Shown here: one piece after another, positions 1 through 64,000 of the stretch | Numbering within the stretch: position 1 is the stretch's first letter | Layout: the number at the start of each line of letters is the position of its first letter | Made by a program: the position numbers and the translations under genes | Notes under the pieces: model-generated | Database searches by the model: none | Told to the model about the DNA's origin: nothing | The model's input: only the letters and a program-made list of their open reading frames with translations | NCBI GenBank assembly: GCA_023664085.1 | Contig: JAMPGE010000002.1 | Span: 1 to 64,000 of the forward strand | Length of the DNA stretch: 64,000 nucleotides | Reading direction: 5' to 3' | Source: Muribaculum sp. | Lineage (GTDB): Bacteria; Bacteroidota; Bacteroidia; Bacteroidales; Muribaculaceae

Positions 1-78
1 TTCCCTCCGAAATCTTACCAAATCTTAATAACAAAATAAGTTTAGACAACTTCATCAACAAAAATTGAAAATATTGAA

Positions 79-150
79 ATGATGATCGAGAAACCTATCC
101 GTTGCCCATGGTGTGGAGATGACCCTCTTTCCTTCGATACATCCAACTAA
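79..150 (+). pseudogene. N-terminal remnant of DNA-3-methyladenine glycosylase I
   Basis: A 23-codon frame (MMIEKPIRCPWCGDDPL then SFDTSN and stop) carries the start signature of Tag glycosylases, in which RCPWCGxDPLY is followed by a YHDxEWG stretch; one of the Tag zinc ligands is the first Cys of this motif. Here the frame stops right after DPL and nothing Tag-like follows in any frame before the next gene. Seen: the 10-residue match and the early stop. Inferred: a decayed gene of which only the first exon-like stub remains. It could also be a genuine very short peptide or a chance match; the specificity of CPWCGxDPL makes chance less likely. Confidence 0.45.
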
Positions 151-241
151 TTACTCAAGTTTTCAGGTTGCGAAGTAACTTGGGAAACTTGGGTAATCCT
201 GAGCATATAATAATAATGAGAGAAAAGACGTTATTAAATGG

Positions 242-2314
242 ATGGATAGATGTAGAGGGGCAAAGAGAAGAAGATTCTATCGGAAGCTGCTCGGGCTTAT
301 GCTCGCGGCGGCTGCATTGACGTGTCCTGTGAGGATGCAAGCTCAGATAAATGCCGAGCAGGTGATGAACATCGGCCGCAACGTGCTATCGATGGAAGAT
401 TATATGCTCGCCATACAATACTTCAATCAGGCAATAAAAGCCAAGCCGTATCTCTCCGATCCCTACTTCTTCAGAGCCATTGCCAAACTGAGTCTTGATG
501 ACTACAAGGGAGCCGAGCAAGACTGCACCATGGCCATTGAGAGAAACCGATATAAAACGGAGGCCTACAAGGTGAGAGGATTTGCCCGTCAGCAACTCGG
601 CCTTGATTCTTTGGCCATCGGTGACTACAACGTAGGGTTGCGCCACAATCCTTACGACAAATATTTCCTCTACTACAAGTCTGTAGCACAGACGCAGATC
701 AAAGACTACACGGGAGCTGACAGCACGTTCACCGTGCTTTTGCGGCAATATCCCAAATTTGACGAAGCTTATTCCGCCCGAGCCAAAATGAATCTGATGA
801 GAGGAGACACGATAGCCTCCATCTCCGATATCAACGAAGCACTGCGACTCAACAAGACTCAGGTAAATCCGTATCTGATGCGTGCGCAGATCATGGCCGA
901 CAGATGCGATTGGGCTGAAGCGCTTCGCAATATGGACGAAGCCATAAGAATGATACCGGACGAGACCGACCTTTACATCAACAGGGCCTATCTGCGATAT
1001 AACAACTACGACTTCTTCGGCGCCATGTCGGACTATAACTATGCGCTCGAACTCGATCCGGCCAATCGAACGGCCCGCTACAACCGGGCATTGCTCAGCT
1101 TTGAAGTGCGTGAACTTGAGCGTGCCGCCGCCGACTTCACGGTAGTGCTGAAGGCCGATCCATCCGACTTCCATGCACGCTACAACCGCGGCCTGATCCT
1201 GCTTCAATCCGGAAGATACGCAGCCGCTCAAAAAGACTTTCAGGCCATTGCCAATCAGTATCCCAGATTCTACCCGGTATACTACGCCATCTCAGAATGC
1301 CGACAGAAGCTGGGCGACCTCAAAGGGGCCTTCGCATATATGAACAAGGCCGACGACCTTGTGCGCAGATACGTTGACAATCCGCGACGCAATCCGTTGG
1401 ACTATCCGGTGATAGAAAGAAATGTAAGCAACTCCACGAGCCGCGGTGAGACGAACCGCACATCGGCCGATACCGGAGACGAACGGGAAGCGGCCGCGCA
1501 GGATATCGAAGTGATGGAGAAATTCAACCGACTCGTCACGAGCGCCGATGTGGGAGAAACCAAGCTGGCCTACAACGAAAAAATCAAGGGACGCGTGCAG
1601 GACCGCAACCTTCAGGTGGAACCCGAGCCGATGTATACCCTCTCATTCACTTCTCCGGAGGTAAGCCTGCGGGCACAGTCCAATTATTTTCGCGATCTCG
1701 ACAATCTCAACACGGCCCGCTACATACCGCAGACCGTATATCTGGTATCCGGCAACTCCTCTCCGGTTAATGAGAAGACATTCAATGAAATTTTCGACGT
1801 AGAACAGAGATTTTCCAAAACCATCGCCGAAGGGAAACCGCGCCCGGTAGACTGGCTTGCAAGAGCCGTATCCCGGACCATGCTGAAAAACTTCAGTCAA
1901 GCTATCGGCGACTACGACCGGGCAATCGCAGCCTATCCCGACTTCACAGTGGCATATATGGGAAGGGGATACGCACGATGGATGCAGTACCGCGCGGGAG
2001 AAGACAACACTCTCGACTCCCGTCAGGCCTCTCTGGCCATTGAAGACTACGACAGGGCATTAAGCTTGAATCCCAACCTTGTATACGCATGGTTCAACAA
2101 GGGAGACATCTATTATACGGTGGGAGACTTCACATCGGCCATGCAATGCTTCAGTGAGGTCTTGAAGCTCGATCCCGAGTTTGGCCAGGCATACTACAAC
2201 CGCGGGCTCTGCTATCTGCAGAGCGGCAACCGCCGTCAGGCCTTCGAAGACCTCAGTAAAGCCGGAGAACTTGGAGTGATACCCAGCTACAATCTCCTCA
2301 AAAGAATGAAATGA
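242..2314 (+). CDS. Exported tetratricopeptide-repeat protein
   Basis: A 690-residue protein with a basic N-terminus (KRRRFYRK) followed by a hydrophobic stretch ending in ALTCPVRMQAQ, which fits a signal peptide, so it probably acts in the periplasm or at the outer membrane. Residues about 37-400 hold roughly ten TPR units (recurring A-x-x-DY-x-x-AL-x-x-NP and YYNRGL patterns). Residues 400-540 form a polar linker, and about 540-690 hold four more TPR units. TPR arrays are protein-binding scaffolds; nothing here shows the partner or an enzymatic role. The gene stands alone: thrS downstream has its own promoter. The start is the ATG that gives the best signal peptide; a start slightly downstream is possible. 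Confidence 0.85.
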   Translation: MDRCRGAKRRRFYRKLLGLMLAAAALTCPVRMQAQINAEQVMNIGRNVLSMEDYMLAIQYFNQAIKAKPYLSDPYFFRAIAKLSLDDYKGAEQDCTMAIERNRYKTEAYKVRGFARQQLGLDSLAIGDYNVGLRHNPYDKYFLYYKSVAQTQIKDYTGADSTFTVLLRQYPKFDEAYSARAKMNLMRGDTIASISDINEALRLNKTQVNPYLMRAQIMADRCDWAEALRNMDEAIRMIPDETDLYINRAYLRYNNYDFFGAMSDYNYALELDPANRTARYNRALLSFEVRELERAAADFTVVLKADPSDFHARYNRGLILLQSGRYAAAQKDFQAIANQYPRFYPVYYAISECRQKLGDLKGAFAYMNKADDLVRRYVDNPRRNPLDYPVIERNVSNSTSRGETNRTSADTGDEREAAAQDIEVMEKFNRLVTSADVGETKLAYNEKIKGRVQDRNLQVEPEPMYTLSFTSPEVSLRAQSNYFRDLDNLNTARYIPQTVYLVSGNSSPVNEKTFNEIFDVEQRFSKTIAEGKPRPVDWLARAVSRTMLKNFSQAIGDYDRAIAAYPDFTVAYMGRGYARWMQYRAGEDNTLDSRQASLAIEDYDRALSLNPNLVYAWFNKGDIYYTVGDFTSAMQCFSEVLKLDPEFGQAYYNRGLCYLQSGNRRQAFEDLSKAGELGVIPSYNLLKRMK

Positions 2315-2357
2315 CACCGGTGGGTAGCCACATATCCGACACTGCAAAAAATAAAAT

Positions 2358-2388
2358 TTTGAGAATGAAAAATTATTAATTAATTTTG
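2358..2388 (+). promoter_or_regulatory. Bacteroidetes-type promoter of thrS
   Basis: TTTG (2358-2361) and TAATTTTG (2381-2388) are separated by 19 bp, matching the -33/-7 consensus of the Bacteroidetes primary sigma factor. Transcription would begin near 2393, leaving about 50 nt of leader before thrS. Confidence 0.7.
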
Positions 2389-2442
2389 CAGGGTGGTGCG
2401 TACCGGAGAAGTACAACCCAGCCAAATGAATCCGAATAAGAT

Positions 2443-4398
2443 ATGATAAACATAACTTTCCCCGACGGCAGCGTCCGTCAGTTCGAAGCCGGAGTTACTC
2501 CGCTCGATGTGGCCAAAAGCATCAGTCCCCGCTTTGCATCCGACGTTTTGGCGGCAAAGGTGAATGGTGAGGACTGGGATATATCCCGCCCGATCAAGGA
2601 AGATGCTTCGATAGAACTTTTCAAATGGGATGACCCCGAAGGCAAACATGCGTTCTGGCATTCGTCGGCCCACCTTCTTGCCGAAGCCCTTCAGGAATTG
2701 TATCCGGGAGTGAAGTTCGGAATCGGTCCGGCCATTGAAAACGGCTTCTATTATGATATTGATCCGGGAGAACACAAGATTACGTCGGAAGACTTCCCCA
2801 AGATCGAGAAGAAGATGATGGAACTTGTGGCCCGCAAAGAGGATATAGTGCGCACCGACATCTCCAAGGAAAATGCACTCAAAATGTTTGGTGACCGAGG
2901 AGAAACCTACAAATGCGAACTTATCTCCGAACTGGAAGACGGCCATATCACCACATACACGCAGGGCAACTTCACCGACCTGTGCCGCGGCCCGCACATC
3001 CCCAATACAACACCGATAAAGGCAGTGAAGATCCTGTCGCTCGCAGGCGCCTATTGGCGTGGCGATGAAAAACGCCAGCAATTGGTACGCGTCTACGGCA
3101 TCACCTTCCCCAAGAAAAAAATGCTCGACGAATACCTCACCCTGCTCGAGGAGGCAAAGAAGCGTGACCACCGCAAGCTGGGCAAGGAGATGGAACTCTT
3201 CACATTCTCTCCCACAGTGGGTCAGGGCCTGCCCCTATGGCTTCCCAAAGGAGCCGCCCTGCGCGACCGTCTGGAGCAGTTCCTGCGCAAAATTCAGAAA
3301 CAATACGGCTATCTGCAGGTGATCACACCGCATATCGGCAACAAAAACCTCTACGTCACCTCCGGACACTGGGCTAAATACGGCAAAGACTCATTCCAGC
3401 CCATCAAGACTCCCGAGGAGGGAGAGGAATATATGCTCAAGCCCATGAACTGCCCTCACCACTGTGAGATCTACAAGGCCAGCCCGCGCAGCTATCGCGA
3501 CCTGCCGCTGCGTCTTGCCGAATTCGGCACCGTTTACCGCTATGAGCAGAGCGGCGAACTCCACGGACTCACCCGCGTGAGAGGCTTCACGCAGGACGAC
3601 GCCCATCTCTTCTGCGCCCCCGAGCAGATCAAGGGAGAGTTCCTGAAAGTGATGGACATCATCCTCTTTATCTTCAACGCCCTCAAGTTTGAGAACTACG
3701 AAGCACAGATCTCACTGCGCGATCCAAGGAATAAAGAGAAATACATCGGCAGCGACGAGAATTGGGCCAACGCCGAACGTGCAATTATCGAAGCCTGCGC
3801 CGAAAAAGGGATCAAAGCCCGTCAGGTGGAGGGAGAAGCTGCGTTCTACGGACCGAAACTCGACTTCATGGTAAAAGACGCCATCGGCCGCCGTTGGCAG
3901 TTGGGCACAATTCAGGTGGACTATAACCTCCCCGAGAGATTCGGACTTGAATACACCGGCTCCGACAATCAGAAGCACCGCCCCGTGATGATCCACCGCG
4001 CGCCGTTCGGATCCATGGAAAGATTCGTGGCCGTGCTGCTTGAGCATACGGCGGGCAAACTCCCGTTGTGGCTTATCCCGGAGCAGGCTGTAGTGCTTCC
4101 GATCAGCGAGAAATTCAACGACTACGCCTATCAGGTGGTCAAGGAGCTCGATTCGAGGGGCGTGAGGGCCTTTGTGGACGACCGCAATGAGAAGATCGGA
4201 AAGAAAATCCGCGACAACGAACTCAAAAAAGTGCCTTATTTGCTCATAGTTGGAGAAAAAGAAGCAGAAAATGGAGAAATTTCTGTAAGAAAACAAGGCG
4301 AAGGTGATAAAGGTTCGATGAAAATAGTTAACTTTGCAGACGCAATCAATGCAGAAGTAGACTCAATGATCAATCCAGTGGCGGTAAAAGCCGAGTGA
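2443..4398 (+). CDS. thrS: Threonyl-tRNA synthetase
   Basis: Charges tRNA-Thr with threonine in the cytoplasm. The 651-residue length is normal. Domains in order: TGS (about 1-61), the N2 editing domain with the H73-xxx-H77 motif that hydrolyses Ser-tRNA-Thr, the class II catalytic core, and a C-terminal anticodon-binding domain from about 545. The catalytic zinc ligands are visible as C337 (MNCPHH), H388 (QDDAH) and H518 (MIHRAPFG). The start [10 protein letters not shown] is the usual start of the TGS domain. It leads the thrS-infC-rpmI-rplT translation cluster, an arrangement common in bacteria, with an 83-nt gap before infC that contains a strong hairpin. Confidence 0.98.
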
Positions 4399-4450
4399 AT
4401 CGATCAAAGAGTGCAATAAAATAAAACAAACTAACAAGTAAGAAGCCCAA

Positions 4451-4466
4451 AGCTGCTCCGGCAGCT
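4451..4466 (+). promoter_or_regulatory. Hairpin just upstream of infC
   Basis: AGCTGC-TCCG-GCAGCT forms a perfect 6-bp stem with a 4-nt loop ending 15 nt before the infC start codon, exactly where a ribosome would bind. No T-run follows, so it is not a simple terminator. In this operon type, L20 or IF-3 commonly autoregulates translation through leader structure; a similar role here is only inferred. Confidence 0.4.
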
Positions 4467-4481
4467 GACTAAAACTTTTGA

Positions 4482-5162
4482 ATGGAGAAAAAACCGCAAT
4501 TTAGTGGACCCCGGCGCCCCGGCGCCCCGCGTCCCAAGCCAGGCCAGCGTTTCCAGCGCGGAGGAAGAGACAACCGCGACCCATATGCCACCAACGAGCA
4601 AATCCGCGCCAAAGAGGTGCGTCTTGTAGGCGACAACGTAGAGCCCGGCATCTATCCCATCGAAAAAGCCCGGCGCATTGCCGCTGAGCAGGAACTCGAT
4701 CTCATAGAGATTTCACCCACGGCGGATCCTCCCGTATGCCGGGTGCTCGACTATCAAAAATTTCTCTATCAGCAAAAGAAACGTCAGAAGGAGCAGAAAG
4801 CCAAGGCTGCCAAGGTGGTGGTGAAGGAAATACGGTTTGGTCCGCAGACTGATGACCACGACTACAACTTCAAACTGAAGCACGCCACGGGATTCCTCCA
4901 GGACGGCTACAAAGTGAAGGCATACGTGTTCTTCCGCGGCCGTTCGATCCTCTTCAAAGAGCAAGGCGAAGTGTTGTTGCTTCGATTTGCCAACGATCTT
5001 GAGGAATACGGCAAGGTAGAGATGATGCCCGTGCTTGAAGGCAAAAGAATGTCGATAATTCTTGCGCCGCTAAAAAACAAGCCGGCAAAGGAAAGCAAGC
5101 CGAAAGAAGACAAAGGCGGCAAAGCCGACAAGAAGGCTACGGAAGAAGCAGCGCAAGACTAA
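4482..5162 (+). CDS. infC: Translation initiation factor IF-3
   Basis: Binds the 30S subunit, keeps subunits apart and proofreads initiator tRNA selection. The core begins at about residue 38 ([15 protein letters not shown]), includes [22 protein letters not shown], and ends in the C-domain with [17 protein letters not shown]. At 226 residues it is longer than the about 180 of the E. coli protein because of a Pro/Arg/Gly-rich N-terminal extension (about 1-37) and a Lys/Glu-rich tail (about 200-226). Such tails occur in Bacteroidetes IF-3 and probably contact RNA. An ATG start is used rather than the rare AUU of enteric infC. Followed by rpmI after 118 nt. Confidence 0.97.
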
Positions 5163-5233
5163 GGGCTTTATTTATAAAAAGCAAGAAGGCGCGGCGCCCG
5201 TTTACTGACGCGTCGCGACTATAATAGACCGTA

Positions 5234-5246
5234 GGCACCCAGTGCC
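5234..5246 (+). promoter_or_regulatory. rpmI leader hairpin with distant complement
   Basis: GGCAC-CCA-GTGCC forms a small stem 35 nt before rpmI. Its 5' side GGCACC (5234-5239) is also complementary to GGTGCC at 5498-5503, just past the rpmI stop. That gives two mutually exclusive pairings flanking rpmI. Long-range pairing is how L20 represses rpmI in E. coli; the analogy is inferred from 6 bp only. Confidence 0.25.
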
Positions 5247-5280
5247 GAGGTAAAACTAAACTACTAAATAATTATACACA

Positions 5281-5478
5281 ATGCCAAAGGTAAAGACCAA
5301 TGCCGCGTCAAAGAAGCGCTTCGCGCTCACCGGCACAGGGAAGATCAAGAGAAAACATGCTTATCACAGCCACATTCTCACCAAGAAGTCGAAAAAGCGT
5401 AAACGCAACCTCGACCACACCGGACTGGTGGATTCGGCCAACATCAAGCAAGTGCGCGAACTGCTTAACCTCCGCTAA
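5281..5478 (+). CDS. rpmI: Large-subunit ribosomal protein bL35
   Basis: A 65-residue, very basic protein starting [20 protein letters not shown], the typical bL35 N-terminus, with the [23 protein letters not shown]-binding stretch. It is a structural component of the 50S subunit and assembles in 23S rRNA domain I/II. Length is as expected for the family. It sits between infC and rplT as in most bacteria. The 200-nt spacer after it is long for this operon and contains a second AT-rich leader region ahead of rplT. Confidence 0.97.
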
Positions 5479-5678
5479 ACGAAGGCTGGCAACGGTAGGT
5501 GCCCCTATGGAATAAGCTGGATATATCACAATCAAATCGGACTACTCCTAGCGGCAATCACCGAAGCACACTGACACTCAAAAATCTTTTTTATCTATCA
5601 CATTTTTTATTCACCGAATGTGTCGCCAGCAAGAGCTGAATCCATTCTCGGCCGCGCGCATTCAAAACATTTAGAAAA

Positions 5679-6023
5679 ATGCCAAGATCAGTAAACCACG
5701 TAGCATCTCGCGCTAAAAGAAAGAAAATCCTGAAACTCACCCGTGGCTATTATGGAAGCCGTCGCAATGTGTGGACAGTAGCCAAAAACACATGGGAAAA
5801 GGGTCTGACTTACGCTTATCGTGACCGTAAGCAGAAAAAACGCGACTTCCGCGCACTGTGGATCCAGCGTATCAACGCTGCCGCTCGCCAGGAAGGTCTT
5901 TCATACTCCAAACTCATGGGCCTTATCCATCAGGCTGGAATAGAAATCAACCGCAAGGTGCTCGCCGACTTAGCTATGAACAATCCCGCAGCGTTCAAGG
6001 CTATCGTCGACAAGGTGAAATAA
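5679..6023 (+). CDS. rplT: Large-subunit ribosomal protein bL20
   Basis: A 114-residue bL20 starting [20 protein letters not shown], followed by the YYGSRRN and WIQRINAA signatures. It is an early 50S assembly protein that binds 23S rRNA domain I; in other bacteria it also represses its own operon by binding mRNA. The N-terminal half is a basic extension and the C-terminal half is globular (about 60-114). A 7-bp inverted repeat spans its stop codon, and a long structured RNA lies immediately downstream. Confidence 0.97.
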
Positions 6024-6032
6024 ATTTTCACC
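6014..6032 (+). terminator. Hairpin across the rplT stop codon
   Basis: GGTGAAA-TAAAT-TTTCACC makes a 7-bp stem whose 5' arm lies in the last rplT codons and whose loop starts with the TAA stop. There is no downstream T-run, so it could be a 3'-end stabiliser or weak terminator. Confidence 0.35.
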
Positions 6033-6127
6033 ACTGGGATTCGAACCTTTTTACACGCCCTCGTGTTAAACATTCGAAGTACCGACCAAACGAAGTCCTC
6101 CCCGGAGGGGGATGGCTCCCTAACTAA

Positions 6128-6356
6128 AACCCACATCAAAGCTTATTAGGGAAACTCATCAAATTTATTAGAAATACCGAGACAAGCTTGCTGCACCAAT
6201 GGCGGGCCCCGCGTCGGAAGACGTTGCCTTCGGGCACATGGCGGATTACAAAGGTCTGCGGGCTCTCAAATCCTGTCTATCGGAGTTTCGTCACTTTTCC
6301 TTTGATGTGGTCTTATACGAAAGGCGGATCGGACAACTGTCCGTTCCGCCTTTTTC
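6128..6356 (+). ncRNA. ssrS: Candidate Bacteroidales-1 / 6S RNA
   Basis: The space after rplT has no credible ORF but folds into a long rod. CCACATCAAAG (6131-6141) pairs perfectly with CTTTGATGTGG (6300-6310). A symmetric unpaired bubble of about 9 nt by 10 nt follows, then GAAACTC (6151-6157) pairs with GAGTTTC (6283-6289), then CGA/TCG and GACA/TGTC. The apical part has two tetraloop hairpins, CGTC-GGAA-GACG and TGCC-TTCG-GGCA. It ends in a rho-independent terminator. A rod with an open bubble that mimics a melted promoter is the hallmark of 6S RNA, which binds RNA polymerase. The Bacteroidales-1 motif is described as lying downstream of the L20 gene and has been linked to 6S RNA. The exact 5' end is not visible and no clear promoter was found, so processing from the rplT transcript is possible. 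Confidence 0.6.
6321..6355 (+). terminator. Rho-independent terminator of the structured RNA
   Basis: The stem AGGCGGA(t)CGGAC / GTCCG(t)TCCGCCT with a short AACT loop is followed by TTTTT. It ends the rplT-downstream RNA and isolates the nitroreductase gene that starts 38 nt later. Confidence 0.85.
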
Positions 6357-6392
6357 CCAATTCAGGCCCCATCTCATAAACCTTTAACCCAA

Positions 6393-7145
6393 ATGAAAGA
6401 CGTAAAAGATTCTTTATTGCTACGCACCAGTGTGCGCCGCTACGAACGCGAGGCTATCCCCGAAGAGACCATGAACTTCATATATGAAGCCATTCGCAAT
6501 ACACCCACCAGCTACAACGGTCAGCAATTCTCGGTGATTGATATTTCTGATCAGGAGATTAAGGAAAAACTCTATGCCATGACCAATCAGAAGCAGCTCA
6601 AGACATGCAACCGCCTGCTCATTTTCCTGTCTGATTTCAATAAAATTGAACGTCTGGCCGAGAAGAAAGGATTGACTATGCCTGCCATTACGGATTGCAT
6701 GGATGGTGTGTTTCTCGGCATCATCGATGCATCGTTGGCAATGATGAGCGCGGTGGTGGCGGCTCAGGCCGCAGGCCTCGGCAGTAACTGTGTAGGATAT
6801 CTGCGCACAGTAGACCCTAAAGCCGTGGCAGAGCTTCTGAAGCTTCCCAAGGGCGTGTTTGTGGTCTGCGGACTTGCCTTAGGAATACCACGTGAGCAGC
6901 CCGATCTGAAGCCCAAACAACCGGTGGAGGTGATGTTTCACAAAAACTGCTACCAGCAGGATGAAAAATTCCTGGTGGACCATCTCGAGGCATATGACCG
7001 GGTGGTAAAAGAATACAATGCCACAAGATCAGGCGGCACATCTACCAACGATTGGGTGGCGCACATCCTCGACTACTATGATCATGCCACTCATTATCAA
7101 CTGCTTCAGTATCTTAAAGATCAAGGCTACAATGTAGATCATTAA
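6393..7145 (+). CDS. Nitroreductase-family NAD(P)H oxidoreductase
   Basis: A 250-residue flavoprotein of the NfsA/FRP-like nitroreductase group. The N-terminal LLLRTSVRRYEREAIPEE is the usual FMN phosphate-binding R-S-x-R-x-Y motif, and TPTSYNGQQF is the second FMN-contacting segment. GLGSNCVGYLR and LALGIPREQPDLKPKQP complete the fold. Members reduce nitro groups, quinones or flavins with NAD(P)H in the cytoplasm as homodimers; the physiological substrate cannot be read from sequence. It is a single-gene unit between two terminators. Confidence 0.88.
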   Translation: MKDVKDSLLLRTSVRRYEREAIPEETMNFIYEAIRNTPTSYNGQQFSVIDISDQEIKEKLYAMTNQKQLKTCNRLLIFLSDFNKIERLAEKKGLTMPAITDCMDGVFLGIIDASLAMMSAVVAAQAAGLGSNCVGYLRTVDPKAVAELLKLPKGVFVVCGLALGIPREQPDLKPKQPVEVMFHKNCYQQDEKFLVDHLEAYDRVVKEYNATRSGGTSTNDWVAHILDYYDHATHYQLLQYLKDQGYNVDH

Positions 7146-7174
7146 TTCCTTGCATACTTCGCCGCAAAACGCAC

Positions 7175-7207
7175 CGGGCCGACCCAAAATATGATTGGAT
7201 CGGCCCG
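7175..7207. terminator. Terminator-like hairpin between convergent genes
   Basis: CGGGCCGA (7175-7182) pairs with TCGGCCCG (7200-7207), and an inner CCAA/TTGG stem continues it. It sits between the ends of the nitroreductase and MBL-fold genes, so it can serve both strands. T-runs are weak. Confidence 0.5.
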
Positions 7208-7260
7208 TAGAGTATGCATACATGTATCGGGAATTTGCCCGGCAACGTGTGAAACTTGAG

Positions 7261-8067
7261 TCAGAATCTTATGCAGTCGCCGGGCGCGGTAAGGGCCACA
7301 CATAGCGTAGAAGAATCGGTGTCCGCGTAGCTTTCAAAATCAATGGCATCGCGATGGCGAAGGCATATCTGCTCAGGATTATCACCCAATTCGAAGTGCA
7401 TGGGCACGAAGATGCCTACGTCTATATGCTTCAACAACAGCCGTGCACCGCGGTAGTAATCTGTCCCTATCCTTGAATCCACCGGAAACATGGCAATATC
7501 CAAAGAAGGAAACTTTTCTTCTATTTTCTTCAACCTTGTAAGATATGCTTTTGTGGCACTCTCCACTTCCTTAGGGGTGGATTCGTCTATCCATATCCAT
7601 GCGTTCAGATCTCCGGCGTGGAGCAACGACTTGCCACCGACGGAGACCACATATGAATTTCCGATATCCGTAGATCCGAAAGCATCTACCTTGATATTGT
7701 CATCTGTCCATTCATCACCTTCGCGCATCACTATTACGCTGCCCTCTTTGGGCCGCGGACCGTTGTAAAGACTATCGGTGTTAAGAATATGCCGGGCATG
7801 CCGGGCCACGTCGGCACTGATAATGTAGGTCACGCTCTTGAAGATCCGGCTCCAGGTGAATATTTCTTTGTTGTAATGATCTTTATGAAAATGGCTGACG
7901 ACAACGTACAGCGGTTTCGACAAGGCGTCGCCCGGCAAGGGAGACGTGCCTGCGAATCCGCCGGGTACGCACCATCCGAGAGGGCGTTGCCAGAAATCAA
8001 ACACGATATTGCATTCAGACGTTGAATAGATGAAGCAATCATGAAATACGTAAGATAAAATTCCCAT
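7261..8067 (-). CDS. Metallo-beta-lactamase-fold hydrolase
   Basis: A 268-residue cytoplasmic protein with the zinc-binding H59-F-H61-K-D63-H64 motif (SHFHKDH) at the end of the second beta strand, a further metal-ligand segment LLHAGDLN, and a distal histidine in PMHFELGDN. This pattern belongs to the UlaG-like/YtnP-like branch of the MBL superfamily. Members hydrolyse esters, lactones or phosphodiesters; the substrate is not evident. No signal peptide is seen. The gene is divergent from DUF4924, with a 68-bp spacer that holds the DUF4924 promoter. Confidence 0.8.
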   Translation of the reverse strand: MGILSYVFHDCFIYSTSECNIVFDFWQRPLGWCVPGGFAGTSPLPGDALSKPLYVVVSHFHKDHYNKEIFTWSRIFKSVTYIISADVARHARHILNTDSLYNGPRPKEGSVIVMREGDEWTDDNIKVDAFGSTDIGNSYVVSVGGKSLLHAGDLNAWIWIDESTPKEVESATKAYLTRLKKIEEKFPSLDIAMFPVDSRIGTDYYRGARLLLKHIDVGIFVPMHFELGDNPEQICLRHRDAIDFESYADTDSSTLCVALTAPGDCIRF

Positions 8068-8096
8068 ATTTCAATAACGCAGATAAGTGCGGGATG

Positions 8097-8128
8097 TTTG
8101 GTCAAACGCCCGTAAATTTGTAATTTTG
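8097..8128 (+). promoter_or_regulatory. Promoter of the DUF4924-rfbD-prfC run
   Basis: TTTG (8097-8100) and TAATTTTG (8121-8128) are 20 bp apart. The -7 box ends 7 nt before the ATG at 8136, so the predicted transcript has almost no leader. Confidence 0.75.
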
Positions 8129-8135
8129 TAATGAT

Positions 8136-8684
8136 ATGTTGACAGCGTCAGAAAAAAAGAGAGAGAATATAGCGGAATATTTGCTGTATATGTGGCAAAT
8201 AGAAGATCTTATCCGCGCCAATAAGCTTGATATTGACCTCATTAAGGCCAATATTATAGATAAATACACCAACCTTACGGATCAGCAGCGAAAGGAACTT
8301 ACCGAATGGTACGAATCTCTTATCGACATGATGCGTCGGGAAGACGTGGTCCGGAAGGGACATTTGCAGATTAATAAAAACGTGATGTTGGCTTTGGAAG
8401 ATCTTCACCGAAAGATGATGGCCGACTCCAAGTTCGCGGCCTACTCCACACAGTATTACGCTACTCTGCCACTGATCGTGGAGCTTCGTGCCAAAGCCGG
8501 CGATAACAAAGCCAACGAGATAGAGACCTGCTTCAACGCTCTCTATATGATTCTCATGATGAAGATGGCCGGAAAGGAAATCTCTAAGGATACGGCCGAT
8601 GCAGCCCGGCAGATTTCAAAATACTTAGCTATTCTGGCACATTACTATAAACTAGATTATAACAACGAACTCTTCAAGGACTGA
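8136..8684 (+). CDS. DUF4924 family protein
   Basis: A 182-residue, largely helical cytoplasmic protein. The N-terminal pattern (EKKRENIAEYLLYMWQIEDLIR) matches the conserved opening of the Bacteroidetes DUF4924 family, which is what fixes this start. No catalytic motif is visible and no function is established. It heads a run with rfbD (10-nt gap) and prfC (overlapping), so it is probably co-transcribed with both. The promoter lies so close to the start that the message should be leaderless or nearly so. Confidence 0.8.
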   Translation: MLTASEKKRENIAEYLLYMWQIEDLIRANKLDIDLIKANIIDKYTNLTDQQRKELTEWYESLIDMMRREDVVRKGHLQINKNVMLALEDLHRKMMADSKFAAYSTQYYATLPLIVELRAKAGDNKANEIETCFNALYMILMMKMAGKEISKDTADAARQISKYLAILAHYYKLDYNNELFKD

Positions 8685-8694
8685 AAAACATTCA

Positions 8695-9549
8695 ATGAAG
8701 AAGATTCTGATTACAGGAAGCAACGGACAACTCGGACGCTCATTGCAGCGGGAGCTCAGCGGTGACTCTGAATTTGAGACACTGTTTACGGATGTGGATT
8801 CTCTCGATATCACCGACAGGGGCGCTATCGACAGGTATTTGGGCGACAACAAAATCGATATCATCGTGAATTGCGCCGCCTACACTGCGGTAGACAAAGC
8901 CGAGACAGACGACCTTTTGGCTGCGAGAATCAATACCGAAGCAGTGGGCTATATATCCGAAATGGCCCGCAAGCATTCCGTCAAAGTGCTTCACGTCAGC
9001 ACGGATTACGTGTTTTCCGGTGAAAATTTCCGTCCTTATGCTGAAAACGACGAGCCTTACCCGCATTCTATCTACGGACGGACCAAGCTTGAGGGGGAGG
9101 GCCTTCTTACAGCCTTTTGCCCCGACTCCATAATCATACGTACGGCATGGTTATATTCCGAATTCGGCAATAATTTCATGGCCACCATGCTAAGGCTGGC
9201 CGGTGAAAAAAATAAGTTGAGAGTGGTTAGCGATCAGATAGGCACTCCCACCTATGCCGGTGATCTCGCAAATGCAATACATATCATTCTGAAATCTTCC
9301 GAATGGAAGCCCGGAATCTATCACTTCACCAACGAAGGCGTGGCATCATGGTATGATTTCGCACTCGCCATTTTTGCCATTACCGGCAAAAACATCGAAG
9401 TGGAGCCTTGCACCACAAGAGATTATCCGACTCCGGCCCGACGTCCGCTCTACTCTGTGCTCAGCAAAACCAAGATAAAGAAAACATACAACATCACAAT
9501 TCCCCATTGGCAAAAATCACTTCGTAAATGTCTGAACTTGATGAAATAA
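8695..9549 (+). CDS. rfbD: dTDP-4-dehydrorhamnose reductase
   Basis: Makes dTDP-L-rhamnose by NADPH-dependent reduction of dTDP-4-dehydrorhamnose, for surface polysaccharide. It is 284 residues long, as expected for the family. The N-terminal Rossmann motif [10 protein letters not shown] binds NADPH. The catalytic YxxxK is in the segment [11 protein letters not shown], and [11 protein letters not shown] supplies the Thr/Asp residues of the active site. The other rhamnose genes (rfbA, B, C) are not in the window. The last 22 nt overlap the start of prfC in another frame. Confidence 0.95.
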
Positions 9550-11105
9550 AGCGGCGACGTACATTCGCCATCATATCCCACCCCGACGCTGGAAAGACTA
9601 CCCTCACAGAAAAACTGCTGCTTTTCGGCGGTGCAATCCATGTGGCCGGCGCTGTAAAAAGCAATAAGATTAAAAAGACGGCCACCTCCGACTGGATGGA
9701 GATCGAAAAGCAGAGAGGTATTTCCGTGGCTACTTCCGTGATGGGATTCGATTACGGCAACTATAAAATCAATATCCTTGACACTCCGGGCCACCAGGAT
9801 TTTGCGGAGGATACATTCCGCACTCTCACGGCAGTTGATTCGGTAATTATAGTGGTGGACGTAGCCAAGGGCGTGGAAACTCAGACCAGACGCCTGATGG
9901 AAGTGTGTCGTATGCGCAACACCCCCGTGATCATCTTCGTAAACAAGCTTGACCGTGAGGGGCGCGATCCGTTTGATATCCTCGACGAATTGGAAGCCGA
10001 GTTGAAAATCAATGTGCGCCCTCTGTCGTGGCCGATCAATATCGGGGCCAAGTTTAAGGGCGTATACAATATCTACGAGCATGGTCTGGATCTTTTCACT
10101 CCCTCCAAACAGACAGTGAGTGAACGTATTGAGATAGACAACGTAGACTCTGAGGAAGTAGATGCGCTCATCGGCAGTGAGGATGCTGCCAAACTTCGTG
10201 AGGACCTGGAACTTATAGAAGGCGTATATCCCGAATTCGACAAGGAGAAATATCTTAAGGGTGAGTTGGCGCCGGTGTTTTTCGGATCGGCTCTCAACAC
10301 TTTTGGAGTGAAGGAATTGCTGGATTGCTTTGTGGAGATAGCACCCTCTCCCAGACCGGTACAGGCCGAAGAGCGGGAAGTGCGTCCTGAAGAGAACGGC
10401 TTCACCGGGTTTGTGTTCAAGATCCATGCCAATATGGATCCCAATCACCGCAGTTGCATTGCGTTCCTGAAAGTATGCTCCGGCAAGTTTGAGCGCAACG
10501 TCAATTACAAGCATGTGCGTAGTGAGAAAATGATGCGTTTCGCAGCTCCCACAGCCTTTATGGCACAGAAGAAGAGCGTGGTGGACGAAGCATATCCCGG
10601 TGATATCGTTGGTATACCCGACACCGGCAATTTCAAGATTGGAGACACCCTTACGTCGGGGGAACTGCTTCACTTCAAAGGCCTGCCGTCGTTCTCACCG
10701 GAGATGTTTAAATATATTGAAAATGCCGACCCGATGAAGTCTAAACAACTTGACAAGGGAATCCGTCAATTGATGGACGAAGGTGTGGCCCAGATGTTTA
10801 CCAATCAATTCAACGGACGGAAAATAATCGGCACTGTAGGTCAACTCCAGTTTGAAGTGATCCAATACCGTCTGCTTCATGAGTATGGCGCACAGTGCAG
10901 ATGGGAACCTATAAGCCTATATAAGGCTTGCTGGATTGAAAGCGATGATCCCGAGGCGCTCGCCGCTTTCAAGAAGAGAAAGCACCAGTTTATGGCCACC
11001 GATAAGGAAGGGCGAGACGTCTTTCTGGCCGACAGCAACTACGTGCTTCAAATGGCGCAGGCCGACTTCCCGAAAATTCGTTTCCATTTTACCAGCGAAT
11101 TTTAA
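9528..11105 (+). CDS. prfC: Peptide chain release factor 3
   Basis: A class II release-factor GTPase that removes RF1/RF2 from the ribosome after termination. It has 525 residues. The P-loop SHPDAGKTT (about 18-26), switch [10 protein letters not shown] and [10 protein letters not shown] are typical, and the C-terminal EF-G-like domains II/III are present ([12 protein letters not shown]). The start overlaps the rfbD end by 22 nt; the next in-frame ATG is well inside the GTPase domain, so the overlapping start is correct. Translational coupling with rfbD is likely. Confidence 0.96.
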
Positions 11106-11135
11106 CTTATCCACTCTATAATTTACAATTGCGTC

Positions 11136-11648
11136 ATGATAGAAGCGATAAGCAGATTGGCCGGAAAGAGCCATTTCAGGATCCTCTTTGTATGTCTGGG
11201 CAATATTTGCCGTTCGCCGGCAGCTCAGGGGGTGATGCAGGATATAGTGGATAAGAGATGCTTGTCCGATAGATTCGTGATAGAATCCGCCGGACTTTAC
11301 GGCGGACATGCCGGTGATTTGCCCGACAAAAGAATGCGGGTGCACGCATTTCAGCGCGGTTACCGTCTGGAACACCGAAGCACTCCCGTGAGGATGTCGG
11401 ACTTCGAAGATTATGATCTCATAGTGGCTATGGACGACAGCAATTTCGATAATCTTAAAAGGAAGGCGCCAACGGTGCAGGCTATGGAGAAGGTGGTGAA
11501 GATGGCTTGGTTTTTCAGAAATCATCCGGGCGCGGATTGTGTGCCCGACCCTTATTATGAAGGTGCCGCCGGCTTTGAGTATGCCCTTGATCTGATAGAA
11601 GATGGTTGCGAAACTCTCGTAGACCAACTTACTTCGTCAAAAATTTAA
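11136..11648 (+). CDS. Low-molecular-weight protein tyrosine phosphatase
   Basis: A 170-residue phosphatase with the signature C20-LGNI-C-R26-S (CX5R) near the N-terminus and the acid/base Asp in the DPYYEG segment. The family dephosphorylates phosphotyrosine on proteins; in many bacteria it counteracts polysaccharide-export tyrosine kinases, but no kinase gene is nearby. About 13 residues precede the canonical RILFVCLGN start; no other ATG lies between, so the extension is kept. It lies 30 nt after prfC and may be co-transcribed. Confidence 0.92.
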   Translation: MIEAISRLAGKSHFRILFVCLGNICRSPAAQGVMQDIVDKRCLSDRFVIESAGLYGGHAGDLPDKRMRVHAFQRGYRLEHRSTPVRMSDFEDYDLIVAMDDSNFDNLKRKAPTVQAMEKVVKMAWFFRNHPGADCVPDPYYEGAAGFEYALDLIEDGCETLVDQLTSSKI

Positions 11649-11825
11649 ACTATTACATAACAGACTTATTGATAGTGCTATATTAGACTCGTTAGAGATG
11701 CCGTGCAATGCTTTCGTTTAGTTAAAAAAACTAAAATCGGTGCCCATAATTTAAACTTAAAGTTCTTTTTTGGTGTCATTATATCAGTAAATCGCAAAAA
11801 CTGAAAACAAGAAAGAAAATAAGTT

Positions 11826-12518
11826 ATGAAAAAGAAAGTAATTGCACTTAGCATGATGATAATGGGTCTGACCGGCACTTCCGTAATTCTGGCCCAGCAG
11901 CCTAATGGTGAATCCGTAGTTGTATGTGAAGGAGAAGCATGTGTGCCTGAGAATTGTGCAGCCACTCCCGATGTATGTCTCCCCGAAGGATGCGGAGTAT
12001 GTGTAGCGGAAGAAGTAACAGTAGACTCATGCTGCAATCAGCCCGGTGCCAATCAGGGTCGGTTCAAGGGCAAAAAGCATTGCAAAGACGGTAAGAACTT
12101 CGCTAAAGGCAAGAAGTGCCACGGGCCCAAAGGGAAATTTGATAAGAAAGGCAAACGTGCGGGAGGAAATCCGGCTGCCATAGAGAGCAGAATCTTCAGC
12201 GGCATAGATCTGAGCGAGGCTCAGAAGGCCAAAGTGAAGGAACTCGGTGAGAAACGGGCTGAGGATAGCAAGAAGATTGCTGAAGACGTAGCCAAGAAGC
12301 GAGCTAAAATCACTAAGAAATACGACGAGCAGCTTCAAAAGATTCTCACTCCCGAGCAGTATGCCAAATATAAAGATAATCTTGGAAAGATGCGTCGTGG
12401 CGGAAGTAAAAAGATAAGCGGCAAACCTGTGCCCGGAAAGAAAGTTCAGCGGGACGGTGTGGTTGGTCCGATAGTAAAAGGTCCGCAGCCCGTGCCTATG
12501 ACAAAAGAAAAGAAATAA
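11826..12518 (+). CDS. Exported Cys-rich Spy/CpxP-like (LTXXQ) protein
   Basis: A 230-residue protein with a clear signal peptide (MKKKVIALSMMIMGLTGTSVILAQQ). The region after it (about 30-90) holds ten cysteines, including a CC pair and GCGVC. A basic Gly/Lys stretch follows, then a helical segment (about 120-185) with IDLSEAQKAKVKEL and LTPEQYAKYK, the helix-hairpin pattern of Spy/CpxP/DUF4890-type periplasmic chaperones. The C-terminal tail is Pro/Lys-rich. Members act as folding chaperones or metal-stress proteins; the Cys cluster could bind metal or form disulfides (inference). A single gene closed by a strong terminator. Confidence 0.75.
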   Translation: MKKKVIALSMMIMGLTGTSVILAQQPNGESVVVCEGEACVPENCAATPDVCLPEGCGVCVAEEVTVDSCCNQPGANQGRFKGKKHCKDGKNFAKGKKCHGPKGKFDKKGKRAGGNPAAIESRIFSGIDLSEAQKAKVKELGEKRAEDSKKIAEDVAKKRAKITKKYDEQLQKILTPEQYAKYKDNLGKMRRGGSKKISGKPVPGKKVQRDGVVGPIVKGPQPVPMTKEKK

Positions 12519-12550
12519 TAGCGACCAAACGTCATTATAAGCCCTGATAA

Positions 12551-12582
12551 AAAAATCAACGTCCCGGACGTTGATTTTTTTT
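12551..12582 (+). terminator. Rho-independent terminator after the Spy-like gene
   Basis: AAAAATCAACGTCC and GGACGTTGATTTTT form a near-perfect inverted repeat ending in a run of eight T, 33 nt after the stop codon. Confidence 0.93.
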
Positions 12583-12627
12583 GTGGTCCGTAAACTTTTT
12601 TGAATCTGGATTGTCTATATAATATAA

Positions 12628-12649
12628 GGCAATTGTCGCAAAGATTGCC
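12628..12649 (+). other. Hairpin in a spacer bounded by two terminators
   Basis: GGCAAT-N10-ATTGCC forms a stem in AT-rich DNA between the terminators at 12551 and 12681. No ORF is present. It may belong to a small RNA ending at 12718; the evidence is structural only. Confidence 0.25.
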
Positions 12650-12680
12650 ACTATAAAATAATAAAACAATGCTATGCGAC

Positions 12681-12718
12681 AAAACGGAGTCGGGGTCGAG
12701 GCCTCAGGCTCCGTTTTT
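12681..12718. terminator. Bidirectional terminator downstream of ampG
   Basis: AAAACGGAG pairs with CTCCGTTTT, the inner loop holds the palindrome GAGGCCTC, and T-runs flank both sides (TTTTT on plus, TTTTG on minus). It ends the minus-strand envelope operon and could end a plus-strand transcript from the adjacent spacer. Confidence 0.8.
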
Positions 12719-12759
12719 CTATTTCAGAATATTTTATATTGTAGCGAAGCCGTTTCCTT

Positions 12760-14112
12760 TTATATGGCGCTTGGTGTGGCTTTCGGAGGAAGTATCCGGT
12801 GTGCGGCGGCTGTGACTGCCAGAGTGGCCACGGAGGTCAGCATAACAAGCCAGAAGAAGTTGATGTAGCCCTGGGGAGTATCGGCATCGAAAAGATAGAT
12901 GTATCCAAGCATTTTCCATATCCAGCCTGCAGCCATGCCGGGAAGCATCATGCCGATGGCCATGAAAGCGGTGCAGAAAGCATAGTGCGAAGTGGCGTTT
13001 TTTCCGTCTGCAAAGTAGATGAGATACATCATGAAGGCCGTGAATCCGAAACCGTAGCCGAACTGTTCCACGGCTATGGCACAGGCCGTGATCCAGAATT
13101 GATGGGGTTGCCACATGGCAAGCATACAATAGAATACGCAAGGCAGCGTAAGACTCAGTGCCATTGGCCAAAGCCATCGTTTGAGTCCGTGGCGTGCTAT
13201 TGCGAGTCCTCCGATAATGCCGCCGAGCAGAAGTGCTATCACCCCTACCGTGCCGTTGGCAAAGCCCACTTCCTCAAGCGATAAAGCCAGTCCTCCTTCT
13301 TGATACGGAGCAAGCAGAAACGGACCTGTAAGCTTTATGCACAGAGCTTCCGGCAGACGATAAAGAAGCATGAACGCCAATGCCACTCCTATGTACGGCT
13401 TTTGGAAGAATGTAAGGAATGTGGAGAAAAATTCCTTGACAATATCTCCCGATTTCAGATTTGAACGGGCGTGATCTGAGGCTGGGCGCGGCATACCCTT
13501 TATGTGCCAAAGGGCGATAACCAGAAATAGGATTGAGAGCAGACCGAATGCGATCTGCCATGAAAGGGTTATATTGCCGTTTGTCTTCTGAAGATAACCT
13601 ACGTATATCACCAGTCCGCCTTGTCCGAGCACCGATGCCACCCTGTAGAAAGTGGAGCGTACGCCGACATAGGCGGCCTGTTGCTCCTTGTTGAGTTCGA
13701 GCATATAGTAGCCGTCGGCGGCAATGTCGTGAGTGGCCGATGCAAAGGCTATGATCCAAAATACTGCGAGAGTGGAGGCAAAGAAAAATGAAGCGGAGAG
13801 TAGAGCGGCAATCAGGGCAAAGCATACGGCGATTGTAAGCTGCATGATTATCACCCATAAGCGTTTGGTGGAGAATAGATCTACAAAAGGGCTCCAGAAT
13901 GGCTTTATCACCCACGGAAGATACAGCGCTCCGGTGTAGAAAGCCATTTCAGTGTTGGATATACCGAGTTGCACATACATCAATACGGTGAGCACGTTGA
14001 CTGCAAAATAGGGAAGCCCTTCGGCAATGTATAAAGATGGAATCCAAAACCAAGGGGATCGTACTTGGCCCGGGTTTTCTGAAGAATTATTGTTTTTGTT
14101 GTGATTAATCAT
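12760..14112 (-). CDS. AmpG-like MFS permease
   Basis: A 450-residue inner-membrane protein with about 12 hydrophobic segments. The N-terminal half (PSLYIAEGLPYFAVNVLTVLMY and GALYLPWVIKPFWSPFVD) matches the AmpG muropeptide permease branch of the major facilitator superfamily, which imports GlcNAc-anhydroMurNAc(-peptide) for cell-wall recycling. It is the last gene of the minus-strand operon and starts 20 nt after spoIID. The pairing with a SpoIID/LytB peptidoglycan protein supports a wall-fragment substrate, though substrate assignment by sequence alone is not secure within AmpG-like proteins. Confidence 0.8.
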   Translation of the reverse strand: MINHNKNNNSSENPGQVRSPWFWIPSLYIAEGLPYFAVNVLTVLMYVQLGISNTEMAFYTGALYLPWVIKPFWSPFVDLFSTKRLWVIIMQLTIAVCFALIAALLSASFFFASTLAVFWIIAFASATHDIAADGYYMLELNKEQQAAYVGVRSTFYRVASVLGQGGLVIYVGYLQKTNGNITLSWQIAFGLLSILFLVIALWHIKGMPRPASDHARSNLKSGDIVKEFFSTFLTFFQKPYIGVALAFMLLYRLPEALCIKLTGPFLLAPYQEGGLALSLEEVGFANGTVGVIALLLGGIIGGLAIARHGLKRWLWPMALSLTLPCVFYCMLAMWQPHQFWITACAIAVEQFGYGFGFTAFMMYLIYFADGKNATSHYAFCTAFMAIGMMLPGMAAGWIWKMLGYIYLFDADTPQGYINFFWLVMLTSVATLAVTAAAHRILPPKATPSAI

Positions 14113-14132
14113 GAAGATTGGGAAGAATTGGT

Positions 14133-15251
14133 TCAGTAAAGTTTGAGAATTTTAGTGCCGGGATAATAAAAGGAAAGAATATCCTCGCAGTGGAATCCTT
14201 CGGCAGCCATGCGTGCTGCTCCGATCTGACAAAGACCTACACCGTGGCCCCATCCGCGTCCACGCATCAAAAGCCTGCGGGAACTGACGGTGGGCAGAAA
14301 AGCAGATGACATTAGGCAATCCTTAGCGAGCAATCTTCTTATGGTCAATTCTTTCCCTATCGTGATTGAATCTTTGTCTCCTTCAATGGCGAGTGAATAT
14401 ATCCTTCCGGACGGTCCCCGTTCAATTGGAATGACATTTTTGATTTCTCCCAAATCCACACCGTATTTATCCAGTATTTTCCGCCGGAGTTCGGCCGAGG
14501 AGATTTCCGCCGTCCAGTTTCCCCATAGAGTGTCTGTGTCGCGGCTATGCAGGTCGTAGTCCTTGAGAATTCCGGCCAGCAGCAGTTGGCGTCGGGAGGC
14601 GGGAAAGGTGGAAAGATCGCAGTAGAGATCCTGCACACTCCTCAGATAAGGAAGGTCAGTATCTTGCCAGCAGGTGGAAAACAATTCGGTCTTTCCGCCG
14701 CAGCATTTTGAGAATCGAGCGTCGGCCACGTCACCGTTTTCATCTCCGAGCACCATGCCGGATGTGTGGGAGATGGCCTGGGATGCAACATCGCTGATCG
14801 TCTGTATGCCCTGATACCTTTGGCAGTGGTCATCGGCGCATACGTCATACGGGTCATCGCTATGGTCGGCCGCGTCTTCCCATGTGCTGATCCGATTGCC
14901 ATGCATTGGGCAGGCATGATTAACGGTGAAATTGGGATGCATAATCATTCTGCAGGCCCAGCTTCTTGATATTATGGCGTGGGCTTTCAGAAACTCGACG
15001 GGAGCGGCCGGGTTCATTTCACTTCCCACCACACACCTTAGATATTCCTCTACAGGCAACGTGTTGATCACAAGGTGCGGAATGCTTGGAATCTCTATTT
15101 CGCCCGGCAGGCGTACGGAGATAGTCTGTTGCCAGTGAAAACCATTGCCGATGCTGAGATTCTCAAGGCGCCAGCATGGACCGTCGCGATGGATGCGGGG
15201 AGAACCGTCCGTGGTGAGGCCTACGCGAATGTGAGTCGGGAATTCGATCAT
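14133..15251 (-). CDS. SpoIID/LytB-domain protein
   Basis: A 372-residue protein with the SpoIID/LytB core: LPVEEYLRCVVGSEMNP (the catalytic-region Glu of SpoIID lies in this VVGSEM segment), AHAIISRSWACR, and the C-terminal RGRGWGHGVGLCQIGAARMA ... YYPG signature. SpoIID is a lytic transglycosylase on peptidoglycan stripped of stem peptides. Odd here: no signal peptide is visible; the protein starts MIEFPTHIRVGL and its ATG overlaps the upstream stop (ATGA), which leaves no room for a longer N-terminus. It also carries extra cysteines (DVCADDHCQRY, CCGG). Translationally coupled to the thioesterase gene. Confidence 0.85.
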   Translation of the reverse strand: MIEFPTHIRVGLTTDGSPRIHRDGPCWRLENLSIGNGFHWQQTISVRLPGEIEIPSIPHLVINTLPVEEYLRCVVGSEMNPAAPVEFLKAHAIISRSWACRMIMHPNFTVNHACPMHGNRISTWEDAADHSDDPYDVCADDHCQRYQGIQTISDVASQAISHTSGMVLGDENGDVADARFSKCCGGKTELFSTCWQDTDLPYLRSVQDLYCDLSTFPASRRQLLLAGILKDYDLHSRDTDTLWGNWTAEISSAELRRKILDKYGVDLGEIKNVIPIERGPSGRIYSLAIEGDKDSITIGKELTIRRLLAKDCLMSSAFLPTVSSRRLLMRGRGWGHGVGLCQIGAARMAAEGFHCEDILSFYYPGTKILKLY

Positions 15252-16003
15252 CGGTTGCTGAATAACGTTCGGGCATACAGTATCGGTGTTTGCTCTTGAT
15301 CCTCGATATAAAAAGCGGTGTGCAGGTTGTTGAGTGGACTGTCGGCGCGGCGTATGGTCACTTCCATACCGTAGCGGGCCTCATGCAGGAATGAGAGCTC
15401 CAGACGCGACATGCGAAATTTATCGTAAGTCTCAAGTGGAAGTTGATTGAGCAGCAACTGCACGTATCTCACGGTATTGACGTGGCGATAGGAGTCGAGA
15501 TCGCAGTATTTGAATCTATAATGGGTGTCGGGATGCGACGGCAAAAGGCCGCCATTGCCTATTTTTTCGTGTTTTAATTGTTTAGGAATCGGACATACCC
15601 TATCGCTGAAGGAGTCGGGAGGGAGGTTGAGAGCGGTGAGTCCGGCATTGGCACGGGTTTTGGTGTTGAGAACCATCCAGATGCTTCGGGCATATCCCAG
15701 AGGGTTGCCTTCCTTGTCGGCAATCATAAACGCGCGTTGAGAAAAATGGCGGTTCCAGCTTTCTATCCATGTAGTGATGGAGTAGGATTCGTTTACGCGG
15801 GGGTAGCGTTCCATATCTGTAGTCAGGCGCGAAAGCACCCATCCGGTGTCGGGATCGGGCATATTGGGATTACCGATGCCGAGGGCATTGGCGTGAGCCG
15901 TGGCGATATCTATAAGTTTGCTCACCAGCAGAGGGAGAGCCATCTCCTTTTCTGCGTCGGCCTCACCGGCGGAGAGAAAAAAGTTTTCGGTAAATTCTTT
16001 CAT
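15248..16003 (-). CDS. Acyl-ACP thioesterase (FatA/FatB-like)
   Basis: About 251 residues making two hot-dog folds. The first (to about 145) has NRHFSQRAF. The second carries YRFKYCDLDSYRHVNTVRYV, the D-x-x-x-H-V-N-x-x-x-Y active-site segment of plant-type acyl-ACP thioesterases. It releases free fatty acids from acyl-ACP in the cytoplasm. The start is the ATG of MKEFTENFFLS; six upstream codons could be read from a TTG but add nothing typical. It follows gph by 30 nt and overlaps spoIID by 4 nt. Confidence 0.88.
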   Translation of the reverse strand: MKEFTENFFLSAGEADAEKEMALPLLVSKLIDIATAHANALGIGNPNMPDPDTGWVLSRLTTDMERYPRVNESYSITTWIESWNRHFSQRAFMIADKEGNPLGYARSIWMVLNTKTRANAGLTALNLPPDSFSDRVCPIPKQLKHEKIGNGGLLPSHPDTHYRFKYCDLDSYRHVNTVRYVQLLLNQLPLETYDKFRMSRLELSFLHEARYGMEVTIRRADSPLNNLHTAFYIEDQEQTPILYARTLFSNR

Positions 16004-16033
16004 AGTTTTGGCAAAACACAACAGAGAAGAGAA

Positions 16034-16687
16034 TCAAACGGGGTCGTCGAGATGTTTGAGAATTTCGGCGGGACTGCTCACCACGTGGTCGGCAAAGGCT
16101 TTGCGAAGTTCGCTGACCGGACGGAATCCCCAGGTCACACCGATTGATTCCACGCAGGCTCTCCGGGCGGTCTCGATATCTACGGCGCTGTCGCCGCAAT
16201 AGAGCACCCGGGATTTGGGAGTGGGCGTGATGGCCAGCGTTTCAAACACTATGGAAGGATCGGGCTTGGCAGGGAAGTCGGGGCGCTGTCCGAGAATTGA
16301 GCACCAGGGTACGTCCGGGAAAAAATGTTTGATGATTTTTTCCGCTGCCGACTGGTATTTATTGGTGGCCACTGCCACGTTCACTCCTTTTTCCGTAAGG
16401 CTCGCGAGCAATTCGGGAATACCGTTGTAGGGCACGGTCGTGTCGGTGCAGTGTTGGTCGTAATGACTTCGGAAATATACGAGAAGTTGATCGATTGTCT
16501 TTGGATCGGCATCGGGTTGGGCGCGCTCCATAAGTCGGCGCACGCCGTTGCCTACCATATAATTGTAGGATGACAGAGCATGCTCGGAGAATCCCATTTG
16601 TCGCAGCGCGAAGTTGCATGCGTTGCCCAGATCGGAGATGGTGTTGAGGAGAGTGCCGTCAAGGTCGAAGATTACTAAACTTTTCAT
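16034..16687 (-). CDS. gph: HAD phosphatase, phosphoglycolate phosphatase-like
   Basis: A 217-residue HAD-superfamily hydrolase. Motif I is F-D8-L-D10-G-T-L, motif II is the Thr in VAVATNK, the motif III lysine lies in FPAKPDP, and motif IV is YCGDSAVDIETA. The helical cap between motifs I and II is the Gph type. The family dephosphorylates 2-phosphoglycolate or related small phosphates. Start chosen at MKSLVIFDLDGT, which lies 2 nt after the tamL stop; a longer frame would run back into tamL. Co-transcribed with the envelope genes, although its link to them is unclear. Confidence 0.9.
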   Translation of the reverse strand: MKSLVIFDLDGTLLNTISDLGNACNFALRQMGFSEHALSSYNYMVGNGVRRLMERAQPDADPKTIDQLLVYFRSHYDQHCTDTTVPYNGIPELLASLTEKGVNVAVATNKYQSAAEKIIKHFFPDVPWCSILGQRPDFPAKPDPSIVFETLAITPTPKSRVLYCGDSAVDIETARRACVESIGVTWGFRPVSELRKAFADHVVSSPAEILKHLDDPV

Positions 16688-16689
16688 AT

Positions 16690-19014
16690 TCAGAAGGGAT
16701 ATCCAATGGAGAAATGGAATGAAGAGTCGCGCCCCCATTTGGGATGGAATATAGGCCAGGGCTCCTGCCCCATGGCTGGGTTATGGGCCTTCATACCAAG
16801 GTCAAAACGCAGCAGAAAGTAGTTGAAGTCCAGACGCAGGCCCAGTCCATAGGCGGCGGCTATTTCTTTATAAAACGAATCAAAACGGAAAAATCCTCCG
16901 GGCTGGTTGGGATAATTCTTGATTGTCCAAATATTGCCGGCATCAATGAATGCACCTAACTCGATCACCCAGAAGAGTTTGGCGCGATATTCCAAAGAAA
17001 GGTCGAATCGTATGTCGCCGCATTGATTCATAAAGTCGCTCACGCTGTTGGTGCCCGGAAAAGATCCGGGGCCGAGCGTACGTACGTCCCATCCGCGTAC
17101 TCCGTTGGCACCGCCGCCATAAAATCTTTTCTCAAACGGAAGCACGGTGGAGTTGCCGTAAGGGTAGCCTACGCCCAGTCCGACGTGGAAGGCGAGGGAG
17201 TTTCTGAGGTCGAAGAGGTGTAGATAACCAAAATCAGCGTCCATTTTTACGTATTGTGAATAATGGATACCAAAGATTTTGTATGGATTTTGCCTTGGAT
17301 TGGGGTGATGGTTGAATATATTGTTGAGGGCATACAGGAGGTTGCCGGCGGTCTCGATATTGGCTCGAATCGTGAATATATCGCGTTGCAACTCTCTTCT
17401 TACGGCGGATTCGGGTCTTTTGTTGGTATGGTAGAACGAGTAACCGAGCCGCATGATGAAGTGGTCTTCGTAGCTGTAACGCAGCAGGGGGTTGTCCGGA
17501 GCGATCTCGTTGATGAAATCGTTGGTCGATTCGGGCAGGTATACGTAGTTGATGTCTACGAGGGTAAAGGTATGGCGGTCCCCCGATGCCCGGCGGGTCC
17601 ATTTGTAGTTCCATCCGGCGGTGGATATGATGCGTGTATATTCCGGTCTTTCCTGATAGTTGATGGTGAAGTTGAGAAGACTTGTGGCGTTGACGCGCCG
17701 TTTGAAACTTTCCTTGAGAAACGGGGCTTTGAATTTCGGGAAGTTTACTCCCAGATCAAGAGCGTATTCCATGTAGCGGTTATGGATAAGGCCGCTGAGG
17801 TTGCCGCTGAGGGATTCGTATGCTCCTGAGAGCTTGGCCGACAGAGTCTCGGAGCCGCGCCCTACGTTCAGATGTTTGTAGCTTATGCCCACCGCCACCC
17901 CCAGATCGCCTTCGGAATTGGTGCCTTCGAGTTCGAGGGCTATGCTTTGCGATTTTCCCGGGGTGAGCATTACGTAGGCGTCAAGCATACCGATGTCGCC
18001 TACGTGGCCCGCGGGTTGGAAGTTGATGTTTATAAATTTGAGGATTTCGAGGCGAGAGAAGGCTTTGTAGGTGCGTTCCACATCGACTTCACGATAGGGT
18101 TCGCCTGGGCGCAGGAAGCAGTTTTCGTATAGCACGCTCGGGCGCAGATATTTTTTTGCACCGTATCTTATTTCCAATCCTTTGTAGTCAACGGTGTCGG
18201 TAGCGGCCAGAGTCTCTCCCATACGGAGGGACGATGGATTGTAATCGGTGATGAAAATAACCCGGCGGATGAAATATTCGTTGAGTCGGTCTATGGTGGA
18301 ATCGGGGCGCACTTCAGTGTCGAGTGTCACGGTAAGATCCGTATTGAGACTTCCTGCCGTAGTGTCGGCATTGAAGGTTACGGCCTCTTTTCCTATGCCG
18401 TAGTAACCGTGGTTGCGCAGTCTCTGCACGATAAGTTCCCGTTCCTTTTCGAGCAGGTCTCTGTCGAGGGGATCCCCGGTGCGAATCACTGAATGACCGA
18501 GGCGCCCGAGAGCGATCCGTCGAATTGAATCGTTTGGGAAAACGTATTCGATGGATGAAACGCGGTGAAGGTCACCGGGGTGAAGGTTGTAGACCACTTT
18601 CATTTTCTTCTTACTCCGGTTTGGAATAGTGTCTACGGTCACTTCCGCACCGAGATGCCCTTTGTTGACGAGGGCGCGGCGTAATTGCTCACGCCCGGCG
18701 TTGGTGAGCGTGGAGTCGTAGATGACGGGAGCTTCGCCGATTTTGCGGATCCATCGGTTCCACCATTTGGTGGAATCTTTGCCGCTGAGGTTGTAGATGC
18801 CTAATCGGAATTTTATGCTCCAGAGCATTTTATGGTTTGGGAGTTGGCGTAGATACGCCGTCATGTCGGATGTGGATATGTCGGAGGAAGAGGAATCCGT
18901 GCGGATGCTGACTTTGTCGAGCAGATAGCTGCCGTCCGGCACATGACGACTCGAACTGCACCCGGCTAACAGGCACAGCACCATGGTCATGGCAAACAGC
19001 AGAAATCCTTTCAT
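16690..19014 (-). CDS. Lipidated BamA/TamA-family outer-membrane protein (TamL-type)
   Basis: A 774-residue protein with a lipobox signal peptide, LAGC19-SSS, so the mature N-terminus should be a lipid-anchored Cys. POTRA-like domains fill about 25-385 (for example LVNKGHLGAEVTVDT and LRNHGYYGIGKEAV), followed by a C-terminal beta-barrel with the insertase signature GGANGVRGWDVRTLGPG and a terminal aromatic (HFSIGYPF). Lipidated BamA paralogues (TamL) are characteristic of Bacteroidetes and work with TamB in outer-membrane assembly. It leads the minus-strand operon tamL-gph-thioesterase-spoIID-ampG. A 12-bp hairpin separates it from fumarase upstream. Confidence 0.9.
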   Translation of the reverse strand: MKGFLLFAMTMVLCLLAGCSSSRHVPDGSYLLDKVSIRTDSSSSDISTSDMTAYLRQLPNHKMLWSIKFRLGIYNLSGKDSTKWWNRWIRKIGEAPVIYDSTLTNAGREQLRRALVNKGHLGAEVTVDTIPNRSKKKMKVVYNLHPGDLHRVSSIEYVFPNDSIRRIALGRLGHSVIRTGDPLDRDLLEKERELIVQRLRNHGYYGIGKEAVTFNADTTAGSLNTDLTVTLDTEVRPDSTIDRLNEYFIRRVIFITDYNPSSLRMGETLAATDTVDYKGLEIRYGAKKYLRPSVLYENCFLRPGEPYREVDVERTYKAFSRLEILKFININFQPAGHVGDIGMLDAYVMLTPGKSQSIALELEGTNSEGDLGVAVGISYKHLNVGRGSETLSAKLSGAYESLSGNLSGLIHNRYMEYALDLGVNFPKFKAPFLKESFKRRVNATSLLNFTINYQERPEYTRIISTAGWNYKWTRRASGDRHTFTLVDINYVYLPESTNDFINEIAPDNPLLRYSYEDHFIMRLGYSFYHTNKRPESAVRRELQRDIFTIRANIETAGNLLYALNNIFNHHPNPRQNPYKIFGIHYSQYVKMDADFGYLHLFDLRNSLAFHVGLGVGYPYGNSTVLPFEKRFYGGGANGVRGWDVRTLGPGSFPGTNSVSDFMNQCGDIRFDLSLEYRAKLFWVIELGAFIDAGNIWTIKNYPNQPGGFFRFDSFYKEIAAAYGLGLRLDFNYFLLRFDLGMKAHNPAMGQEPWPIFHPKWGRDSSFHFSIGYPF

Positions 19015-19021
19015 AATAATG

Positions 19022-19053
19022 CGGGCAGTCGTCGGAAATAAGACGGCTGCCCG
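19022..19053 (-). terminator. Hairpin between fumarase and tamL
   Basis: CGGGCAGTCGTC (19022-19033) pairs with GACGGCTGCCCG (19042-19053) with one G-T wobble and an 8-nt loop. On the minus strand it follows the fumarase stop and precedes tamL by 7 nt. No T-run follows, so partial termination or mRNA-end protection is possible. Confidence 0.5.
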
Positions 19054-19071
19054 TTAGAATATATCAAAAGG

Positions 19072-20709
19072 TTAAGCAAGTGGGCAGCGGGGCTTGATCT
19101 GCTTGAAGAAGTCGTTGCCCTTGTTGTCTACAAGGATGAATGCGGGGAAGTCTTCCACCTCTATTTTCCAGATAGCTTCCATGCCGAGTTCGGGATATTC
19201 AAGGAGCTCAACGTTCTTGATGCTGTTCTTGGCAAGAATAGCGGCGGGACCGCCTATGCTGCCAAGGTAGAAACCACCGTGTCTTTTGCAGGCATCGGTG
19301 ACTTGCTGCGAACGGTTGCCCTTGGCAATCATGATCATAGATCCGCCGGCGGCCTGGAATTGGTCTACGTAGGGGTCCATACGTCCGGCAGTGGTGGGTC
19401 CGAATGACCCTGAGGGCATACCCTCGGGTTTCTTGGCGGGACCGGCGTAGTAGATGGGATGCTCCTTGAGGTAGTCGGGCATGGGTTCTCCGGCGTCGAG
19501 GCGCTCCTTGATCTTGGCATGTGCGATGTCGCGGCCCACGATGATGGTGCCGTTAAGACTCAGGCGAGTGGATACGGGATACTTGTTGAGTTCGGCGAGC
19601 ACTTCGGGCATTGGGCGGTTGAGGTCGATTTTGATCACTTCGCCCTCGCCGGCGTTGCGCAGTTCCACGGGGATGAGTTCTCCGGGGTTTTCATCGAGTT
19701 TTTCGATCCAGAGACCGTCGCGGTTGATCTTGGCCTTTACATTGCGGTCTGCCGAGCAGCTTACGCCCATACCTACGGGGCAGCTTGCACCGTGGCGTGG
19801 CAGACGGATTACGCGCACGTCGTGAGCGAAATATTTACCGCCGAACTGAGCGCCGAGTCCCAGACAGTGGGCGGCTTCAAGGAGCTGCTTCTCGAGCTCT
19901 ACATCGCGAAACGCACGTCCGAACTCGTTGCCGGTGGTAGGCAGTTCGTCGTAATATTTCACGCTGGCCTTCTTCACAGCGGCGAGGTTGGCTTCGGCAC
20001 TTGTGCCGCCGATCACGAATGCGATGTGATAGGGGGGGCAGGCTGCGGTGCCGAGAGTCTTCATCTTTTCGATGAGGAAGGGCACGAGAGTCTTGGGGTT
20101 GAGTATGGCTTTGGTCTCCTGATAGAGGTATGTCTTGTTGGCGGAGCCGCCGCCTTTGGCTACAAACAGGAACTTATATTCGTCGCCTTCAGTGGCGTGA
20201 ATGTCGATCTGGGCGGGAAGGTTGCATCCGGTGTTGACCTCATCATACATTGAGAGAGGAGCGTTTTGCGAATAACGCAGATTGTTTTCGGTATATGTTT
20301 TGTACACACCGAGTGATATTTTCTCTTCATCGTTGCATCCGGTCCAGACGTTCTGGCCTTTGTAGGCTGCGCAGATGCTTGTGCCGGTGTCCTGGCAGAA
20401 GGGGAGCACGCCTTTGGAGGCTACGTCGGCGTTACGGAGCATTGTAAGGGCCACGAATTTGTCGTTTTCGCTGGCTTCGGGGTCATGCAGAATCTTGGCC
20501 ACCATCTCGTTGTGTTCGCGGCGGAGCATAAACGAGCAGTTGTGGGAGGCTACGTTGGCGATTACGGTGAGAGCTTCGGGATCTACCACGAGCATTTCAT
20601 GGCCGTTCCAGTTTTCCACCTTTACGTAGTCTTTGGTGATGAGCTGGTATTCGGTTTTATCAGGGCCAAGGGGGAATGGCTCCTGATAGTGAAAAGGTTT
20701 AGTTGCCAT
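19072..20709 (-). CDS. Fumarate hydratase, class I
   Basis: Interconverts fumarate and malate with an oxygen-sensitive [4Fe-4S] cluster. It has 545 residues, as in E. coli FumA/FumB. The three cluster cysteines fall at C105 (PFCQDTGT), C224 (GTAACPPYH) and C318 (VGMGVSC), the same positions as in FumA. The C-terminal beta domain has [26 protein letters not shown]. In anaerobic Bacteroidales this enzyme serves the reductive malate-fumarate-succinate branch. Divergent from the amidase gene; no convincing -7/-33 pair was found for it. Confidence 0.97.
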
Positions 20710-20847
20710 TTTCGGAGTTTTATGGATTATTTGATGTATTTTCGGAATTATACTGCGAAATTAGTAAAAAAAATTCAAATTAAAAACCAAATAAGTGCGG
20801 CGCGTCGGTTGACTGCAACCGGACTCTTACACAAAACGGTTTTCGCC

Positions 20848-20879
20848 TTGGCTGATTCGGGAATTTTTTATTAATTTTG
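20848..20879 (+). promoter_or_regulatory. Promoter of the amidase-GT2-DUF4922 module
   Basis: TTG (20848-20850) and TAATTTTG (20872-20879) are 21 bp apart. The -7 box ends only 5 nt before the ATG at 20885, predicting a leaderless message. Confidence 0.6.
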
Positions 20880-20884
20880 CATTT

Positions 20885-23800
20885 ATGAAACTACGCAGAA
20901 TCGTTTATATCCTGATAGCGGCAGTCATTGCCATGGCTTCTGTGTCGTATACCTCCGAGGCCTTTGCCAAGCGCTCCAAGGCCAGGACGTCGCAGAGTGC
21001 CAAATCCTCCAAGACTAAGAAAAACAGAAAGAAAAGTAAATCCAAGAAAAAAACTTCTTCCAAAGGCAAGAAAAATTCCAAAAAGCGTAAGGATTCAAAA
21101 TCACGGCGCACGAAGGGCAAATCCGGAAACACGGGTCGGCGCAGCTATACCCGCGGCAACTCCACGTCAAATGTGCCTAAGGAGACTCCAAGCTATGATT
21201 CGCTGACCCTGCGTGTGAATCAGGCGTTGCTGGACCGAATACCGGCCAACCATAATCCCGGCGGTCTCAGGGTAAACAGTGTCAAGACCGATAGCCGGAG
21301 CAAGACGGCACGTCTCAGTCTGAATGAGAATTTTACGTATCTTCCTGTCACGCAGGAGATGATCAAGCAGCTCTCGCATGCTGCGGAGGATGCTCTACCC
21401 GATTCTTTGAGCGATTATCGAGTGCAACTCAACGTGGGCAACCGTTCGCTGAGTTATTATATCACGAAAATTGACAAACTCCCCGAGGCCGCCCGCAGGA
21501 ATATACCCTTTGTGGTGGCCGCACAGCCATGGTGCAATCCAAAGCACGGCATGGAAGGCGACATCATAGCCATGTGGCACAGTCATGGCCGATATTACCG
21601 AGGAAGCGGTTGGCAGTGGCAGCGCCCGATGCTGTTTCAGACCGTGGAGGATATTTTCACCATGACATATATACTGCCGTATGCAGTGCCGATGCTTGAA
21701 AATGCCGGAGCTTATGTGCTTCTTCCTCGGGAAAGGGATCCAAATCCCAACGAAGTGATCGTGGACAACGATACCAATGAAGACGGCCGGATTTATTCCC
21801 AACCCTATTATAAGGAAAGCAAAGGCTCCAAGGCATGGCAGACCGGTGAGGAAGAGGGATTTATCTACGACCTGCCCGATTTCCGCGACACTGAGAATCC
21901 CTTCGAGAACGGCACTTATCGGCAGACCGTTACCGTGAAGGGGGGCACACCGTCGATCGCGGCGTGGTACGCCGATATCCCGGAAGACGGCGAATATGCG
22001 GTCTACGTAAGTTACAAGACACTCCCCAACTCCACCAAAGACGCCCACTATGCAGTGAATTATTCCGGCGGTACAAGGGAATTCCGGGTAAATCAGCAGA
22101 TGGGAGGAAGTACCTGGATCTATCTTGGTACGTTCCCCTTCCGCGCGGGCTATAGCGATACCACGCCTCTGGTAACTTTGACGAATCTTACTGAAGGGCA
22201 GGCGGGCACGGTAGTCACGGCGGATGCCGTGAAAATAGGTGGCGGTATGGGCAATATCGCCAGATCCGCTTCCCGTTCGGATATCTACTACGATCCGTCC
22301 ACTCCGGAATCCGATGTGGCGCAAAATGCGTCGAAGTCGGTGCAGGACGACGAAGATGCCGATGATGAGGATGATGATGAGGATGAAGACGGGGAAGAAG
22401 ATGAGGATGAAACCGACGAAACAGAGGGTGACGAAGACGTAGACGGCGGTGACGGTCAGCCTGCTCCGGCCGAAGAAAAGGAGGCTGAGCCGGTGAAGAA
22501 AGGTAAGGCTCCGGTGTTTCGCACCAGCGGGCTTCCCCGCTTCGTGGAAGGCGCACGATATTGGATGCAGTGGGCCGGAGTGCCGGAGGAAGTGTATTCC
22601 CCCTATCATGGCAGGGATGATTATAAGGATGACTATACCGACCGCGGCATGTGGGTAAACTATCTTGCGGGCGGCTCAAGGGTGCTTCCTAAGCGCGAGG
22701 GCCTGAATATTCCGGTGGATGCAGTGATGGCTCTGCATTCCGATGCCGGCAAGCGTAGCGACGATTCGTTTGTAGGCACCCTCGGTATATATTATACCAA
22801 CGGCGGAGGCAATTATGCCGACGGCACTCCCCGTATAAATTCCCGTATGCTCACCGATATGCTGATGCGTCAGATCGTAAGCGATATCCGTCAGAGCTAC
22901 GAACCCCGCTGGACACGCCGCTCAATGTGGGACAAGAGTTATCTTGAGGCCCGCGTGCCGGAGGTGCCCACGGCCCTTATCGAATTGATGAGCCATCAGA
23001 ATTTTGCGGATATGATGTATGGTCTTGACCCCGGTTTCCGATTCACCGTGGGCCGCTCCATCTATAAAGCCCTCGGCAGATTCGTGTCGGAAAGAAAGGG
23101 ACGGGAGTTTGTGGTGCAGCCTTTGCCTGCAAGCAATTTTGCCGTCAAGCGGCTTAAGAAAGGCCACTATCGCCTTTCCTGGACAGCTACTCCCGATTCT
23201 CTCGAACCTACCGCAAATCCTTCAAAGTATATTATCTTGGAACGCAGCGGCGATGAATTAGGCTTTCATAAGATCGCTGAGACCAAACATACATATTTCG
23301 AATTCCGGACCTCCGATCATTCGATCCATAGTTTCCGCATCGTTGCGGCCAACGACGGCGGTCTGTCCTTCCCCACGGAGACTTTGGCTCTCTGCGAGGG
23401 GGAGAATAATGACAAACCAGTATTGATAGTCAACGGATTCTCCCGCATATCCGGTCCAGCCCGCATTAATTCCGACGGAAAGGCTGGTTTCAATTCCGAG
23501 GAAGATTTCGGAGTGCCCTATATCCGTGAGATAGGATTCTCGGGATACCAGACGGAATTCCGTCGCGGCGCCGGAGAGAGCCATGGACGCAGCGGCAGCA
23601 ACTATATCGGCAGGGTGATTGCCGGCAACACTTTCGATTATCCCTTTATCCACGGTGAGGCAATAGCCATCTCGGGGAGAGGATTTGTGAGTTGCTCACT
23701 CGGTGCGGTCGAGAACGGCACTGTAAAGCTCACCGATTACAAAGTGGTGGATCTGATACTTGGCAAGCAGAAGGCTACCGTGGTGGGCAATGGCAAGAGT

Positions 23801-24286
23801 GGGGTGCGCTACACGGCGTTCACACCGAAGCTGCAGAGTATGCTGCGTGCTTTCACCAAGGGAGGAGGCCGTCTTCTCGTGAGCGGTGCTTATGTGGGCA
23901 GTGATCTTTATGATTCCCGTCAAGGGGAGGCCGGAAGAGAATTCGCCGCCGAAGTGCTCGGAATAGAGCCTGTGCCCGGTGAGAAGATCGACCGTGCCGG
24001 CCGGGTGTATGTCAAGGGTAACATAATGGCCGGTGTAGGTCAGATTCCCTATTCCTCCACTCTCAACGATACTCATTATATAGTGGAGCGTCCTGACATA
24101 CTGGAGCCCGCCGGCAATGGTGAGACGATCTTCACCTCTGCGGATAGTTCTCAAGGTCTTGGTATCCTCAGTCGCATAGGTAAGAGTAGGGTGGCCGTAA
24201 GTTCCATACCGCTGGAGAGTATCACCGATGAAGAGGTGCTCGACAAGGTGATGGCCCGTCTTCTCGATTGGCTCGAGGAAAATTAA
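20885..24286 (+). CDS. Large exported amidase-like protein with golvesin-type insert
   Basis: A 1133-residue protein with a signal peptide (to about AFA28), then a Lys/Ser/Arg-rich stretch (about 29-95). A zinc-amidase (Amidase_3-like) fold appears to be split: IIAMWHSHGRYY (about 226-237), AVMALHSDAG (about 613-622) and TALIELMSHQNF (about 696-707, Glu about 700) match the H, H and E regions of N-acetylmuramoyl-L-alanine amidases. Between them lies a beta-domain (about 330-460) resembling the golvesin C-terminal domain (ADIPEDGEYAVYVSY) and a 38-residue Asp/Glu run (about 485-522). A fibronectin-like domain and a further C-terminal domain follow. Such proteins are often annotated 'xanthan lyase', without evidence for that activity in this sequence. 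First gene of a three-gene module. Confidence 0.7.
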   Translation: MKLRRIVYILIAAVIAMASVSYTSEAFAKRSKARTSQSAKSSKTKKNRKKSKSKKKTSSKGKKNSKKRKDSKSRRTKGKSGNTGRRSYTRGNSTSNVPKETPSYDSLTLRVNQALLDRIPANHNPGGLRVNSVKTDSRSKTARLSLNENFTYLPVTQEMIKQLSHAAEDALPDSLSDYRVQLNVGNRSLSYYITKIDKLPEAARRNIPFVVAAQPWCNPKHGMEGDIIAMWHSHGRYYRGSGWQWQRPMLFQTVEDIFTMTYILPYAVPMLENAGAYVLLPRERDPNPNEVIVDNDTNEDGRIYSQPYYKESKGSKAWQTGEEEGFIYDLPDFRDTENPFENGTYRQTVTVKGGTPSIAAWYADIPEDGEYAVYVSYKTLPNSTKDAHYAVNYSGGTREFRVNQQMGGSTWIYLGTFPFRAGYSDTTPLVTLTNLTEGQAGTVVTADAVKIGGGMGNIARSASRSDIYYDPSTPESDVAQNASKSVQDDEDADDEDDDEDEDGEEDEDETDETEGDEDVDGGDGQPAPAEEKEAEPVKKGKAPVFRTSGLPRFVEGARYWMQWAGVPEEVYSPYHGRDDYKDDYTDRGMWVNYLAGGSRVLPKREGLNIPVDAVMALHSDAGKRSDDSFVGTLGIYYTNGGGNYADGTPRINSRMLTDMLMRQIVSDIRQSYEPRWTRRSMWDKSYLEARVPEVPTALIELMSHQNFADMMYGLDPGFRFTVGRSIYKALGRFVSERKGREFVVQPLPASNFAVKRLKKGHYRLSWTATPDSLEPTANPSKYIILERSGDELGFHKIAETKHTYFEFRTSDHSIHSFRIVAANDGGLSFPTETLALCEGENNDKPVLIVNGFSRISGPARINSDGKAGFNSEEDFGVPYIREIGFSGYQTEFRRGAGESHGRSGSNYIGRVIAGNTFDYPFIHGEAIAISGRGFVSCSLGAVENGTVKLTDYKVVDLILGKQKATVVGNGKSGVRYTAFTPKLQSMLRAFTKGGGRLLVSGAYVGSDLYDSRQGEAGREFAAEVLGIEPVPGEKIDRAGRVYVKGNIMAGVGQIPYSSTLNDTHYIVERPDILEPAGNGETIFTSADSSQGLGILSRIGKSRVAVSSIPLESITDEEVLDKVMARLLDWLEEN

Positions 24287-24299
24287 AAAAGATTGAATT

Positions 24300-25676
24300 A
24301 TGAATTATAAAGAGGTTTATAGGTTTCGCAATGTGGCGGACCTGCGGGAGACAATCTTCCATACCACGCTCAAACAATACATTCTTGTGCGTCTTGATGA
24401 CAGGGAGGTGGAACTGATGCCCCACGCCGTGCGGCGAATGCGACAGGTGGCTGAGGATTCTGATGCAGCCATGGTCTATTCCTGCTATCGCGAACGACTC
24501 GACGACGGCACTCTCGTGGATCATCCTGTGATAGAGTATCAGCCCGGATCCGTACGCGATGATTTTGATTTCGGGGCACTTGTGCTCCTGAATATAGCCG
24601 ATGTGCTCTCGGTGACGGAAGATTTTACCGAAGAGGATTCCGCTTCTTTGGATGGCGGCTGGTATGCATTGCGTCTGCGTCTGAGCACGGCCAATATGCT
24701 CGTGGATTTGCCCGAGTATCTATACACGGTGGGCAGAGTGGACTATCGTAAGAGCGGCGAGAAGCAGCACGATTACGTCAATCCCCGCCAACGTGCATAC
24801 CAGCAGGAGATGGAACGCGTGCTGACCGAGCATCTCTATGAGATAAATGCACTGGTGGAAAATTTTGAGAAGGTGGACCCCGAAGAGGGTGATTTCCCGG
24901 TAGAGGCCAGTGTGGTGATACCGGTCAGAAACCGTGTGAACACCATCAGGGATGCCGTGGCATCGGCATTGTCGCAGGAAACGGACTTTACGTTTAACGT
25001 GATAGTGGTGGACAACTGCAGCACCGACGGCACATCCGAAGCACTCGATGCCATTGAGGATTCCCGCCTTGTTGTGATCCGTCCGCAGGCATCGGAGGGT
25101 CTTGGTATTGGCGGATGTTGGAACAGGGCTATTCTTTCGGAGTATTGCGGTCGCTACGCCGTGCAACTTGACTCCGACGACGTATATTCTTCAGCTGCCA
25201 CACTGCAGAAAATCGTAGATAAATTCAATGAAGAATGTTGCGCAATGGTGGTGGGCAGCTATAGGCTCACGGATTTCCAACTCAACGAACTGCCGCCGGG
25301 AGTGATCAGCCATAACGAATGGACCGAAGAAAACGGTCCGAACAATGCCCTGCGGGTGAATGGCTTCGGAGCGCCACGCGCTTTTTATACCCCGGTAGTG
25401 CGCCAGATACTCTTTCCAAACGTAAGCTACGGGGAGGATTATGCCGTCTGCCTGCGTATCAGTCGCGAATATGCCGTGGGCCGTATCTATGAACCCCTCT
25501 ACAACTGCCGGCGCTGGGAAGGCAATTCCGATGCAGCCCTTTCGGTGGAGAAGGTAAATGAGCACAACAGTTATAAGGACTTTGTGAGGTCGCTGGAGGT
25601 GATGGCCCGTATCCGGGCCAATTCACGCGAGGAGGCCGTCTCGGCTGATTCCGACGATGATGAAGAGGAAGAATAA
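24300..25676 (+). CDS. Family 2 glycosyltransferase with N-terminal extra domain
   Basis: A 458-residue cytoplasmic protein. Residues about 200-430 are a GT-A fold: EASVVIPVRNR, VVDNCSTDGTSEAL, and the metal-binding AVQLDSDDVY. Residues 1-195 look like the back half of another GT-A domain (LDDREVELMP, FDFGALVLLN, GGWYALRLRLS) without its nucleotide-binding start, so this may be a fused or degenerate duplicate. The tail is acidic (DSDDDEEEE). Donor and acceptor are unknown. It starts 13 nt after the amidase gene and precedes DUF4922 by 44 nt. Confidence 0.85.
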   Translation: MNYKEVYRFRNVADLRETIFHTTLKQYILVRLDDREVELMPHAVRRMRQVAEDSDAAMVYSCYRERLDDGTLVDHPVIEYQPGSVRDDFDFGALVLLNIADVLSVTEDFTEEDSASLDGGWYALRLRLSTANMLVDLPEYLYTVGRVDYRKSGEKQHDYVNPRQRAYQQEMERVLTEHLYEINALVENFEKVDPEEGDFPVEASVVIPVRNRVNTIRDAVASALSQETDFTFNVIVVDNCSTDGTSEALDAIEDSRLVVIRPQASEGLGIGGCWNRAILSEYCGRYAVQLDSDDVYSSAATLQKIVDKFNEECCAMVVGSYRLTDFQLNELPPGVISHNEWTEENGPNNALRVNGFGAPRAFYTPVVRQILFPNVSYGEDYAVCLRISREYAVGRIYEPLYNCRRWEGNSDAALSVEKVNEHNSYKDFVRSLEVMARIRANSREEAVSADSDDDEEEE

Positions 25677-25720
25677 TAATTAGGAATGAGGGAAGAGGAA
25701 TTAGGAATTGATTAGGACAT

Positions 25721-26611
25721 ATGGAAGATTTGAGGGATTTTGTGGAACTGCAGTTGGAACGCTGGCCCTTTGCTGCGGCCAATTATCATGGTCTCGGAGC
25801 TACGGAGCGCCGCACGTTTATGCTGGGCGACTTCCCCTGCGCGGTGCAGTATAATCCGGCAAGGATACGGTCCACCGGTGCGAAGGTAGATGCCAAAAGC
25901 ATAGGAGAGCGCCCGTGTTTCCTTTGCAAAAACAATCGACCTGACGAGCAGATCTCCGGCATCGCCATCGAGGGATGGGAACTGCTTGTGAACCCCTATC
26001 CGATTTTTCCTTTGCATTTCACCATACCGTCAATGAGTCATGATCCTCAGGGAGAACTGCCATTGGAGATGGCTGCATTGGCCGAGAAATGGCCCGGGAT
26101 GGCTATCTTCTTTAATGGAGCCAGAGCCGGTGCTTCCGCCCCTGATCATGCACATATGCAAATGGTCGGCAAGTGGGAACTCCCGATTGTGGCACTGACC
26201 GAAAAGATACACCACTCCGCCCGCGGCGGTATCGTGGATTCCGTAGTGTTGGCTGCTGAGCAGGGGCTCTCATTGCCGTTCGCCTGGAAGAGCGCGGTGA
26301 TCACACCCGATTTGGAAGGGATGAAGACCCTTGCCGCACTCCCTAACATATATGGCGTTGATGCCGAAACCGGAGAACCAGACCGCGGATTGGTGAATGC
26401 GATAATGTGGATAGGAAGCGACAGACTGTTGCGGGCCGTAATCATACCGCGCAAACGTCATCGTCCGGCCTGCTATTATGCCGGAGAAGATGAAAAAATG
26501 CTCGTGAGTCCCGGCACGATCGACATGGCGGGAGTGATAATTCTGCCCCGCAGAGAAGACTTCGATCGGATCACACCGGAAGATGTAGCTTCCATATACG
26601 GAGAAGTGTAA
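25721..26611 (+). CDS. DUF4922 HIT-like nucleotidyltransferase/phosphorylase
   Basis: A 296-residue protein with the histidine-triad-type motif H143-A-H145-M-Q147 in SAPDHAHMQMVG and a Cys pair (PCFLCKNN) in the N-terminal half, as in GalT, Ap4A phosphorylase and GDP-L-galactose phosphorylase relatives. These enzymes transfer a nucleotidyl group through a phospho-histidine. The substrate is unknown. Being co-directional with the amidase-like protein and a GT2 suggests it makes or recycles a nucleotide sugar for that system (inference). The gene ends at a strong bidirectional terminator. Confidence 0.75.
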   Translation: MEDLRDFVELQLERWPFAAANYHGLGATERRTFMLGDFPCAVQYNPARIRSTGAKVDAKSIGERPCFLCKNNRPDEQISGIAIEGWELLVNPYPIFPLHFTIPSMSHDPQGELPLEMAALAEKWPGMAIFFNGARAGASAPDHAHMQMVGKWELPIVALTEKIHHSARGGIVDSVVLAAEQGLSLPFAWKSAVITPDLEGMKTLAALPNIYGVDAETGEPDRGLVNAIMWIGSDRLLRAVIIPRKRHRPACYYAGEDEKMLVSPGTIDMAGVIILPRREDFDRITPEDVASIYGEV

Positions 26612-26615
26612 TTGA

Positions 26616-26645
26616 CCCGGGTTTCTGCTATTGCAGGAACCCGGG
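26616..26645. terminator. Bidirectional terminator between DUF4922 and the zinc ATPase
   Basis: CCCGGGTTTCTGC-TATT-GCAGGAACCCGGG makes a 13-bp stem (one G-T wobble) with a 4-nt loop, 4 nt after the DUF4922 stop and between convergent genes. Confidence 0.75.
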
Positions 26646-26664
26646 CGGTTTATAAGTCCCTCAA

Positions 26665-26688
26665 TCTGACAATCTGACAATTTGACAA
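26665..26688 (+). repeat. Three tandem octamers TCTGACAA/TTTGACAA
   Basis: Two copies of TCTGACAA are followed by one TTTGACAA without gaps, just past the terminator. The same octamer family recurs at 53191-53214. Confidence 0.7.
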
Positions 26689-26695
26689 ATTTGGT

Positions 26696-28720
26696 CTATT
26701 TTCGCAGGCGAAGGAGAGTCCAGATGATTGTGACGGCAGTCACTCCGGTGTCGGCGAAAACGGCTGCCCATAGTGTGGCAATGCCGAATGCTCCAAGAGT
26801 CATCACGAGGATCTTTATGCCTAAGGCGAAGGAGATGTTTTCGATTACCACGTGGCGCACCCGTCTGGCCAGAGCAATGGCGTCCGGCAAACGTTCCAGA
26901 TTATCGCCTGCCACCACTATGTCGGCCGTCTCCATAGCCATATCTGTACCCATGGCGCCCATGGCAACCCCTATGTCCGCTCCGGCTATGGCCGGGGCGT
27001 CGTTGATACCGTCGCCGGCAAACAATACGTGTTCACCACGACTTTTCATACCCTCAATAATGCGGTTTTTGTCTTCTGGAAGAAGTGATCCCTCATAACT
27101 GTCGGCACCGATGACTTCCGCTACCCGGGCCACCGACTCCTTACGGTCTCCCGACAATACTACAATCTTCTTCACACCTTCACGGTGAAGACGGCCAACA
27201 GCCCTGACGGCCTCAGGCTTGATTCCATCCGCCAAAAGAATCACTCCCAGACATTTCCCTTCTCGGGCAACGTAAATCAAGGTGTAGCCTTCAGAATCTG
27301 CGGGAAGACAATCAAGAGAATTCACCCCTATGCGTGACATGAGGGTGGGAGATCCCACCGCCACATTCATGCCATTGATATTGCCGGTGATGCCGTGGGG
27401 CACTGTCACTACATCTTCCGCACGGTTGATCTTGAGCCCTCTTGCGGTTGCTTCCTGACGTATAGCCTCGGCAAGAGGATGGGCCGATTCGGCATCCACG
27501 GCGGCAGCAATGGAAAGGATGTCGTCGGCAGACAAATGATTTTCGTCAGCACCGGGTGAAAGTGCAATGTCGTGCACCTGAAATTTGCCGGTGGTGATGG
27601 TGCCTGTCTTGTCGAGGGCCACGGTGGTGATATTGCGCAGAGTGTCGAGATAGTTAGAGCCCTTGAAAAGAAGCCCGTGGCGACCAGCGGTGCCGATGCT
27701 GGCAAAATAGCTCAGAGGAATACTTACCACGAGGGCGCAGGGGCAGGAGCAAACTAAGAATACCAAAGAGCGACGCAGCCACAATTGCCATTCGAATCCC
27801 GGGCCTCCACACAACGCTATAATCCATGGGACTGAAAACAAAAGAAAGGCGAGGATAAACACTGCCGGAGTATACCAGCGGGTGATGCGCCTGAGCATTG
27901 TCTCCGTGGGAGCCTTACGGGCGGAAGCCTCATCTATCATTTTCATGATGCGGCTCATCGAAGAGTCGGCAAACGGTTTGGTGGTGGTCAGTCTCACGTC
28001 GCGGTCTATGGGAATCATTCCGGAGAGTATCTCTTGGCCGGGCCTGAAGGTGCGAGGTACGGACTCTCCGGTGATGGCCGAAGTGTCGAATTCGATTTCA
28101 CGGTTTCCCCACAGAGTGCCGTCGATGGGCGTACGTTCACCCGGGCGCACTATTATGACTGATCCAGGCTTCACATCCTTGGGCTTTACATTCACCACAA
28201 GACCGTCCTGCTCCATTCTTGCTTCCTGAGGCATGCGTCCCAAAAGCGACTTGATGCGTCGCCTTACATCGCCCGACGCCCGATCTTCCAATCTCTCGCC
28301 AAGAGAGTAGAAAAGCAACACCGCCACCGCTTCCGGGTATTCGCCAATGGCGAAAGCTCCGATGGAAGCTCCGATCATAAGTGTGAATTCATTGAGCAGA
28401 TCACCGCGCATCCAGTTTTCAAATGCTTCTTTAAAGATGTCTATACCTACGGGCAACAATGCGATGATGAAGGCTATGAGCGATGCGGGATTAAAATAGG
28501 CGTTCACACTGAAGGGGTAGAAAACTCCATAATGGTTGCATATTACGGCCACGATCAAAATTAGGCCGCTGATCAGTTCCCTTCGGAATTCATGGATAAT
28601 TTTCCGGGATTGATCTTCTCCGTGATGGTGATGATGGGCATGACAGTGACTGTGGGCATGCCCGTGGTCATGGCAATGTACATGAGAATGAGAATTGTGA
28701 TTATGCTGAGCTGAAGTCAT
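26696..28720 (-). CDS. Zn2+/Cd2+-exporting P-type ATPase, His-rich N-terminus
   Basis: A 674-residue P1B-type ATPase. The start is the ATG giving MTSAQHNHNS; upstream codons lack another ATG. Sixteen His lie within the first 33 residues in place of a classical CxxC metal-binding domain. Landmarks are the actuator TGES, transmembrane CPC in VCSCPCALVVSIP, phosphorylation site DKTGT, SAHPLAEA, and hinge GDGINDAPA. The C-terminal FADTGVTAVTIIWTLLRLR and the CPCxxxxSIP pattern indicate the P1B-2 (Zn/Cd/Pb) class. It exports metal across the inner membrane. Divergent from the CBM26 gene. Confidence 0.92.
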   Translation of the reverse strand: MTSAQHNHNSHSHVHCHDHGHAHSHCHAHHHHHGEDQSRKIIHEFRRELISGLILIVAVICNHYGVFYPFSVNAYFNPASLIAFIIALLPVGIDIFKEAFENWMRGDLLNEFTLMIGASIGAFAIGEYPEAVAVLLFYSLGERLEDRASGDVRRRIKSLLGRMPQEARMEQDGLVVNVKPKDVKPGSVIIVRPGERTPIDGTLWGNREIEFDTSAITGESVPRTFRPGQEILSGMIPIDRDVRLTTTKPFADSSMSRIMKMIDEASARKAPTETMLRRITRWYTPAVFILAFLLFSVPWIIALCGGPGFEWQLWLRRSLVFLVCSCPCALVVSIPLSYFASIGTAGRHGLLFKGSNYLDTLRNITTVALDKTGTITTGKFQVHDIALSPGADENHLSADDILSIAAAVDAESAHPLAEAIRQEATARGLKINRAEDVVTVPHGITGNINGMNVAVGSPTLMSRIGVNSLDCLPADSEGYTLIYVAREGKCLGVILLADGIKPEAVRAVGRLHREGVKKIVVLSGDRKESVARVAEVIGADSYEGSLLPEDKNRIIEGMKSRGEHVLFAGDGINDAPAIAGADIGVAMGAMGTDMAMETADIVVAGDNLERLPDAIALARRVRHVVIENISFALGIKILVMTLGAFGIATLWAAVFADTGVTAVTIIWTLLRLRK

Positions 28721-28827
28721 ATTTTTAAATTGATTAACGATTACGGCAGCGAAATTAAGGAAACATGAATGCAACCGGATTGCAAAGTTGGCGGGCTGGT
28801 GAAATTTCTGGAAATCCGGATAAAAAA

Positions 28828-28858
28828 TTTGTAGAAAATATAAAAAGTATTAAATTTG
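28828..28858 (+). promoter_or_regulatory. Promoter of the CBM26-like gene
   Basis: TTTG (28828-28831) and TAAATTTG (28851-28858) are 19 bp apart. They give a leader of about 100 nt that contains the direct repeat AGGCTCAC twice. Confidence 0.75.
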
Positions 28859-28961
28859 CGACAAAATGCTAATAGACAAACATAATAATAAATTTATGTA
28901 AATTCAATAGGCTCACACAAAAAACAGGCTCACGAAAGACTTAACCTAAAATCAACATAAT

Positions 28962-30890
28962 ATGAAAAAACTACTACTATTGGCGATAGTGGGTATATTG
29001 TTGCCGCTATGCGCAAATGCGGGGGATATATCCGTCTACTTCCAACTCCCGGCCGGGTGGAATGCCTCCTCCCTTCACTGTTATTACTTTAATAAAGGGG
29101 GCAACGGCAATAATGAATGGCCAGGCACAGTGTGGAAATCGGGAAATTCGATTGTCTCCAACGGAGTGACATACTACAGATTCTCCATTCCCGATTGGGC
29201 TACCACGGTTATATTCAATCAAGGCAGTAGCGGAAGTAAGACTGACGACTTGAAAGTGCTGCCCAACGGCTGCTACGACAACAGTATGACAAAAGAAACC
29301 GTCCCTTTTTATTTTATTGACAATGGTGATAAATATCAGTATGTGGCTCTTCTCGGAAACAATGGTATTTGGGAAGTCAGTGTAGGTAAACTCTTTTCTA
29401 CTAAAGACGGGGTAACTTATACCTATTCCACAAATTCCTTCAGCGGAGATTTCAAGATATGGGTAGCAGACAACTGGTATAGCATTTCGCCTCAGACAGA
29501 ATTGGCGCCCAATACGGATTATAAGCTTGACAATAATAAAGAAAATCCCAACATGAAGCTGAAGGAAGGCACCATGACCGATGTGGTTTTCACTTTCAAT
29601 CTGGACACCAAGACGCTTAGCTATAAGCAGACTCAATACGAGGATATCAATGTGTATTTCGACAATTCGTCAGCCCAATGGAGCAACGTATATTGCTATG
29701 CCTATAATGGCGATGAGGATAAAAATGCGGAGTGGCCCGGAGTGCAGGTCACTGAAAAGACCGGCAATCTTTATAAGGCCACATATAGCTCGCGTTACCA
29801 ACACGTGATCTTCAACAATAATAACGGAGCCCAGACAGCAGACCTTGATACATACTTCAACGGTGTATACACAAAAGATTCGCAAGCCAATACCGATCCT
29901 AAGCTAACCTACAACGGATCGAAATACGCCTACGTGCGGGCACCGTATGCCGTAAAGGTAGCCGGAGAGTCAATTCCCGAGGACTTCACAGTGGAAGCTG
30001 TAACCGTAAGACCGGAAGGATCTACCTACTGGCAGAGTGATGATTCCTACGCCGCATTCAATCTTGGTTTTGTCCAAGCCAACAACAGTGGCCTCACTTT
30101 TGATCAGGATTCTCCGTCTTTGTTCAAGGTTACACTTACTCCTGAATTCGAGAATTATCCCAATGCCGTAAATTTCAGCTATCTGCCTTCAAGTAAGCTT
30201 AAAATGAACGGATCGGCTTTGGAAGCTCAGGTACACGTTGTGTATGCGGGAGAATATATCATGGAAGTTTCCTATACGGAGGATGAAAACTACGAGCCTT
30301 ACGTGCTGACATTCCCCGTGAAGGTGCTTCCCACCGTAGCATCCCTCGGCATCACACTCAACGGAAACCCCGTGGCAAGAAACAACGGTTCCGTTTCCAA
30401 TTACGGACCTTATTATAAAGGAACATTGCCTGCAGGCTACAATTCGATAGAAGAATACAATATGAAGAATGCACGTCTGCTGCTCACCCCCGTGGCATTG
30501 GGCAATTTCGATCTGAATAATTACTCTACGGTGTGGTATATGTTGGTTGACAAAGAAAACACATTGCCCACTCGTGCCACTTCCGATGTAATCACCGTGA
30601 CCAACCCCGAGGAAGAGGGCTATACCAAGTATGATCCCGCTCACCCCACCATGGATCTCACTAACAGGACCCTGCGTCTTGTCATGAGCCAGAACGGAGT
30701 GATGAATCCCACGGTATATGCCACCACACCGCTGTATGATTCGAAAATAACCACGGCAGTAGAAGCCATCGCAATTGAAGAAAATCAGGAAACGATCTAT
30801 TACAATCTGCAGGGAGTGAGAGTGGAGAATCCCGAACATGGTATCTATGTGAAAGTAGCCGACGGAAGAGCAAGTAAAGTGATACTATGA
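28962..30890 (+). CDS. Secreted protein with two CBM26-like starch-binding modules
   Basis: A 642-residue protein with a signal peptide (MKKLLLLAIVGILLPLCANA). Two related modules, about 22-97 (DISVYFQLPAGWNASSLHCY ... EWPGTVW ... VIFNQGSSG) and about 226-300 (DINVYFDNSSAQWSNVYCYA ... EWPGVQV ... VIFNNNNG), match the CBM26 pattern of aromatic residues and WPG, which binds starch-like glucans. Beta-rich regions continue to about 600. The last 40 residues (TIYYNLQGVRVENPEHGIYV...) match the end of the next gene's product and probably act as a sorting or anchoring signal. No catalytic domain is seen. Binding rather than cleavage is inferred. Confidence 0.75.
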   Translation: MKKLLLLAIVGILLPLCANAGDISVYFQLPAGWNASSLHCYYFNKGGNGNNEWPGTVWKSGNSIVSNGVTYYRFSIPDWATTVIFNQGSSGSKTDDLKVLPNGCYDNSMTKETVPFYFIDNGDKYQYVALLGNNGIWEVSVGKLFSTKDGVTYTYSTNSFSGDFKIWVADNWYSISPQTELAPNTDYKLDNNKENPNMKLKEGTMTDVVFTFNLDTKTLSYKQTQYEDINVYFDNSSAQWSNVYCYAYNGDEDKNAEWPGVQVTEKTGNLYKATYSSRYQHVIFNNNNGAQTADLDTYFNGVYTKDSQANTDPKLTYNGSKYAYVRAPYAVKVAGESIPEDFTVEAVTVRPEGSTYWQSDDSYAAFNLGFVQANNSGLTFDQDSPSLFKVTLTPEFENYPNAVNFSYLPSSKLKMNGSALEAQVHVVYAGEYIMEVSYTEDENYEPYVLTFPVKVLPTVASLGITLNGNPVARNNGSVSNYGPYYKGTLPAGYNSIEEYNMKNARLLLTPVALGNFDLNNYSTVWYMLVDKENTLPTRATSDVITVTNPEEEGYTKYDPAHPTMDLTNRTLRLVMSQNGVMNPTVYATTPLYDSKITTAVEAIAIEENQETIYYNLQGVRVENPEHGIYVKVADGRASKVIL

Positions 30891-30922
30891 TCACCTTTCT
30901 CAGAACCGCAACGATGAAGAAT

Positions 30923-30951
30923 TCAAGGCCTTGATATTATCAGGGCCTTGA
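30923..30951 (+). terminator. Terminator after the CBM26-like gene
   Basis: TCAAGGCC (30923-30930) pairs with GGCCTTGA (30944-30951), and TGATA/TATCA extends the stem inside the loop. An AT-rich tail follows. The rest of the 310-nt spacer holds only the next gene's promoter and leader. Confidence 0.7.
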
Positions 30952-31042
30952 TAATTTTATGATATGGGGTCTAAATCACTTCAAAATAAAAAGGGAGCAG
31001 AAATAAAGTTTAGAATCGGATTTGAAAGAAAATTAAGATAAT

Positions 31043-31075
31043 TTTGCAGATTATTAAAAAAAATTGTTAAATTTG
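31043..31075 (+). promoter_or_regulatory. Promoter of the second secreted protein
   Basis: TTTG (31043-31046) and TAAATTTG (31068-31075) are 21 bp apart, leaving a leader of about 120 nt with U-rich stretches and a repeated TTATAGG. Confidence 0.65.
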
Positions 31076-31200
31076 CATCGGCTTATAGGAAAAAACACCG
31101 ACTTTTTTGTTATAGGTAAGGTTGAGATTTGAAAAACCAAGCCTAAACAAATACTATAAACATGTAAAACTATCAATATTAACTAACTAAATTCAATCGT

Positions 31201-32073
31201 ATGAAGAAAGCATTACTTTTTGCTGCCGCACTGGCAGTGGCAGGATCTGCCTACGCTGACTACTACATCATCGGCGACAACGTAAACGGAAAAAGCTGGA
31301 CCCAAGCTGCGCCTGACGCTAAATTCACCGACAAAGGCAACGGTATCTTCGAATGGACAGGCGAAGTGCTCGGCACCGGTTTCAAGATCAACGACGGCAC
31401 ATGGGACAATGCCGATAAAAATATCGGTGACGGCGGCACAGAAGTAGAAAAAGGAGTACCCACGCCGGTATGGGCCGGATCCACTTCCGGCAACATCAAG
31501 CTGTATAACTGTGCAGCAGTGAACAACCCCACCGTGGTATTCGACTCCAACAAGATGGAAATCACCGTGACCGGTGACTTCGGAGGCTCAATCAAGTGGT
31601 ATCTCTGCGGTATCGACGGTGTATACGTAGCATCTGATTCCGAAGGTGCCATCGAACTCATAGCCACCGACAACGACGGTGAGTTCAAAGCTGAAAACTT
31701 CGCAGTAAACGTAGCCGAGGGTGGTTTCAAAGTATCTTCCACAGGTTGGGCAGAACAATACGGCACCACTTCCGAAGATGTTTATGTTGATGACTCCCTG
31801 CTCGGACAGGAAATCGAACTCGAACTCGTAGGCGGTGAAGCAGGCAACGTGCCCTACGAACTGACTCCCGGCAACTACGACGCAGTGTTCAATCTCTATG
31901 ACATGACCATCGTCTTCAGCAAAGCCGGCGAAACCGGTATCGCAGCCATCGACGCTGAAGAAGGCGAAGCCGTATACTACAACATGCAGGGTGTACGCGT
32001 AGCAGAACCCAAAAACGGTGTATTCGTAAAGGTTATCGGCAAGAAAGCTGCCAAAGTAGCTGTAAACGACTAA
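31201..32073 (+). CDS. Small secreted beta-sandwich protein with shared C-terminal motif
   Basis: A 290-residue protein with a signal peptide (MKKALLFAAALAVAGSAYA) and two similar modules. The first (about 20-115) starts YYIIGDNVNGKSW and has GTGFKINDGTW; the second (about 127-240) starts IKWYLCGIDGVYV and has GGFKVSSTGW. This resembles SusE/SusF-type carbohydrate-binding folds, by pattern only. The C-terminus AVYYNMQGVRVAEPKNGVFV aligns with the end of the upstream CBM26-like protein. It has its own promoter, a long leader and an exceptionally strong terminator, suggesting high expression. Glycan binding is inferred. Confidence 0.65.
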   Translation: MKKALLFAAALAVAGSAYADYYIIGDNVNGKSWTQAAPDAKFTDKGNGIFEWTGEVLGTGFKINDGTWDNADKNIGDGGTEVEKGVPTPVWAGSTSGNIKLYNCAAVNNPTVVFDSNKMEITVTGDFGGSIKWYLCGIDGVYVASDSEGAIELIATDNDGEFKAENFAVNVAEGGFKVSSTGWAEQYGTTSEDVYVDDSLLGQEIELELVGGEAGNVPYELTPGNYDAVFNLYDMTIVFSKAGETGIAAIDAEEGEAVYYNMQGVRVAEPKNGVFVKVIGKKAAKVAVND

Positions 32074-32078
32074 ATCAC

Positions 32079-32137
32079 ATATCACCCATAAATAAAAAAG
32101 CCCGGGAAGACCGGGCTTTTTTATTTATGGGTGATAT
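32079..32137. terminator. 27-bp perfect inverted repeat terminator
   Basis: Bases 32079-32105 and 32111-32137 are exact reverse complements around a 5-nt GAAGA loop. The centre (AAAAAAGCCCGG / CCGGGCTTTTTT) is a classic rho-independent terminator usable on either strand. The outer 15 bp (ATATCACCCATAAAT) extend it far beyond normal terminator size. Confidence 0.95.
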
Positions 32138-32138
32138 A

Positions 32139-32305
32139 GTTGATGGTTGATGGTTGATAGTTGATGGCTGATAGTTGATGGTTGATGGTTGATGGTTGAT
32201 AGTTGATAGTTGATGGTTGATAGTTGATGGTTGATAGTTGATGGCTGATAGTTGATGGTTGATAGTTGATAGTTGATGGTTGATAGTTGATAGTTGATGG
32301 TTGAT
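32139..32305 (+). repeat. Heptamer tandem array GTTGAT(A/G), 24 units
   Basis: Twenty-three complete heptamers and one six-base unit run without gaps. All are GTTGATA or GTTGATG except two GCTGATA units. The unit length is not a multiple of three and no ORF uses it. The array starts one base after the giant terminator. Confidence 0.95.
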
Positions 32306-32343
32306 CTACTTATTGGCTCTTCAACTTAAACCTATCCATCAAC

Positions 32344-32379
32344 ACTCAATTATCAACACTCAACTATCAACTATCAACA
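32344..32379 (-). repeat. Inverted heptamer units
   Basis: ACTCAAT-TATCAAC-ACTCAAC-TATCAAC-TATCAAC reads as the same GTTGATA heptamer on the opposite strand, about 40 nt after the main array. The two blocks could pair into a hairpin. Confidence 0.75.
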
Positions 32380-32380
32380 C

Positions 32381-32527
32381 TAATGTCACTAAATTAAGAA
32401 CTGTCGGGGTTCGCCTCGGAGAAGCGAGATTCGTGGTTAACCCCAGGCTTTAGCCTGGGGATCGGCAAGATAAATAAATGAGCCTCGAAGAGGCGATGTA
32501 GTGAGAACTCTTATTTTAGTGACATTA
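32381..32527. mobile_element. MITE-like inverted-repeat element, copy 1 (147 bp)
   Basis: Starts TAATGTCACTAAATTAAGAA and ends TTATTTTAGTGACATTA, imperfect inverted terminal repeats with TA at both ends. The interior holds an 8-bp hairpin CCCCAGGC-TTTA-GCCTGGGG (32441-32460) and AGCCTCGAAGAGGC. It has no coding capacity. Read on the minus strand, its first 46 nt match copy 2 (54858-54935) at 36 of 46 positions, and the other end matches at 21 of 23. A 23-nt piece is repeated exactly at 37357-37379. Confidence 0.7.
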
Positions 32528-32565
32528 CACTCAACACTTACCTATAACCTCTTACAATAATATCG

Positions 32566-32596
32566 TTGGGAAATTGTCGGGAAATTTGTAATTTTG
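32566..32596 (+). promoter_or_regulatory. Promoter of lepA
   Basis: TTG (32566-32568) and TAATTTTG (32589-32596) are 20 bp apart. The -7 box ends 6 nt before the lepA ATG, predicting a leaderless message. Confidence 0.7.
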
Positions 32597-32602
32597 CAAA
32601 TT

Positions 32603-34390
32603 ATGAAGAATATTCGCAATTTTTGCATCATAGCACATATAGATCATGGCAAATCCACACTTGCCGACCGATTGCTTGAACGTACCGGAACGATAGCGGC
32701 CCGCGACATGGAAGCTCAGGTACTTGACGACATGGATTTGGAGCGAGAGCGAGGCATAACCATCAAGAGCCATGCCATACAGATGAACCACACCATAGAC
32801 GGTGAAGAGTATGTGCTCAATCTTATCGACACTCCGGGACACGTGGACTTTTCCTACGAAGTGTCCCGCTCCATAGCTGCATGCGAAGGCGCGTTGCTAA
32901 TCGTAGACGCCTCTCAGGGTATTCAGGCACAGACCATATCCAACCTATATATGGCCATCGATAATGACCTTGAGATTATACCGGTGATCAACAAGTGTGA
33001 TCTCGACAGTGCCAATCCTGATGAAGTGGAAGACCAGATAGTGGATCTCTTGGGATGCGGACGCGACGAGGTGATACGCGCCAGCGGGAAGACCGGACAG
33101 GGCGTGGACGATATTCTGCGGGCCATTGTGGAACGGGTGCCGGCACCCAAAGGAGATCCCGATGCTCCCCTTCAGGCACTTATATTCGACTCCGTATTCA
33201 ATCCCTTCCGCGGTATTATCGCATATTATAAGATAGTAAACGGCACTATTCGTCCCGGCGATATGGTGAAGTTTGTGAGCACCGGCAAGGAATACGATGC
33301 CGATGAAGTGGGAGTGCTCAAACTCGACATGGTGCCGCGCAAGGAAATGTCGGCAGGCAACGTAGGCTACATCATCTCGGGTATAAAAAGCAGCAAGGAG
33401 GTAAGGGTTGGCGACACTATCACCCATGTGAAGAATCCATGCGAGAAAGCCATCGAAGGATTTGAGGAAGTGAAGCCCATGGTTTTTGCCGGTGTATACC
33501 CGATCGACCCCGAGGATTTTGAAAATCTGCGGGCAAGCCTGGAGAAACTCCAGCTCAACGATGCATCGCTCACGTTTCAGCCGGAATCATCGGCAGCTCT
33601 CGGTTTTGGTTTCCGTTGCGGATTCTTAGGCCTGTTGCATATGGAGATAGTGCAGGAACGACTCAGCCGCGAATTCAATATGGAGGTGATCACCACGGTG
33701 CCTAACGTAAGCTACCGGGTCACCGACAAGAAAGGCAACACCACAGAAGTGCACAATCCCTCCGGGCTGCCCGAAGCCACCCTTATTGACCATATAGAAG
33801 AACCGTATATACGCGCCACCATCATCACACAAGCCGACTATATCGGACCTATTATGACCCTGTGTCTTGGCAAGAGGGGAGAACTCATAAAGCAGGAATA
33901 CATCTCCGGCAACCGTATGGAGATAACGTTTGACATGCCGTTGGGCGAAATAGTGATCGACTTCTACGACAAGCTTAAAAGCATCTCAAAAGGATATGCC
34001 TCCTTCGATTACCATATCCATGATTTCCGCCCCTCCAATCTTGTGAAACTCGATATCCTGCTCAACGGAGAGAGCGTGGATGCCCTGTCTACACTTACGC
34101 ACGCCGACAATGCAGTGCGGTTCGGTCGACGGATGTGTGAAAAACTTAAGGAGCTCATACCGCGCCAGCAGTTTGATATCGCCATACAGGCCGCCATCGG
34201 TGCCAAGATCATCGCCAGAGAGACCGTGAAAGCAGTGAGAAAAGACGTCACCGCCAAGTGCTACGGAGGCGACATCTCGCGAAAACGCAAACTGCTGGAG
34301 AAGCAAAAGGCCGGAAAGAAGCGTATGAAGCAGATCGGTACGGTAGAGGTGCCGCAGAAGGCTTTTCTGGCTGTGCTCAAACTTGATTAG
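32603..34390 (+). CDS. lepA: Elongation factor 4 (LepA)
   Basis: A ribosome-associated GTPase that aids translation under stress and ribosome assembly. It has 595 residues. The start is the ATG of [19 protein letters not shown]; a TTG three codons upstream lies inside the -7 promoter box and is rejected. P-loop AHIDHGKST, switch [10 protein letters not shown] and [10 protein letters not shown] are followed by EF-G-like domains II, III and V and the LepA-specific C-terminal domain ([34 protein letters not shown]). Single-gene unit with its own promoter. Confidence 0.97.
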
Positions 34391-34429
34391 AGTCCGGCAC
34401 AACCATCTTCTCTTAAGAATTGTTAATAA

Positions 34430-34470
34430 ATCAGACCCCTGCAATCGTGAAAGACATGCGAGGGTCTGAT
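34430..34470 (+). terminator. Hairpin downstream of lepA
   Basis: ATCAGACCC (34430-34438) pairs with GGGTCTGAT (34462-34470), with further pairing inside the loop. It lies 40 nt after the lepA stop. No clean T-run. Confidence 0.55.
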
Positions 34471-34587
34471 GTCGTATAAATATCAAACTGCAACCGATGA
34501 TAAATTTTCACGGCAGCTATCTAAATAATTATAAAACCCTAACTCTTAAAATTTATGGGAAGGGGTTTAAATTCAAACTAAACCGCT

Positions 34588-35064
34588 ATGAATATAGGTG
34601 ATAAATTTCCAGACGTATTGGGACTGGATGCCACGGGAAAAGAAGTGAAACTTTCCGACTATGCAGGAAAAAAATTCATCATTTATTTTTATCCCAAAGA
34701 CAATACGGCAGGCTGTACGGCAGAGGCATGCAGTCTGCGCGACAATCTCGCGGATTTTCAAAGAATGGGATATCAGGTGATCGGAGTGAGTAAGGATTCC
34801 GAGTCCAGCCACCGCAAGTTTGCCCTCAAGCATTCTCTGAATTTTCCACTCGTGGCCGACACCGAGCTCACGCTGTGCAACCTTGCAGGAGTGTGGCGCA
34901 AAAAGAAAATGGCCGGACGTGAATACTGGGGCATAGTGCGCACTACGTTTGTGACCGATGAAACCGGAGTAGTGACGGATAAGATAGAAAGAGTGAAAAC
35001 CAAAGAAGCCGCCGAGCAACTATTCCAGCTCCTTGACCATCGCGGAGACATCAATCCAAGTTAG
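34588..35064 (+). CDS. bcp: Thiol peroxidase of the Bcp/PrxQ type
   Basis: Reduces hydrogen and organic peroxides with electrons from thioredoxin. It has 158 residues, normal for the family. The peroxidatic C43 lies in PKDNTAGCTAEAC and the resolving C48 is five residues later on the same helix, as in atypical 2-Cys PrxQ. The PxxxTxxC context and the late Arg in WGIVRTTFV are present. Cytoplasmic. It lies about 200 nt after lepA and 97 nt before nhaA; no operon partner is evident. Confidence 0.95.
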   Translation: MNIGDKFPDVLGLDATGKEVKLSDYAGKKFIIYFYPKDNTAGCTAEACSLRDNLADFQRMGYQVIGVSKDSESSHRKFALKHSLNFPLVADTELTLCNLAGVWRKKKMAGREYWGIVRTTFVTDETGVVTDKIERVKTKEAAEQLFQLLDHRGDINPS

Positions 35065-35161
35065 CCCCGTCTCATAAAATTTTACAAAATGAAGTCAGAC
35101 CAAATCCATGGATCGGGTTCTGAGAGTCGGTCATTGAATCCGTCTTAAAAATGAAAGTGCT

Positions 35162-36526
35162 ATGTCAAACACAACCTTTACTGCGCGGAAGACGCTGAGA
35201 AACTATGCCAATGGCGGAAATGTGCTGATGGTGGCCACGGCACTCGCCCTGATTGTGGCAAATCTTCCATTTCTTAACGGATTTTACAATTCGCTCTGGA
35301 CTCATACGCTGGCTCTGAGAGTGGGAGCGTTCAATCTGTTTTCACATCACGGCGAACCGATGAGTGTGATGGATTTCATCAATGATGCTCTGATGGCCGT
35401 AATGTTTTTCACCGTGGGGTTGGAAATAAAAAGGGAAGTGCTTGTGGGAGAATTGTCTTCGCTTCGCAAGGCACTCCTTCCGGTGGTGGCTGCCATCGGC
35501 GGTATGGGTATGCCTGTGCTGATATATTTTCTGATGTCGCGCGGCACGGATTATTCCGGAGGAGCGGCCATACCTATGGCCACCGATATAGCCTTTACGC
35601 TTGGAGTGCTCGCCATGCTTGGCCAGAGAGTGCCTGTGAGTCTCAAGATATTTCTCACCACTCTGGCAGTGGTAGACGATATAGGTGGTATCCTTGTGAT
35701 TGCAATCTTTTATTCCACCCATATTGCCTACGTGCTTCTGCTTATAGCGGCCGGGCTTCTGGTGATCTTGGGGCTTGGCGGAAGATTCGGCATACAGAGC
35801 AAGATCTTTTATCTCGGCATCGGAGCCTTTGTATGGTTCCTCTTTCTCAATGCCGGTATTCATCCCACCATCGCCGGTGTGCTCATAGCATTTTGCGTCC
35901 CGGCCAAGCCTGTATACGCACCTAAGAAATACGTGAAGATCATCAGAAAAAATATCGGTTTTTTCGCAGCCGACGATGATGAATCGCTATCGTCGAAATC
36001 CATTCTCGACAAGGATCAGATGAACTGGCTCAAGGAGATAGAGTCGGCATCGGATAAGGTGATCTCTCCGCTTCAGGATATGGAAGACTCCCTGCATCCA
36101 GTAGTCAACTACATGATTGTACCGCTGTTTGCCTTTGCCAATGCAGGAATCTATATGGGCGATCTTGAGTTTATGTCGGTATTCAGCGGTGTGAGTCTGG
36201 CAATTGTGCTCGGATTGGTGATCGGCAAATTCTCGGGCATATTCCTCTTCAGTTGGCTATGCGTAAAATTGGGATGGGCATCCCTGCCGGCCGACTGCAA
36301 CTGGAAGCAAATGGCATCGGCCTCGATTTTGGGCGGTATCGGATTTACGGTGTCGCTTTTTATAGCCAACCTTAGCTTCAACTCAGAGGATCCTTATGAA
36401 TCCGTAATGCTCAACAATGCGAAACTCGGAATCCTCCTTGGATCGCTAATAGCGGGAGTGTTGGGATGGCTTTTCCTGCACCTTACTCTACCCAGACATG
36501 CGAAACATCCGGCCACCGATGAATAA
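35162..36526 (+). CDS. nhaA: Na+/H+ antiporter NhaA
   Basis: Inner-membrane electrogenic antiporter that expels Na+ in exchange for protons. The 454 residues are longer than the about 390 of E. coli NhaA because of an inserted charged loop (about 255-315, including FAADDDESLSSKSILDKDQ). Conserved elements include FFTVGLEIKREVLVGEL, the unwound-helix MATDIAFTLGVLAMLG, and the ion-binding Asp pair in AVVDDIGGILVIAIFY. VNYMIVPLFAFANAGI and GGIGFTVSLFIANL follow in the C-terminal half. Single gene. Confidence 0.95.
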   Translation: MSNTTFTARKTLRNYANGGNVLMVATALALIVANLPFLNGFYNSLWTHTLALRVGAFNLFSHHGEPMSVMDFINDALMAVMFFTVGLEIKREVLVGELSSLRKALLPVVAAIGGMGMPVLIYFLMSRGTDYSGGAAIPMATDIAFTLGVLAMLGQRVPVSLKIFLTTLAVVDDIGGILVIAIFYSTHIAYVLLLIAAGLLVILGLGGRFGIQSKIFYLGIGAFVWFLFLNAGIHPTIAGVLIAFCVPAKPVYAPKKYVKIIRKNIGFFAADDDESLSSKSILDKDQMNWLKEIESASDKVISPLQDMEDSLHPVVNYMIVPLFAFANAGIYMGDLEFMSVFSGVSLAIVLGLVIGKFSGIFLFSWLCVKLGWASLPADCNWKQMASASILGGIGFTVSLFIANLSFNSEDPYESVMLNNAKLGILLGSLIAGVLGWLFLHLTLPRHAKHPATDE

Positions 36527-36560
36527 TCCTGTCACAAAGGCATCGGAGGGCATTGAAAAA

Positions 36561-37343
36561 TTATAAAACAGGATCGGCAATGTGACTGAATGCGGCCTGC
36601 GCCTCTGCAAGCCCGGACGTGACTTTTTGAGGCCAGTGGGCGTCGCTGTGGAAGACTACGGTGGCGCCTTCGCTTTTTAGCAGAGGCCACCATCTCAAGG
36701 CTGGAAAGAACCTTCCTTTATCAAGATAAGCCTTTGTGTTGATTTCTATTGTCAAACCCGCCGACGCTGCCTCGCGTATCACGGACTGTACATGGTCGGC
36801 CCACCAGGATTCCTCCTCGATTCCGTTACGGGCCGCGTCGGCATTCGCTGCGATTTTGTCGAGATGACCAAGAATCTCAAATCCTCCCAGCGCTATCATT
36901 TCCCTTACTTGTGAGAAGTATTTATCGGCCACATAACGGAGATCTCCGCCGAAGGCTTCATGAAGATTCCGCAGGAATCTTTCGGCGCTCCCGTCGCAAT
37001 CAATGTATACGCCCTGTCTATTTGGCACAAAATGCACCGAACCGATGCGATAGTCCAGATCTATTTCGTGAAAATAGGAAGAGTGCGGTCCCCAATCTTT
37101 GCTGAGGAAATCCACCTCCATGCCTGTGAGAATCCTCATCCGGCCTTGGTATGCCCGTGCCAGGCGGCGAGCTTCGTCAATAAACGATGGCACGTCTTCG
37201 CTCCTCATGTTGCACGGTGAGGGGATAGGAATTGGAGAATGAGGCGAGAAACCATAGCTTTGCAACCCGGCTTCATAAGCAGCACGGACCATATCTTCCA
37301 TGGGAGCGTGTCCGTCGCAAAATTGGGTGTGAGAATGCAGCAT
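36561..37343 (-). CDS. PHP-domain histidinol-phosphatase
   Basis: A 260-residue PHP metallophosphatase of the HisJ/HisK type, which removes phosphate from L-histidinol phosphate in histidine synthesis. Metal-binding segments in order: HSHTQFCDG at residue 3, GFSPHSP, the E in LTGMEVDF, IGSVHF, GHLDKI, and the late HSDAH. The start MLHSHTQFC is standard. No other his genes are nearby, and PHP phosphatases also act on other small phosphates, so the substrate is likely but not certain. Confidence 0.88.
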   Translation of the reverse strand: MLHSHTQFCDGHAPMEDMVRAAYEAGLQSYGFSPHSPIPIPSPCNMRSEDVPSFIDEARRLARAYQGRMRILTGMEVDFLSKDWGPHSSYFHEIDLDYRIGSVHFVPNRQGVYIDCDGSAERFLRNLHEAFGGDLRYVADKYFSQVREMIALGGFEILGHLDKIAANADAARNGIEEESWWADHVQSVIREAASAGLTIEINTKAYLDKGRFFPALRWWPLLKSEGATVVFHSDAHWPQKVTSGLAEAQAAFSHIADPVL

Positions 37344-37356
37344 TTTGAGATATGTT

Positions 37357-37379
37357 GTGAGAACTCTTATTTTAGTGAC
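37357..37379. mobile_element. Fragment of the MITE-like element
   Basis: GTGAGAACTCTTATTTTAGTGAC is identical over 23 nt to one end of the element at 32381-32527 (32501-32523). Only this end is present, 8 nt before the reverse-strand stop codon of the PD40 gene. Confidence 0.7.
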
Positions 37380-37386
37380 TTATTAC

Positions 37387-38490
37387 TTACATGTCGCCCA
37401 ACTGCTTATATGCGTCGCTGCGGGCTTTGCGCAGCCGGGAATAGCGTTTGTCTATAGCAGCCTCGAGAGTTTGGATCTTGGAGGCTGTGGAGGCCGCTCT
37501 GCGATTATGGTATTCGCGGCGCAAATCCTTAAGCTTGCGCAGGTCATCATCCTGCCGGGCCTGCAGATTCAACCATTGCTCCACAGCCTGGCGGGCGGCC
37601 GCCGTACTCAGTTCATCATATCTTGTAAGGAATTTCCCGCCCGGCATCGGTATGTGGAAATCTTCAGGAGGAGTGCCCCCTTCGGTGATATTGGCGATCA
37701 CGGATAGAATATCGGAATAGTCTGCATCCGGTTCCCAAGTGGACTTATAGTCGGAGAGAGAGGCGAGAGTCATGAGATTCTCATCATCGGGATCAAGATT
37801 CTCGCGGGAGTCGGAAAGGATGTAGACATAAATCGTCACGAATCCGTCGGCGGCATTGCGGGTGGTGGCCCACCATCCCACGCCGTTTTCCTCATCGAGA
37901 GCCATCATATAATCATCGGCTTCCGAGTTGAACGGCATGCCAATATTGGTAGGTTCGAGATATTCACCGGTCTGGGTATCTCTACCGGCCACGAAAATAT
38001 CATAACCACCGATCGAGCCTTCTCCATCGCTTGCATAGTATAGGATTGAGCCGTCGGCGGAAAGAAACGGGAAGTCGGCGTCGCCATTGAGATTAATGTC
38101 TTCGGGGGAGAATACGGGTTTTTGCCACGAGCCGTCGGTGAGTCGTGAACTCTCCACGATTCTGAGCGTGCCGATGGAATCCGGTTGAGACCACATCAGG
38201 AAATCGCCGGCCTCGTTGGAGAAAGCCATCGACGCCTCATCGCGAATCGCCGCGATGGGAATGTCTTCCGGAGAAAGTATCCTGCCGGCTGACGAAGGGA
38301 GCCGATAGTGGGAGAAAAAATGGTCTTCGGGCACGTTGATACTGTCGATCACCACAACTTTCTGCACATGATCCAATGCAAGCTTCAAGGCTTCATTCTC
38401 CGAAGCGGATGCGGCTTTTTTAACAGGAGCGGCGGTAACTGTGGCGGCTGCAAAAGCCAAACCGAAGGAGACAAAAAATAATATTCTCAT
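37387..38490 (-). CDS. Exported PD40/TolB-like beta-propeller protein
   Basis: A 367-residue protein with a signal peptide (MRILFFVSFGLAFAAATVTA). The segments FPFLSADGSILYYASDGEGSIGGYDIFVAGRD and FNSEADDYMMALDEENGVGWWATTRN are PD40 (WD40-like) blades of the kind linked to OmpA-type proteins and to gliding/T9SS factors such as PorE-like proteins. The C-terminal 80 residues are a charged helix, probably coiled coil, rich in Arg and Ala. No OmpA peptidoglycan-binding domain is present. Function unknown, probably envelope-associated. The mRNA is predicted to be nearly leaderless. Confidence 0.7.
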   Translation of the reverse strand: MRILFFVSFGLAFAAATVTAAPVKKAASASENEALKLALDHVQKVVVIDSINVPEDHFFSHYRLPSSAGRILSPEDIPIAAIRDEASMAFSNEAGDFLMWSQPDSIGTLRIVESSRLTDGSWQKPVFSPEDINLNGDADFPFLSADGSILYYASDGEGSIGGYDIFVAGRDTQTGEYLEPTNIGMPFNSEADDYMMALDEENGVGWWATTRNAADGFVTIYVYILSDSRENLDPDDENLMTLASLSDYKSTWEPDADYSDILSVIANITEGGTPPEDFHIPMPGGKFLTRYDELSTAAARQAVEQWLNLQARQDDDLRKLKDLRREYHNRRAASTASKIQTLEAAIDKRYSRLRKARSDAYKQLGDM

Positions 38491-38498
38491 AACATATG

Positions 38499-38529
38499 CA
38501 AAATTAGAAATTAGAATTCAAATTTGCAA
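38499..38529 (-). promoter_or_regulatory. Promoter of the PD40 gene (minus strand)
   Basis: On the minus strand TTG (38529-38527) and TAATTTTG (38506-38499) are 20 bp apart. The box ends 8 nt before the ATG. It is back to back with the etfB promoter. Confidence 0.6.
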
Positions 38530-38532
38530 TAA

Positions 38533-38564
38533 TTTGCTACAGTCAAAAAGGTTTATTAACTTTG
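38533..38564 (+). promoter_or_regulatory. Promoter of etfB-etfA-acd
   Basis: TTTG (38533-38536) and TAACTTTG (38557-38564) are 20 bp apart, an excellent consensus match, with a leader of about 75 nt. Confidence 0.8.
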
Positions 38565-38642
38565 CAATCTGAATGGACTGTCCTGAAAGGAGATCTGTCC
38601 GTAAGGAGGTAGATTATACAACACATTAAATATATAAAAGTT

Positions 38643-39512
38643 ATGAGTTTAAATATCATTGTACTCGCTAAGCAAGTACCTGATACGAGAAACGTCGGGA
38701 AAGACGCCATGAAGGATGACGGCACCGTAAACCGTGCGGCCCTTCCGGCGATTTTTAATCCCGAGGACCTCAATGCGCTCGAGCAGGCATTGAAACTCAA
38801 AGAAATGTACCCCGGCACAACGGTGACGTTGCTCACCATGGGTCCGGCCCGCGCCGCCGAAGTGATCCGCGAAGGTCTGTATCGTGGCGCTGACAAGGGC
38901 ATTGTGCTCTCCGACAGGGCATTCGCCGGTGCCGATACACTGGCTACAAGCTACGCTCTGAGTGCGGCGGTAAGAAAGATCGGTAAGTATGACCTTATAA
39001 TAGGAGGACGTCAGGCAATTGATGGCGACACCGCTCAGGTAGGCCCGCAGGTGGCCGAAAAGCTTGGTTTGCCTCAAGTGACTTACGCAGAGGATATAGA
39101 AAAGGTGGAAGGCGGCAAAGTGACCGTGAAACGCCGCATTGAAGCCGGTGTGGAAACAGTGGTTTGCCCCGTGCCCGCCGTGATAACGGTAAACGGATCC
39201 GCGGAACCATGTCGTCCGCGCAACGCCCGCAATATCCAGAAATTCAAATATGCCGCCGTGCCCTCCGAAATCGCTTCAGACGAAGATAAAAAGTCTTTCG
39301 TGGCCGCCCGTCCCTATCTCGAGATCGGGGAGTGGAATGCGGCTACCGTGGACGCCGACCTGCAGCAATGCGGACTTGCCGGCAGCCCCACTAAGGTGAA
39401 AAGCGTGGAAAACGTAGTCTTCTCCGCAAAGGATGCACGCCGCATTGAAAATACGGATGCCGACCTTGAGAACTTGATTGTAGAACTGATAGCCAATCAT
39501 ACAATAGGCTGA
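38643..39512 (+). CDS. etfB: Electron transfer flavoprotein, beta subunit
   Basis: Pairs with EtfA to form the FAD/AMP- or FAD/FAD-carrying heterodimer that exchanges electrons with acyl-CoA dehydrogenases. It has 289 residues. MSLNIIVLAKQVPDT and NPEDLNALEQALKLKE are the usual EtfB opening. DLIIGGRQAIDGDTAQVGPQ is the nucleotide-binding segment. It is the first gene of a three-gene operon with etfA (14-nt gap) and an acyl-CoA dehydrogenase (1-nt overlap). In anaerobes such operons can be electron-bifurcating, coupling NADH oxidation to ferredoxin reduction; that is possible but not shown by sequence here. Confidence 0.96.
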   Translation: MSLNIIVLAKQVPDTRNVGKDAMKDDGTVNRAALPAIFNPEDLNALEQALKLKEMYPGTTVTLLTMGPARAAEVIREGLYRGADKGIVLSDRAFAGADTLATSYALSAAVRKIGKYDLIIGGRQAIDGDTAQVGPQVAEKLGLPQVTYAEDIEKVEGGKVTVKRRIEAGVETVVCPVPAVITVNGSAEPCRPRNARNIQKFKYAAVPSEIASDEDKKSFVAARPYLEIGEWNAATVDADLQQCGLAGSPTKVKSVENVVFSAKDARRIENTDADLENLIVELIANHTIG

Positions 39513-39526
39513 TAATACTCATAATT

Positions 39527-40555
39527 ATGTCAGAAAAAAACAATCTTATCGTCTATTGCGAGTATGAAGACGGCAAAGTGGCCGACGTAAGTCTTGAATT
39601 GCTCACCAAAGGCCGCCAGCTTGCCGATAAATTAGGAATCAAACTTGAGGCTATCGTAGCCGGAGATAATCTGAAGGATATAGAGAAGCAAATCTTCCCC
39701 TTCGGTGTAGACACCGTTTATAAGGTGGAAGACAAGCGTCTGTATCCCTACACATCTCTGCCCCACAGCAGCATTCTGATCAACCTTTTCAAGGAAATTG
39801 AGCCCCGCATCGCGTTTATGGGAGCCACAAGCATTGGCCGCGACCTCGGTCCGCGTGTAAGTTCAGCTCTGCACAGCGGTCTGACGGCCGACTGCACCAG
39901 CCTTGAAATCGGTGATTATAAGGATGTACGCAGCGGTAAGGAATACACCGATCTACTGTATCAGATTCGTCCCGCATTCGGCGGAAATATCGTGGCAACC
40001 ATTGTAAATCCGGATCATCGTCCCCAAATGGCCACCGTGCGTGAAGGCGTGATGAAGAAGGAGACCCACGATTCCAACTATGTAGGCAAAGTGGTGGATC
40101 TTGACGTGGAGAAATATACACGTCCGGAAGATTTCGTGGTAGAGATCATCGACCGCCATGTGGAAAAATCCAAGGTCAATCTCAAGGGCAGCCCGATAAT
40201 CGTAGCCGGAGGTTACGGTGTGGGTAATAAAGAAAACTTCGACCTGCTATTCAAATTTGCAGAGACACTCGGAGCCGAGGTAGGTGCCAGCCGTGCGGCT
40301 GTGGATGCCGGTTGGGTGGATCATGACCGACAGATCGGACAGACCGGTGTCACCGTACGTCCGAAGCTGTACATAGCATGCGGCATCTCCGGCCAGATTC
40401 AGCATATCGCCGGCATGCAGGACAGCTCGATCATCATCTCAATCAACGATGATCCCAACGCGCCCATCAATACCATAGCCGACTATGTAATCACGGGCAA
40501 GATGGAAGACGTAGTGCCCAAACTAATCAAGTATTACAAAAAGAACTCTAAGTAA
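39527..40555 (+). CDS. etfA: Electron transfer flavoprotein, alpha subunit
   Basis: A 342-residue FAD-binding subunit. The N-terminal domain has IAFMGATSIGRDLGPRVSSALHSGLTADC; the C-terminal FAD domain shows IVAGGYGVGNKENFDLL, GASRAAVDAGWVDHDRQIGQTG and the ISGQIQHIAGMQDSSIIISIN signature. It works with EtfB in the cytoplasm. Its stop overlaps the next gene's start (TAATG), so translation is coupled to the dehydrogenase that it serves. Confidence 0.96.
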   Translation: MSEKNNLIVYCEYEDGKVADVSLELLTKGRQLADKLGIKLEAIVAGDNLKDIEKQIFPFGVDTVYKVEDKRLYPYTSLPHSSILINLFKEIEPRIAFMGATSIGRDLGPRVSSALHSGLTADCTSLEIGDYKDVRSGKEYTDLLYQIRPAFGGNIVATIVNPDHRPQMATVREGVMKKETHDSNYVGKVVDLDVEKYTRPEDFVVEIIDRHVEKSKVNLKGSPIIVAGGYGVGNKENFDLLFKFAETLGAEVGASRAAVDAGWVDHDRQIGQTGVTVRPKLYIACGISGQIQHIAGMQDSSIIISINDDPNAPINTIADYVITGKMEDVVPKLIKYYKKNSK

Positions 40556-42261
40556 TGGCAAACTATTATAACGATAATCCGGCCCTGAAACTTCATCTTC
40601 AGCATCCGTTGATGAAGAAAATCGTAGAACTCAAAGAGAGAGACTTCGCCGACGCCAAGGAGTATGACTATGCTCCACGGGACTTTGAGGATGCAATGGA
40701 CAGCTACGACAAGGTGCTTGAAATCGTAGGCGAAATCTGTGGCGACATTATCGCTGAGAATGCAGAAGACGTAGATCATCAGGGGCCTCACGTGGAAAAC
40801 GGACGCGTGGTTTATGCCGACGGCACAAGGAAAAATCTCGATGCATGTCGCAAAGCAGGATTGATGGGCATGTCGATGCCGCGTAGACTCGGTGGCCTCA
40901 ATTTCCCGATCACTCCCTATATCATGGCAGCCGACATGGTGAGCCGTGCCGACGCCGGATTCGAAAACCTTTGGGGTCTTCAGGACTGTGCCGAGACAAT
41001 TTATGAATTTGCCGACGAGGATCAGAAGAAACGGTTCATCCCCCGCGTATGCGCCGGAGAAACCATGAGTATGGACCTCACAGAGCCGGATGCCGGCAGC
41101 GACCTTCAGTCGGTGATGCTCAAGGCCACTCAAAAGGAAGACGGCACTTGGGTGCTCAACGGCGTGAAGCGCTTCATTACAAATGGCGACAGCGACATTC
41201 ACCTTGTGCTTGCCCGTTCGGAGGAAGGCAGTCGTGACGGCCGTGGCCTGTCAATGTTTATCTACGACAAGCGCAACGGCGGCGTGACGGTGCGTCGCAT
41301 CGAAAACAAAATGGGTATCAAGGGGAGTCCTACATGCGAATTGGTCTACAAGGATGCCCCCGCCGAACTCTGCGGCAGCCGCAAACTCGGTCTGATCAAA
41401 TATGTGATGGCTCTTATGAACGGCGCCCGCCTTGGCATCGCAGCCCAGAGCGTTGGCCTATGTGAGGCGGCTTCCCGTGAAGCGCTGGTCTATGCCCGCG
41501 AACGTCAGCAGTTTGGCAAACCCATCATAGAATTTCCCGCTGTGGCTGAAATTCTCAGCGTGATGAAGGCCAAACTCGATGCCGGCCGCTGTCTGCTTTA
41601 TGCATGCTCACGCTTTGTGGATATCTACAAGATATATGACGATATCGCAAAAGAGCGCTCCTTGACTAAGGAGGAAAAACTCGAAGCCAAGAAATACAGC
41701 AAGCTTGCCGATGCCTTCACACCCATGGCCAAAGGTATGACCAGCGAATTCGCCAACCAGAACACCTACGACTGCATACAGGTGCACGGCGGCAGCGGAT
41801 TCATGAAAGACTATACGTGTGAACGCCTGTATCGCGATGCAAGAATCACCAGTATCTATGAAGGCACCACTCAACTTCAGGTAGTGGCAGCCATCCGCCA
41901 CGTCACCACCGGCACATATCTGAATTGGATCAAGGAGCAGGAAGCCATCGAAGTGGTGCCTGAAGACCAGAAGATTAAAAACACACTGGTGTTTATGACT
42001 CAGCAATATGCCGCCGCTGTGGAGAAAGTGCTTGGAATCGACGATAAGAATTATCAGGACTTCATGGCACGCCGTCTGGTAGAAATGGCCGGCCACATCG
42101 TGATGGGATATCTTCTGCTCGACGAGACCCAGCGTCATGGCGATGAATTCCGCAAGAGCATGCACGTATACGTTAACTACGGACAGGCAGAAGTGGCTAA
42201 GCACGCGGACTTTATCGGCAACTTCATAGCTCAGGATATAAAGGAATATCTTTACGACTAA
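40555..42261 (+). CDS. Acyl-CoA dehydrogenase (butyryl-CoA-type, extended)
   Basis: FAD-dependent dehydrogenase of 568 residues, longer than the about 380 of simple short-chain enzymes because of an N-terminal extension and a C-terminal helical domain. Core motifs are MDLTEPDAGSDLQ, WVLNGVKRFITNGD, NGARLGIAAQSVG, the FAD-contacting QVHGGSGFMKDY, and YEGTTQLQ, which carries the catalytic Glu of the short/medium-chain class. It probably interconverts short acyl-CoA and enoyl-CoA with EtfAB as partner; butyryl-CoA is the likely substrate by operon analogy. No thiolase or crotonase is in the window. Confidence 0.93.
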   Translation: MANYYNDNPALKLHLQHPLMKKIVELKERDFADAKEYDYAPRDFEDAMDSYDKVLEIVGEICGDIIAENAEDVDHQGPHVENGRVVYADGTRKNLDACRKAGLMGMSMPRRLGGLNFPITPYIMAADMVSRADAGFENLWGLQDCAETIYEFADEDQKKRFIPRVCAGETMSMDLTEPDAGSDLQSVMLKATQKEDGTWVLNGVKRFITNGDSDIHLVLARSEEGSRDGRGLSMFIYDKRNGGVTVRRIENKMGIKGSPTCELVYKDAPAELCGSRKLGLIKYVMALMNGARLGIAAQSVGLCEAASREALVYARERQQFGKPIIEFPAVAEILSVMKAKLDAGRCLLYACSRFVDIYKIYDDIAKERSLTKEEKLEAKKYSKLADAFTPMAKGMTSEFANQNTYDCIQVHGGSGFMKDYTCERLYRDARITSIYEGTTQLQVVAAIRHVTTGTYLNWIKEQEAIEVVPEDQKIKNTLVFMTQQYAAAVEKVLGIDDKNYQDFMARRLVEMAGHIVMGYLLLDETQRHGDEFRKSMHVYVNYGQAEVAKHADFIGNFIAQDIKEYLYD

Positions 42262-42365
42262 GTCCACATCCCGTTGATATAAAGGGGAGTGGTCAAAGCA
42301 TTCCTCCCCGATAGCTTACCGGATTACTCAAATATAGAAATCGACAAATACGTGGAAATGCAAGA

Positions 42366-42395
42366 ATCGGCCTGCGAAAGAAATCGCAGGCCGAT
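42366..42395 (+). terminator. 12-bp perfect hairpin after acd
   Basis: ATCGGCCTGCGA (42366-42377) pairs exactly with TCGCAGGCCGAT (42384-42395) around an AAGAAA loop, about 105 nt past the acd stop. No T-run follows. It separates the etf operon from rpsF. Confidence 0.65.
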
Positions 42396-42427
42396 ATTGC
42401 ATAAAATCAAAAATAAGAAAGAAAAAG

Positions 42428-42459
42428 TTTGGTATAATCAAAGGAAAGTATTAATTTTG
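42428..42459 (+). promoter_or_regulatory. Promoter of rpsF-rpsR-rplI
   Basis: TTTG (42428-42431) and TAATTTTG (42452-42459) are 20 bp apart, with a leader of about 70 nt before rpsF. Confidence 0.8.
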
Positions 42460-42536
42460 CGCTCGGAAATCGCCTTTATGGCCCAATGATCATAAAGAAG
42501 ACTCCGAATATCAAATAATTAACAAATAAGAAACGT

Positions 42537-42935
42537 ATGAATTCTTACGAGACCGTTTTCATTTTAACTCCCGTTTTATCTGACGAACAGATGAAGGAAG
42601 CGGTGGGAAAATTCAAAGGCGTTCTCACCGAGAATGGTGCAGAAATCGTCAATGAAGAAGAGTGGGGCCTACGCAAGCTTGCCTATCCCATCCAGAAAAA
42701 ATCCACCGGCTTCTACTGTCTTCTTGAATTTAAGGCAGATCCCAGCGTGATCAAAAAACTCGACATCGCCTATCGTCGCGATGAGAGAGTGCTTCGATTC
42801 CTCACATTCCGTCTGGACAAGTATGCACAGGAATATGCAGAGAAACGTCGCAATCTGAGAAACAAAAAAGCAAGTGAAACACCCGCCGAAGCTGAAGTGG
42901 CAGTGGAGGTAGTGGAAGAAGTTAAGGAGGACTAA
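42537..42935 (+). CDS. rpsF: Small-subunit ribosomal protein bS6
   Basis: A 132-residue bS6. [17 protein letters not shown] opens the ferredoxin-like fold, [25 protein letters not shown] is the core, and [18 protein letters not shown] closes it. The Glu/Val-rich tail (about 105-132) is an acidic extension typical of bS6. It forms a dimer with bS18 on the 30S platform. There is no single-strand binding protein gene between rpsF and rpsR, unlike in many other bacteria; rpsR follows after 2 nt. Confidence 0.97.
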
Positions 42936-42937
42936 TC

Positions 42938-43204
42938 ATGGCACCAAAAAGCGAAATTCGTTATCTGACTCCGCTGTCGGTAGACACCAAAAAGAAAAAA
43001 TATTGCCGCTTCAAACGCAGCGGTATCAAGTATATCGACTACAAGGATCCTGAATTCCTCAAAAAGTTTCTCAACGAGCAGGGTAAGATCCTTCCCCGTC
43101 GTATCACCGGCACTTCTTTGAAGTTCCAGAGAAGAGTGGCACAGGCTGTTAAGCGTGCCCGTCATCTGGCATTGCTGCCCTACGTAACAGACTTGATGAA
43201 ATAA
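42938..43204 (+). CDS. rpsR: Small-subunit ribosomal protein bS18
   Basis: An 88-residue basic protein containing [20 protein letters not shown] and the helix-turn segment [29 protein letters not shown], both diagnostic for bS18. It binds 16S rRNA next to bS6. The single Cys in KYCRF is in the position of one zinc ligand of C+ forms, but the full zinc set is absent. Middle gene of the operon. Confidence 0.97.
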
Positions 43205-43226
43205 TCACCCTTAAACCGACTACGAC

Positions 43227-43670
43227 ATGAAACTGATACTTAAGGAAAATGTACAAGACCTTGGCTACAAGGACGACGTGGTGGAAGTAAAGGATGGTTA
43301 CGGACGTAACTACCTTATCCCTCAGGGAAAGGCTGTAATCGCCACCAAGGCTTCTCTCCGTCAGTTGGAAGAAGATCAAAAGCAGCGCGCACACAAGCTC
43401 GCTAAGATTCGCGAAGAAGCTGAGGCTGCTGCCAAAGCTTTGGAAGGTGTGAAACTCACAATCGGTGCAAAGACCAGTGCCACAGGCACAGTATTCGGAA
43501 GCGTAAACGCCATTCAGATTGCTGAGGCCCTTCAGAAACTCGGTCATGAGATCGATCGCAAGATTATCTCCATTAAGAACCCTGTGAAAGAAGTGGGCGT
43601 ATACACCGCCACGGTAAAATTCCACAAAGACGTTGTGGCTGAAGTAGAATTCGAAGTGGTAAGCGAATAA
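43227..43670 (+). CDS. rplI: Large-subunit ribosomal protein bL9
   Basis: A 147-residue bL9. The N-terminal rRNA-binding domain has MKLILKENVQDLGYKDDVVEVKDGYGRNYLIPQGKAV, the central long helix is about 40-75, and the C-terminal domain begins near 77 (GVKLTIGAKTSATGTVFGSV). It sits at the L1 stalk base and affects frame maintenance. Last gene of the operon, closed by a strong terminator. Confidence 0.97.
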   Translation: MKLILKENVQDLGYKDDVVEVKDGYGRNYLIPQGKAVIATKASLRQLEEDQKQRAHKLAKIREEAEAAAKALEGVKLTIGAKTSATGTVFGSVNAIQIAEALQKLGHEIDRKIISIKNPVKEVGVYTATVKFHKDVVAEVEFEVVSE

Positions 43671-43711
43671 TTCCCGGTTTACAAAATACAAAAGGAATCC
43701 CATATCAATAC

Positions 43712-43745
43712 AAAGAGATGCGATGCTTTGGCACCGCATCTCTTT
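43712..43745 (+). terminator. Terminator of rpsF-rpsR-rplI
   Basis: AAAGAGATGCG (43712-43722) and CGCATCTCTTT (43735-43745) form an 11-bp perfect stem with a 12-nt loop, 42 nt after the rplI stop. Confidence 0.85.
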
Positions 43746-44167
43746 GCTTATCCCCCCTGATCATAAATTATATGGTTTGGAGCGGTCGCGAAGGGGTATT
43801 AAATATTCACAATGTAGGGCTTTTGTCCTGATATGTCCGAATCGCTGCTGATGATTAACCACCGGATGTCTCACGGTACATACCCGCAGTGATAGCAAAA
43901 AGTCCATAATGATACAGCACCGTGTGTTTATTCTTTTTTTGTGAAAACTTCGAAGATACTTAATAAAATAAGATTTGACAGATTCATTGTACGATTTTTG
44001 CTTGTGGATGTTTTTTTGATTTGCTGAAATTTTATTAAATTTGTAGATTGAACCATGAAACATATAAGTAGATGATTAAAATTAATGAACATATAAAACT
44101 TATTTATTATTGAGACAGTTTGGCTTTGGAGCGAAGCCTAATTATTAGGCTGAGAGACAGAGTCAAA
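43746..44167. other. AT-rich non-coding spacer
   Basis: About 420 nt, strongly AT-rich from about 43930 on, with no convincing gene. A 100-codon minus-strand frame here has no family features. Two overlapping hairpins compete at its end: GGCTT/AAGCC (44122-44138) and AGCCTAAT/ATTAGGCT (44135-44151). A TAAATTTG box is at 44036-44043, but its nearest upstream TTTG is only 17 bp away. Confidence 0.5.
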
Positions 44168-44320
44168 ATGGCCAATAAGAAAAAGTTTTATATTTCAAGA
44201 TTTTTTACTATTTATATCGGTTAATTTTTATCAACTACTTATGAGCATTCTGAAGGATTTGAAATTATATATACTCCAAAAGAGGGATATGATGGATATT
44301 TCGTGACAGGTGTTCGCTGA
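44168..44320 (+). pseudogene. Broken small gene upstream of dnaN
   Basis: From ATG at 44168 a frame reads MANKKKFYISRFFTIYIG, meets TAA at 44222, and continues in the same frame as FLSTTYEHSEGFEIIYTPKE followed by GYDGYFVTGVR and a TGA at 44318. The second part has protein-like composition but no start codon. A single in-frame stop in a small (about 50-residue) gene is the simplest reading. It resembles no family I can name, and a chance open stretch in AT-rich DNA cannot be excluded. Confidence 0.35.
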
Positions 44321-44345
44321 TTGTTGGAAATTAAACAAAATAATT

Positions 44346-45473
44346 ATGATATTTCACGTTCAGGGTAAGGAATTTGCCCAGCAATTGCAGGCTGTAAGCA
44401 AAGTGATAAACACAAAAAACGCCATACAGGCATATGATAATTTCCTTTTGCGTCTGGAGGGTGATAAACTCTATATCACGGGATCTGATCAGGAGAATTA
44501 TCTCACGGTGGCAGTAGACGTAATGGATGCTTCAGGCGACGGAGAAGTTGCGGTAGGCTCGCGCCGTCTGCTTGAAATCACAAAGGAAGTGTCGGCCCAA
44601 CCGCTTGAAATAGAAGTGGACGACGATACTTTTGTGGTGAATCTAAGATTTTCCAGCGGTGTGTTTCAGTTTCCGGGTATAGATGGCAAGGAATATCCAA
44701 GAAAGAAAGCTGCGGAAGAAAATGAAAAGATTCATTTCACGTTGCCGGCGGAAGTAGTGAGAAAAGGCATAGAGAGTACACTTTTTGCTGTAAGTCTGGA
44801 CACGATCCGCCCTATCATGACAGGTATACTGTGGGACGTTAAGCCCGATAGAGTTATCTTTGTAAGCTCGGATACTCATAAACTTGTGAAGTATACCAAT
44901 TCCCAAAAGGAGCCGGGCATAGAACATAGCTTTATCTTCCCCAACAAACCGGCCTCTATCCTTCGGACAATAATCAAGCCGGATGATACAGATATAGACA
45001 TTGAAGTGGATGACAAATCGGCCACCATCAAATTCGGCAACGTAGAGTTGTCGAGCCGATTGATCAAGGGCAACTATCCTCCCTATGACCGTGTAATACC
45101 AAAGGAAAATCCGTTTCATATGACGGTAAGCCGCGAAAGTCTGCTCACGGCCACGCGTCGTGTGTCACTCTTCGCCAGCCAGGCGAGCAACCTTGTGAGA
45201 ATGGCTATTTCGGAAGATAATATAAAGGTATCGTCGCAGGATATAGATTATTCTACCGAGGCAAATGAGAATGTGCCGTGTCAGTACGAAGGCAATCCGA
45301 TGACTATTGGCTTCAAGGCGGAATACATGAAGGAAGTGCTCTCCAATCTTCGCGGAGACGAGGTGCGTATCGAACTCAGCGATCCGGCGCGTCCCGGACT
45401 GTTTATGCCCGAAGACAAAATGGAGAACGAGGAGATCGTAATGCTCCAAATGCCAATGCAAGTATTTGAATAA
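44346..45473 (+). CDS. dnaN: DNA polymerase III beta subunit (sliding clamp)
   Basis: Ring-shaped processivity clamp that tethers polymerases to DNA. It has 375 residues in three similar domains. The start is MIFHVQGKEFAQQLQAVSKV, matching the usual opening in this phylum; a longer frame upstream would begin in non-coding AT-rich DNA. SSDTHKLVKY and YPPYDRVIPKENPF lie in the middle domain, and PARPGLFMPEDK near the end. It leads the run dnaN-exonuclease-coaBC-DUF4835-recN-rlmB. dnaA is not adjacent, so this is not an origin-type locus. Confidence 0.95.
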   Translation: MIFHVQGKEFAQQLQAVSKVINTKNAIQAYDNFLLRLEGDKLYITGSDQENYLTVAVDVMDASGDGEVAVGSRRLLEITKEVSAQPLEIEVDDDTFVVNLRFSSGVFQFPGIDGKEYPRKKAAEENEKIHFTLPAEVVRKGIESTLFAVSLDTIRPIMTGILWDVKPDRVIFVSSDTHKLVKYTNSQKEPGIEHSFIFPNKPASILRTIIKPDDTDIDIEVDDKSATIKFGNVELSSRLIKGNYPPYDRVIPKENPFHMTVSRESLLTATRRVSLFASQASNLVRMAISEDNIKVSSQDIDYSTEANENVPCQYEGNPMTIGFKAEYMKEVLSNLRGDEVRIELSDPARPGLFMPEDKMENEEIVMLQMPMQVFE

Positions 45474-45488
45474 TAGTTTCTGATAGAA

Positions 45489-46262
45489 ATGAAGCTGAAT
45501 ATAACCAGACCTCTGATATTTTTCGATCTTGAGACCACCGGTACCGATATCGCCAAGGACAGAATTGTAGAGATATCCTACGTAAAGTTGATTCCCGGAA
45601 AAGAAGAGCCTGAAAAGAAAACGCGTCGGCTCAATCCGGAGATGCCAATACCGGCAGCTGCTACTGCAGTGCATCATATCACGGATGAAGATGTGAGGGA
45701 CGAACCCACATTCCGTCAGATAGCCAAATCCCTTCTTTCGATTTTTGACGGATGTGACATAGCGGGCTACAACAGCAACAAATTTGACCTGCCGCTGCTC
45801 ATAGAAGAATTCAGCCGGGTGGGAATGCCGTTTGATTTGGCAGGCAGACGCTTGATTGATGTGCAGAATATATTCTACAAGAAAGAGCCCCGCACACTGA
45901 CCGGAGCGTTGCGCTTTTATTGCGGCAAAGAACTCGACAACGCACATTCGGCGCTTGCCGATACGGAAGCCACTCTCGAGGTGTTGATGGGTCAACTCGA
46001 CAAATATGATGATTTGCAAAACGATATAGACTGGCTCGCCGACTTCTCGCGGATGAACCGCAACGTAGATTTAGCCGGAAGGATAATTCTTGACGATGAT
46101 AATGAGCCCGTATTTAATTTTGGCAAGCACAAGGGGGAAAAGCTGAGGAATGTATGGAAGCATGACAGAAGCTTTTTCGATTGGATGCTGCAGGGTACTT
46201 TTGCAAAAAACACCAAGGACGAAATAATGAAATTTCGCTTCAAGATGATGAATTCCAAGTAA
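45489..46262 (+). CDS. DnaQ-like 3'-5' exonuclease
   Basis: A 257-residue DEDDh exonuclease. ExoI is F-D13-L-E15-TTGTD, ExoII lies in GYNSNKFDLPLL, and ExoIII is HSALADTEAT with the catalytic His and Asp. This is the proofreading/ExoX-type nuclease fold. A C-terminal extension (about 180-257) includes FNFGKHKGEKLRNVWKHDRSFFDWML, a module seen in Bacteroidetes homologues. Being 15 nt after dnaN suggests a role with the clamp in replication or repair (inference). Confidence 0.92.
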   Translation: MKLNITRPLIFFDLETTGTDIAKDRIVEISYVKLIPGKEEPEKKTRRLNPEMPIPAAATAVHHITDEDVRDEPTFRQIAKSLLSIFDGCDIAGYNSNKFDLPLLIEEFSRVGMPFDLAGRRLIDVQNIFYKKEPRTLTGALRFYCGKELDNAHSALADTEATLEVLMGQLDKYDDLQNDIDWLADFSRMNRNVDLAGRIILDDDNEPVFNFGKHKGEKLRNVWKHDRSFFDWMLQGTFAKNTKDEIMKFRFKMMNSK

Positions 46263-46276
46263 CCAAATGATTTCAT

Positions 46277-47515
46277 ATGGTATCCACACTTAAGGGCAAA
46301 CACATAGTGCTCGGCATCACGGGAGGCATCGCGGCCTATAAAAGCGCTTATCTGCTTCGGCTTCTGATAAAGAAAGGAGCCGAAGTGCAGGTTGTGATCA
46401 CTCCCAACGGGAAAGAATTCATCACACCGGCCACGTTGGCGGCATTAAGTGGCAAACCTGTGGTAAGCGAGTTTTTTGCGGCCAACACGGGAGAATGGCA
46501 TTCACATGTGGACCTCGGCCTCTGGGCCGATCTGATGATTATAGCTCCCGCTACAGCCTCAAGCATAGGCAAGATGGCCAACGGAATAGCCGACAATATG
46601 TTGATCACGACATACCTGTCGGCAAAAGAGCAGGTTATGGTTGCTCCAGCCATGGATCTTGACATGTGGCGCCATCCGAGCACTCAACGAAACGTCGCTG
46701 TGTTGAAGCAAGACGGAGTGATAATCGTGGAGCCGGCAAGCGGAGAACTTGCCAGCGGGCTTACCGGTAAGGGAAGGATGGCAGAGCCCGAGGAGATAGC
46801 GGAAGCGGCGGAAAGGTATTTTGCCAGCCTTCAGGATCTGACAGGAAAAAAGGTGGTGGTGTCGGCCGGACCAACTTATGAGAATATAGACCCGGTACGC
46901 TTCATAGGAAACTATTCAAGCGGAAAAATGGGCTTTGCCATTGCGTCGGAATGTGCTCGGAGAGGAGCGGAAGTAACGGTAGTGGCTGGCCCTGTATCAG
47001 ATTCTTTGGAACTTCCGCAGGGAGTGAAAAGGATAAACGTGGTGTCGGCGCGGGAGATGCTTCAAGCCATGACCGAGGCCGCGAGGGGTGCAGATATAGC
47101 GGTCCTTGCAGCGGCTGTCGCCGATTACGCGCCGCAGACATGTGCCGATCATAAAATTAAGCGTGGAGGCATAGAGCAACTTTCCATCAATCTTGTAAGA
47201 AATCCGGATATCGCCGCTTCTTTGGGAGTATTCAAACTGGAAAGGAATAACAGCGGTCGCCCCCTTATGCTCGTGGGATTTGCTCTGGAGACGGACCATG
47301 AACAGGAAAACGCGCTTAAGAAATTAAGAGAAAAAAATCTGGACTTTATAGTGCTGAACTCGCTTAGAAACGTCGGCACGTGTTTTGGCACGGACAACAA
47401 TAAGGTGACGGTATTCAGTGCAGACGGTACAAGCAGGAAATATCCCGTAAAGAGCAAGCATGAAGTAGCCCGGGATCTGGTAGATCTTATATCAAAATCT
47501 TCCGAAGATCGATAA
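46277..47515 (+). CDS. coaBC: Bifunctional CoaBC (4'-phosphopantothenoylcysteine synthesis and decarboxylation)
   Basis: Two steps of coenzyme A synthesis. It has 412 residues. The N-terminal CoaC decarboxylase is a flavoprotein (LGITGGIAAYKSAYLLRLL; HVDLGLWADLMIIAPATA; the substrate-binding PAMDLDMWRHPSTQRN). The C-terminal CoaB synthetase starts at about 195 (VVVSAGPTYENIDPVRFIGNYSSGKMG) with AAVADYAP and the Lys in KIKRG. coaE, the last step of the pathway, lies 7 kb downstream. Confidence 0.96.
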   Translation: MVSTLKGKHIVLGITGGIAAYKSAYLLRLLIKKGAEVQVVITPNGKEFITPATLAALSGKPVVSEFFAANTGEWHSHVDLGLWADLMIIAPATASSIGKMANGIADNMLITTYLSAKEQVMVAPAMDLDMWRHPSTQRNVAVLKQDGVIIVEPASGELASGLTGKGRMAEPEEIAEAAERYFASLQDLTGKKVVVSAGPTYENIDPVRFIGNYSSGKMGFAIASECARRGAEVTVVAGPVSDSLELPQGVKRINVVSAREMLQAMTEAARGADIAVLAAAVADYAPQTCADHKIKRGGIEQLSINLVRNPDIAASLGVFKLERNNSGRPLMLVGFALETDHEQENALKKLREKNLDFIVLNSLRNVGTCFGTDNNKVTVFSADGTSRKYPVKSKHEVARDLVDLISKSSEDR

Positions 47516-47625
47516 ATAAAGGCGGAAGGTTTTCTCACAGTGAGTCTCATCGGAAGATTTGCGATTAGGTCCGATTGAAATAAAGAGTGCAATTCAGCGT
47601 TTTATAAAAAGACATACCAAAGAAT

Positions 47626-48555
47626 ATGAAAACTTACAAGACAAATAATATATTAAAGGTATTGCTTTTTATCGCTTTATCATTGACGGCGGTAACGCTG
47701 CAAGCACAGGAATTGCACTGCACGGTAGAGATCAATACATCCAAGCTTGAGGGCACCAACAAGAGTGTGTTTGAGACATTGCAGGCCGCAGTGTCGGACT
47801 ATTTTAATGAGACAAGATTTACGAATGCCACATATGCCCCAGTGGAGCGCATAGAATGCAGATTTTTTCTTACCGTGGATGAGTATAACGATGACCGCAT
47901 TAAGGGAGAGCTACAGGTGCAGTTGTCGCGCCCGGTGTATAATTCCACTTATACCACTACTCTTTTTAACTTCAAAGACAGTAAGATAGATTTCGAATAT
48001 AAAGAAGGAGACCCATTGATATTCAATGAATCTACAATGGAGAGTAATCTTACGGCGATTCTTAATTATTATGCATACCTTTTTCTGGCTCTGGACTCCG
48101 ACAGCTTTGCACCGTTGGGCGGGCAACCGTATTGGGACCGGCTGGCATCGATAGTACAGATGGCACAGAGCAGCGGCGAGGTGGGCTGGAGAGCCTTTGA
48201 AGATACCAAAAACCGCAGTGCGGTGTTGCAGGCTTATACAGAAACCGCCGGAGGAGCCCTGCGTCAGCTCCTCTATGATTATCATCGAAAAGGACTCGAC
48301 GAGATGGTGACCAGTCCGGACAAAGGCCGGGCGGCGATATCAGCTTCATTACCGCTGCTAAAGAAAGTATACGATGCCGCACCGATGTCGGTGGGACTAT
48401 CAATCTTCCGGGATTCAAAGCTTGACGAACTTGTAAACGTATATTCAAAGGGATCTGATACGGAGCGCAAAGAAGCCTACGATATTTTGCAACCCTTGTA
48501 CCCTACGGAAAACGAACGTCTTGACAAAATACGCAAAGGCGACGAACAGAATTGA
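47626..48555 (+). CDS. DUF4835 exported protein (PorD-like)
   Basis: A 309-residue protein with a signal peptide (to about LQAQ) and the DUF4835 pattern: LHCTVEINTSKLEGTNKSVFETLQAAV and ILNYYAYLFLALDSDSFAPLGGQPYW. The family is restricted to Bacteroidetes, has been linked to the type IX secretion system under the name PorD, and typically sits between coaBC and recN, as here. The mechanism is unknown. Its presence fits the C-terminal sorting-like motifs of the secreted proteins at 29-32 kb, but no core T9SS gene is in the window. Confidence 0.82.
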   Translation: MKTYKTNNILKVLLFIALSLTAVTLQAQELHCTVEINTSKLEGTNKSVFETLQAAVSDYFNETRFTNATYAPVERIECRFFLTVDEYNDDRIKGELQVQLSRPVYNSTYTTTLFNFKDSKIDFEYKEGDPLIFNESTMESNLTAILNYYAYLFLALDSDSFAPLGGQPYWDRLASIVQMAQSSGEVGWRAFEDTKNRSAVLQAYTETAGGALRQLLYDYHRKGLDEMVTSPDKGRAAISASLPLLKKVYDAAPMSVGLSIFRDSKLDELVNVYSKGSDTERKEAYDILQPLYPTENERLDKIRKGDEQN

Positions 48556-48561
48556 TAAAAG

Positions 48562-50256
48562 ATGCTTGAACGCTTAACGATAGAAAATTACGCACTTATC
48601 GACACCCTCCGGCTGGAGCCCGATCGCGGGCTTTCCATCATCACGGGAGAGACGGGTGCCGGCAAGTCCATAATGTTGGGTGCCCTCGGGCTTCTGCTTG
48701 GGGAAAGAGCCGATTCAGGCGTGATAACAGACAAAAGCCGCAAGACGGTGGTAGAGGCGGAATTCTCTTCACTACCCGATGGCGTGAAGGCATTGGTGAA
48801 GGCTATCGACGATGAATATGACGGGGGCACTCTCACCGTGCGACGCGAAATATCTCCCAATGGGCGCAGCAGGGCTTTCGTATGCGATACACCCGTGAAA
48901 CTGCCGGAATTGACCGCTGTGACCTGTGGTCTTATTGACATTCATAGTCAGCATAATAATATGTTGTTGTCTCGACATGATCAGCAACTTTCACTCATCG
49001 ATTTATTTGCAGGAAACGCGCAATTGCTGGCCGACTATCGTCATGAATTCAGTGAATATATACGTCTTCTCAAAAGAATCAGAGATATCAAGGAAGAAAA
49101 CGAGCGGAATCGTGTGAATCGAGAAATGTATGAGTACCAGCTCGAACAGCTCGATAAACTTGATGCAAAGCCCGGAGAACTTGAAAGTGTGGAAAGAAGA
49201 TTCGATATATTGAGTGATTCGGAAGAAATCAGGGAGAATCTCACGTCGGCTCTGGATGCCCTTTCCGGGGAGAATTTTTCGGCACTCTCACAGGTGGCAC
49301 GGGCTATTGAAATGACCGATCGTGTGGATATGGCTCTGTTCGAACCTGATACCGCTTCCGCTTCGGAAGTGGTAGCGACGCTAAAGGATTTTACTATATC
49401 CGAACGGCTCCGGCAGGTGAATATAGAACTGAAGGATATAGCTGAAACTCTCGGGAAATATGCCTCGGAGGTGGATGCTGACCCAAACGAGTTGGAGCGT
49501 GTCACGAATAGAATGAACTCGCTCTATGCGGCCAATCGACAATTCAGGATTTCGGAGCCGGACGGTCTGGTAAAGATGCGTGAGAGTCTGCGCGAGAAGT
49601 TGGGAAAAATCAGTGGAAAGGATGAAAATCTGCAAGCTCTCGAGCAAAAGGCGAGGACTTCGGCCAAAAATATACGGCAAAAAGCCAATCTGTTGACGGA
49701 AAGCCGCAAAAAAGGAGCGGAGGAATTCAGTGAATTATTGAACCGTACGGCCCGGCCCTTGGGCTTGACCAATCTGCAGTTTGAGGTAGAAATGGACAAC
49801 GGTAAGTTTACCCGCGACGGTGCAGACGTGGTGAGATTTATGTGTTCCTTTAATAAGAACATGCCGATGCAGGATATGATTAAAGTGGCAAGTGGTGGAG
49901 AAATGAGCAGGTTGATGCTGAGCATAAAATCCATAGTGGCCGGCAGGATGAAGCTTCCCACTGTAGTCTTTGATGAAATCGACACGGGGGTGAGTGGAGA
50001 AATCGCGGATAAGATGGGAGCGATGATGCAGCAGATGGGAAGCACCACTCAGGTTATCACAATTACCCATTTGCCGCAGGTGGCAGCCAAAGGGGCCCGT
50101 CATTTCAAGGTATATAAAGAAGATAATGATCTACGCACCGTATCTTCCATCCGAATGCTTGATGACGAAGAGAGAGTGCGTGAGATAGCCGGAATGATAA
50201 GTGGAGAGAAACTGAATGAAGCGGCACTGAATGCCGCCCGCACGCTGCTGAGTTGA
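48562..50256 (+). CDS. recN: DNA repair protein RecN
   Basis: SMC-like ATPase for double-strand break repair. It has 564 residues. Walker A is G29-ETGAGKS, followed by a long coiled coil (about 150-370) and the C-terminal signature VASGGEMSRLMLSIKS, with Walker B VVFDEIDTGVSGEIAD and ITHLPQVAAKG. It starts 6 nt after DUF4835; its last codons lie close to rlmB. Cytoplasmic. Confidence 0.96.
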   Translation: MLERLTIENYALIDTLRLEPDRGLSIITGETGAGKSIMLGALGLLLGERADSGVITDKSRKTVVEAEFSSLPDGVKALVKAIDDEYDGGTLTVRREISPNGRSRAFVCDTPVKLPELTAVTCGLIDIHSQHNNMLLSRHDQQLSLIDLFAGNAQLLADYRHEFSEYIRLLKRIRDIKEENERNRVNREMYEYQLEQLDKLDAKPGELESVERRFDILSDSEEIRENLTSALDALSGENFSALSQVARAIEMTDRVDMALFEPDTASASEVVATLKDFTISERLRQVNIELKDIAETLGKYASEVDADPNELERVTNRMNSLYAANRQFRISEPDGLVKMRESLREKLGKISGKDENLQALEQKARTSAKNIRQKANLLTESRKKGAEEFSELLNRTARPLGLTNLQFEVEMDNGKFTRDGADVVRFMCSFNKNMPMQDMIKVASGGEMSRLMLSIKSIVAGRMKLPTVVFDEIDTGVSGEIADKMGAMMQQMGSTTQVITITHLPQVAAKGARHFKVYKEDNDLRTVSSIRMLDDEERVREIAGMISGEKLNEAALNAARTLLS

Positions 50257-50276
50257 TTCGAAAAAACAAATGGAAT

Positions 50277-51074
50277 ATGATACCTAACAAAGGGAAAAGA
50301 GAATATAGAGACAAGAGAGAAAGGCAGGACTTCGTGTTCGGTATTCGAGCCGTGACAGAAGCAATAGAGGCTGGCAAGAGTATTGATAAGGTGCTGATGA
50401 GAAAAGATTTGAGCGGAGACCTTGCAAAGGAGCTTACCTCTAAGATTCATCAATACGGAATTGTGGTGCAGAAAGTGCCGGTGGAGAAACTCAACCGCAT
50501 CACGATGAAGAATCATCAGGGTGCCATAGCCTTGATGTCGCCCGTGGAATATGATCGGTTAGAGAATATAGTGCCCGCTCTTTTTGAGGAGGGGATGACA
50601 CCGTTGTTGCTTCTTCTTGACGGAGTGACAGACACACGCAATTTCGGAGCCATGGCCCGCACGGCGGAATGCGCCGGGGTTGACGCCATTGTGATTCCGG
50701 AGCATGGCTCGGCCACAGTGACGCCCGAAGCTGTGAAAGCTTCTGCCGGAGCTCTGTTTCACATCCCGGTATGTCGTACCCGAACGATTTCGGAGGCTGT
50801 AAAATTTCTTAAGGAATCGGGCTATACCGTGGTGGGAGCATCGGAAAAAGGAAGCGGAAGTTATACGGAAGTGGACTACACAGTGCCCGTAGCGATAGTG
50901 ATGGGAGCTGAGGATACAGGGATATCGCCCGAGGTGCTTCGGCAATGCGACAAACTTGCCGCAATACCGATTATGGGCAACATTGGATCGCTCAATGTGA
51001 GCGTAGCCGCCGGCGTGATGATGTATGAAGCGGTGAGACAACGTCTGGCCGACGGTATGCAGATTTGCGAGTGA
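50277..51074 (+). CDS. rlmB: TrmH-family (SpoU) RNA 2'-O-methyltransferase, RlmB-type
   Basis: Methylates a ribose 2'-OH in 23S rRNA (G2251 in E. coli) using S-adenosylmethionine. It has 265 residues. The N-terminal substrate-binding domain is FVFGIRAVTEAIEAGKS. The knotted catalytic domain has LDGVTDTRNFGAMARTAE (motif 1), AIVMGAEDTGISPEVL (motif 2) and NIGSLNVSVAAGVMMYE (motif 3). The ATG of MIPNKGKREY is chosen over a TTG that overlaps recN. The exact rRNA target is assigned by similarity only. Confidence 0.92.
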   Translation: MIPNKGKREYRDKRERQDFVFGIRAVTEAIEAGKSIDKVLMRKDLSGDLAKELTSKIHQYGIVVQKVPVEKLNRITMKNHQGAIALMSPVEYDRLENIVPALFEEGMTPLLLLLDGVTDTRNFGAMARTAECAGVDAIVIPEHGSATVTPEAVKASAGALFHIPVCRTRTISEAVKFLKESGYTVVGASEKGSGSYTEVDYTVPVAIVMGAEDTGISPEVLRQCDKLAAIPIMGNIGSLNVSVAAGVMMYEAVRQRLADGMQICE

Positions 51075-51095
51075 CAAAAGAATTTTCTAATTTTG
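51064..51095 (+). promoter_or_regulatory. Promoter of nusB-yajC-ybbR-coaE
   Basis: TTTG (51064-51067, inside the rlmB end) and TAATTTTG (51088-51095) are 20 bp apart. The leader to nusB is about 130 nt. Confidence 0.75.
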
Positions 51096-51233
51096 TATCG
51101 AAAACAGACGTTGAAATCGGAGAAAAAGCGAGCGAATAAATGCAGATGAACGCTGCATAAGCATATAAAGCAGAGTCTTCTCCGGCAAACGATCCGTCTT
51201 ACGTAAAAAATAGAAGTGATTTCATAAAGAGTT

Positions 51234-52631
51234 ATGATAAATCGAGTTCTGATTCGAGTCAAAGTAGTGCAACTGCTTTATTCCTACCTGCTTGTAGCAA
51301 ATCCATTTAACCTTGAGAGCCAGCCAACGGCACCCACTAAGGAGAAGCGTTTTGCCTATGCGTTGTATCTCGACACCATGCTTCTGATGGTAAGAATAGC
51401 CGAGAATATAACAAAACGCGGGGGCGAGAAGCCCCTTTACGACACCCGCTTCATAAGCCGCGTAGTGGGCGACGACAGAATGCGTACGCTTCGCCAACAG
51501 TATCTTTCCAAGGATTTCCCGTTGGAAAGTCTTGTGCCGGTACTGACAGAAGTAGTGAAGGAAAGTGGAATCTATAAGAAATATGTGAAAAACGGTCAGG
51601 ACTGGAATCCGGAGGAAGATAAGGTGTGGAAAGATATCTTTGATACCCTTATCATAAATAATCCGGAATACAATGCCGTATGCGCACGCCGTGAGAACTA
51701 TTCTCTTCGGGGAATGGAACGAATGCGCGGGATGGTGGATGAAACTTTTAAGAAATTTTTTGCTTCGGCCGATCACCTGCCCGATGCGCTCAAGACACTG
51801 CAGGTAAGTCTTCTGAAAGCCAGAGAACTGTATATCCGCCTTCTTCAGTTGCCAATAGAATTGACGGAGTTGCGCGCACGGCAAATAGACGACGCCCGCC
51901 ATAAATATATCAAGACGCAGGAAGATATAAATCCCAATATGCGCTTTGTGGATAATGAATTTGTGAAAGCATTGGCAGCGGATCCCGAACTTCATACGAA
52001 TCTTGAGACATTCAAGTTTTCATGGCTTAATGAAGAAGATCAACTGATGAGGTCGTTGCTCAGGAACATCATGGAGAGTGAGATATACGAGCGGTATATG
52101 AACTTTCCGGCCACAGATTTCAACGAAGACTGCGAGTTTTGGCGCCAAATATACAAGAATATAATCCTGCGTAATACGGATTTCCTTGAATTTATGGAGG
52201 ATAAATCGGTATATTGGAATGATGATCTTGATATAATCGGCACTTTTGTGCTTAAGACTGTAAGACGATTTCAGGAAGGAGCCACACGTCCGATTCTACC
52301 CATGTATAAGGATGAAGAGGATGCCGCCTTTGGAAAGGAACTTTTCAGCTATGTGATCACAAAAAAAGATATATATCGAAACATGATACGCGATGCCGTA
52401 TCGAAGGTTGGATCATGGGAAACAGAGCGACTCGCGTTTATGGATGTGGTGATAGTGATGACCGCCATGGCCGAAATTCTGAATTTCCCCAAGATACCTC
52501 TTAATGTGAGTTGCAACGAATATGTAGAGATCGCCAAATGCTACAGCACCGGCAAGAGTGGCTCGTTTGTAAACGGAGTGCTTTCTACAATCATAGGAGA
52601 TCTTCAGCAGGAAGGCAAGCTGTTTAAATAA
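51234..52631 (+). CDS. nusB: Long-form NusB antitermination factor
   Basis: NusB with NusE binds boxA RNA to prevent premature termination of rRNA transcription. The C-terminal part (about 300-460) is the NusB fold: WRQIYKNIILRNTDFLEF, KDIYRNMIRDAVSKVGSWETERLAFMDVVIVMTAMAEIL and ISCNEYVEIAK-like NVSCNEYVEIAKCYSTGKSG. The N-terminus MINRVLIRVKVVQLLYSYLL also looks NusB-like. At 465 residues it is far longer than E. coli NusB (139) and longer than the about 310 I expect for Bacteroidales. The extra part is a helical middle region (about 70-290). Start of a conserved nusB-yajC-ybbR-coaE block. Confidence 0.88.
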   Translation: MINRVLIRVKVVQLLYSYLLVANPFNLESQPTAPTKEKRFAYALYLDTMLLMVRIAENITKRGGEKPLYDTRFISRVVGDDRMRTLRQQYLSKDFPLESLVPVLTEVVKESGIYKKYVKNGQDWNPEEDKVWKDIFDTLIINNPEYNAVCARRENYSLRGMERMRGMVDETFKKFFASADHLPDALKTLQVSLLKARELYIRLLQLPIELTELRARQIDDARHKYIKTQEDINPNMRFVDNEFVKALAADPELHTNLETFKFSWLNEEDQLMRSLLRNIMESEIYERYMNFPATDFNEDCEFWRQIYKNIILRNTDFLEFMEDKSVYWNDDLDIIGTFVLKTVRRFQEGATRPILPMYKDEEDAAFGKELFSYVITKKDIYRNMIRDAVSKVGSWETERLAFMDVVIVMTAMAEILNFPKIPLNVSCNEYVEIAKCYSTGKSGSFVNGVLSTIIGDLQQEGKLFK

Positions 52632-52706
52632 TCAGCGAAATAACTGAAGAATATCCGGGTTATATTATCCATAAAAGAATCAACAAATTTTATAATACGA
52701 TAAACA

Positions 52707-53099
52707 ATGAACCAAATTTTGGCCACAATTTTGCTTCAGGAAGCAGCCCCCGCCGGGGGAGGCATGTCGAGTCTGATAATGATTATCGCCATGGTTGTGA
52801 TTTTCTATTTCTTTATGATTCGGCCGCAGTCGAAGAAGCAAAAAGAGATTAAGAAGGCTCGCGAAGCCATGAAGAAGAATGATAAGGTAGTCACTGCAGG
52901 GGGTATACATGGCCGCGTTCGGGAAATGCGCGAGAATACTGTACTTGTTGAGATTGCGCCCAATGTCACCATCACCGTAGACAAGGCATCTGTATATCCT
53001 GACGCGGCTACATCCGACAAGCCCCAGAAGGAAGAATCCAAGGCATCCAAGAAAGAAGCCAAGGAAACTGAAATGGTAGAGGAAAAGTCCGAAAAATAA
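52707..53099 (+). CDS. yajC: Preprotein translocase accessory subunit YajC
   Basis: A 130-residue single-pass membrane protein. The N-terminal helix (about 20-42, SLIMIIAMVVIFYFFMIRPQ) ends in the diagnostic F-x-x-RPQ-x-K-x-x-K-x-x motif, and a small cytosolic domain contains GDKVVTAGGIHG-like KNDKVVTAGGIHGRV. It associates with SecDF-YidC. A Lys/Glu-rich tail follows (about 103-130). It lies between nusB and the YbbR-domain gene, as is usual in this order. Confidence 0.95.
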   Translation: MNQILATILLQEAAPAGGGMSSLIMIIAMVVIFYFFMIRPQSKKQKEIKKAREAMKKNDKVVTAGGIHGRVREMRENTVLVEIAPNVTITVDKASVYPDAATSDKPQKEESKASKKEAKETEMVEEKSEK

Positions 53100-53190
53100 A
53101 AAGTAGAAATGCCGTGGAGAGGCTTCTCGACGACTTTGGAGCCGGACGCTTCTTTCCAATATCCGATCCCATAATCAGACAAACAGTCAT

Positions 53191-53214
53191 TTTGACAAAT
53201 TGACAAATTGACAA
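53191..53214 (+). repeat. Three tandem octamers (T/A)TTGACAA
   Basis: TTTGACAA is followed by ATTGACAA twice. This is the same octamer family as at 26665-26688. The last unit runs into an inverted repeat. Confidence 0.7.
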
Positions 53215-53230
53215 AATGATATTTTGTCAA
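53208..53230. promoter_or_regulatory. 10-bp inverted repeat before ybbR
   Basis: TTGACAAAAT-GAT-ATTTTGTCAA is a perfect 10-bp palindrome with a 3-nt centre, ending 36 nt before the YbbR start. It could be an operator or an RNA hairpin; no regulator is assigned. Confidence 0.4.
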
Positions 53231-53266
53231 ACCGACAAAGATCCGGATCTTTAAATTGGCTGTATA

Positions 53267-54241
53267 TTGAAATTCAATAAGGAAGGACTGAAAACGATAT
53301 ATCATAACCTCAAGAGGAGGCGCTGGTTTCATAACCTGCTCCCCTTCTTGGGATTTGTGCTTATATCCCTGCTTTTTTGGTTTGTTCTTGCCATGAACGA
53401 TAATGTGCAGGAAAATCTTACCGTACGCATCAATATATCCAATTCTCCGGATACGGTGACGTTTATATCAGTTCCTCCACAGACCATCCATATTACGGTT
53501 CGAGATAAGGGCACCAATATATTTCAGGTGGCAGCGTTTCGCAAGCCGGTGGTTAATTTCAATTTTCGGGACTATGCCGAAGATGGAATATTCAGAGTGT
53601 CGAGAGGAGATTTTCAGTTGGCCCTTAAAAATTTGTTTGGCCCGAATGCGCAGATCACCTCTTCATCGATTGATTCATTGCGACTTCTATATACGGTGGA
53701 ACCGGGCAAGCGGCTGCCGGTAAAGGCAAATTACAAGATATCGTGTGCCAATGGCAAGACCATAGCGGGCAATCTTGTATGCGATCCGTCGCTGGTCACT
53801 GTTTATTCTTATGGAGATGTTCTCGATAGTGTGACTTATGTGAGAACAGAACGCATCGTACTGAAAAATCTTGAAGAACCCACCAAGGTAAAAGTGAAGA
53901 TAAAGCCAATAGCCAATGTAAGGGTGATACCGGATGAGGTGACGGTGACGGTGCCGATAGAGCCGTTGGTAAAAAAGACTTCGCAGGTGGAAATCCGGGT
54001 TGTCAACGTGCCGGATGACAAGGATTTGCTTTTGTTTCCCCAGAAGGCAAAGGTGATTTATTATGTACCGATGAGTCGCTTCAGCGATAATGATATAAGA
54101 ATTTCGGTATATGCTGATTATCAAGATATCGCCAAAGGATATCATGAGAAACTCCCGCTTCATATAGAAGGAGTGGCTTCATATATAGTAAAGCCGGAAC
54201 TTGCGGATGCCACTGCGGAATATACAATTGTAAACCGATAG
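53267..54241 (+). CDS. YbbR-like domain membrane protein
   Basis: A 324-residue protein with one N-terminal membrane helix (about 24-43, LLPFLGFVLISLLFWFVLA) and an extracytoplasmic region made of YbbR-like beta-repeats (LTVRINISNSPDTVTFISVPPQTI; LKNLEEPTKVKVKIKPIANV). In Firmicutes, YbbR/CdaR regulates the c-di-AMP cyclase CdaA; no cyclase is adjacent here, so that role is not implied. The start is a TTG giving MKFNKEGLKTIYHN; the only ATG nearby falls after the membrane helix and would remove it. Confidence 0.82.
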   Translation: MKFNKEGLKTIYHNLKRRRWFHNLLPFLGFVLISLLFWFVLAMNDNVQENLTVRINISNSPDTVTFISVPPQTIHITVRDKGTNIFQVAAFRKPVVNFNFRDYAEDGIFRVSRGDFQLALKNLFGPNAQITSSSIDSLRLLYTVEPGKRLPVKANYKISCANGKTIAGNLVCDPSLVTVYSYGDVLDSVTYVRTERIVLKNLEEPTKVKVKIKPIANVRVIPDEVTVTVPIEPLVKKTSQVEIRVVNVPDDKDLLLFPQKAKVIYYVPMSRFSDNDIRISVYADYQDIAKGYHEKLPLHIEGVASYIVKPELADATAEYTIVNR

Positions 54242-54263
54242 GAGCCAACTAATTCAGATTATA

Positions 54264-54839
54264 ATGAGATTGATTGGAATTACAGGAGGTATCGGGGCTG
54301 GCAAAAGTGTGGTGAGTAGGATTTTACGGTTGCGGGGTGAATTCGTCTATGATTGCGATTCCCGGGCAAAGACTCTGATGGACAATTCTGTCGAACTCCT
54401 TACTGCCCTTCTCCAAAGATATGGTGAGGATGTAGTGAATGGAGGTATTATAAACCGAAGGGCACTTGCTTCTATAGTTTTTGGCAGCGATCGGGAGCGT
54501 TTATGGCTCAATTCGCTGGTCCATGCCATGGTGCATGATGATCTTGATAGATATATACATCATCACGAAAAAGATCGTGTGTATGTGGAATCTGCAATCT
54601 TGTATGAGAGCGGTCTGGCAGTTCGTTGCGATGAAATATGGATAGTGGATGCCCCTGAGGCTCTACGTATAGAGAGAGCCCTTGCCAGAAGCGGCTTGGC
54701 TATGAATGAAAGAAACAAAGCTGAGGTGCGTCGCCGAATAGAGAGTCAGAATCGGGAAATGACTGATCTGTATGCATTGACTGTGCCGAAGAGAAAAATA
54801 TACAATGACGGCAACAATGCTCTTCTCAATATTGTTTAG
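54264..54839 (+). CDS. coaE: Dephospho-CoA kinase
   Basis: Final step of coenzyme A synthesis: phosphorylates the 3'-OH of dephospho-CoA with ATP. It has 191 residues. P-loop G8-GIGAGKS, substrate-binding YDCDSRAKTLMD, the lid region with LARSGLAMNERNKAEVRRRI, and the CoA-domain VYVESAILYESGL are all present. Last gene of the nusB block, 22 nt after ybbR. Cytoplasmic. Confidence 0.95.
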   Translation: MRLIGITGGIGAGKSVVSRILRLRGEFVYDCDSRAKTLMDNSVELLTALLQRYGEDVVNGGIINRRALASIVFGSDRERLWLNSLVHAMVHDDLDRYIHHHEKDRVYVESAILYESGLAVRCDEIWIVDAPEALRIERALARSGLAMNERNKAEVRRRIESQNREMTDLYALTVPKRKIYNDGNNALLNIV

Positions 54840-54857
54840 GTAAATGGGGTCTTACGT

Positions 54858-54935
54858 TAATTTCACTGAAATAAGACTTTTTACAGCATCGCCCATCCGA
54901 GGCGGGCTCCTGCAATTCTTAATTTCGTGACATTA
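54858..54935. mobile_element. MITE-like inverted-repeat element, copy 2 (78 bp)
   Basis: Starts TAATTTCACTGAAATAAGAC and ends AATTCTTAATTTCGTGACATTA, with an interior stem GCCC/GGGC around ATCCGAGGC. Aligned with the minus strand of copy 1, the first 46 nt are 36/46 identical and the last 23 nt are 21/23 identical. This copy lacks the CCCCAGGC hairpin section and so is an internal-deletion form. It lies between coaE and the CobW GTPase. Confidence 0.7.
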
Positions 54936-55003
54936 GGTCTGATATCTGAGTAGACTCAGTTATTAATTATTTGAACAGTGACATAAAAAATTTTTTTGAA
55001 ACT

Positions 55004-56281
55004 ATGACAGATACTCCCGTTTTATTGCTGACCGGATATCTCGGCAGCGGAAAAACCACTCTCCTCAATTATATCCTTAAAAATGAGAAAGGAATAAAAT
55101 TCGCTGTAATAGTAAACGATATAGGAGAAGTAAACATAGATGCTTCTCTGATACAGAAAGGGGGCGTGGTAGGTCAGGATTCAAATTCCGATGATCTTGT
55201 GGCGCTTCAGAACGGTTGTATATGCTGCACACTTCGCACAGACTTGATGAAGCAGATAGCAGACATCATAGATGCCGGGAAATTTGACTATATAGTGATA
55301 GAAGCGAGTGGTGTCTGCGAACCTGAACCTATCGCTCAGACTATTTGTCAGATGGAGCAGATGGTGAATCCGACTCAGGCTAATGCCGGACGTCCGCGGC
55401 TTGACTGCATCGTCACAGTAGCCGATGCTCTCAGATTAAAGAGTGAATTCGGATGCGGAGATTCACTCACCGCCGCTCATCTTGATGAGGAGGCCATAGA
55501 AAACCTGATCGTGCAGCAACTGGAATTCTGCAATATCGTACTGCTGAACAAGATATCGGAAGTGACCCGTAAAGAGGCAAACAGGATCAGGGATGTGATC
55601 AAGGCCTTGAATCCATCTGTGCGTATAATAGAATGTGATTATGCCAAAGTGCCGCTTGAAGATCTTATAAATACGGGAGATTTCAATTTTGGGAGAGTGG
55701 CTACAGGTGCCACCTGGGTGCGTGAAATAGAGCGTGATGTGGATCCGGAAGAAGAGGATAAGAAACATCATCACCACGAGAGCGAAAATCATGAGGATCA
55801 TCATGACCATCATGACCATCATCATGATGAACATGGCCACCATGATAATGAAGGACATCACCACCACCATAATGATCACCATCATCATGATGGAGAGGGA
55901 GAGGCTGAAGAGTATGGTATCGGCACTTACGTATACTTTCGCCGCAGACCTTTTGATTTGAACAAATTTGACCGTTGGGTTAATCTCCATTGGCCCAAAA
56001 ATATAATCCGGACCAAGGGCGTGATGTATTTCAGTAATAACAGAGACATGTCTTTGCTGTTCGAACAGGCCGGAGTTCAGAAGACTCTTCAGCAGGCCGG
56101 CCTTTGGTATGCCACCGCCCCGAAGAAGGAGCTGGAGCAGTTTCTGGCTGCTGATGCACAATTGCGGCACGACTGGGATCCGGAGTATGGTGACCGGATG
56201 ATAAAACTTGTGTTTATCGGCCGTGAACTTGATCGAGAGAAGCTGGCCTCCGAACTCGATTCCTGTCTTGCCGAAAATTGA
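55004..56281 (+). CDS. CobW/COG0523 GTPase with His-rich linker (zinc metallochaperone-like)
   Basis: A 425-residue G3E GTPase. P-loop G11-YLGSGKTT, metal-binding C72-I-C74-C75 in NGCICCTLRTDL, and EASGVCEPEPI are typical of COG0523 proteins that deliver zinc or other metals to enzymes. Between the GTPase and CobW C-terminal domains, residues about 253-296 form a run with 24 His plus many Asp/Glu. The C-terminal domain has the IRTKGVMYF and VFIGRELDREKL motifs. The start is the ATG of MTDTPVLLLTGYL; an upstream TTG adds 11 atypical residues. Cytoplasmic. Zinc is the likely metal. Confidence 0.88.
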   Translation: MTDTPVLLLTGYLGSGKTTLLNYILKNEKGIKFAVIVNDIGEVNIDASLIQKGGVVGQDSNSDDLVALQNGCICCTLRTDLMKQIADIIDAGKFDYIVIEASGVCEPEPIAQTICQMEQMVNPTQANAGRPRLDCIVTVADALRLKSEFGCGDSLTAAHLDEEAIENLIVQQLEFCNIVLLNKISEVTRKEANRIRDVIKALNPSVRIIECDYAKVPLEDLINTGDFNFGRVATGATWVREIERDVDPEEEDKKHHHHESENHEDHHDHHDHHHDEHGHHDNEGHHHHHNDHHHHDGEGEAEEYGIGTYVYFRRRPFDLNKFDRWVNLHWPKNIIRTKGVMYFSNNRDMSLLFEQAGVQKTLQQAGLWYATAPKKELEQFLAADAQLRHDWDPEYGDRMIKLVFIGRELDREKLASELDSCLAEN

Positions 56282-56328
56282 TATAAACCGACATAAGAAA
56301 TAGCTGAAAAACCTAAGGAATAAGTGGA

Positions 56329-56377
56329 AAACCTAAGGAATACAAGGAGTAGAAGCCTCCTTGTATTCCTTAGGTTT
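56329..56377. terminator. 21-bp perfect hairpin between convergent genes
   Basis: Bases 56329-56349 and 56357-56377 are exact reverse complements (centre ACAAGGAG / CTCCTTGT) around a 7-nt loop, ending in TTT on plus and beginning with AAA. A second partial left arm (AACCTAAGGAATA at 56309-56321) could pair with the same right arm. Confidence 0.85.
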
Positions 56378-56388
56378 CAGCTTATACC

Positions 56389-57321
56389 TTAGGACTTTTG
56401 AGCAGGACTTCGGTTTACGAAGAATATTCCTATGAAGATAAGTAGAGTGGCAAGAGCCTTTATAATGCCGAAATCGCCAACTCCGAGGGCCACGGCGATA
56501 ATGGCGGCGAACACGGGTTGAAAATAATTGTACATGCTCACCATGGTGGGTTTCAAATATTTTTGGGAAAACGGTATGGCAAGATAGCTAAGGAAAGTGC
56601 CGCATACTATAATATACAGGAGCTCAAACCAGATATCGGATCCAAATGAGAGGAAGTCCACGTGTAGTAGAGCGGGAATGCAGCAGGGCACGTATGTAAG
56701 GGCCGCAATAACAAACATCCATTTCATCATGGTGAAGGCAGAGTATTTCATGATGACATTGCGAAACACCACGTAGTAAATTGCCGCGCAAAGTTGAGCG
56801 GTGAGACACAGGCCGTTGCCAAGAAGAGGATTTGAAGCCTTTGCGGAGTCTCCGCTGCCTATTACAAGAGCGACTACACCGACAAATCCAAGAATGACAC
56901 CGAATACCTTTCCGGCCGTCATGGGAAATCCGAGCAAAATAGCGGAGAGGATCATTGTCAGAATGGGAGTCATCGAGCTCATCACGGAAGAATCCACCGG
57001 ACTTGTAAACCCGATGCCGAGGATAAACAGGCCTTGGTTGGCGCTTACCATCAATATCGAGCAGAGCAGAATTTTCCACCAGTCGCCGCGATCGATTTTT
57101 TCGCGTGGTGCCACGGAGGCGGGGAGAAGAAACGAAAACAATAGAAACAGCAATGCACCTCCGGCAATTCTTACGGCGGAAAGTCCTAAAGGTGTAAGTG
57201 CGTCTTTCAGGAGAATATCTTTGGATACAGGCGACATGATGCCCCATCCCATATTGGCTAAAAACATGGCAATATGAGCTTGCCATAATCTTTTTTTGTG
57301 AATGTCGTTAGGAATCATCAT
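56389..57321 (-). CDS. EamA/DMT-superfamily transporter
   Basis: A 310-residue inner-membrane protein with about ten hydrophobic helices arranged as two EamA repeats. Repeat 1 has FLANMGWGIMSPVSKDI and GFTSPVDSSVMSSMTPILTMILSAI; repeat 2 starts near 170 (GNGLCLTAQLCAAIYYVVFRNV) and has YNYFQPVFAAIIAVALG. The family exports or imports small metabolites such as amino acids, nucleosides or drugs; the substrate is unknown. Its stop lies just past the 21-bp hairpin. The start is one of two adjacent ATG codons. Confidence 0.88.
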   Translation of the reverse strand: MMIPNDIHKKRLWQAHIAMFLANMGWGIMSPVSKDILLKDALTPLGLSAVRIAGGALLFLLFSFLLPASVAPREKIDRGDWWKILLCSILMVSANQGLFILGIGFTSPVDSSVMSSMTPILTMILSAILLGFPMTAGKVFGVILGFVGVVALVIGSGDSAKASNPLLGNGLCLTAQLCAAIYYVVFRNVIMKYSAFTMMKWMFVIAALTYVPCCIPALLHVDFLSFGSDIWFELLYIIVCGTFLSYLAIPFSQKYLKPTMVSMYNYFQPVFAAIIAVALGVGDFGIIKALATLLIFIGIFFVNRSPAQKS

Positions 57322-57382
57322 GAATGGAGATTTGAGAGGATTTGGTATGTTTTAGTAAATTAGGATCTTATGGTAGGTAATA

Positions 57383-58900
57383 TTAGTTGGCGGTTGTCTT
57401 TATACGCAGCCCTCGGCGGTGTTGGGTGCGACCTGATTCCGCGGACTTTGCCGCCGACATGCCGGATTGGTGTGATTTAACGTTGGGAGTAGCCACTGCG
57501 GTTTCTGATCTCTTTACGCGCGGGGCGGCAAGACGGCCCGTGGTGGATTTCTGCTTTTTTGTGGTTCTTTTAATGATTTTAGGTGTTTCGGATATTTCAG
57601 AGGACTCCACTCGTTGAATCACCACATGTTCCAGACAGTCGGAGAAAGCCATCGTACCGACGGAGCAGCCTGCGGGTACATTCTTGGGCTTGGTAAGACG
57701 GTAGCAACCTTTGAAAGCCTCGTTGCCGATAGACCTTATAGAGTTGCCGAGGAAAATCTGTCCGTTGAGAGAACTGCAGTCTTCAAACGCACCGACACCA
57801 ACGGATATGGCGGAGGAGGGTAATGAAATTCCACCGGTGAGAGAAGAGCAACCGGCAAATGCATAGTCTCCGATCTGTTTAAGTGACGCAGAAAGCTTCA
57901 GACGTCCGTTCAGGCCCGTGCAGTTGGCAAAGGCCATGGACCCTATTGATTCTACGTTGGGCGTGAATTTAAGCGGGCCTGAAAATCCGGAGCAATTGTA
58001 GAAAGCGCCTTGGCCGATGCTGCGCAGAGCAGTTGGGAGAATCAGAACTCCGCTGAGTCCGGGGCATTCGGCAAACGCTTCGTTTCCGATAATTTCAAGG
58101 TCATCCGGGAGCACGAGATCTCCGGAGAAACCTGAGCAACCGTAGAACGCGCCATCTCCTATTGTCTTTACGTCGGGCGATACGTCGATAATGCCTGTAA
58201 AGCCGCTGCATCCCCGGAATGCCTGGGCTCCGATGGTATGGAGCATGTCGGGCAGAAGAAGTTCTCCTTTAAGACCGGAGCATCCCATGAATGCACCTTG
58301 ATCAATGATTCGAAGACGAATGGGCAGCTTTAGGTTGCCGTCAAGACCTGTACAATTGAGAAAGGCATAGGGGGAGATTTCTTTTACAGTGGCGGGGATG
58401 CGGAGCTCTCCGGAGAATCCTCGGCAGTGGCCGAAGGCACCGTCACCGAGGATAATGCAGCTTGGGGGAATTATGATTTTACCGGTCAGACCGGTGCAAC
58501 CCCAGAAGGCGTAGTCACCGACATACATAATGGTGCTCGCCAGATTGATGCTTGTGATTTTATTGCAATTAAAGAAGGCATAGTCGTCAATACCTGTCAC
58601 GGCATAGTAGGTGCCTTCAAATTCCACCATCTCCGGGATATTTACTGCGGTGAGCGATGAATACGCCCTGTCGGAGTCGGAGATTTGGGATTCATCGAAT
58701 TCAAGGGAAGTGATTTCGAAAATCTCATTATGATGGGTTACTTCGGCCCGTTTGGTGGTTGTGTCGAGATTATAGTAAAGATTACCGAACGGCACATTGT
58801 AGATTATGCCGTCGGCCGAAGGAGTATATGCGGCGAATGAGTTGGCAAAGGTTGCGAAAAGCATGGAAGCAAGAAGTGTCGCTTTGGAAAGTGTGTGCAT
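57383..58900 (-). CDS. BspA-like leucine-rich-repeat surface protein
   Basis: A 505-residue protein with a signal peptide (to about FAA24). About a dozen 23-24-residue LRR_5 repeats run from about 100 to 430, each of the form IG-x-x-AF-x-GCSGLxGxLxLP. They are unusually regular, with a Cys at a fixed place in nearly every unit. The tail (about 440-505) is basic and Thr/Lys/Arg-rich (KRTTKKQKSTTGRL). BspA-type proteins bind host matrix or other bacteria; such a role is inferred. It lacks the C-terminal motif of the other secreted proteins here. Its start overlaps the upstream stop (TAATG). Confidence 0.85.
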   Translation of the reverse strand: MHTLSKATLLASMLFATFANSFAAYTPSADGIIYNVPFGNLYYNLDTTTKRAEVTHHNEIFEITSLEFDESQISDSDRAYSSLTAVNIPEMVEFEGTYYAVTGIDDYAFFNCNKITSINLASTIMYVGDYAFWGCTGLTGKIIIPPSCIILGDGAFGHCRGFSGELRIPATVKEISPYAFLNCTGLDGNLKLPIRLRIIDQGAFMGCSGLKGELLLPDMLHTIGAQAFRGCSGFTGIIDVSPDVKTIGDGAFYGCSGFSGDLVLPDDLEIIGNEAFAECPGLSGVLILPTALRSIGQGAFYNCSGFSGPLKFTPNVESIGSMAFANCTGLNGRLKLSASLKQIGDYAFAGCSSLTGGISLPSSAISVGVGAFEDCSSLNGQIFLGNSIRSIGNEAFKGCYRLTKPKNVPAGCSVGTMAFSDCLEHVVIQRVESSEISETPKIIKRTTKKQKSTTGRLAAPRVKRSETAVATPNVKSHQSGMSAAKSAESGRTQHRRGLRIKTTAN

Positions 58901-59814
58901 TAGTAATATTGTATTTCTCGTGTAATGGTATAGTCTATCATTTGCTTTTTGGTCCAGTTTCCATGAGAATCGGACTGAAGAATCTTTTCGTTGTAGATCA
59001 CCGTGGAAGAGAAGCTTTCGCTTCCGTCGGTACCCACTATAAATACATCGCCATGAGGTTGCTCCACACGGGTGGCGAGGCGGCCGTCGGTGTTAAACGT
59101 TAGTTTCATGGCAAGTTCTGTTGCCACGTTGTCGAGCTTGCGATATACGTTGATTGTAGATGCGTCTACCGGGCGATATTCATAGGTGCAGGATATTTGC
59201 TTGCCGTGGCTATCCTTGGCTTGAGATGACCGTATGAAACCGTTTTGATATGTGGCGGAGCATTTTTCGATATCGTCTTCCCAGGCGTTGGGGTAACTGA
59301 TTCCTTCGCCTACTGTGGAAGTGAAGAAGCCGTTGGTGTCAAAGTTGTAGGAAGTAAGGAATTTTTCGGAGGGTGAGAATTCGGAGATTTCGTTTACGCT
59401 TTTTACATTTCCTTTCAGTCCGAGTCTGGCTTTGTCGGAGGGGAATGAATAGGCGACTCCGTCGTCGGTGGTAAACGTCATCCCGTCGGCATTGAATTCA
59501 ACTCCCGGGCGAGGTTTCGGCTCCCTGTTTGCAATCCAAATGGCGATACCCGTCAGGCACCCGATCAGAATTATGGCGGAGCAAATAATGAGAATGTGCT
59601 TAAATTTACCTTTTTCCTGTCGGCTGCTTGAAGCAGGTGTGGGATCTTGTTTATCGGAGTCAAAAGGAGTCTGGTATCTTGCTTTATAATCCTCAGGTCG
59701 TGTATATACGTATTTGGGAGTAGGGTTGCCGTTTGCATCAGTGGGTACTGCACCCTTATCAGGCCGCTGGGAATTAATATTGGATTTCGGTTGATTTTTA
59801 AAATTATTGTCCAT
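58900..59814 (-). CDS. Membrane-anchored protein of unknown function
   Basis: A 304-residue protein not recognised. Residues 1-70 are polar, Asn/Pro/Asp-rich and cytoplasmic. One membrane helix follows (about 72-94, HILIICSAIILIGCLTGIAIWIA), then an extracytoplasmic domain (about 95-304). That domain begins EFNADGMTFTTDDGVAYSFP and has beta-rich segments such as LKLTFNTDGRLATRVEQPHGDVFIVG. The start is MDNNFKNQ; the longer frame starts at TTG. Translationally coupled to the LRR protein, so the two may function together at the surface (inference). Confidence 0.65.
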   Translation of the reverse strand: MDNNFKNQPKSNINSQRPDKGAVPTDANGNPTPKYVYTRPEDYKARYQTPFDSDKQDPTPASSSRQEKGKFKHILIICSAIILIGCLTGIAIWIANREPKPRPGVEFNADGMTFTTDDGVAYSFPSDKARLGLKGNVKSVNEISEFSPSEKFLTSYNFDTNGFFTSTVGEGISYPNAWEDDIEKCSATYQNGFIRSSQAKDSHGKQISCTYEYRPVDASTINVYRKLDNVATELAMKLTFNTDGRLATRVEQPHGDVFIVGTDGSESFSSTVIYNEKILQSDSHGNWTKKQMIDYTITREIQYY

Positions 59815-59844
59815 TCTTGTAATAATCCATATCTCAATACTCCA

Positions 59845-59876
59845 CAAAGTTATTAAATTTCTAAAAAGAAAGCAAA
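59845..59876 (-). promoter_or_regulatory. Promoter of the membrane protein/LRR operon (minus strand)
   Basis: On the minus strand TTTG (59876-59873) and TAACTTTG (59852-59845) are 20 bp apart, with a leader of about 26 nt. Confidence 0.78.
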
Positions 59877-59936
59877 TTTGGCGGCTACACGGAGATTGAG
59901 GTTGAGTATGGATAGAATAATATGGCGGCAGTGCAG

Positions 59937-59975
59937 AAAAAAAGCGCAGGGAATGTCGGAGACGACATTCCCTGC
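59937..59975 (-). terminator. Terminator of serC-serA
   Basis: GCAGGGAATGTCG and CGACATTCCCTGC form a 13-bp perfect stem (59946-59975) around a 4-nt loop. On the minus strand it is followed by GCTTTTTTT. Confidence 0.93.
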
Positions 59976-60002
59976 TATAAGAGTATGTGGGTAAGAATCG
60001 GA

Positions 60003-60920
60003 TTATTTATTTACCTGAAATTTGTTCCAACCGTCTTTGAGATAAGCGATGCTCTGCTCTGCGGCGGCAACACCGGCGTTGAAGTTGGCTTCGGCAGTCT
60101 GGGCACCCATCTTCTTAGGAGTGAAGAACACGCGGGCAGCGAATTTTTTCTCAAATTCTTCAGCAGCGTCGGGCTTGATGTCGGAGACATAGCGGAGGTC
60201 GGGACGCTCTTCAAGAGCCTTGATCAGACCTTCTTCGTCGATAACTTCCTTGCGGGCAGTGTTGATAAGCACACCGTTTTTGGGCATTTTCATTACCAGC
60301 TCATATCCGATGCTCTTCTTGGTCTGGGGAGTAGCGGGGATATGGAGGGATACGAAATTGTTGCGGGAGAAGAGTTCGTTTACATCGTGAAGGGGGGTAA
60401 CGCCTTCAGCTTCGATCACCTCGTCGGGAACGAAAACGTCGAGAGCTTCAACGTTCATACCGAATCCCTTGGCAATGCGGGCCACGTTGCGGCCAACCTG
60501 ACCGAAAGCGTAGATACCGAGGTTTTTGCCTTTGAGTTCGGAGCCGGAGGTGCCGTTGTATTGGTTACGACACATCATCACAACCATACCGAAAACGAGT
60601 TCGGCTACAGCGTTGGAGTTCTGGCCGGGAGTGTTCATCACACAGATCTTGTGGGCGGTAGCGGCTTCGAGATCGATGTTGTCGTAGCCGGCGCCGGCGC
60701 GAACGATAACTTTCAATTTGGGAGCGGCGTCCATGACAGCGCCGTCGATTTTGTCGCTGCGCACGATAAGGGCGTCTGCGTCTTTAACGGCGTTGAGCAG
60801 GTCTTCGCGGTTGCCGCGTTCCACAACTTCGAGTTCGTTGCCGGAAGCGTTGATTGTATCTTCGATAGCCTTTACAGCAGCGGGAGCGAAAGGCTTTTCA
60901 GTGAAAACGAGAACTTTCAT
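60003..60920 (-). CDS. serA: D-3-phosphoglycerate dehydrogenase (short, Lys-type)
   Basis: First step of serine synthesis from 3-phosphoglycerate, NAD-dependent. It is 305 residues, without the ACT regulatory domain of E. coli SerA. The substrate-binding VRAGAGYDNIDLEAA and Rossmann segment LGIYAFGQVGRNVARIAKGFGM are present, along with the catalytic Arg/Glu regions (NTARKEVIDEEGL). The catalytic His of most D-2-hydroxyacid dehydrogenases (TPHxGA) is replaced: here the segment is FFTPKKMGAQTAEAN (K269/K270). The same His-to-Lys change is known from the Entamoeba-type enzyme. 20 nt after serC. Confidence 0.93.
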   Translation of the reverse strand: MKVLVFTEKPFAPAAVKAIEDTINASGNELEVVERGNREDLLNAVKDADALIVRSDKIDGAVMDAAPKLKVIVRAGAGYDNIDLEAATAHKICVMNTPGQNSNAVAELVFGMVVMMCRNQYNGTSGSELKGKNLGIYAFGQVGRNVARIAKGFGMNVEALDVFVPDEVIEAEGVTPLHDVNELFSRNNFVSLHIPATPQTKKSIGYELVMKMPKNGVLINTARKEVIDEEGLIKALEERPDLRYVSDIKPDAAEEFEKKFAARVFFTPKKMGAQTAEANFNAGVAAAEQSIAYLKDGWNKFQVNK

Positions 60921-60939
60921 CTTTAGATTTGGTCAAAGA

Positions 60940-62016
60940 TTAGTGTTTGGCTTCGAATTCTTTCATGCACTCTACGAGAGCTTCAACGCTTTCCATGGGA
61001 AGAGCGTTGTAGAGGCTTGCGCGGAAACCGCCTACGTCGCGGTGGCCCTTAATGCCGACCATGCCCTTGGAAGTAGCGAAATCGAAGAATTCCTGCTCAA
61101 GGTCTTTGTATTCGGGTTTCATTACGAAGCAGACGTTCATGATGGAGCGGTCTTCCTTGTTGGGGATTGTAGCTACGAACATCTTGGAATTGTCGATAGC
61201 GTCGTAAAGTTTTTCAGCTTTGGCGATGTCCATCTTTTCGATTTCTTTGAGACCGCCGAGGCTCTTGTAGTATTTGAGAGTCTGGAGAGCGGCGAAGATG
61301 GGGAGCACCGGAGGAGTGTTGAACATGGAACCCTTGTCAACGTGAGTTTTGTATTTGAGCATTGTGGGGATCACACGTTTTACCTTGTCGAGAGCAGCGT
61401 CCTTAACGATGCAGATAGTCACGCCGGAGGGGGCGAGGTTCTTCTGTGCGCCGGCATAGATAAGGTCGTATTTGGCTACGTCAACGGGGCGTGAGAAGAT
61501 ATCGGAGCTCATGTCGGCGATCATGCGGCAGGGCACGTCGGGATCACGACGGATTTCGGTGCCGTAGATTGTGTTGTTGGAGGTGAAGTGGAAGTAGTCC
61601 ACGTCAGCGGGCACTTTGGCTTCGAAATCTTTGGGGATATAGTTGTAGTTTTTGTCTTTGGAGGAAGCTACTACGTCAACTTCACCGAAGAGTTTAGCCT
61701 CTTTGATGGCTTTGGAAGCCCAAACACCGGTGTCGAGATAAGCGGCCTTGGTGTTGAGGAAGTTCATCGGGGCCATTGCAAACTGCAGGGAAGCGCCGCC
61801 GCCGAGGAACAGTACGGAGTATCCTTCGGGAATCTCGAGGAGTTCCTTCACGAGGGCTACGGCTTCGTCTACTACGGCCTGAAATTGCTTGCTGCGGTGG
61901 GAGATCTCGAGGATGGAGAGGTCCATGTCAGCAAAGTTGATGATAGCATCAGCTGTGTTCTTGATGGTGTACTGGCTCAGAATGCAGGGGCCAGCGTAAA
62001 AATTGTGTTTTTTCAT
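60940..62016 (-). CDS. serC: Phosphoserine aminotransferase
   Basis: PLP-dependent transaminase converting 3-phosphohydroxypyruvate to phosphoserine. It has 358 residues. [18 protein letters not shown] is the family opening, [15 protein letters not shown] contacts substrate, [15 protein letters not shown] binds the PLP phosphate, and the PLP lysine is in [31 protein letters not shown] closes the active site. It leads a two-gene serC-serA operon with its own promoter and terminator. Confidence 0.97.
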
Positions 62017-62055
62017 GATTGCTCAGTGAAATTTTAGGTTGTTCAAAATTTTTTA

Positions 62056-62086
62056 CAAAAATAGTCTTTTTTTTTGATTCTACAAA
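62056..62086 (-). promoter_or_regulatory. Promoter of serC-serA (minus strand)
   Basis: On the minus strand TTTG (62086-62083) and TATTTTTG (62063-62056) are 19 bp apart, with a leader of about 35 nt. The rest of the 253-nt spacer to hemW shows no gene. Confidence 0.75.
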
Positions 62087-62269
62087 ATCCAAAACTCTTA
62101 TAGACTCCATTCCAAAAAATGTTATCGCAATGGCTGCTGCTTCCCGAATTCATGTTTCTGCGGGAAATCTGCCTCCATAAGTGGCGACCCTACGTTGAGA
62201 TTCGGTGAGTTGTCTTTCCATAAAAATAATGAATGCCTATGTCTTATGATAAGCTGACGGATAGCTGAG

Positions 62270-63460
62270 CTATAGTTTTTCGGGGAGGCTGCTGATTAGG
62301 TCAATGATTATTCGGTCAGAATGCATTATTGACTGTGGAGTGAGAATAAGTCCGGTATCCGTAGATCTTATATCTACCGAGGACAATCTCGATGCGGCAT
62401 CCCTTAGGATGCGGGCATTGCCTTTGCCAAAATCTTTTGAGAATCTGTCAAGGTCGAGACCTTCGGCGGTGCGCAGAGAGAGCATAATTCTTTCCTCCAT
62501 CAATTCGGTGTCGGAGAGATTCTCTTCGGCGTGGAATGCAGTGTCGGGTGGAGGACAATCTCCTCCGTAATGGCTTAGGTATCTTTTGATATCGGCGGGA
62601 TTGGCTCTTCTGGTGCGGTATCCGTCATAGCTATGGGCGGAGGGCCCGATTCCGAGATAAGGATCTCCTGTCCAGTAGGAGGAATTATGGATGGATCTGT
62701 ACGACGGAAGTGCGTAATTGGAAATTTCGTATTGTTCGTAGCCAGACTTTGTCAGTTCGTTGCGGATAAGGGTGAACATCTCCAATGACAGTTTTTCTTC
62801 GCAGACTTTTATGCGGTTTTTGTTGGCAAGAACGGTAAGGGGAGTGCCTTCTTCATACATCAGAGAATATGCGGAGATGTGTTGCGGCCTGAGATTAAGG
62901 ATACACTGTAAGGTATATTGCAGGCTATGTAGGGTCTGGCCCGGTATTCCAAACATAATGTCGAGGCTTATGTTGGAGAAATGTTTTTGCAGGATCCGAA
63001 TCGCATTCAAGGCGCGGGAAGCGGTGTGGTTCCTTCGGATTGCGGAGAGCTCGGAATCCACGAGAGACTGGACGCCCATGCTGATTCTGTTCACACCCAT
63101 TTCGGCCCAGCGGGAGGCGTTCTCATCGGAGACGTCTTCTGGGTTGACTTCGAGAGTGAACTCTTTTACCCGGTAATTATCGTCGCCAAGAAGCGAGCGG
63201 GTCATCAAAGGAATTTGGGCCAGATACTCTAAGGGCATAAGAGAAGGGGTGCCTCCCCCTATATATATGGTATGGAGAGGAGAGGGGAGTTCTGTAAATC
63301 TCAGTCGCAATTCTCTGGCGAAAGCCCGAGACAGGCCATTCCAATCAGCGATGCGGGCTCCGGCGTTGAAAAAATCGCAGTATATGCATTTGCTGCGGCA
63401 ATACGGTATGTGGACGTAAAGGCCGCCGGAGCGTCTGGAGGATATCTGAGGGATGATCAT
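62270..63460 (-). CDS. hemW: Heme chaperone HemW (radical SAM)
   Basis: A 396-residue radical-SAM protein related to coproporphyrinogen III dehydrogenase but acting as a heme chaperone. The cluster motif is C-RSK-C-IY-C in HIPYCRSKCIYCDFF. The HemW-specific heme-binding motif HNxxYW is present (IHNSSYWTGDPYLGIGPSAHSY), which separates it from HemN. The C-terminal domain contains EERIMLSLRTAEGLDLDRF. The start is MIIPQISSRR; a TTG two codons upstream overlaps the -7 box. Predicted to be leaderless. Confidence 0.94.
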   Translation of the reverse strand: MIIPQISSRRSGGLYVHIPYCRSKCIYCDFFNAGARIADWNGLSRAFARELRLRFTELPSPLHTIYIGGGTPSLMPLEYLAQIPLMTRSLLGDDNYRVKEFTLEVNPEDVSDENASRWAEMGVNRISMGVQSLVDSELSAIRRNHTASRALNAIRILQKHFSNISLDIMFGIPGQTLHSLQYTLQCILNLRPQHISAYSLMYEEGTPLTVLANKNRIKVCEEKLSLEMFTLIRNELTKSGYEQYEISNYALPSYRSIHNSSYWTGDPYLGIGPSAHSYDGYRTRRANPADIKRYLSHYGGDCPPPDTAFHAEENLSDTELMEERIMLSLRTAEGLDLDRFSKDFGKGNARILRDAASRLSSVDIRSTDTGLILTPQSIMHSDRIIIDLISSLPEKL

Positions 63461-63463
63461 ATG

Positions 63464-63494
63464 CAAAAGTAGGGTTTAAAATGCATAACCACAA
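63464..63494 (-). promoter_or_regulatory. Promoter of hemW (minus strand)
   Basis: On the minus strand TTG (63494-63492) and TACTTTTG (63471-63464) are 20 bp apart. The box ends 3 nt before the hemW ATG. Confidence 0.65.
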
Positions 63495-63554
63495 GATTCA
63501 TCTGAAAAAATCCATAGACAAAAAGGATTTTAGTGATTTTTTCAAGCTTTATGC

Positions 63555-63583
63555 TTTGTAATAATATTTTTTTTGTAATTTTG
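63555..63583 (+). promoter_or_regulatory. Possible promoter of the RelA/SpoT gene
   Basis: TAATTTTG (63576-63583) is a perfect -7 box, but the nearest TTTG (63555-63558) is 17 bp away, shorter than usual. Confidence 0.45.
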
Positions 63584-63610
63584 GTTTTTCTCACGATTTG
63601 CGCCTTCAAT

Positions 63611-64000
63611 ATGGAAGAAACCTATACACAAATAGACTACAGTCAGATAATAGATGCCGCCGCCCAAAAGGTGTTTGATTCGATGCGACCACGGGTAAGT
63701 GAAGAAGATATGGATCGTCTGCACAAAGCTTATGAGTTGGCTAGGGAGGCCCATGCATCCCAGAAGCGTAAGACGGGTGAGCCCTACATACTCCACCCGA
63801 TCTCGGTGGCGCTGATAGCGGCCGAAGAACTTCATCTTGACGTGAACTCCGTGATAGCCGCGTTTCTGCATGACGTGGTGGAAGATACGGATATCAAGCT
63901 CGAGGAGATCCAAAGAAGATTCGGATCTGACGTGAGTTTTTTGGTGAAGGTGGTGACCAAAGTCAAGAAAAAGCATTATGAGATGTCGAAGCAGCTTGAT
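63611..64000 (+). CDS. RelA/SpoT (p)ppGpp synthetase/hydrolase, 5' part
   Basis: The first 130 codons of a RelA/SpoT homologue, running off the window edge without a stop. The HD hydrolase domain is visible: AREAHASQKRKTGEPYILHPISVA, then AAFLHDVVEDTDIKLEEI with the HD and ED motifs intact, and VVTKVKKKHYEMSKQLD. Intact HDxxED residues indicate that (p)ppGpp hydrolysis is retained, so a bifunctional Rel/SpoT enzyme is likely; the synthetase, TGS and ACT domains are beyond the window. It controls the stringent response. Divergent from hemW. Confidence 0.93.
   Translation, partial: MEETYTQIDYSQIIDAAAQKVFDSMRPRVSEEDMDRLHKAYELAREAHASQKRKTGEPYILHPISVALIAAEELHLDVNSVIAAFLHDVVEDTDIKLEEIQRRFGSDVSFLVKVVTKVKKKHYEMSKQLD

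Follow-up and report, generated by a model that had tools for sequence, protein, structure and literature searches.

The window, a stretch of 64,000 nucleotides from Muribaculum sp. (GenBank assembly GCA_023664085.1, contig JAMPGE010000002.1, positions 1 to 64,000), contains three intact open reading frames on one strand, separated by spacings of 13 and 44 bp and encoding an amidase (AMI), a family-2 glycosyltransferase (GT2) and a protein of the DUF4922 family. The trio is contiguous and no other glycan gene adjoins it. Genes for a SpoIID/LytB-domain protein and an AmpG-family transporter are not directly downstream of the trio but are located at 12763-15254 on the opposite strand. The features are listed in Table 1.

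Table 1. Genes of the locus and further regions of the amidase.
Feature	Position	Strand	Description
AMI	20885..24286	+	1133 aa; exported N-acetylmuramoyl-L-alanine amidase of the Amidase_3 type, interrupted by a golvesin domain
AMI, acidic linker	residues ~464-545		
AMI, FN3-like region	residues ~745-835		
AMI, ThuA/GATase1-like region	residues ~842-1133		C-terminal
GT2	24300..25676	+	458 aa; cytoplasmic glycosyltransferase of family 2; conserved N-terminal extension of ~200 aa
DUF4922 protein	25721..26611	+	296 aa; Ap4A-phosphorylase/GalT-fold
SpoIID/LytB-domain protein	14136..15254	-	no signal peptide; directly after DUF4922 in most relatives
AmpG-family muropeptide transporter	12763..14115	-	directly after SpoIID in most relatives

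Domain content and predicted folds

AMI begins with a signal-like N-terminus followed by a Lys-rich linker, and a Golvesin_C domain was detected at residues 342-451 (Pfam, E 5e-24). A Pfam search with the window protein itself returned no amidase match, and PF01520 (Amidase_3) matched 26 of 27 aligned family members weakly (E <= 1, best 1.3e-4). Comparison of the predicted structure with solved structures yielded many Amidase_3 matches (Z 17-19) across the golvesin insertion. Since these matches cover model residues 113-644, the two halves flanking the golvesin domain constitute a single amidase domain, in agreement with the sequence-only reading, which had described an exported zinc amidase divided by a golvesin-like domain. 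H234, E255, H618 and E700 were invariant in 27 AMI homologues, and by motif the first three are the predicted zinc ligands and E700 the predicted catalytic residue of the conserved H/E/H + E pattern. The zinc site had earlier been placed at H232, H617 and E700; E700 is indeed conserved, but almost all relatives carry Q or P in place of H232 (H234 being the conserved histidine), the residue called H617 is H618, and E255 had been missed. The golvesin domain is likely a glycan-binding insert. A solved xanthan lyase has a matching C-terminus, hence the name "xanthan lyase" given to the corresponding gene of Tannerella forsythia; identification of AMI as a xanthan lyase was rejected, the golvesin domain alone accounting for the match.

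The Pfam GT2 domain begins at residue 204 (E 8e-20), and Glycos_transf_2 was matched in 16 of 16 members of the protein's family. The motifs DSDD (D291-D294) and GED (G378-D380) were invariant across the family. Residues 1-200 are likewise conserved within the family, and a profile built from them matched no sequence in the PDB. The earlier call of a GT2 with an extra part is supported, the half-domain then named being putative. The closest solved relatives of GT2 are synthases, e.g. chondroitin synthase.

The third protein matched the DUF4922 domain (Pfam, E 2e-50), with C66xxC69, H107 and H143xH145xQ147 invariant in the family alignment; C66, C69, H107 and H143 are candidate residues for a GalT-type zinc site (CxxC + two His). 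The best fold match of its model was Apa2, the Ap4A phosphorylase of yeast (Z 22.8, rmsd 2.9, 256 residues, nearly full length), accompanied by weak profile similarity (E 7e-6), and the earlier domain call of a GalT/GGP-like phosphorylase is supported. Alignments and structures were required for these assignments because single-sequence searches produced neither a Pfam amidase match for AMI nor a usable PDB match for DUF4922. A literature search on DUF4922 returned only work on plant ascorbate GGP genes, and a bacterial function was not found in it.

The window SpoIID protein matched TIGR02669 above its cut-off and a solved SpoIID with E 2e-19; E78 is invariant and H130, C138, H142 and C143 are conserved. 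A hydrophobic N-terminal segment was absent in about 99% of 82 SpoIID homologues by a simple hydropathy measure. Proteins of the window type are probably cytoplasmic, as judged from the lack of a signal peptide and from fusion to DUF4922 in many genomes. The best NCBIfam match of the transporter was TIGR00901, under the curated cut-off of that model. Among the proteins of relatives, signal peptides were found on AMI and NamZ and not on GT2, DUF4922 or SpoIID.

Gene linkage and the probable peptidoglycan-salvage operon

Co-occurrence of the three genes, set beforehand as a test, was examined in 59 genomes of the window's family. GT2 and DUF4922 were both present in 53 of the 59 and were neighbours in every one of these (53/53), with SpoIID alongside the pair in 52. 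AMI was found in 43 of the 53 pair-bearing genomes and adjoined GT2 in 39 of the 43. These adjacencies indicate that the trio arrangement is not due to chance. Neither refutation set beforehand came about: co-occurrence is frequent, and both halves of the amidase lie in a single Amidase_3 fold. Furthermore, several GT2-DUF4922 and many DUF4922-SpoIID fusion reading frames were found among relatives. Within the family DUF4922 always accompanies GT2, and its fusion to GT2 or SpoIID recurs; both findings argue against DUF4922 being a housekeeping Ap4A or NDP phosphorylase unrelated to glycans and held in the operon for regulatory reasons. That explanation, considered very unlikely, draws on the Apa2 fold match and profile similarity, but a substrate cannot be read from a fold by itself.

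A neighbourhood survey of 80 named genome loci showed GT2 usually followed by DUF4922, SpoIID, AmpG and NamZ, with AMI often preceding and MurK and MurQ further on. In Bacteroides fragilis the order is NamZ, Na+/solute symporter (MurT-like), AMI, metallophosphatase, GT2, DUF4922 and SpoIID, continuing after SpoIID with AmpG, NamZ, an FAD-linked 2-hydroxyacid dehydrogenase-like protein, an HGSNAT-like protein and MurK. With E 1e-95 and 1e-71, the MurK of one surveyed operon matched solved MurNAc-kinase entries that stem from the work on T. forsythia MurK/K1058. Neighbours of this kind (SpoIID, AmpG, NamZ, MurT-like symporter, MurK, MurQ) point to peptidoglycan salvage rather than synthesis, and the cell-wall function suggested earlier is in line with this linkage. 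In T. forsythia, Tanf_08345-08385 (xanthan lyase, gtf, gtf, lytB, ampG, ybbC, murTKQ) form one transcript (PMC5388701). The trio very probably heads the peptidoglycan-salvage (AmpG/MurNAc-utilisation) operon of Bacteroidota, amidase-GT2-DUF4922-SpoIID-AmpG-NamZ-MurK-MurQ, an assignment to a pathway and not to individual reactions.

The sequence-only reading had instead proposed an independent, undescribed three-gene system that could make, transfer and remodel a surface or wall glycan, having overlooked SpoIID and AmpG at a distance of about 6-8 kb on the opposite strand of the same window. Contiguity of the trio without an adjoining glycan gene is what speaks for such an independent module, but elsewhere the linkage to SpoIID, AmpG, NamZ, MurK and MurQ is conserved and the same gene order heads the operon already described in T. 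forsythia (PMC5388701). Two same-genus genomes keep SpoIID downstream, one with SpoIID contiguous with DUF4922 and the other with SpoIID and AmpG on the DUF4922 strand, from which the order in the window is attributed to local rearrangement. This rearrangement within the genus explains the isolation of the trio, and the survey leaves an independent surface-glycan module largely refuted and highly improbable.

Several observations count against the operon assignment. Among the stretches examined, GT2 was kept and DUF4922 was missing from the operon in Proteiniphilum, Parabacteroides sp. P3160, Hoylesella and a Prevotella MAG, and SpoIID was missing with GT2 kept in loci L090 and L099, so neither is a strictly required partner of GT2. 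In loci L130 and L134 DUF4922 is present, hidden by an antisense reading frame (tblastn). Around GT2-DUF4922 in Ignavibacteria-like loci, no salvage gene was seen out to about 9 kb. In the window's own genome, searches gave no match for NamZ, no true MurQ (the best being a 40-bit SIS match) and no AnmK, so its downstream catabolic route differs from that of T. forsythia. A MurK/K1058-like kinase (38% identical) was the sole downstream catabolic candidate found there. AnmK was absent from 56 of the 59 family genomes, including this one.

Putative processing of imported sugars

A route consistent with these assignments would begin with the exported Amidase_3 enzyme, whose fold and motifs are described above, removing stem peptides from peptidoglycan of foreign origin or from turnover. 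AmpG, which in T. forsythia imports peptide-free GlcNAc-MurNAc and GlcNAc-anhydroMurNAc (PMC7670621), would presumably do the same here, and the imported sugars may then be processed in the cytoplasm by GT2, DUF4922 and the SpoIID-type transglycosylase. In the preferred scheme, offered tentatively and itself unlikely, GT2 would run in reverse (disaccharide + NDP -> NDP-GlcNAc + MurNAc), DUF4922 would phosphorolyse the NDP-sugar to sugar-1-phosphate with recycling of NDP, and SpoIID would handle MurNAc-GlcNAc or anhydro-MurNAc linkages. Extended to Bacteroidota as a whole, such nucleotide-mediated phosphorolysis of imported disaccharides would replace NagZ and AnmK and conserve bond energy, a generalization that is decidedly doubtful.

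As a rule, enzymes of the GT2 type work towards synthesis. This, together with the intact and invariant active-site motifs and the synthases among the nearest solved relatives, is consistent with a forward reaction in which a salvaged sugar is activated (DUF4922 either working towards an NDP-sugar or recycling NDP formed as a by-product), then added to an intracellular acceptor or wall precursor, peptidoglycan sugars being reused for glycan building. The conserved neighbours, however, are all salvage genes, conserved genes for polysaccharide export, polymerization or assembly were not seen in the surveyed loci, and the DUF4922 fold is that of a phosphorylase, a class usually degrading dinucleotides or NDP-sugars. 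Forward synthesis is judged somewhat unlikely.

SpoIID-type enzymes catalyse anhydro-ring chemistry, and the window-type protein is predicted to be cytoplasmic. GT2 and DUF4922 were kept in 53 of the 59 family genomes, AnmK being absent from 56. GT2, DUF4922 and SpoIID could supply the missing 1,6-anhydroMurNAc route of AnmK-less Bacteroidota, with ring opening either direct or by way of an intermediate that is glycosylated or nucleotide-linked. T. forsythia has no AnmK orthologue and can grow on GlcNAc-anhMurNAc, by a route stated as unexplored (PMC7670621). Against this, opening of anhMurNAc is not known for any enzyme of the GT2, DUF4922 or SpoIID kind, SpoIID or DUF4922 is missing from some operons, and Bacteroides ihuae carries both AnmK and the operon; the proposal is judged unlikely. 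Returning to the salvage assignment, GT2, DUF4922 and SpoIID are candidates for AnmK-independent processing of imported peptidoglycan sugars.

The gene set, widespread in gut and mouth bacteria, is near-universal in the window's family and common across Bacteroidales, including Bacteroides and Tannerella. Peptidoglycan fragments of these bacteria act as host signals. Annotation covers only the ends of the pathway (amidase, AmpG, NamZ, MurK and MurQ), with a gap between import and phosphorylation. Assigning GT2, DUF4922 and the probably cytoplasmic SpoIID to this gap would reduce the question to three small soluble proteins and, if true, would provide a first function for the bacterial DUF4922 family.

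Comparison with known systems

By gene order and annotation only, the T. forsythia genes are equated with those of the operon as follows: xanthan lyase with the amidase, the two gtf genes with GT2 and DUF4922, lytB with SpoIID, and ybbC with namZ. That operon is already known; a SpoIID lacking a signal peptide and fused to DUF4922 in many genomes is new. In contrast to T. forsythia, the window trio stands in inverse orientation, apart from SpoIID and AmpG, in a genome without NamZ, MurQ and AnmK. AMI shares the fold (Z 17-19) and the H/E/H + catalytic-E pattern with the Amidase_3 enzymes AmiA, CwlD, Rv3717 and LytH, but differs in the golvesin domain placed in mid-catalytic domain, the acidic linker, and the C-terminal FN3-like and ThuA/GATase1-like domains. 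Both the DxD-type metal motif and the ED base motif of inverting GT2 glycosyltransferases are present in the window GT2. DUF4922 has the HxHxQ motif in common with the GalT/HIT superfamily (Apa2, GalT, plant ADP-glucose phosphorylase), and GalT and plant ADP-glucose phosphorylase match its fold partially (Z 7-8), identity being about 15%. The invariant CxxC and H107 were not seen in the Apa2 alignment, and, unlike these three enzymes, some genomes have DUF4922 as a fusion with GT2 or SpoIID. Finally, the window SpoIID retains the catalytic-type Glu (E78) and the H/C cluster of the stage II sporulation protein D lytic transglycosylases, but has neither signal peptide nor membrane anchor and is of a type often fused to DUF4922.

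Architecture of the three-gene module

The open reading frames (ORFs) for the exported amidase (AMI), the glycosyltransferase (GT2) and the DUF4922 protein are all intact on the + strand and are separated by gaps of 13 and 44 bp. The spacing is operon-like; the coordinates given in the sequence-only reading were borne out, and its domain calls agreed with the Golvesin_C, GT2, and DUF4922 domain matches.

Coordinates of the module and of associated genes in the window
Feature	Position	Strand	Remarks
AmpG	12763-14115	-	upstream of the trio, other strand
SpoIID	14136-15254	-	upstream of the trio, other strand
AMI, 1133 aa, exported	20885-24286	+	Golvesin_C domain at residues 342-451
GT2 glycosyltransferase	24300-25676	+	catalytic domain begins at residue 204
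DUF4922 protein	25721-26611	+	DUF4922 domain
Secreted protein	28962-30890		downstream of the region; two CBM26 starch-binding modules

Pfam gave no amidase match for the window AMI itself; 26 of the 27 AMI family members matched Amidase_3 (best E 1.3e-4). An AlphaFold2 model of AMI (mean pLDDT 80.3, pTM 0.85) aligned with Amidase_3 enzymes, among them AmiA, CwlD, Rv3717, and LytH, at Z 17-19 (best rmsd 2.1-2.7). Since the aligned range, model residues 113-644, starts before and ends after the golvesin domain, the golvesin domain is an insert within a single Amidase_3-type catalytic domain of AMI. Conserved H234, E255, and H618 are candidate zinc-site residues and E700 a candidate catalytic residue. 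Among the zinc-site residues first proposed (H232, H617, and E700), H232 is not conserved and H617 was misnumbered for the conserved H618, while E700 was retained. According to structure comparison of the model, the C-terminal 290 residues (about 842-1133) have a ThuA/GATase1-like fold, resembling the non-catalytic domain of GH42 enzymes; an FN3-like domain lies just N-terminal to this part. The golvesin domain is joined to the second half of the amidase by a long linker rich in Asp and Glu (residues about 464-545), which is absent from the other 26 aligned relatives.

The DUF4922 model (mean pLDDT 82.7) aligned along nearly all of its length with Apa2, the Ap4A phosphorylase of yeast (Z 22.8, rmsd 2.9, 256 residues), with weaker matches to GalT, ADP-glucose phosphorylase, and CDP-diacylglycerol pyrophosphatase (Z 7-9). 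HxHxQ, CxxC, and H107 are invariant in the family alignment, and by analogy with GalT and Apa2 we take H145 to be the likely nucleotide-carrying histidine.

Conservation and gene order

Across 59 Muribaculaceae genomes, GT2 and DUF4922 were both present in 53, always adjacent, and both absent from 6. SpoIID accompanied the pair in 52 of these 53 genomes (adjacent in 48), AMI in 43 (adjacent in 39), and MurQ in 29; AnmK occurred in 3 of the 59. The trio is a real, conserved module. The neighbourhood survey of DUF4922 with GT2 and AMI proposed in the sequence-only reading, performed on DUF4922 loci of Bacteroidota genomes and 80 named loci collected with the GT2 alignment, yielded a shared, consistent order of AMI, GT2, DUF4922, SpoIID, AmpG, NamZ, then MurK and MurQ. 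In these operons AmpG always had GT2 as a partner; because the named loci were themselves found with GT2, the frequency of AmpG without GT2 is not readable from them.

Beyond the family, the GT2-DUF4922-SpoIID unit holds together less tightly. DUF4922 is missing from Proteiniphilum operons, DUF4922 and SpoIID are both missing from those of Parabacteroides sp. P3160, Hoylesella, and a Prevotella MAG, and two operons lack SpoIID alone. Loci L063-L068 and L084 (L063 being an Ignavibacteriae MAG, the same as L162) carry the GT2-DUF4922 pair, and neither SpoIID nor AmpG lies within about 9 kb of it; at some of these loci the flanking genes are instead response-regulator-like and run on the other strand. 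The B. fragilis locus additionally contains a second NamZ, a MurT-like Na+/solute symporter, an HGSNAT-like protein, and an FAD-linked 2-hydroxyacid dehydrogenase-like protein, which would suit D-lactate released by MurQ.

Fusion ORFs join DUF4922 to SpoIID and also GT2 to DUF4922, the latter e.g. in B. xylanisolvens (L123:10001-12463). Two further Bacteroides loci (L122 and L137) likewise encode GT2 and DUF4922 as one ORF, and in all three the upstream stretch examined contained no AMI. By a simple hydropathy measure of N-termini, hydrophobic segments were present on AMI and NamZ and none was detected on GT2, DUF4922, SpoIID, MurK, or MurQ. SpoIID is intact, with E78 and an H/C cluster invariant, and matches solved SpoIID proteins. 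Given the lack of a hydrophobic N-terminus and the fusions to DUF4922, this SpoIID-type transglycosylase is probably cytoplasmic.

Rearrangement in the window

Relative to G285, a genome of the same genus, the five-gene set of the window (12763-15254 plus 20885-26611) is split and partly inverted, the trio being the inverted part. Outer-membrane BamA/TamA-like, HAD, acyl-ACP thioesterase, and fumarase genes lie between the two parts. In G285 a BamA/TamA-like, HAD, and thioesterase block separates DUF4922 from SpoIID-AmpG, all on one strand, and in a second congener (G305) SpoIID directly follows DUF4922. A search of the window's own genome (99.5% complete) did not find NamZ, MurQ, or AnmK. It encodes one MurK-like kinase (L168:62-916, near a contig end), 38% identical to the MurK of locus L047, which is closely related to solved MurNAc kinases from the T. 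forsythia study.

Predicted pathway and comparison with T. forsythia

The exported amidase would strip peptides, AmpG would bring in disaccharides (specificity and co-transcription taken from T. forsythia), and GT2, DUF4922, and SpoIID would then process these in the cytoplasm. The reactions we favour, themselves rather unlikely to hold as written, have GT2 running backwards on GlcNAc-(anh)MurNAc and DUF4922 phosphorolysing the resulting NDP-sugar; operons without DUF4922 would then end at the NDP-sugar, itself a wall precursor. Possibly, GT2 acts in the forward direction.

In T. forsythia, a single transcript controlled by GppX comprises xanthan lyase (Tanf_08345), gtf, gtf, lytB (amidase enhancer), ampG, ybbC, murT, murK, and murQ (PMC5388701), and its gene order matches the Bacteroidota loci examined here. 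Orthology of its first three genes to the trio rests on gene order and annotation, the name xanthan lyase reflecting the golvesin domain. T. forsythia AmpG imports GlcNAc-MurNAc and GlcNAc-anhMurNAc, the released fragments carry no peptides, and no AnmK orthologue is predicted, hence the anhMurNAc route is still to be explored (PMC7670621). The trio is not the undescribed surface or wall-glycan system first suggested; by gene order and annotation it is the front of a known peptidoglycan-salvage operon (PMC5388701), reduced and rearranged in the window. New relative to that system are the phylum-wide linkage, the tight GT2-DUF4922 pair, the probably cytoplasmic SpoIID, and the way the module fits a recognised gap in how peptidoglycan is recycled.
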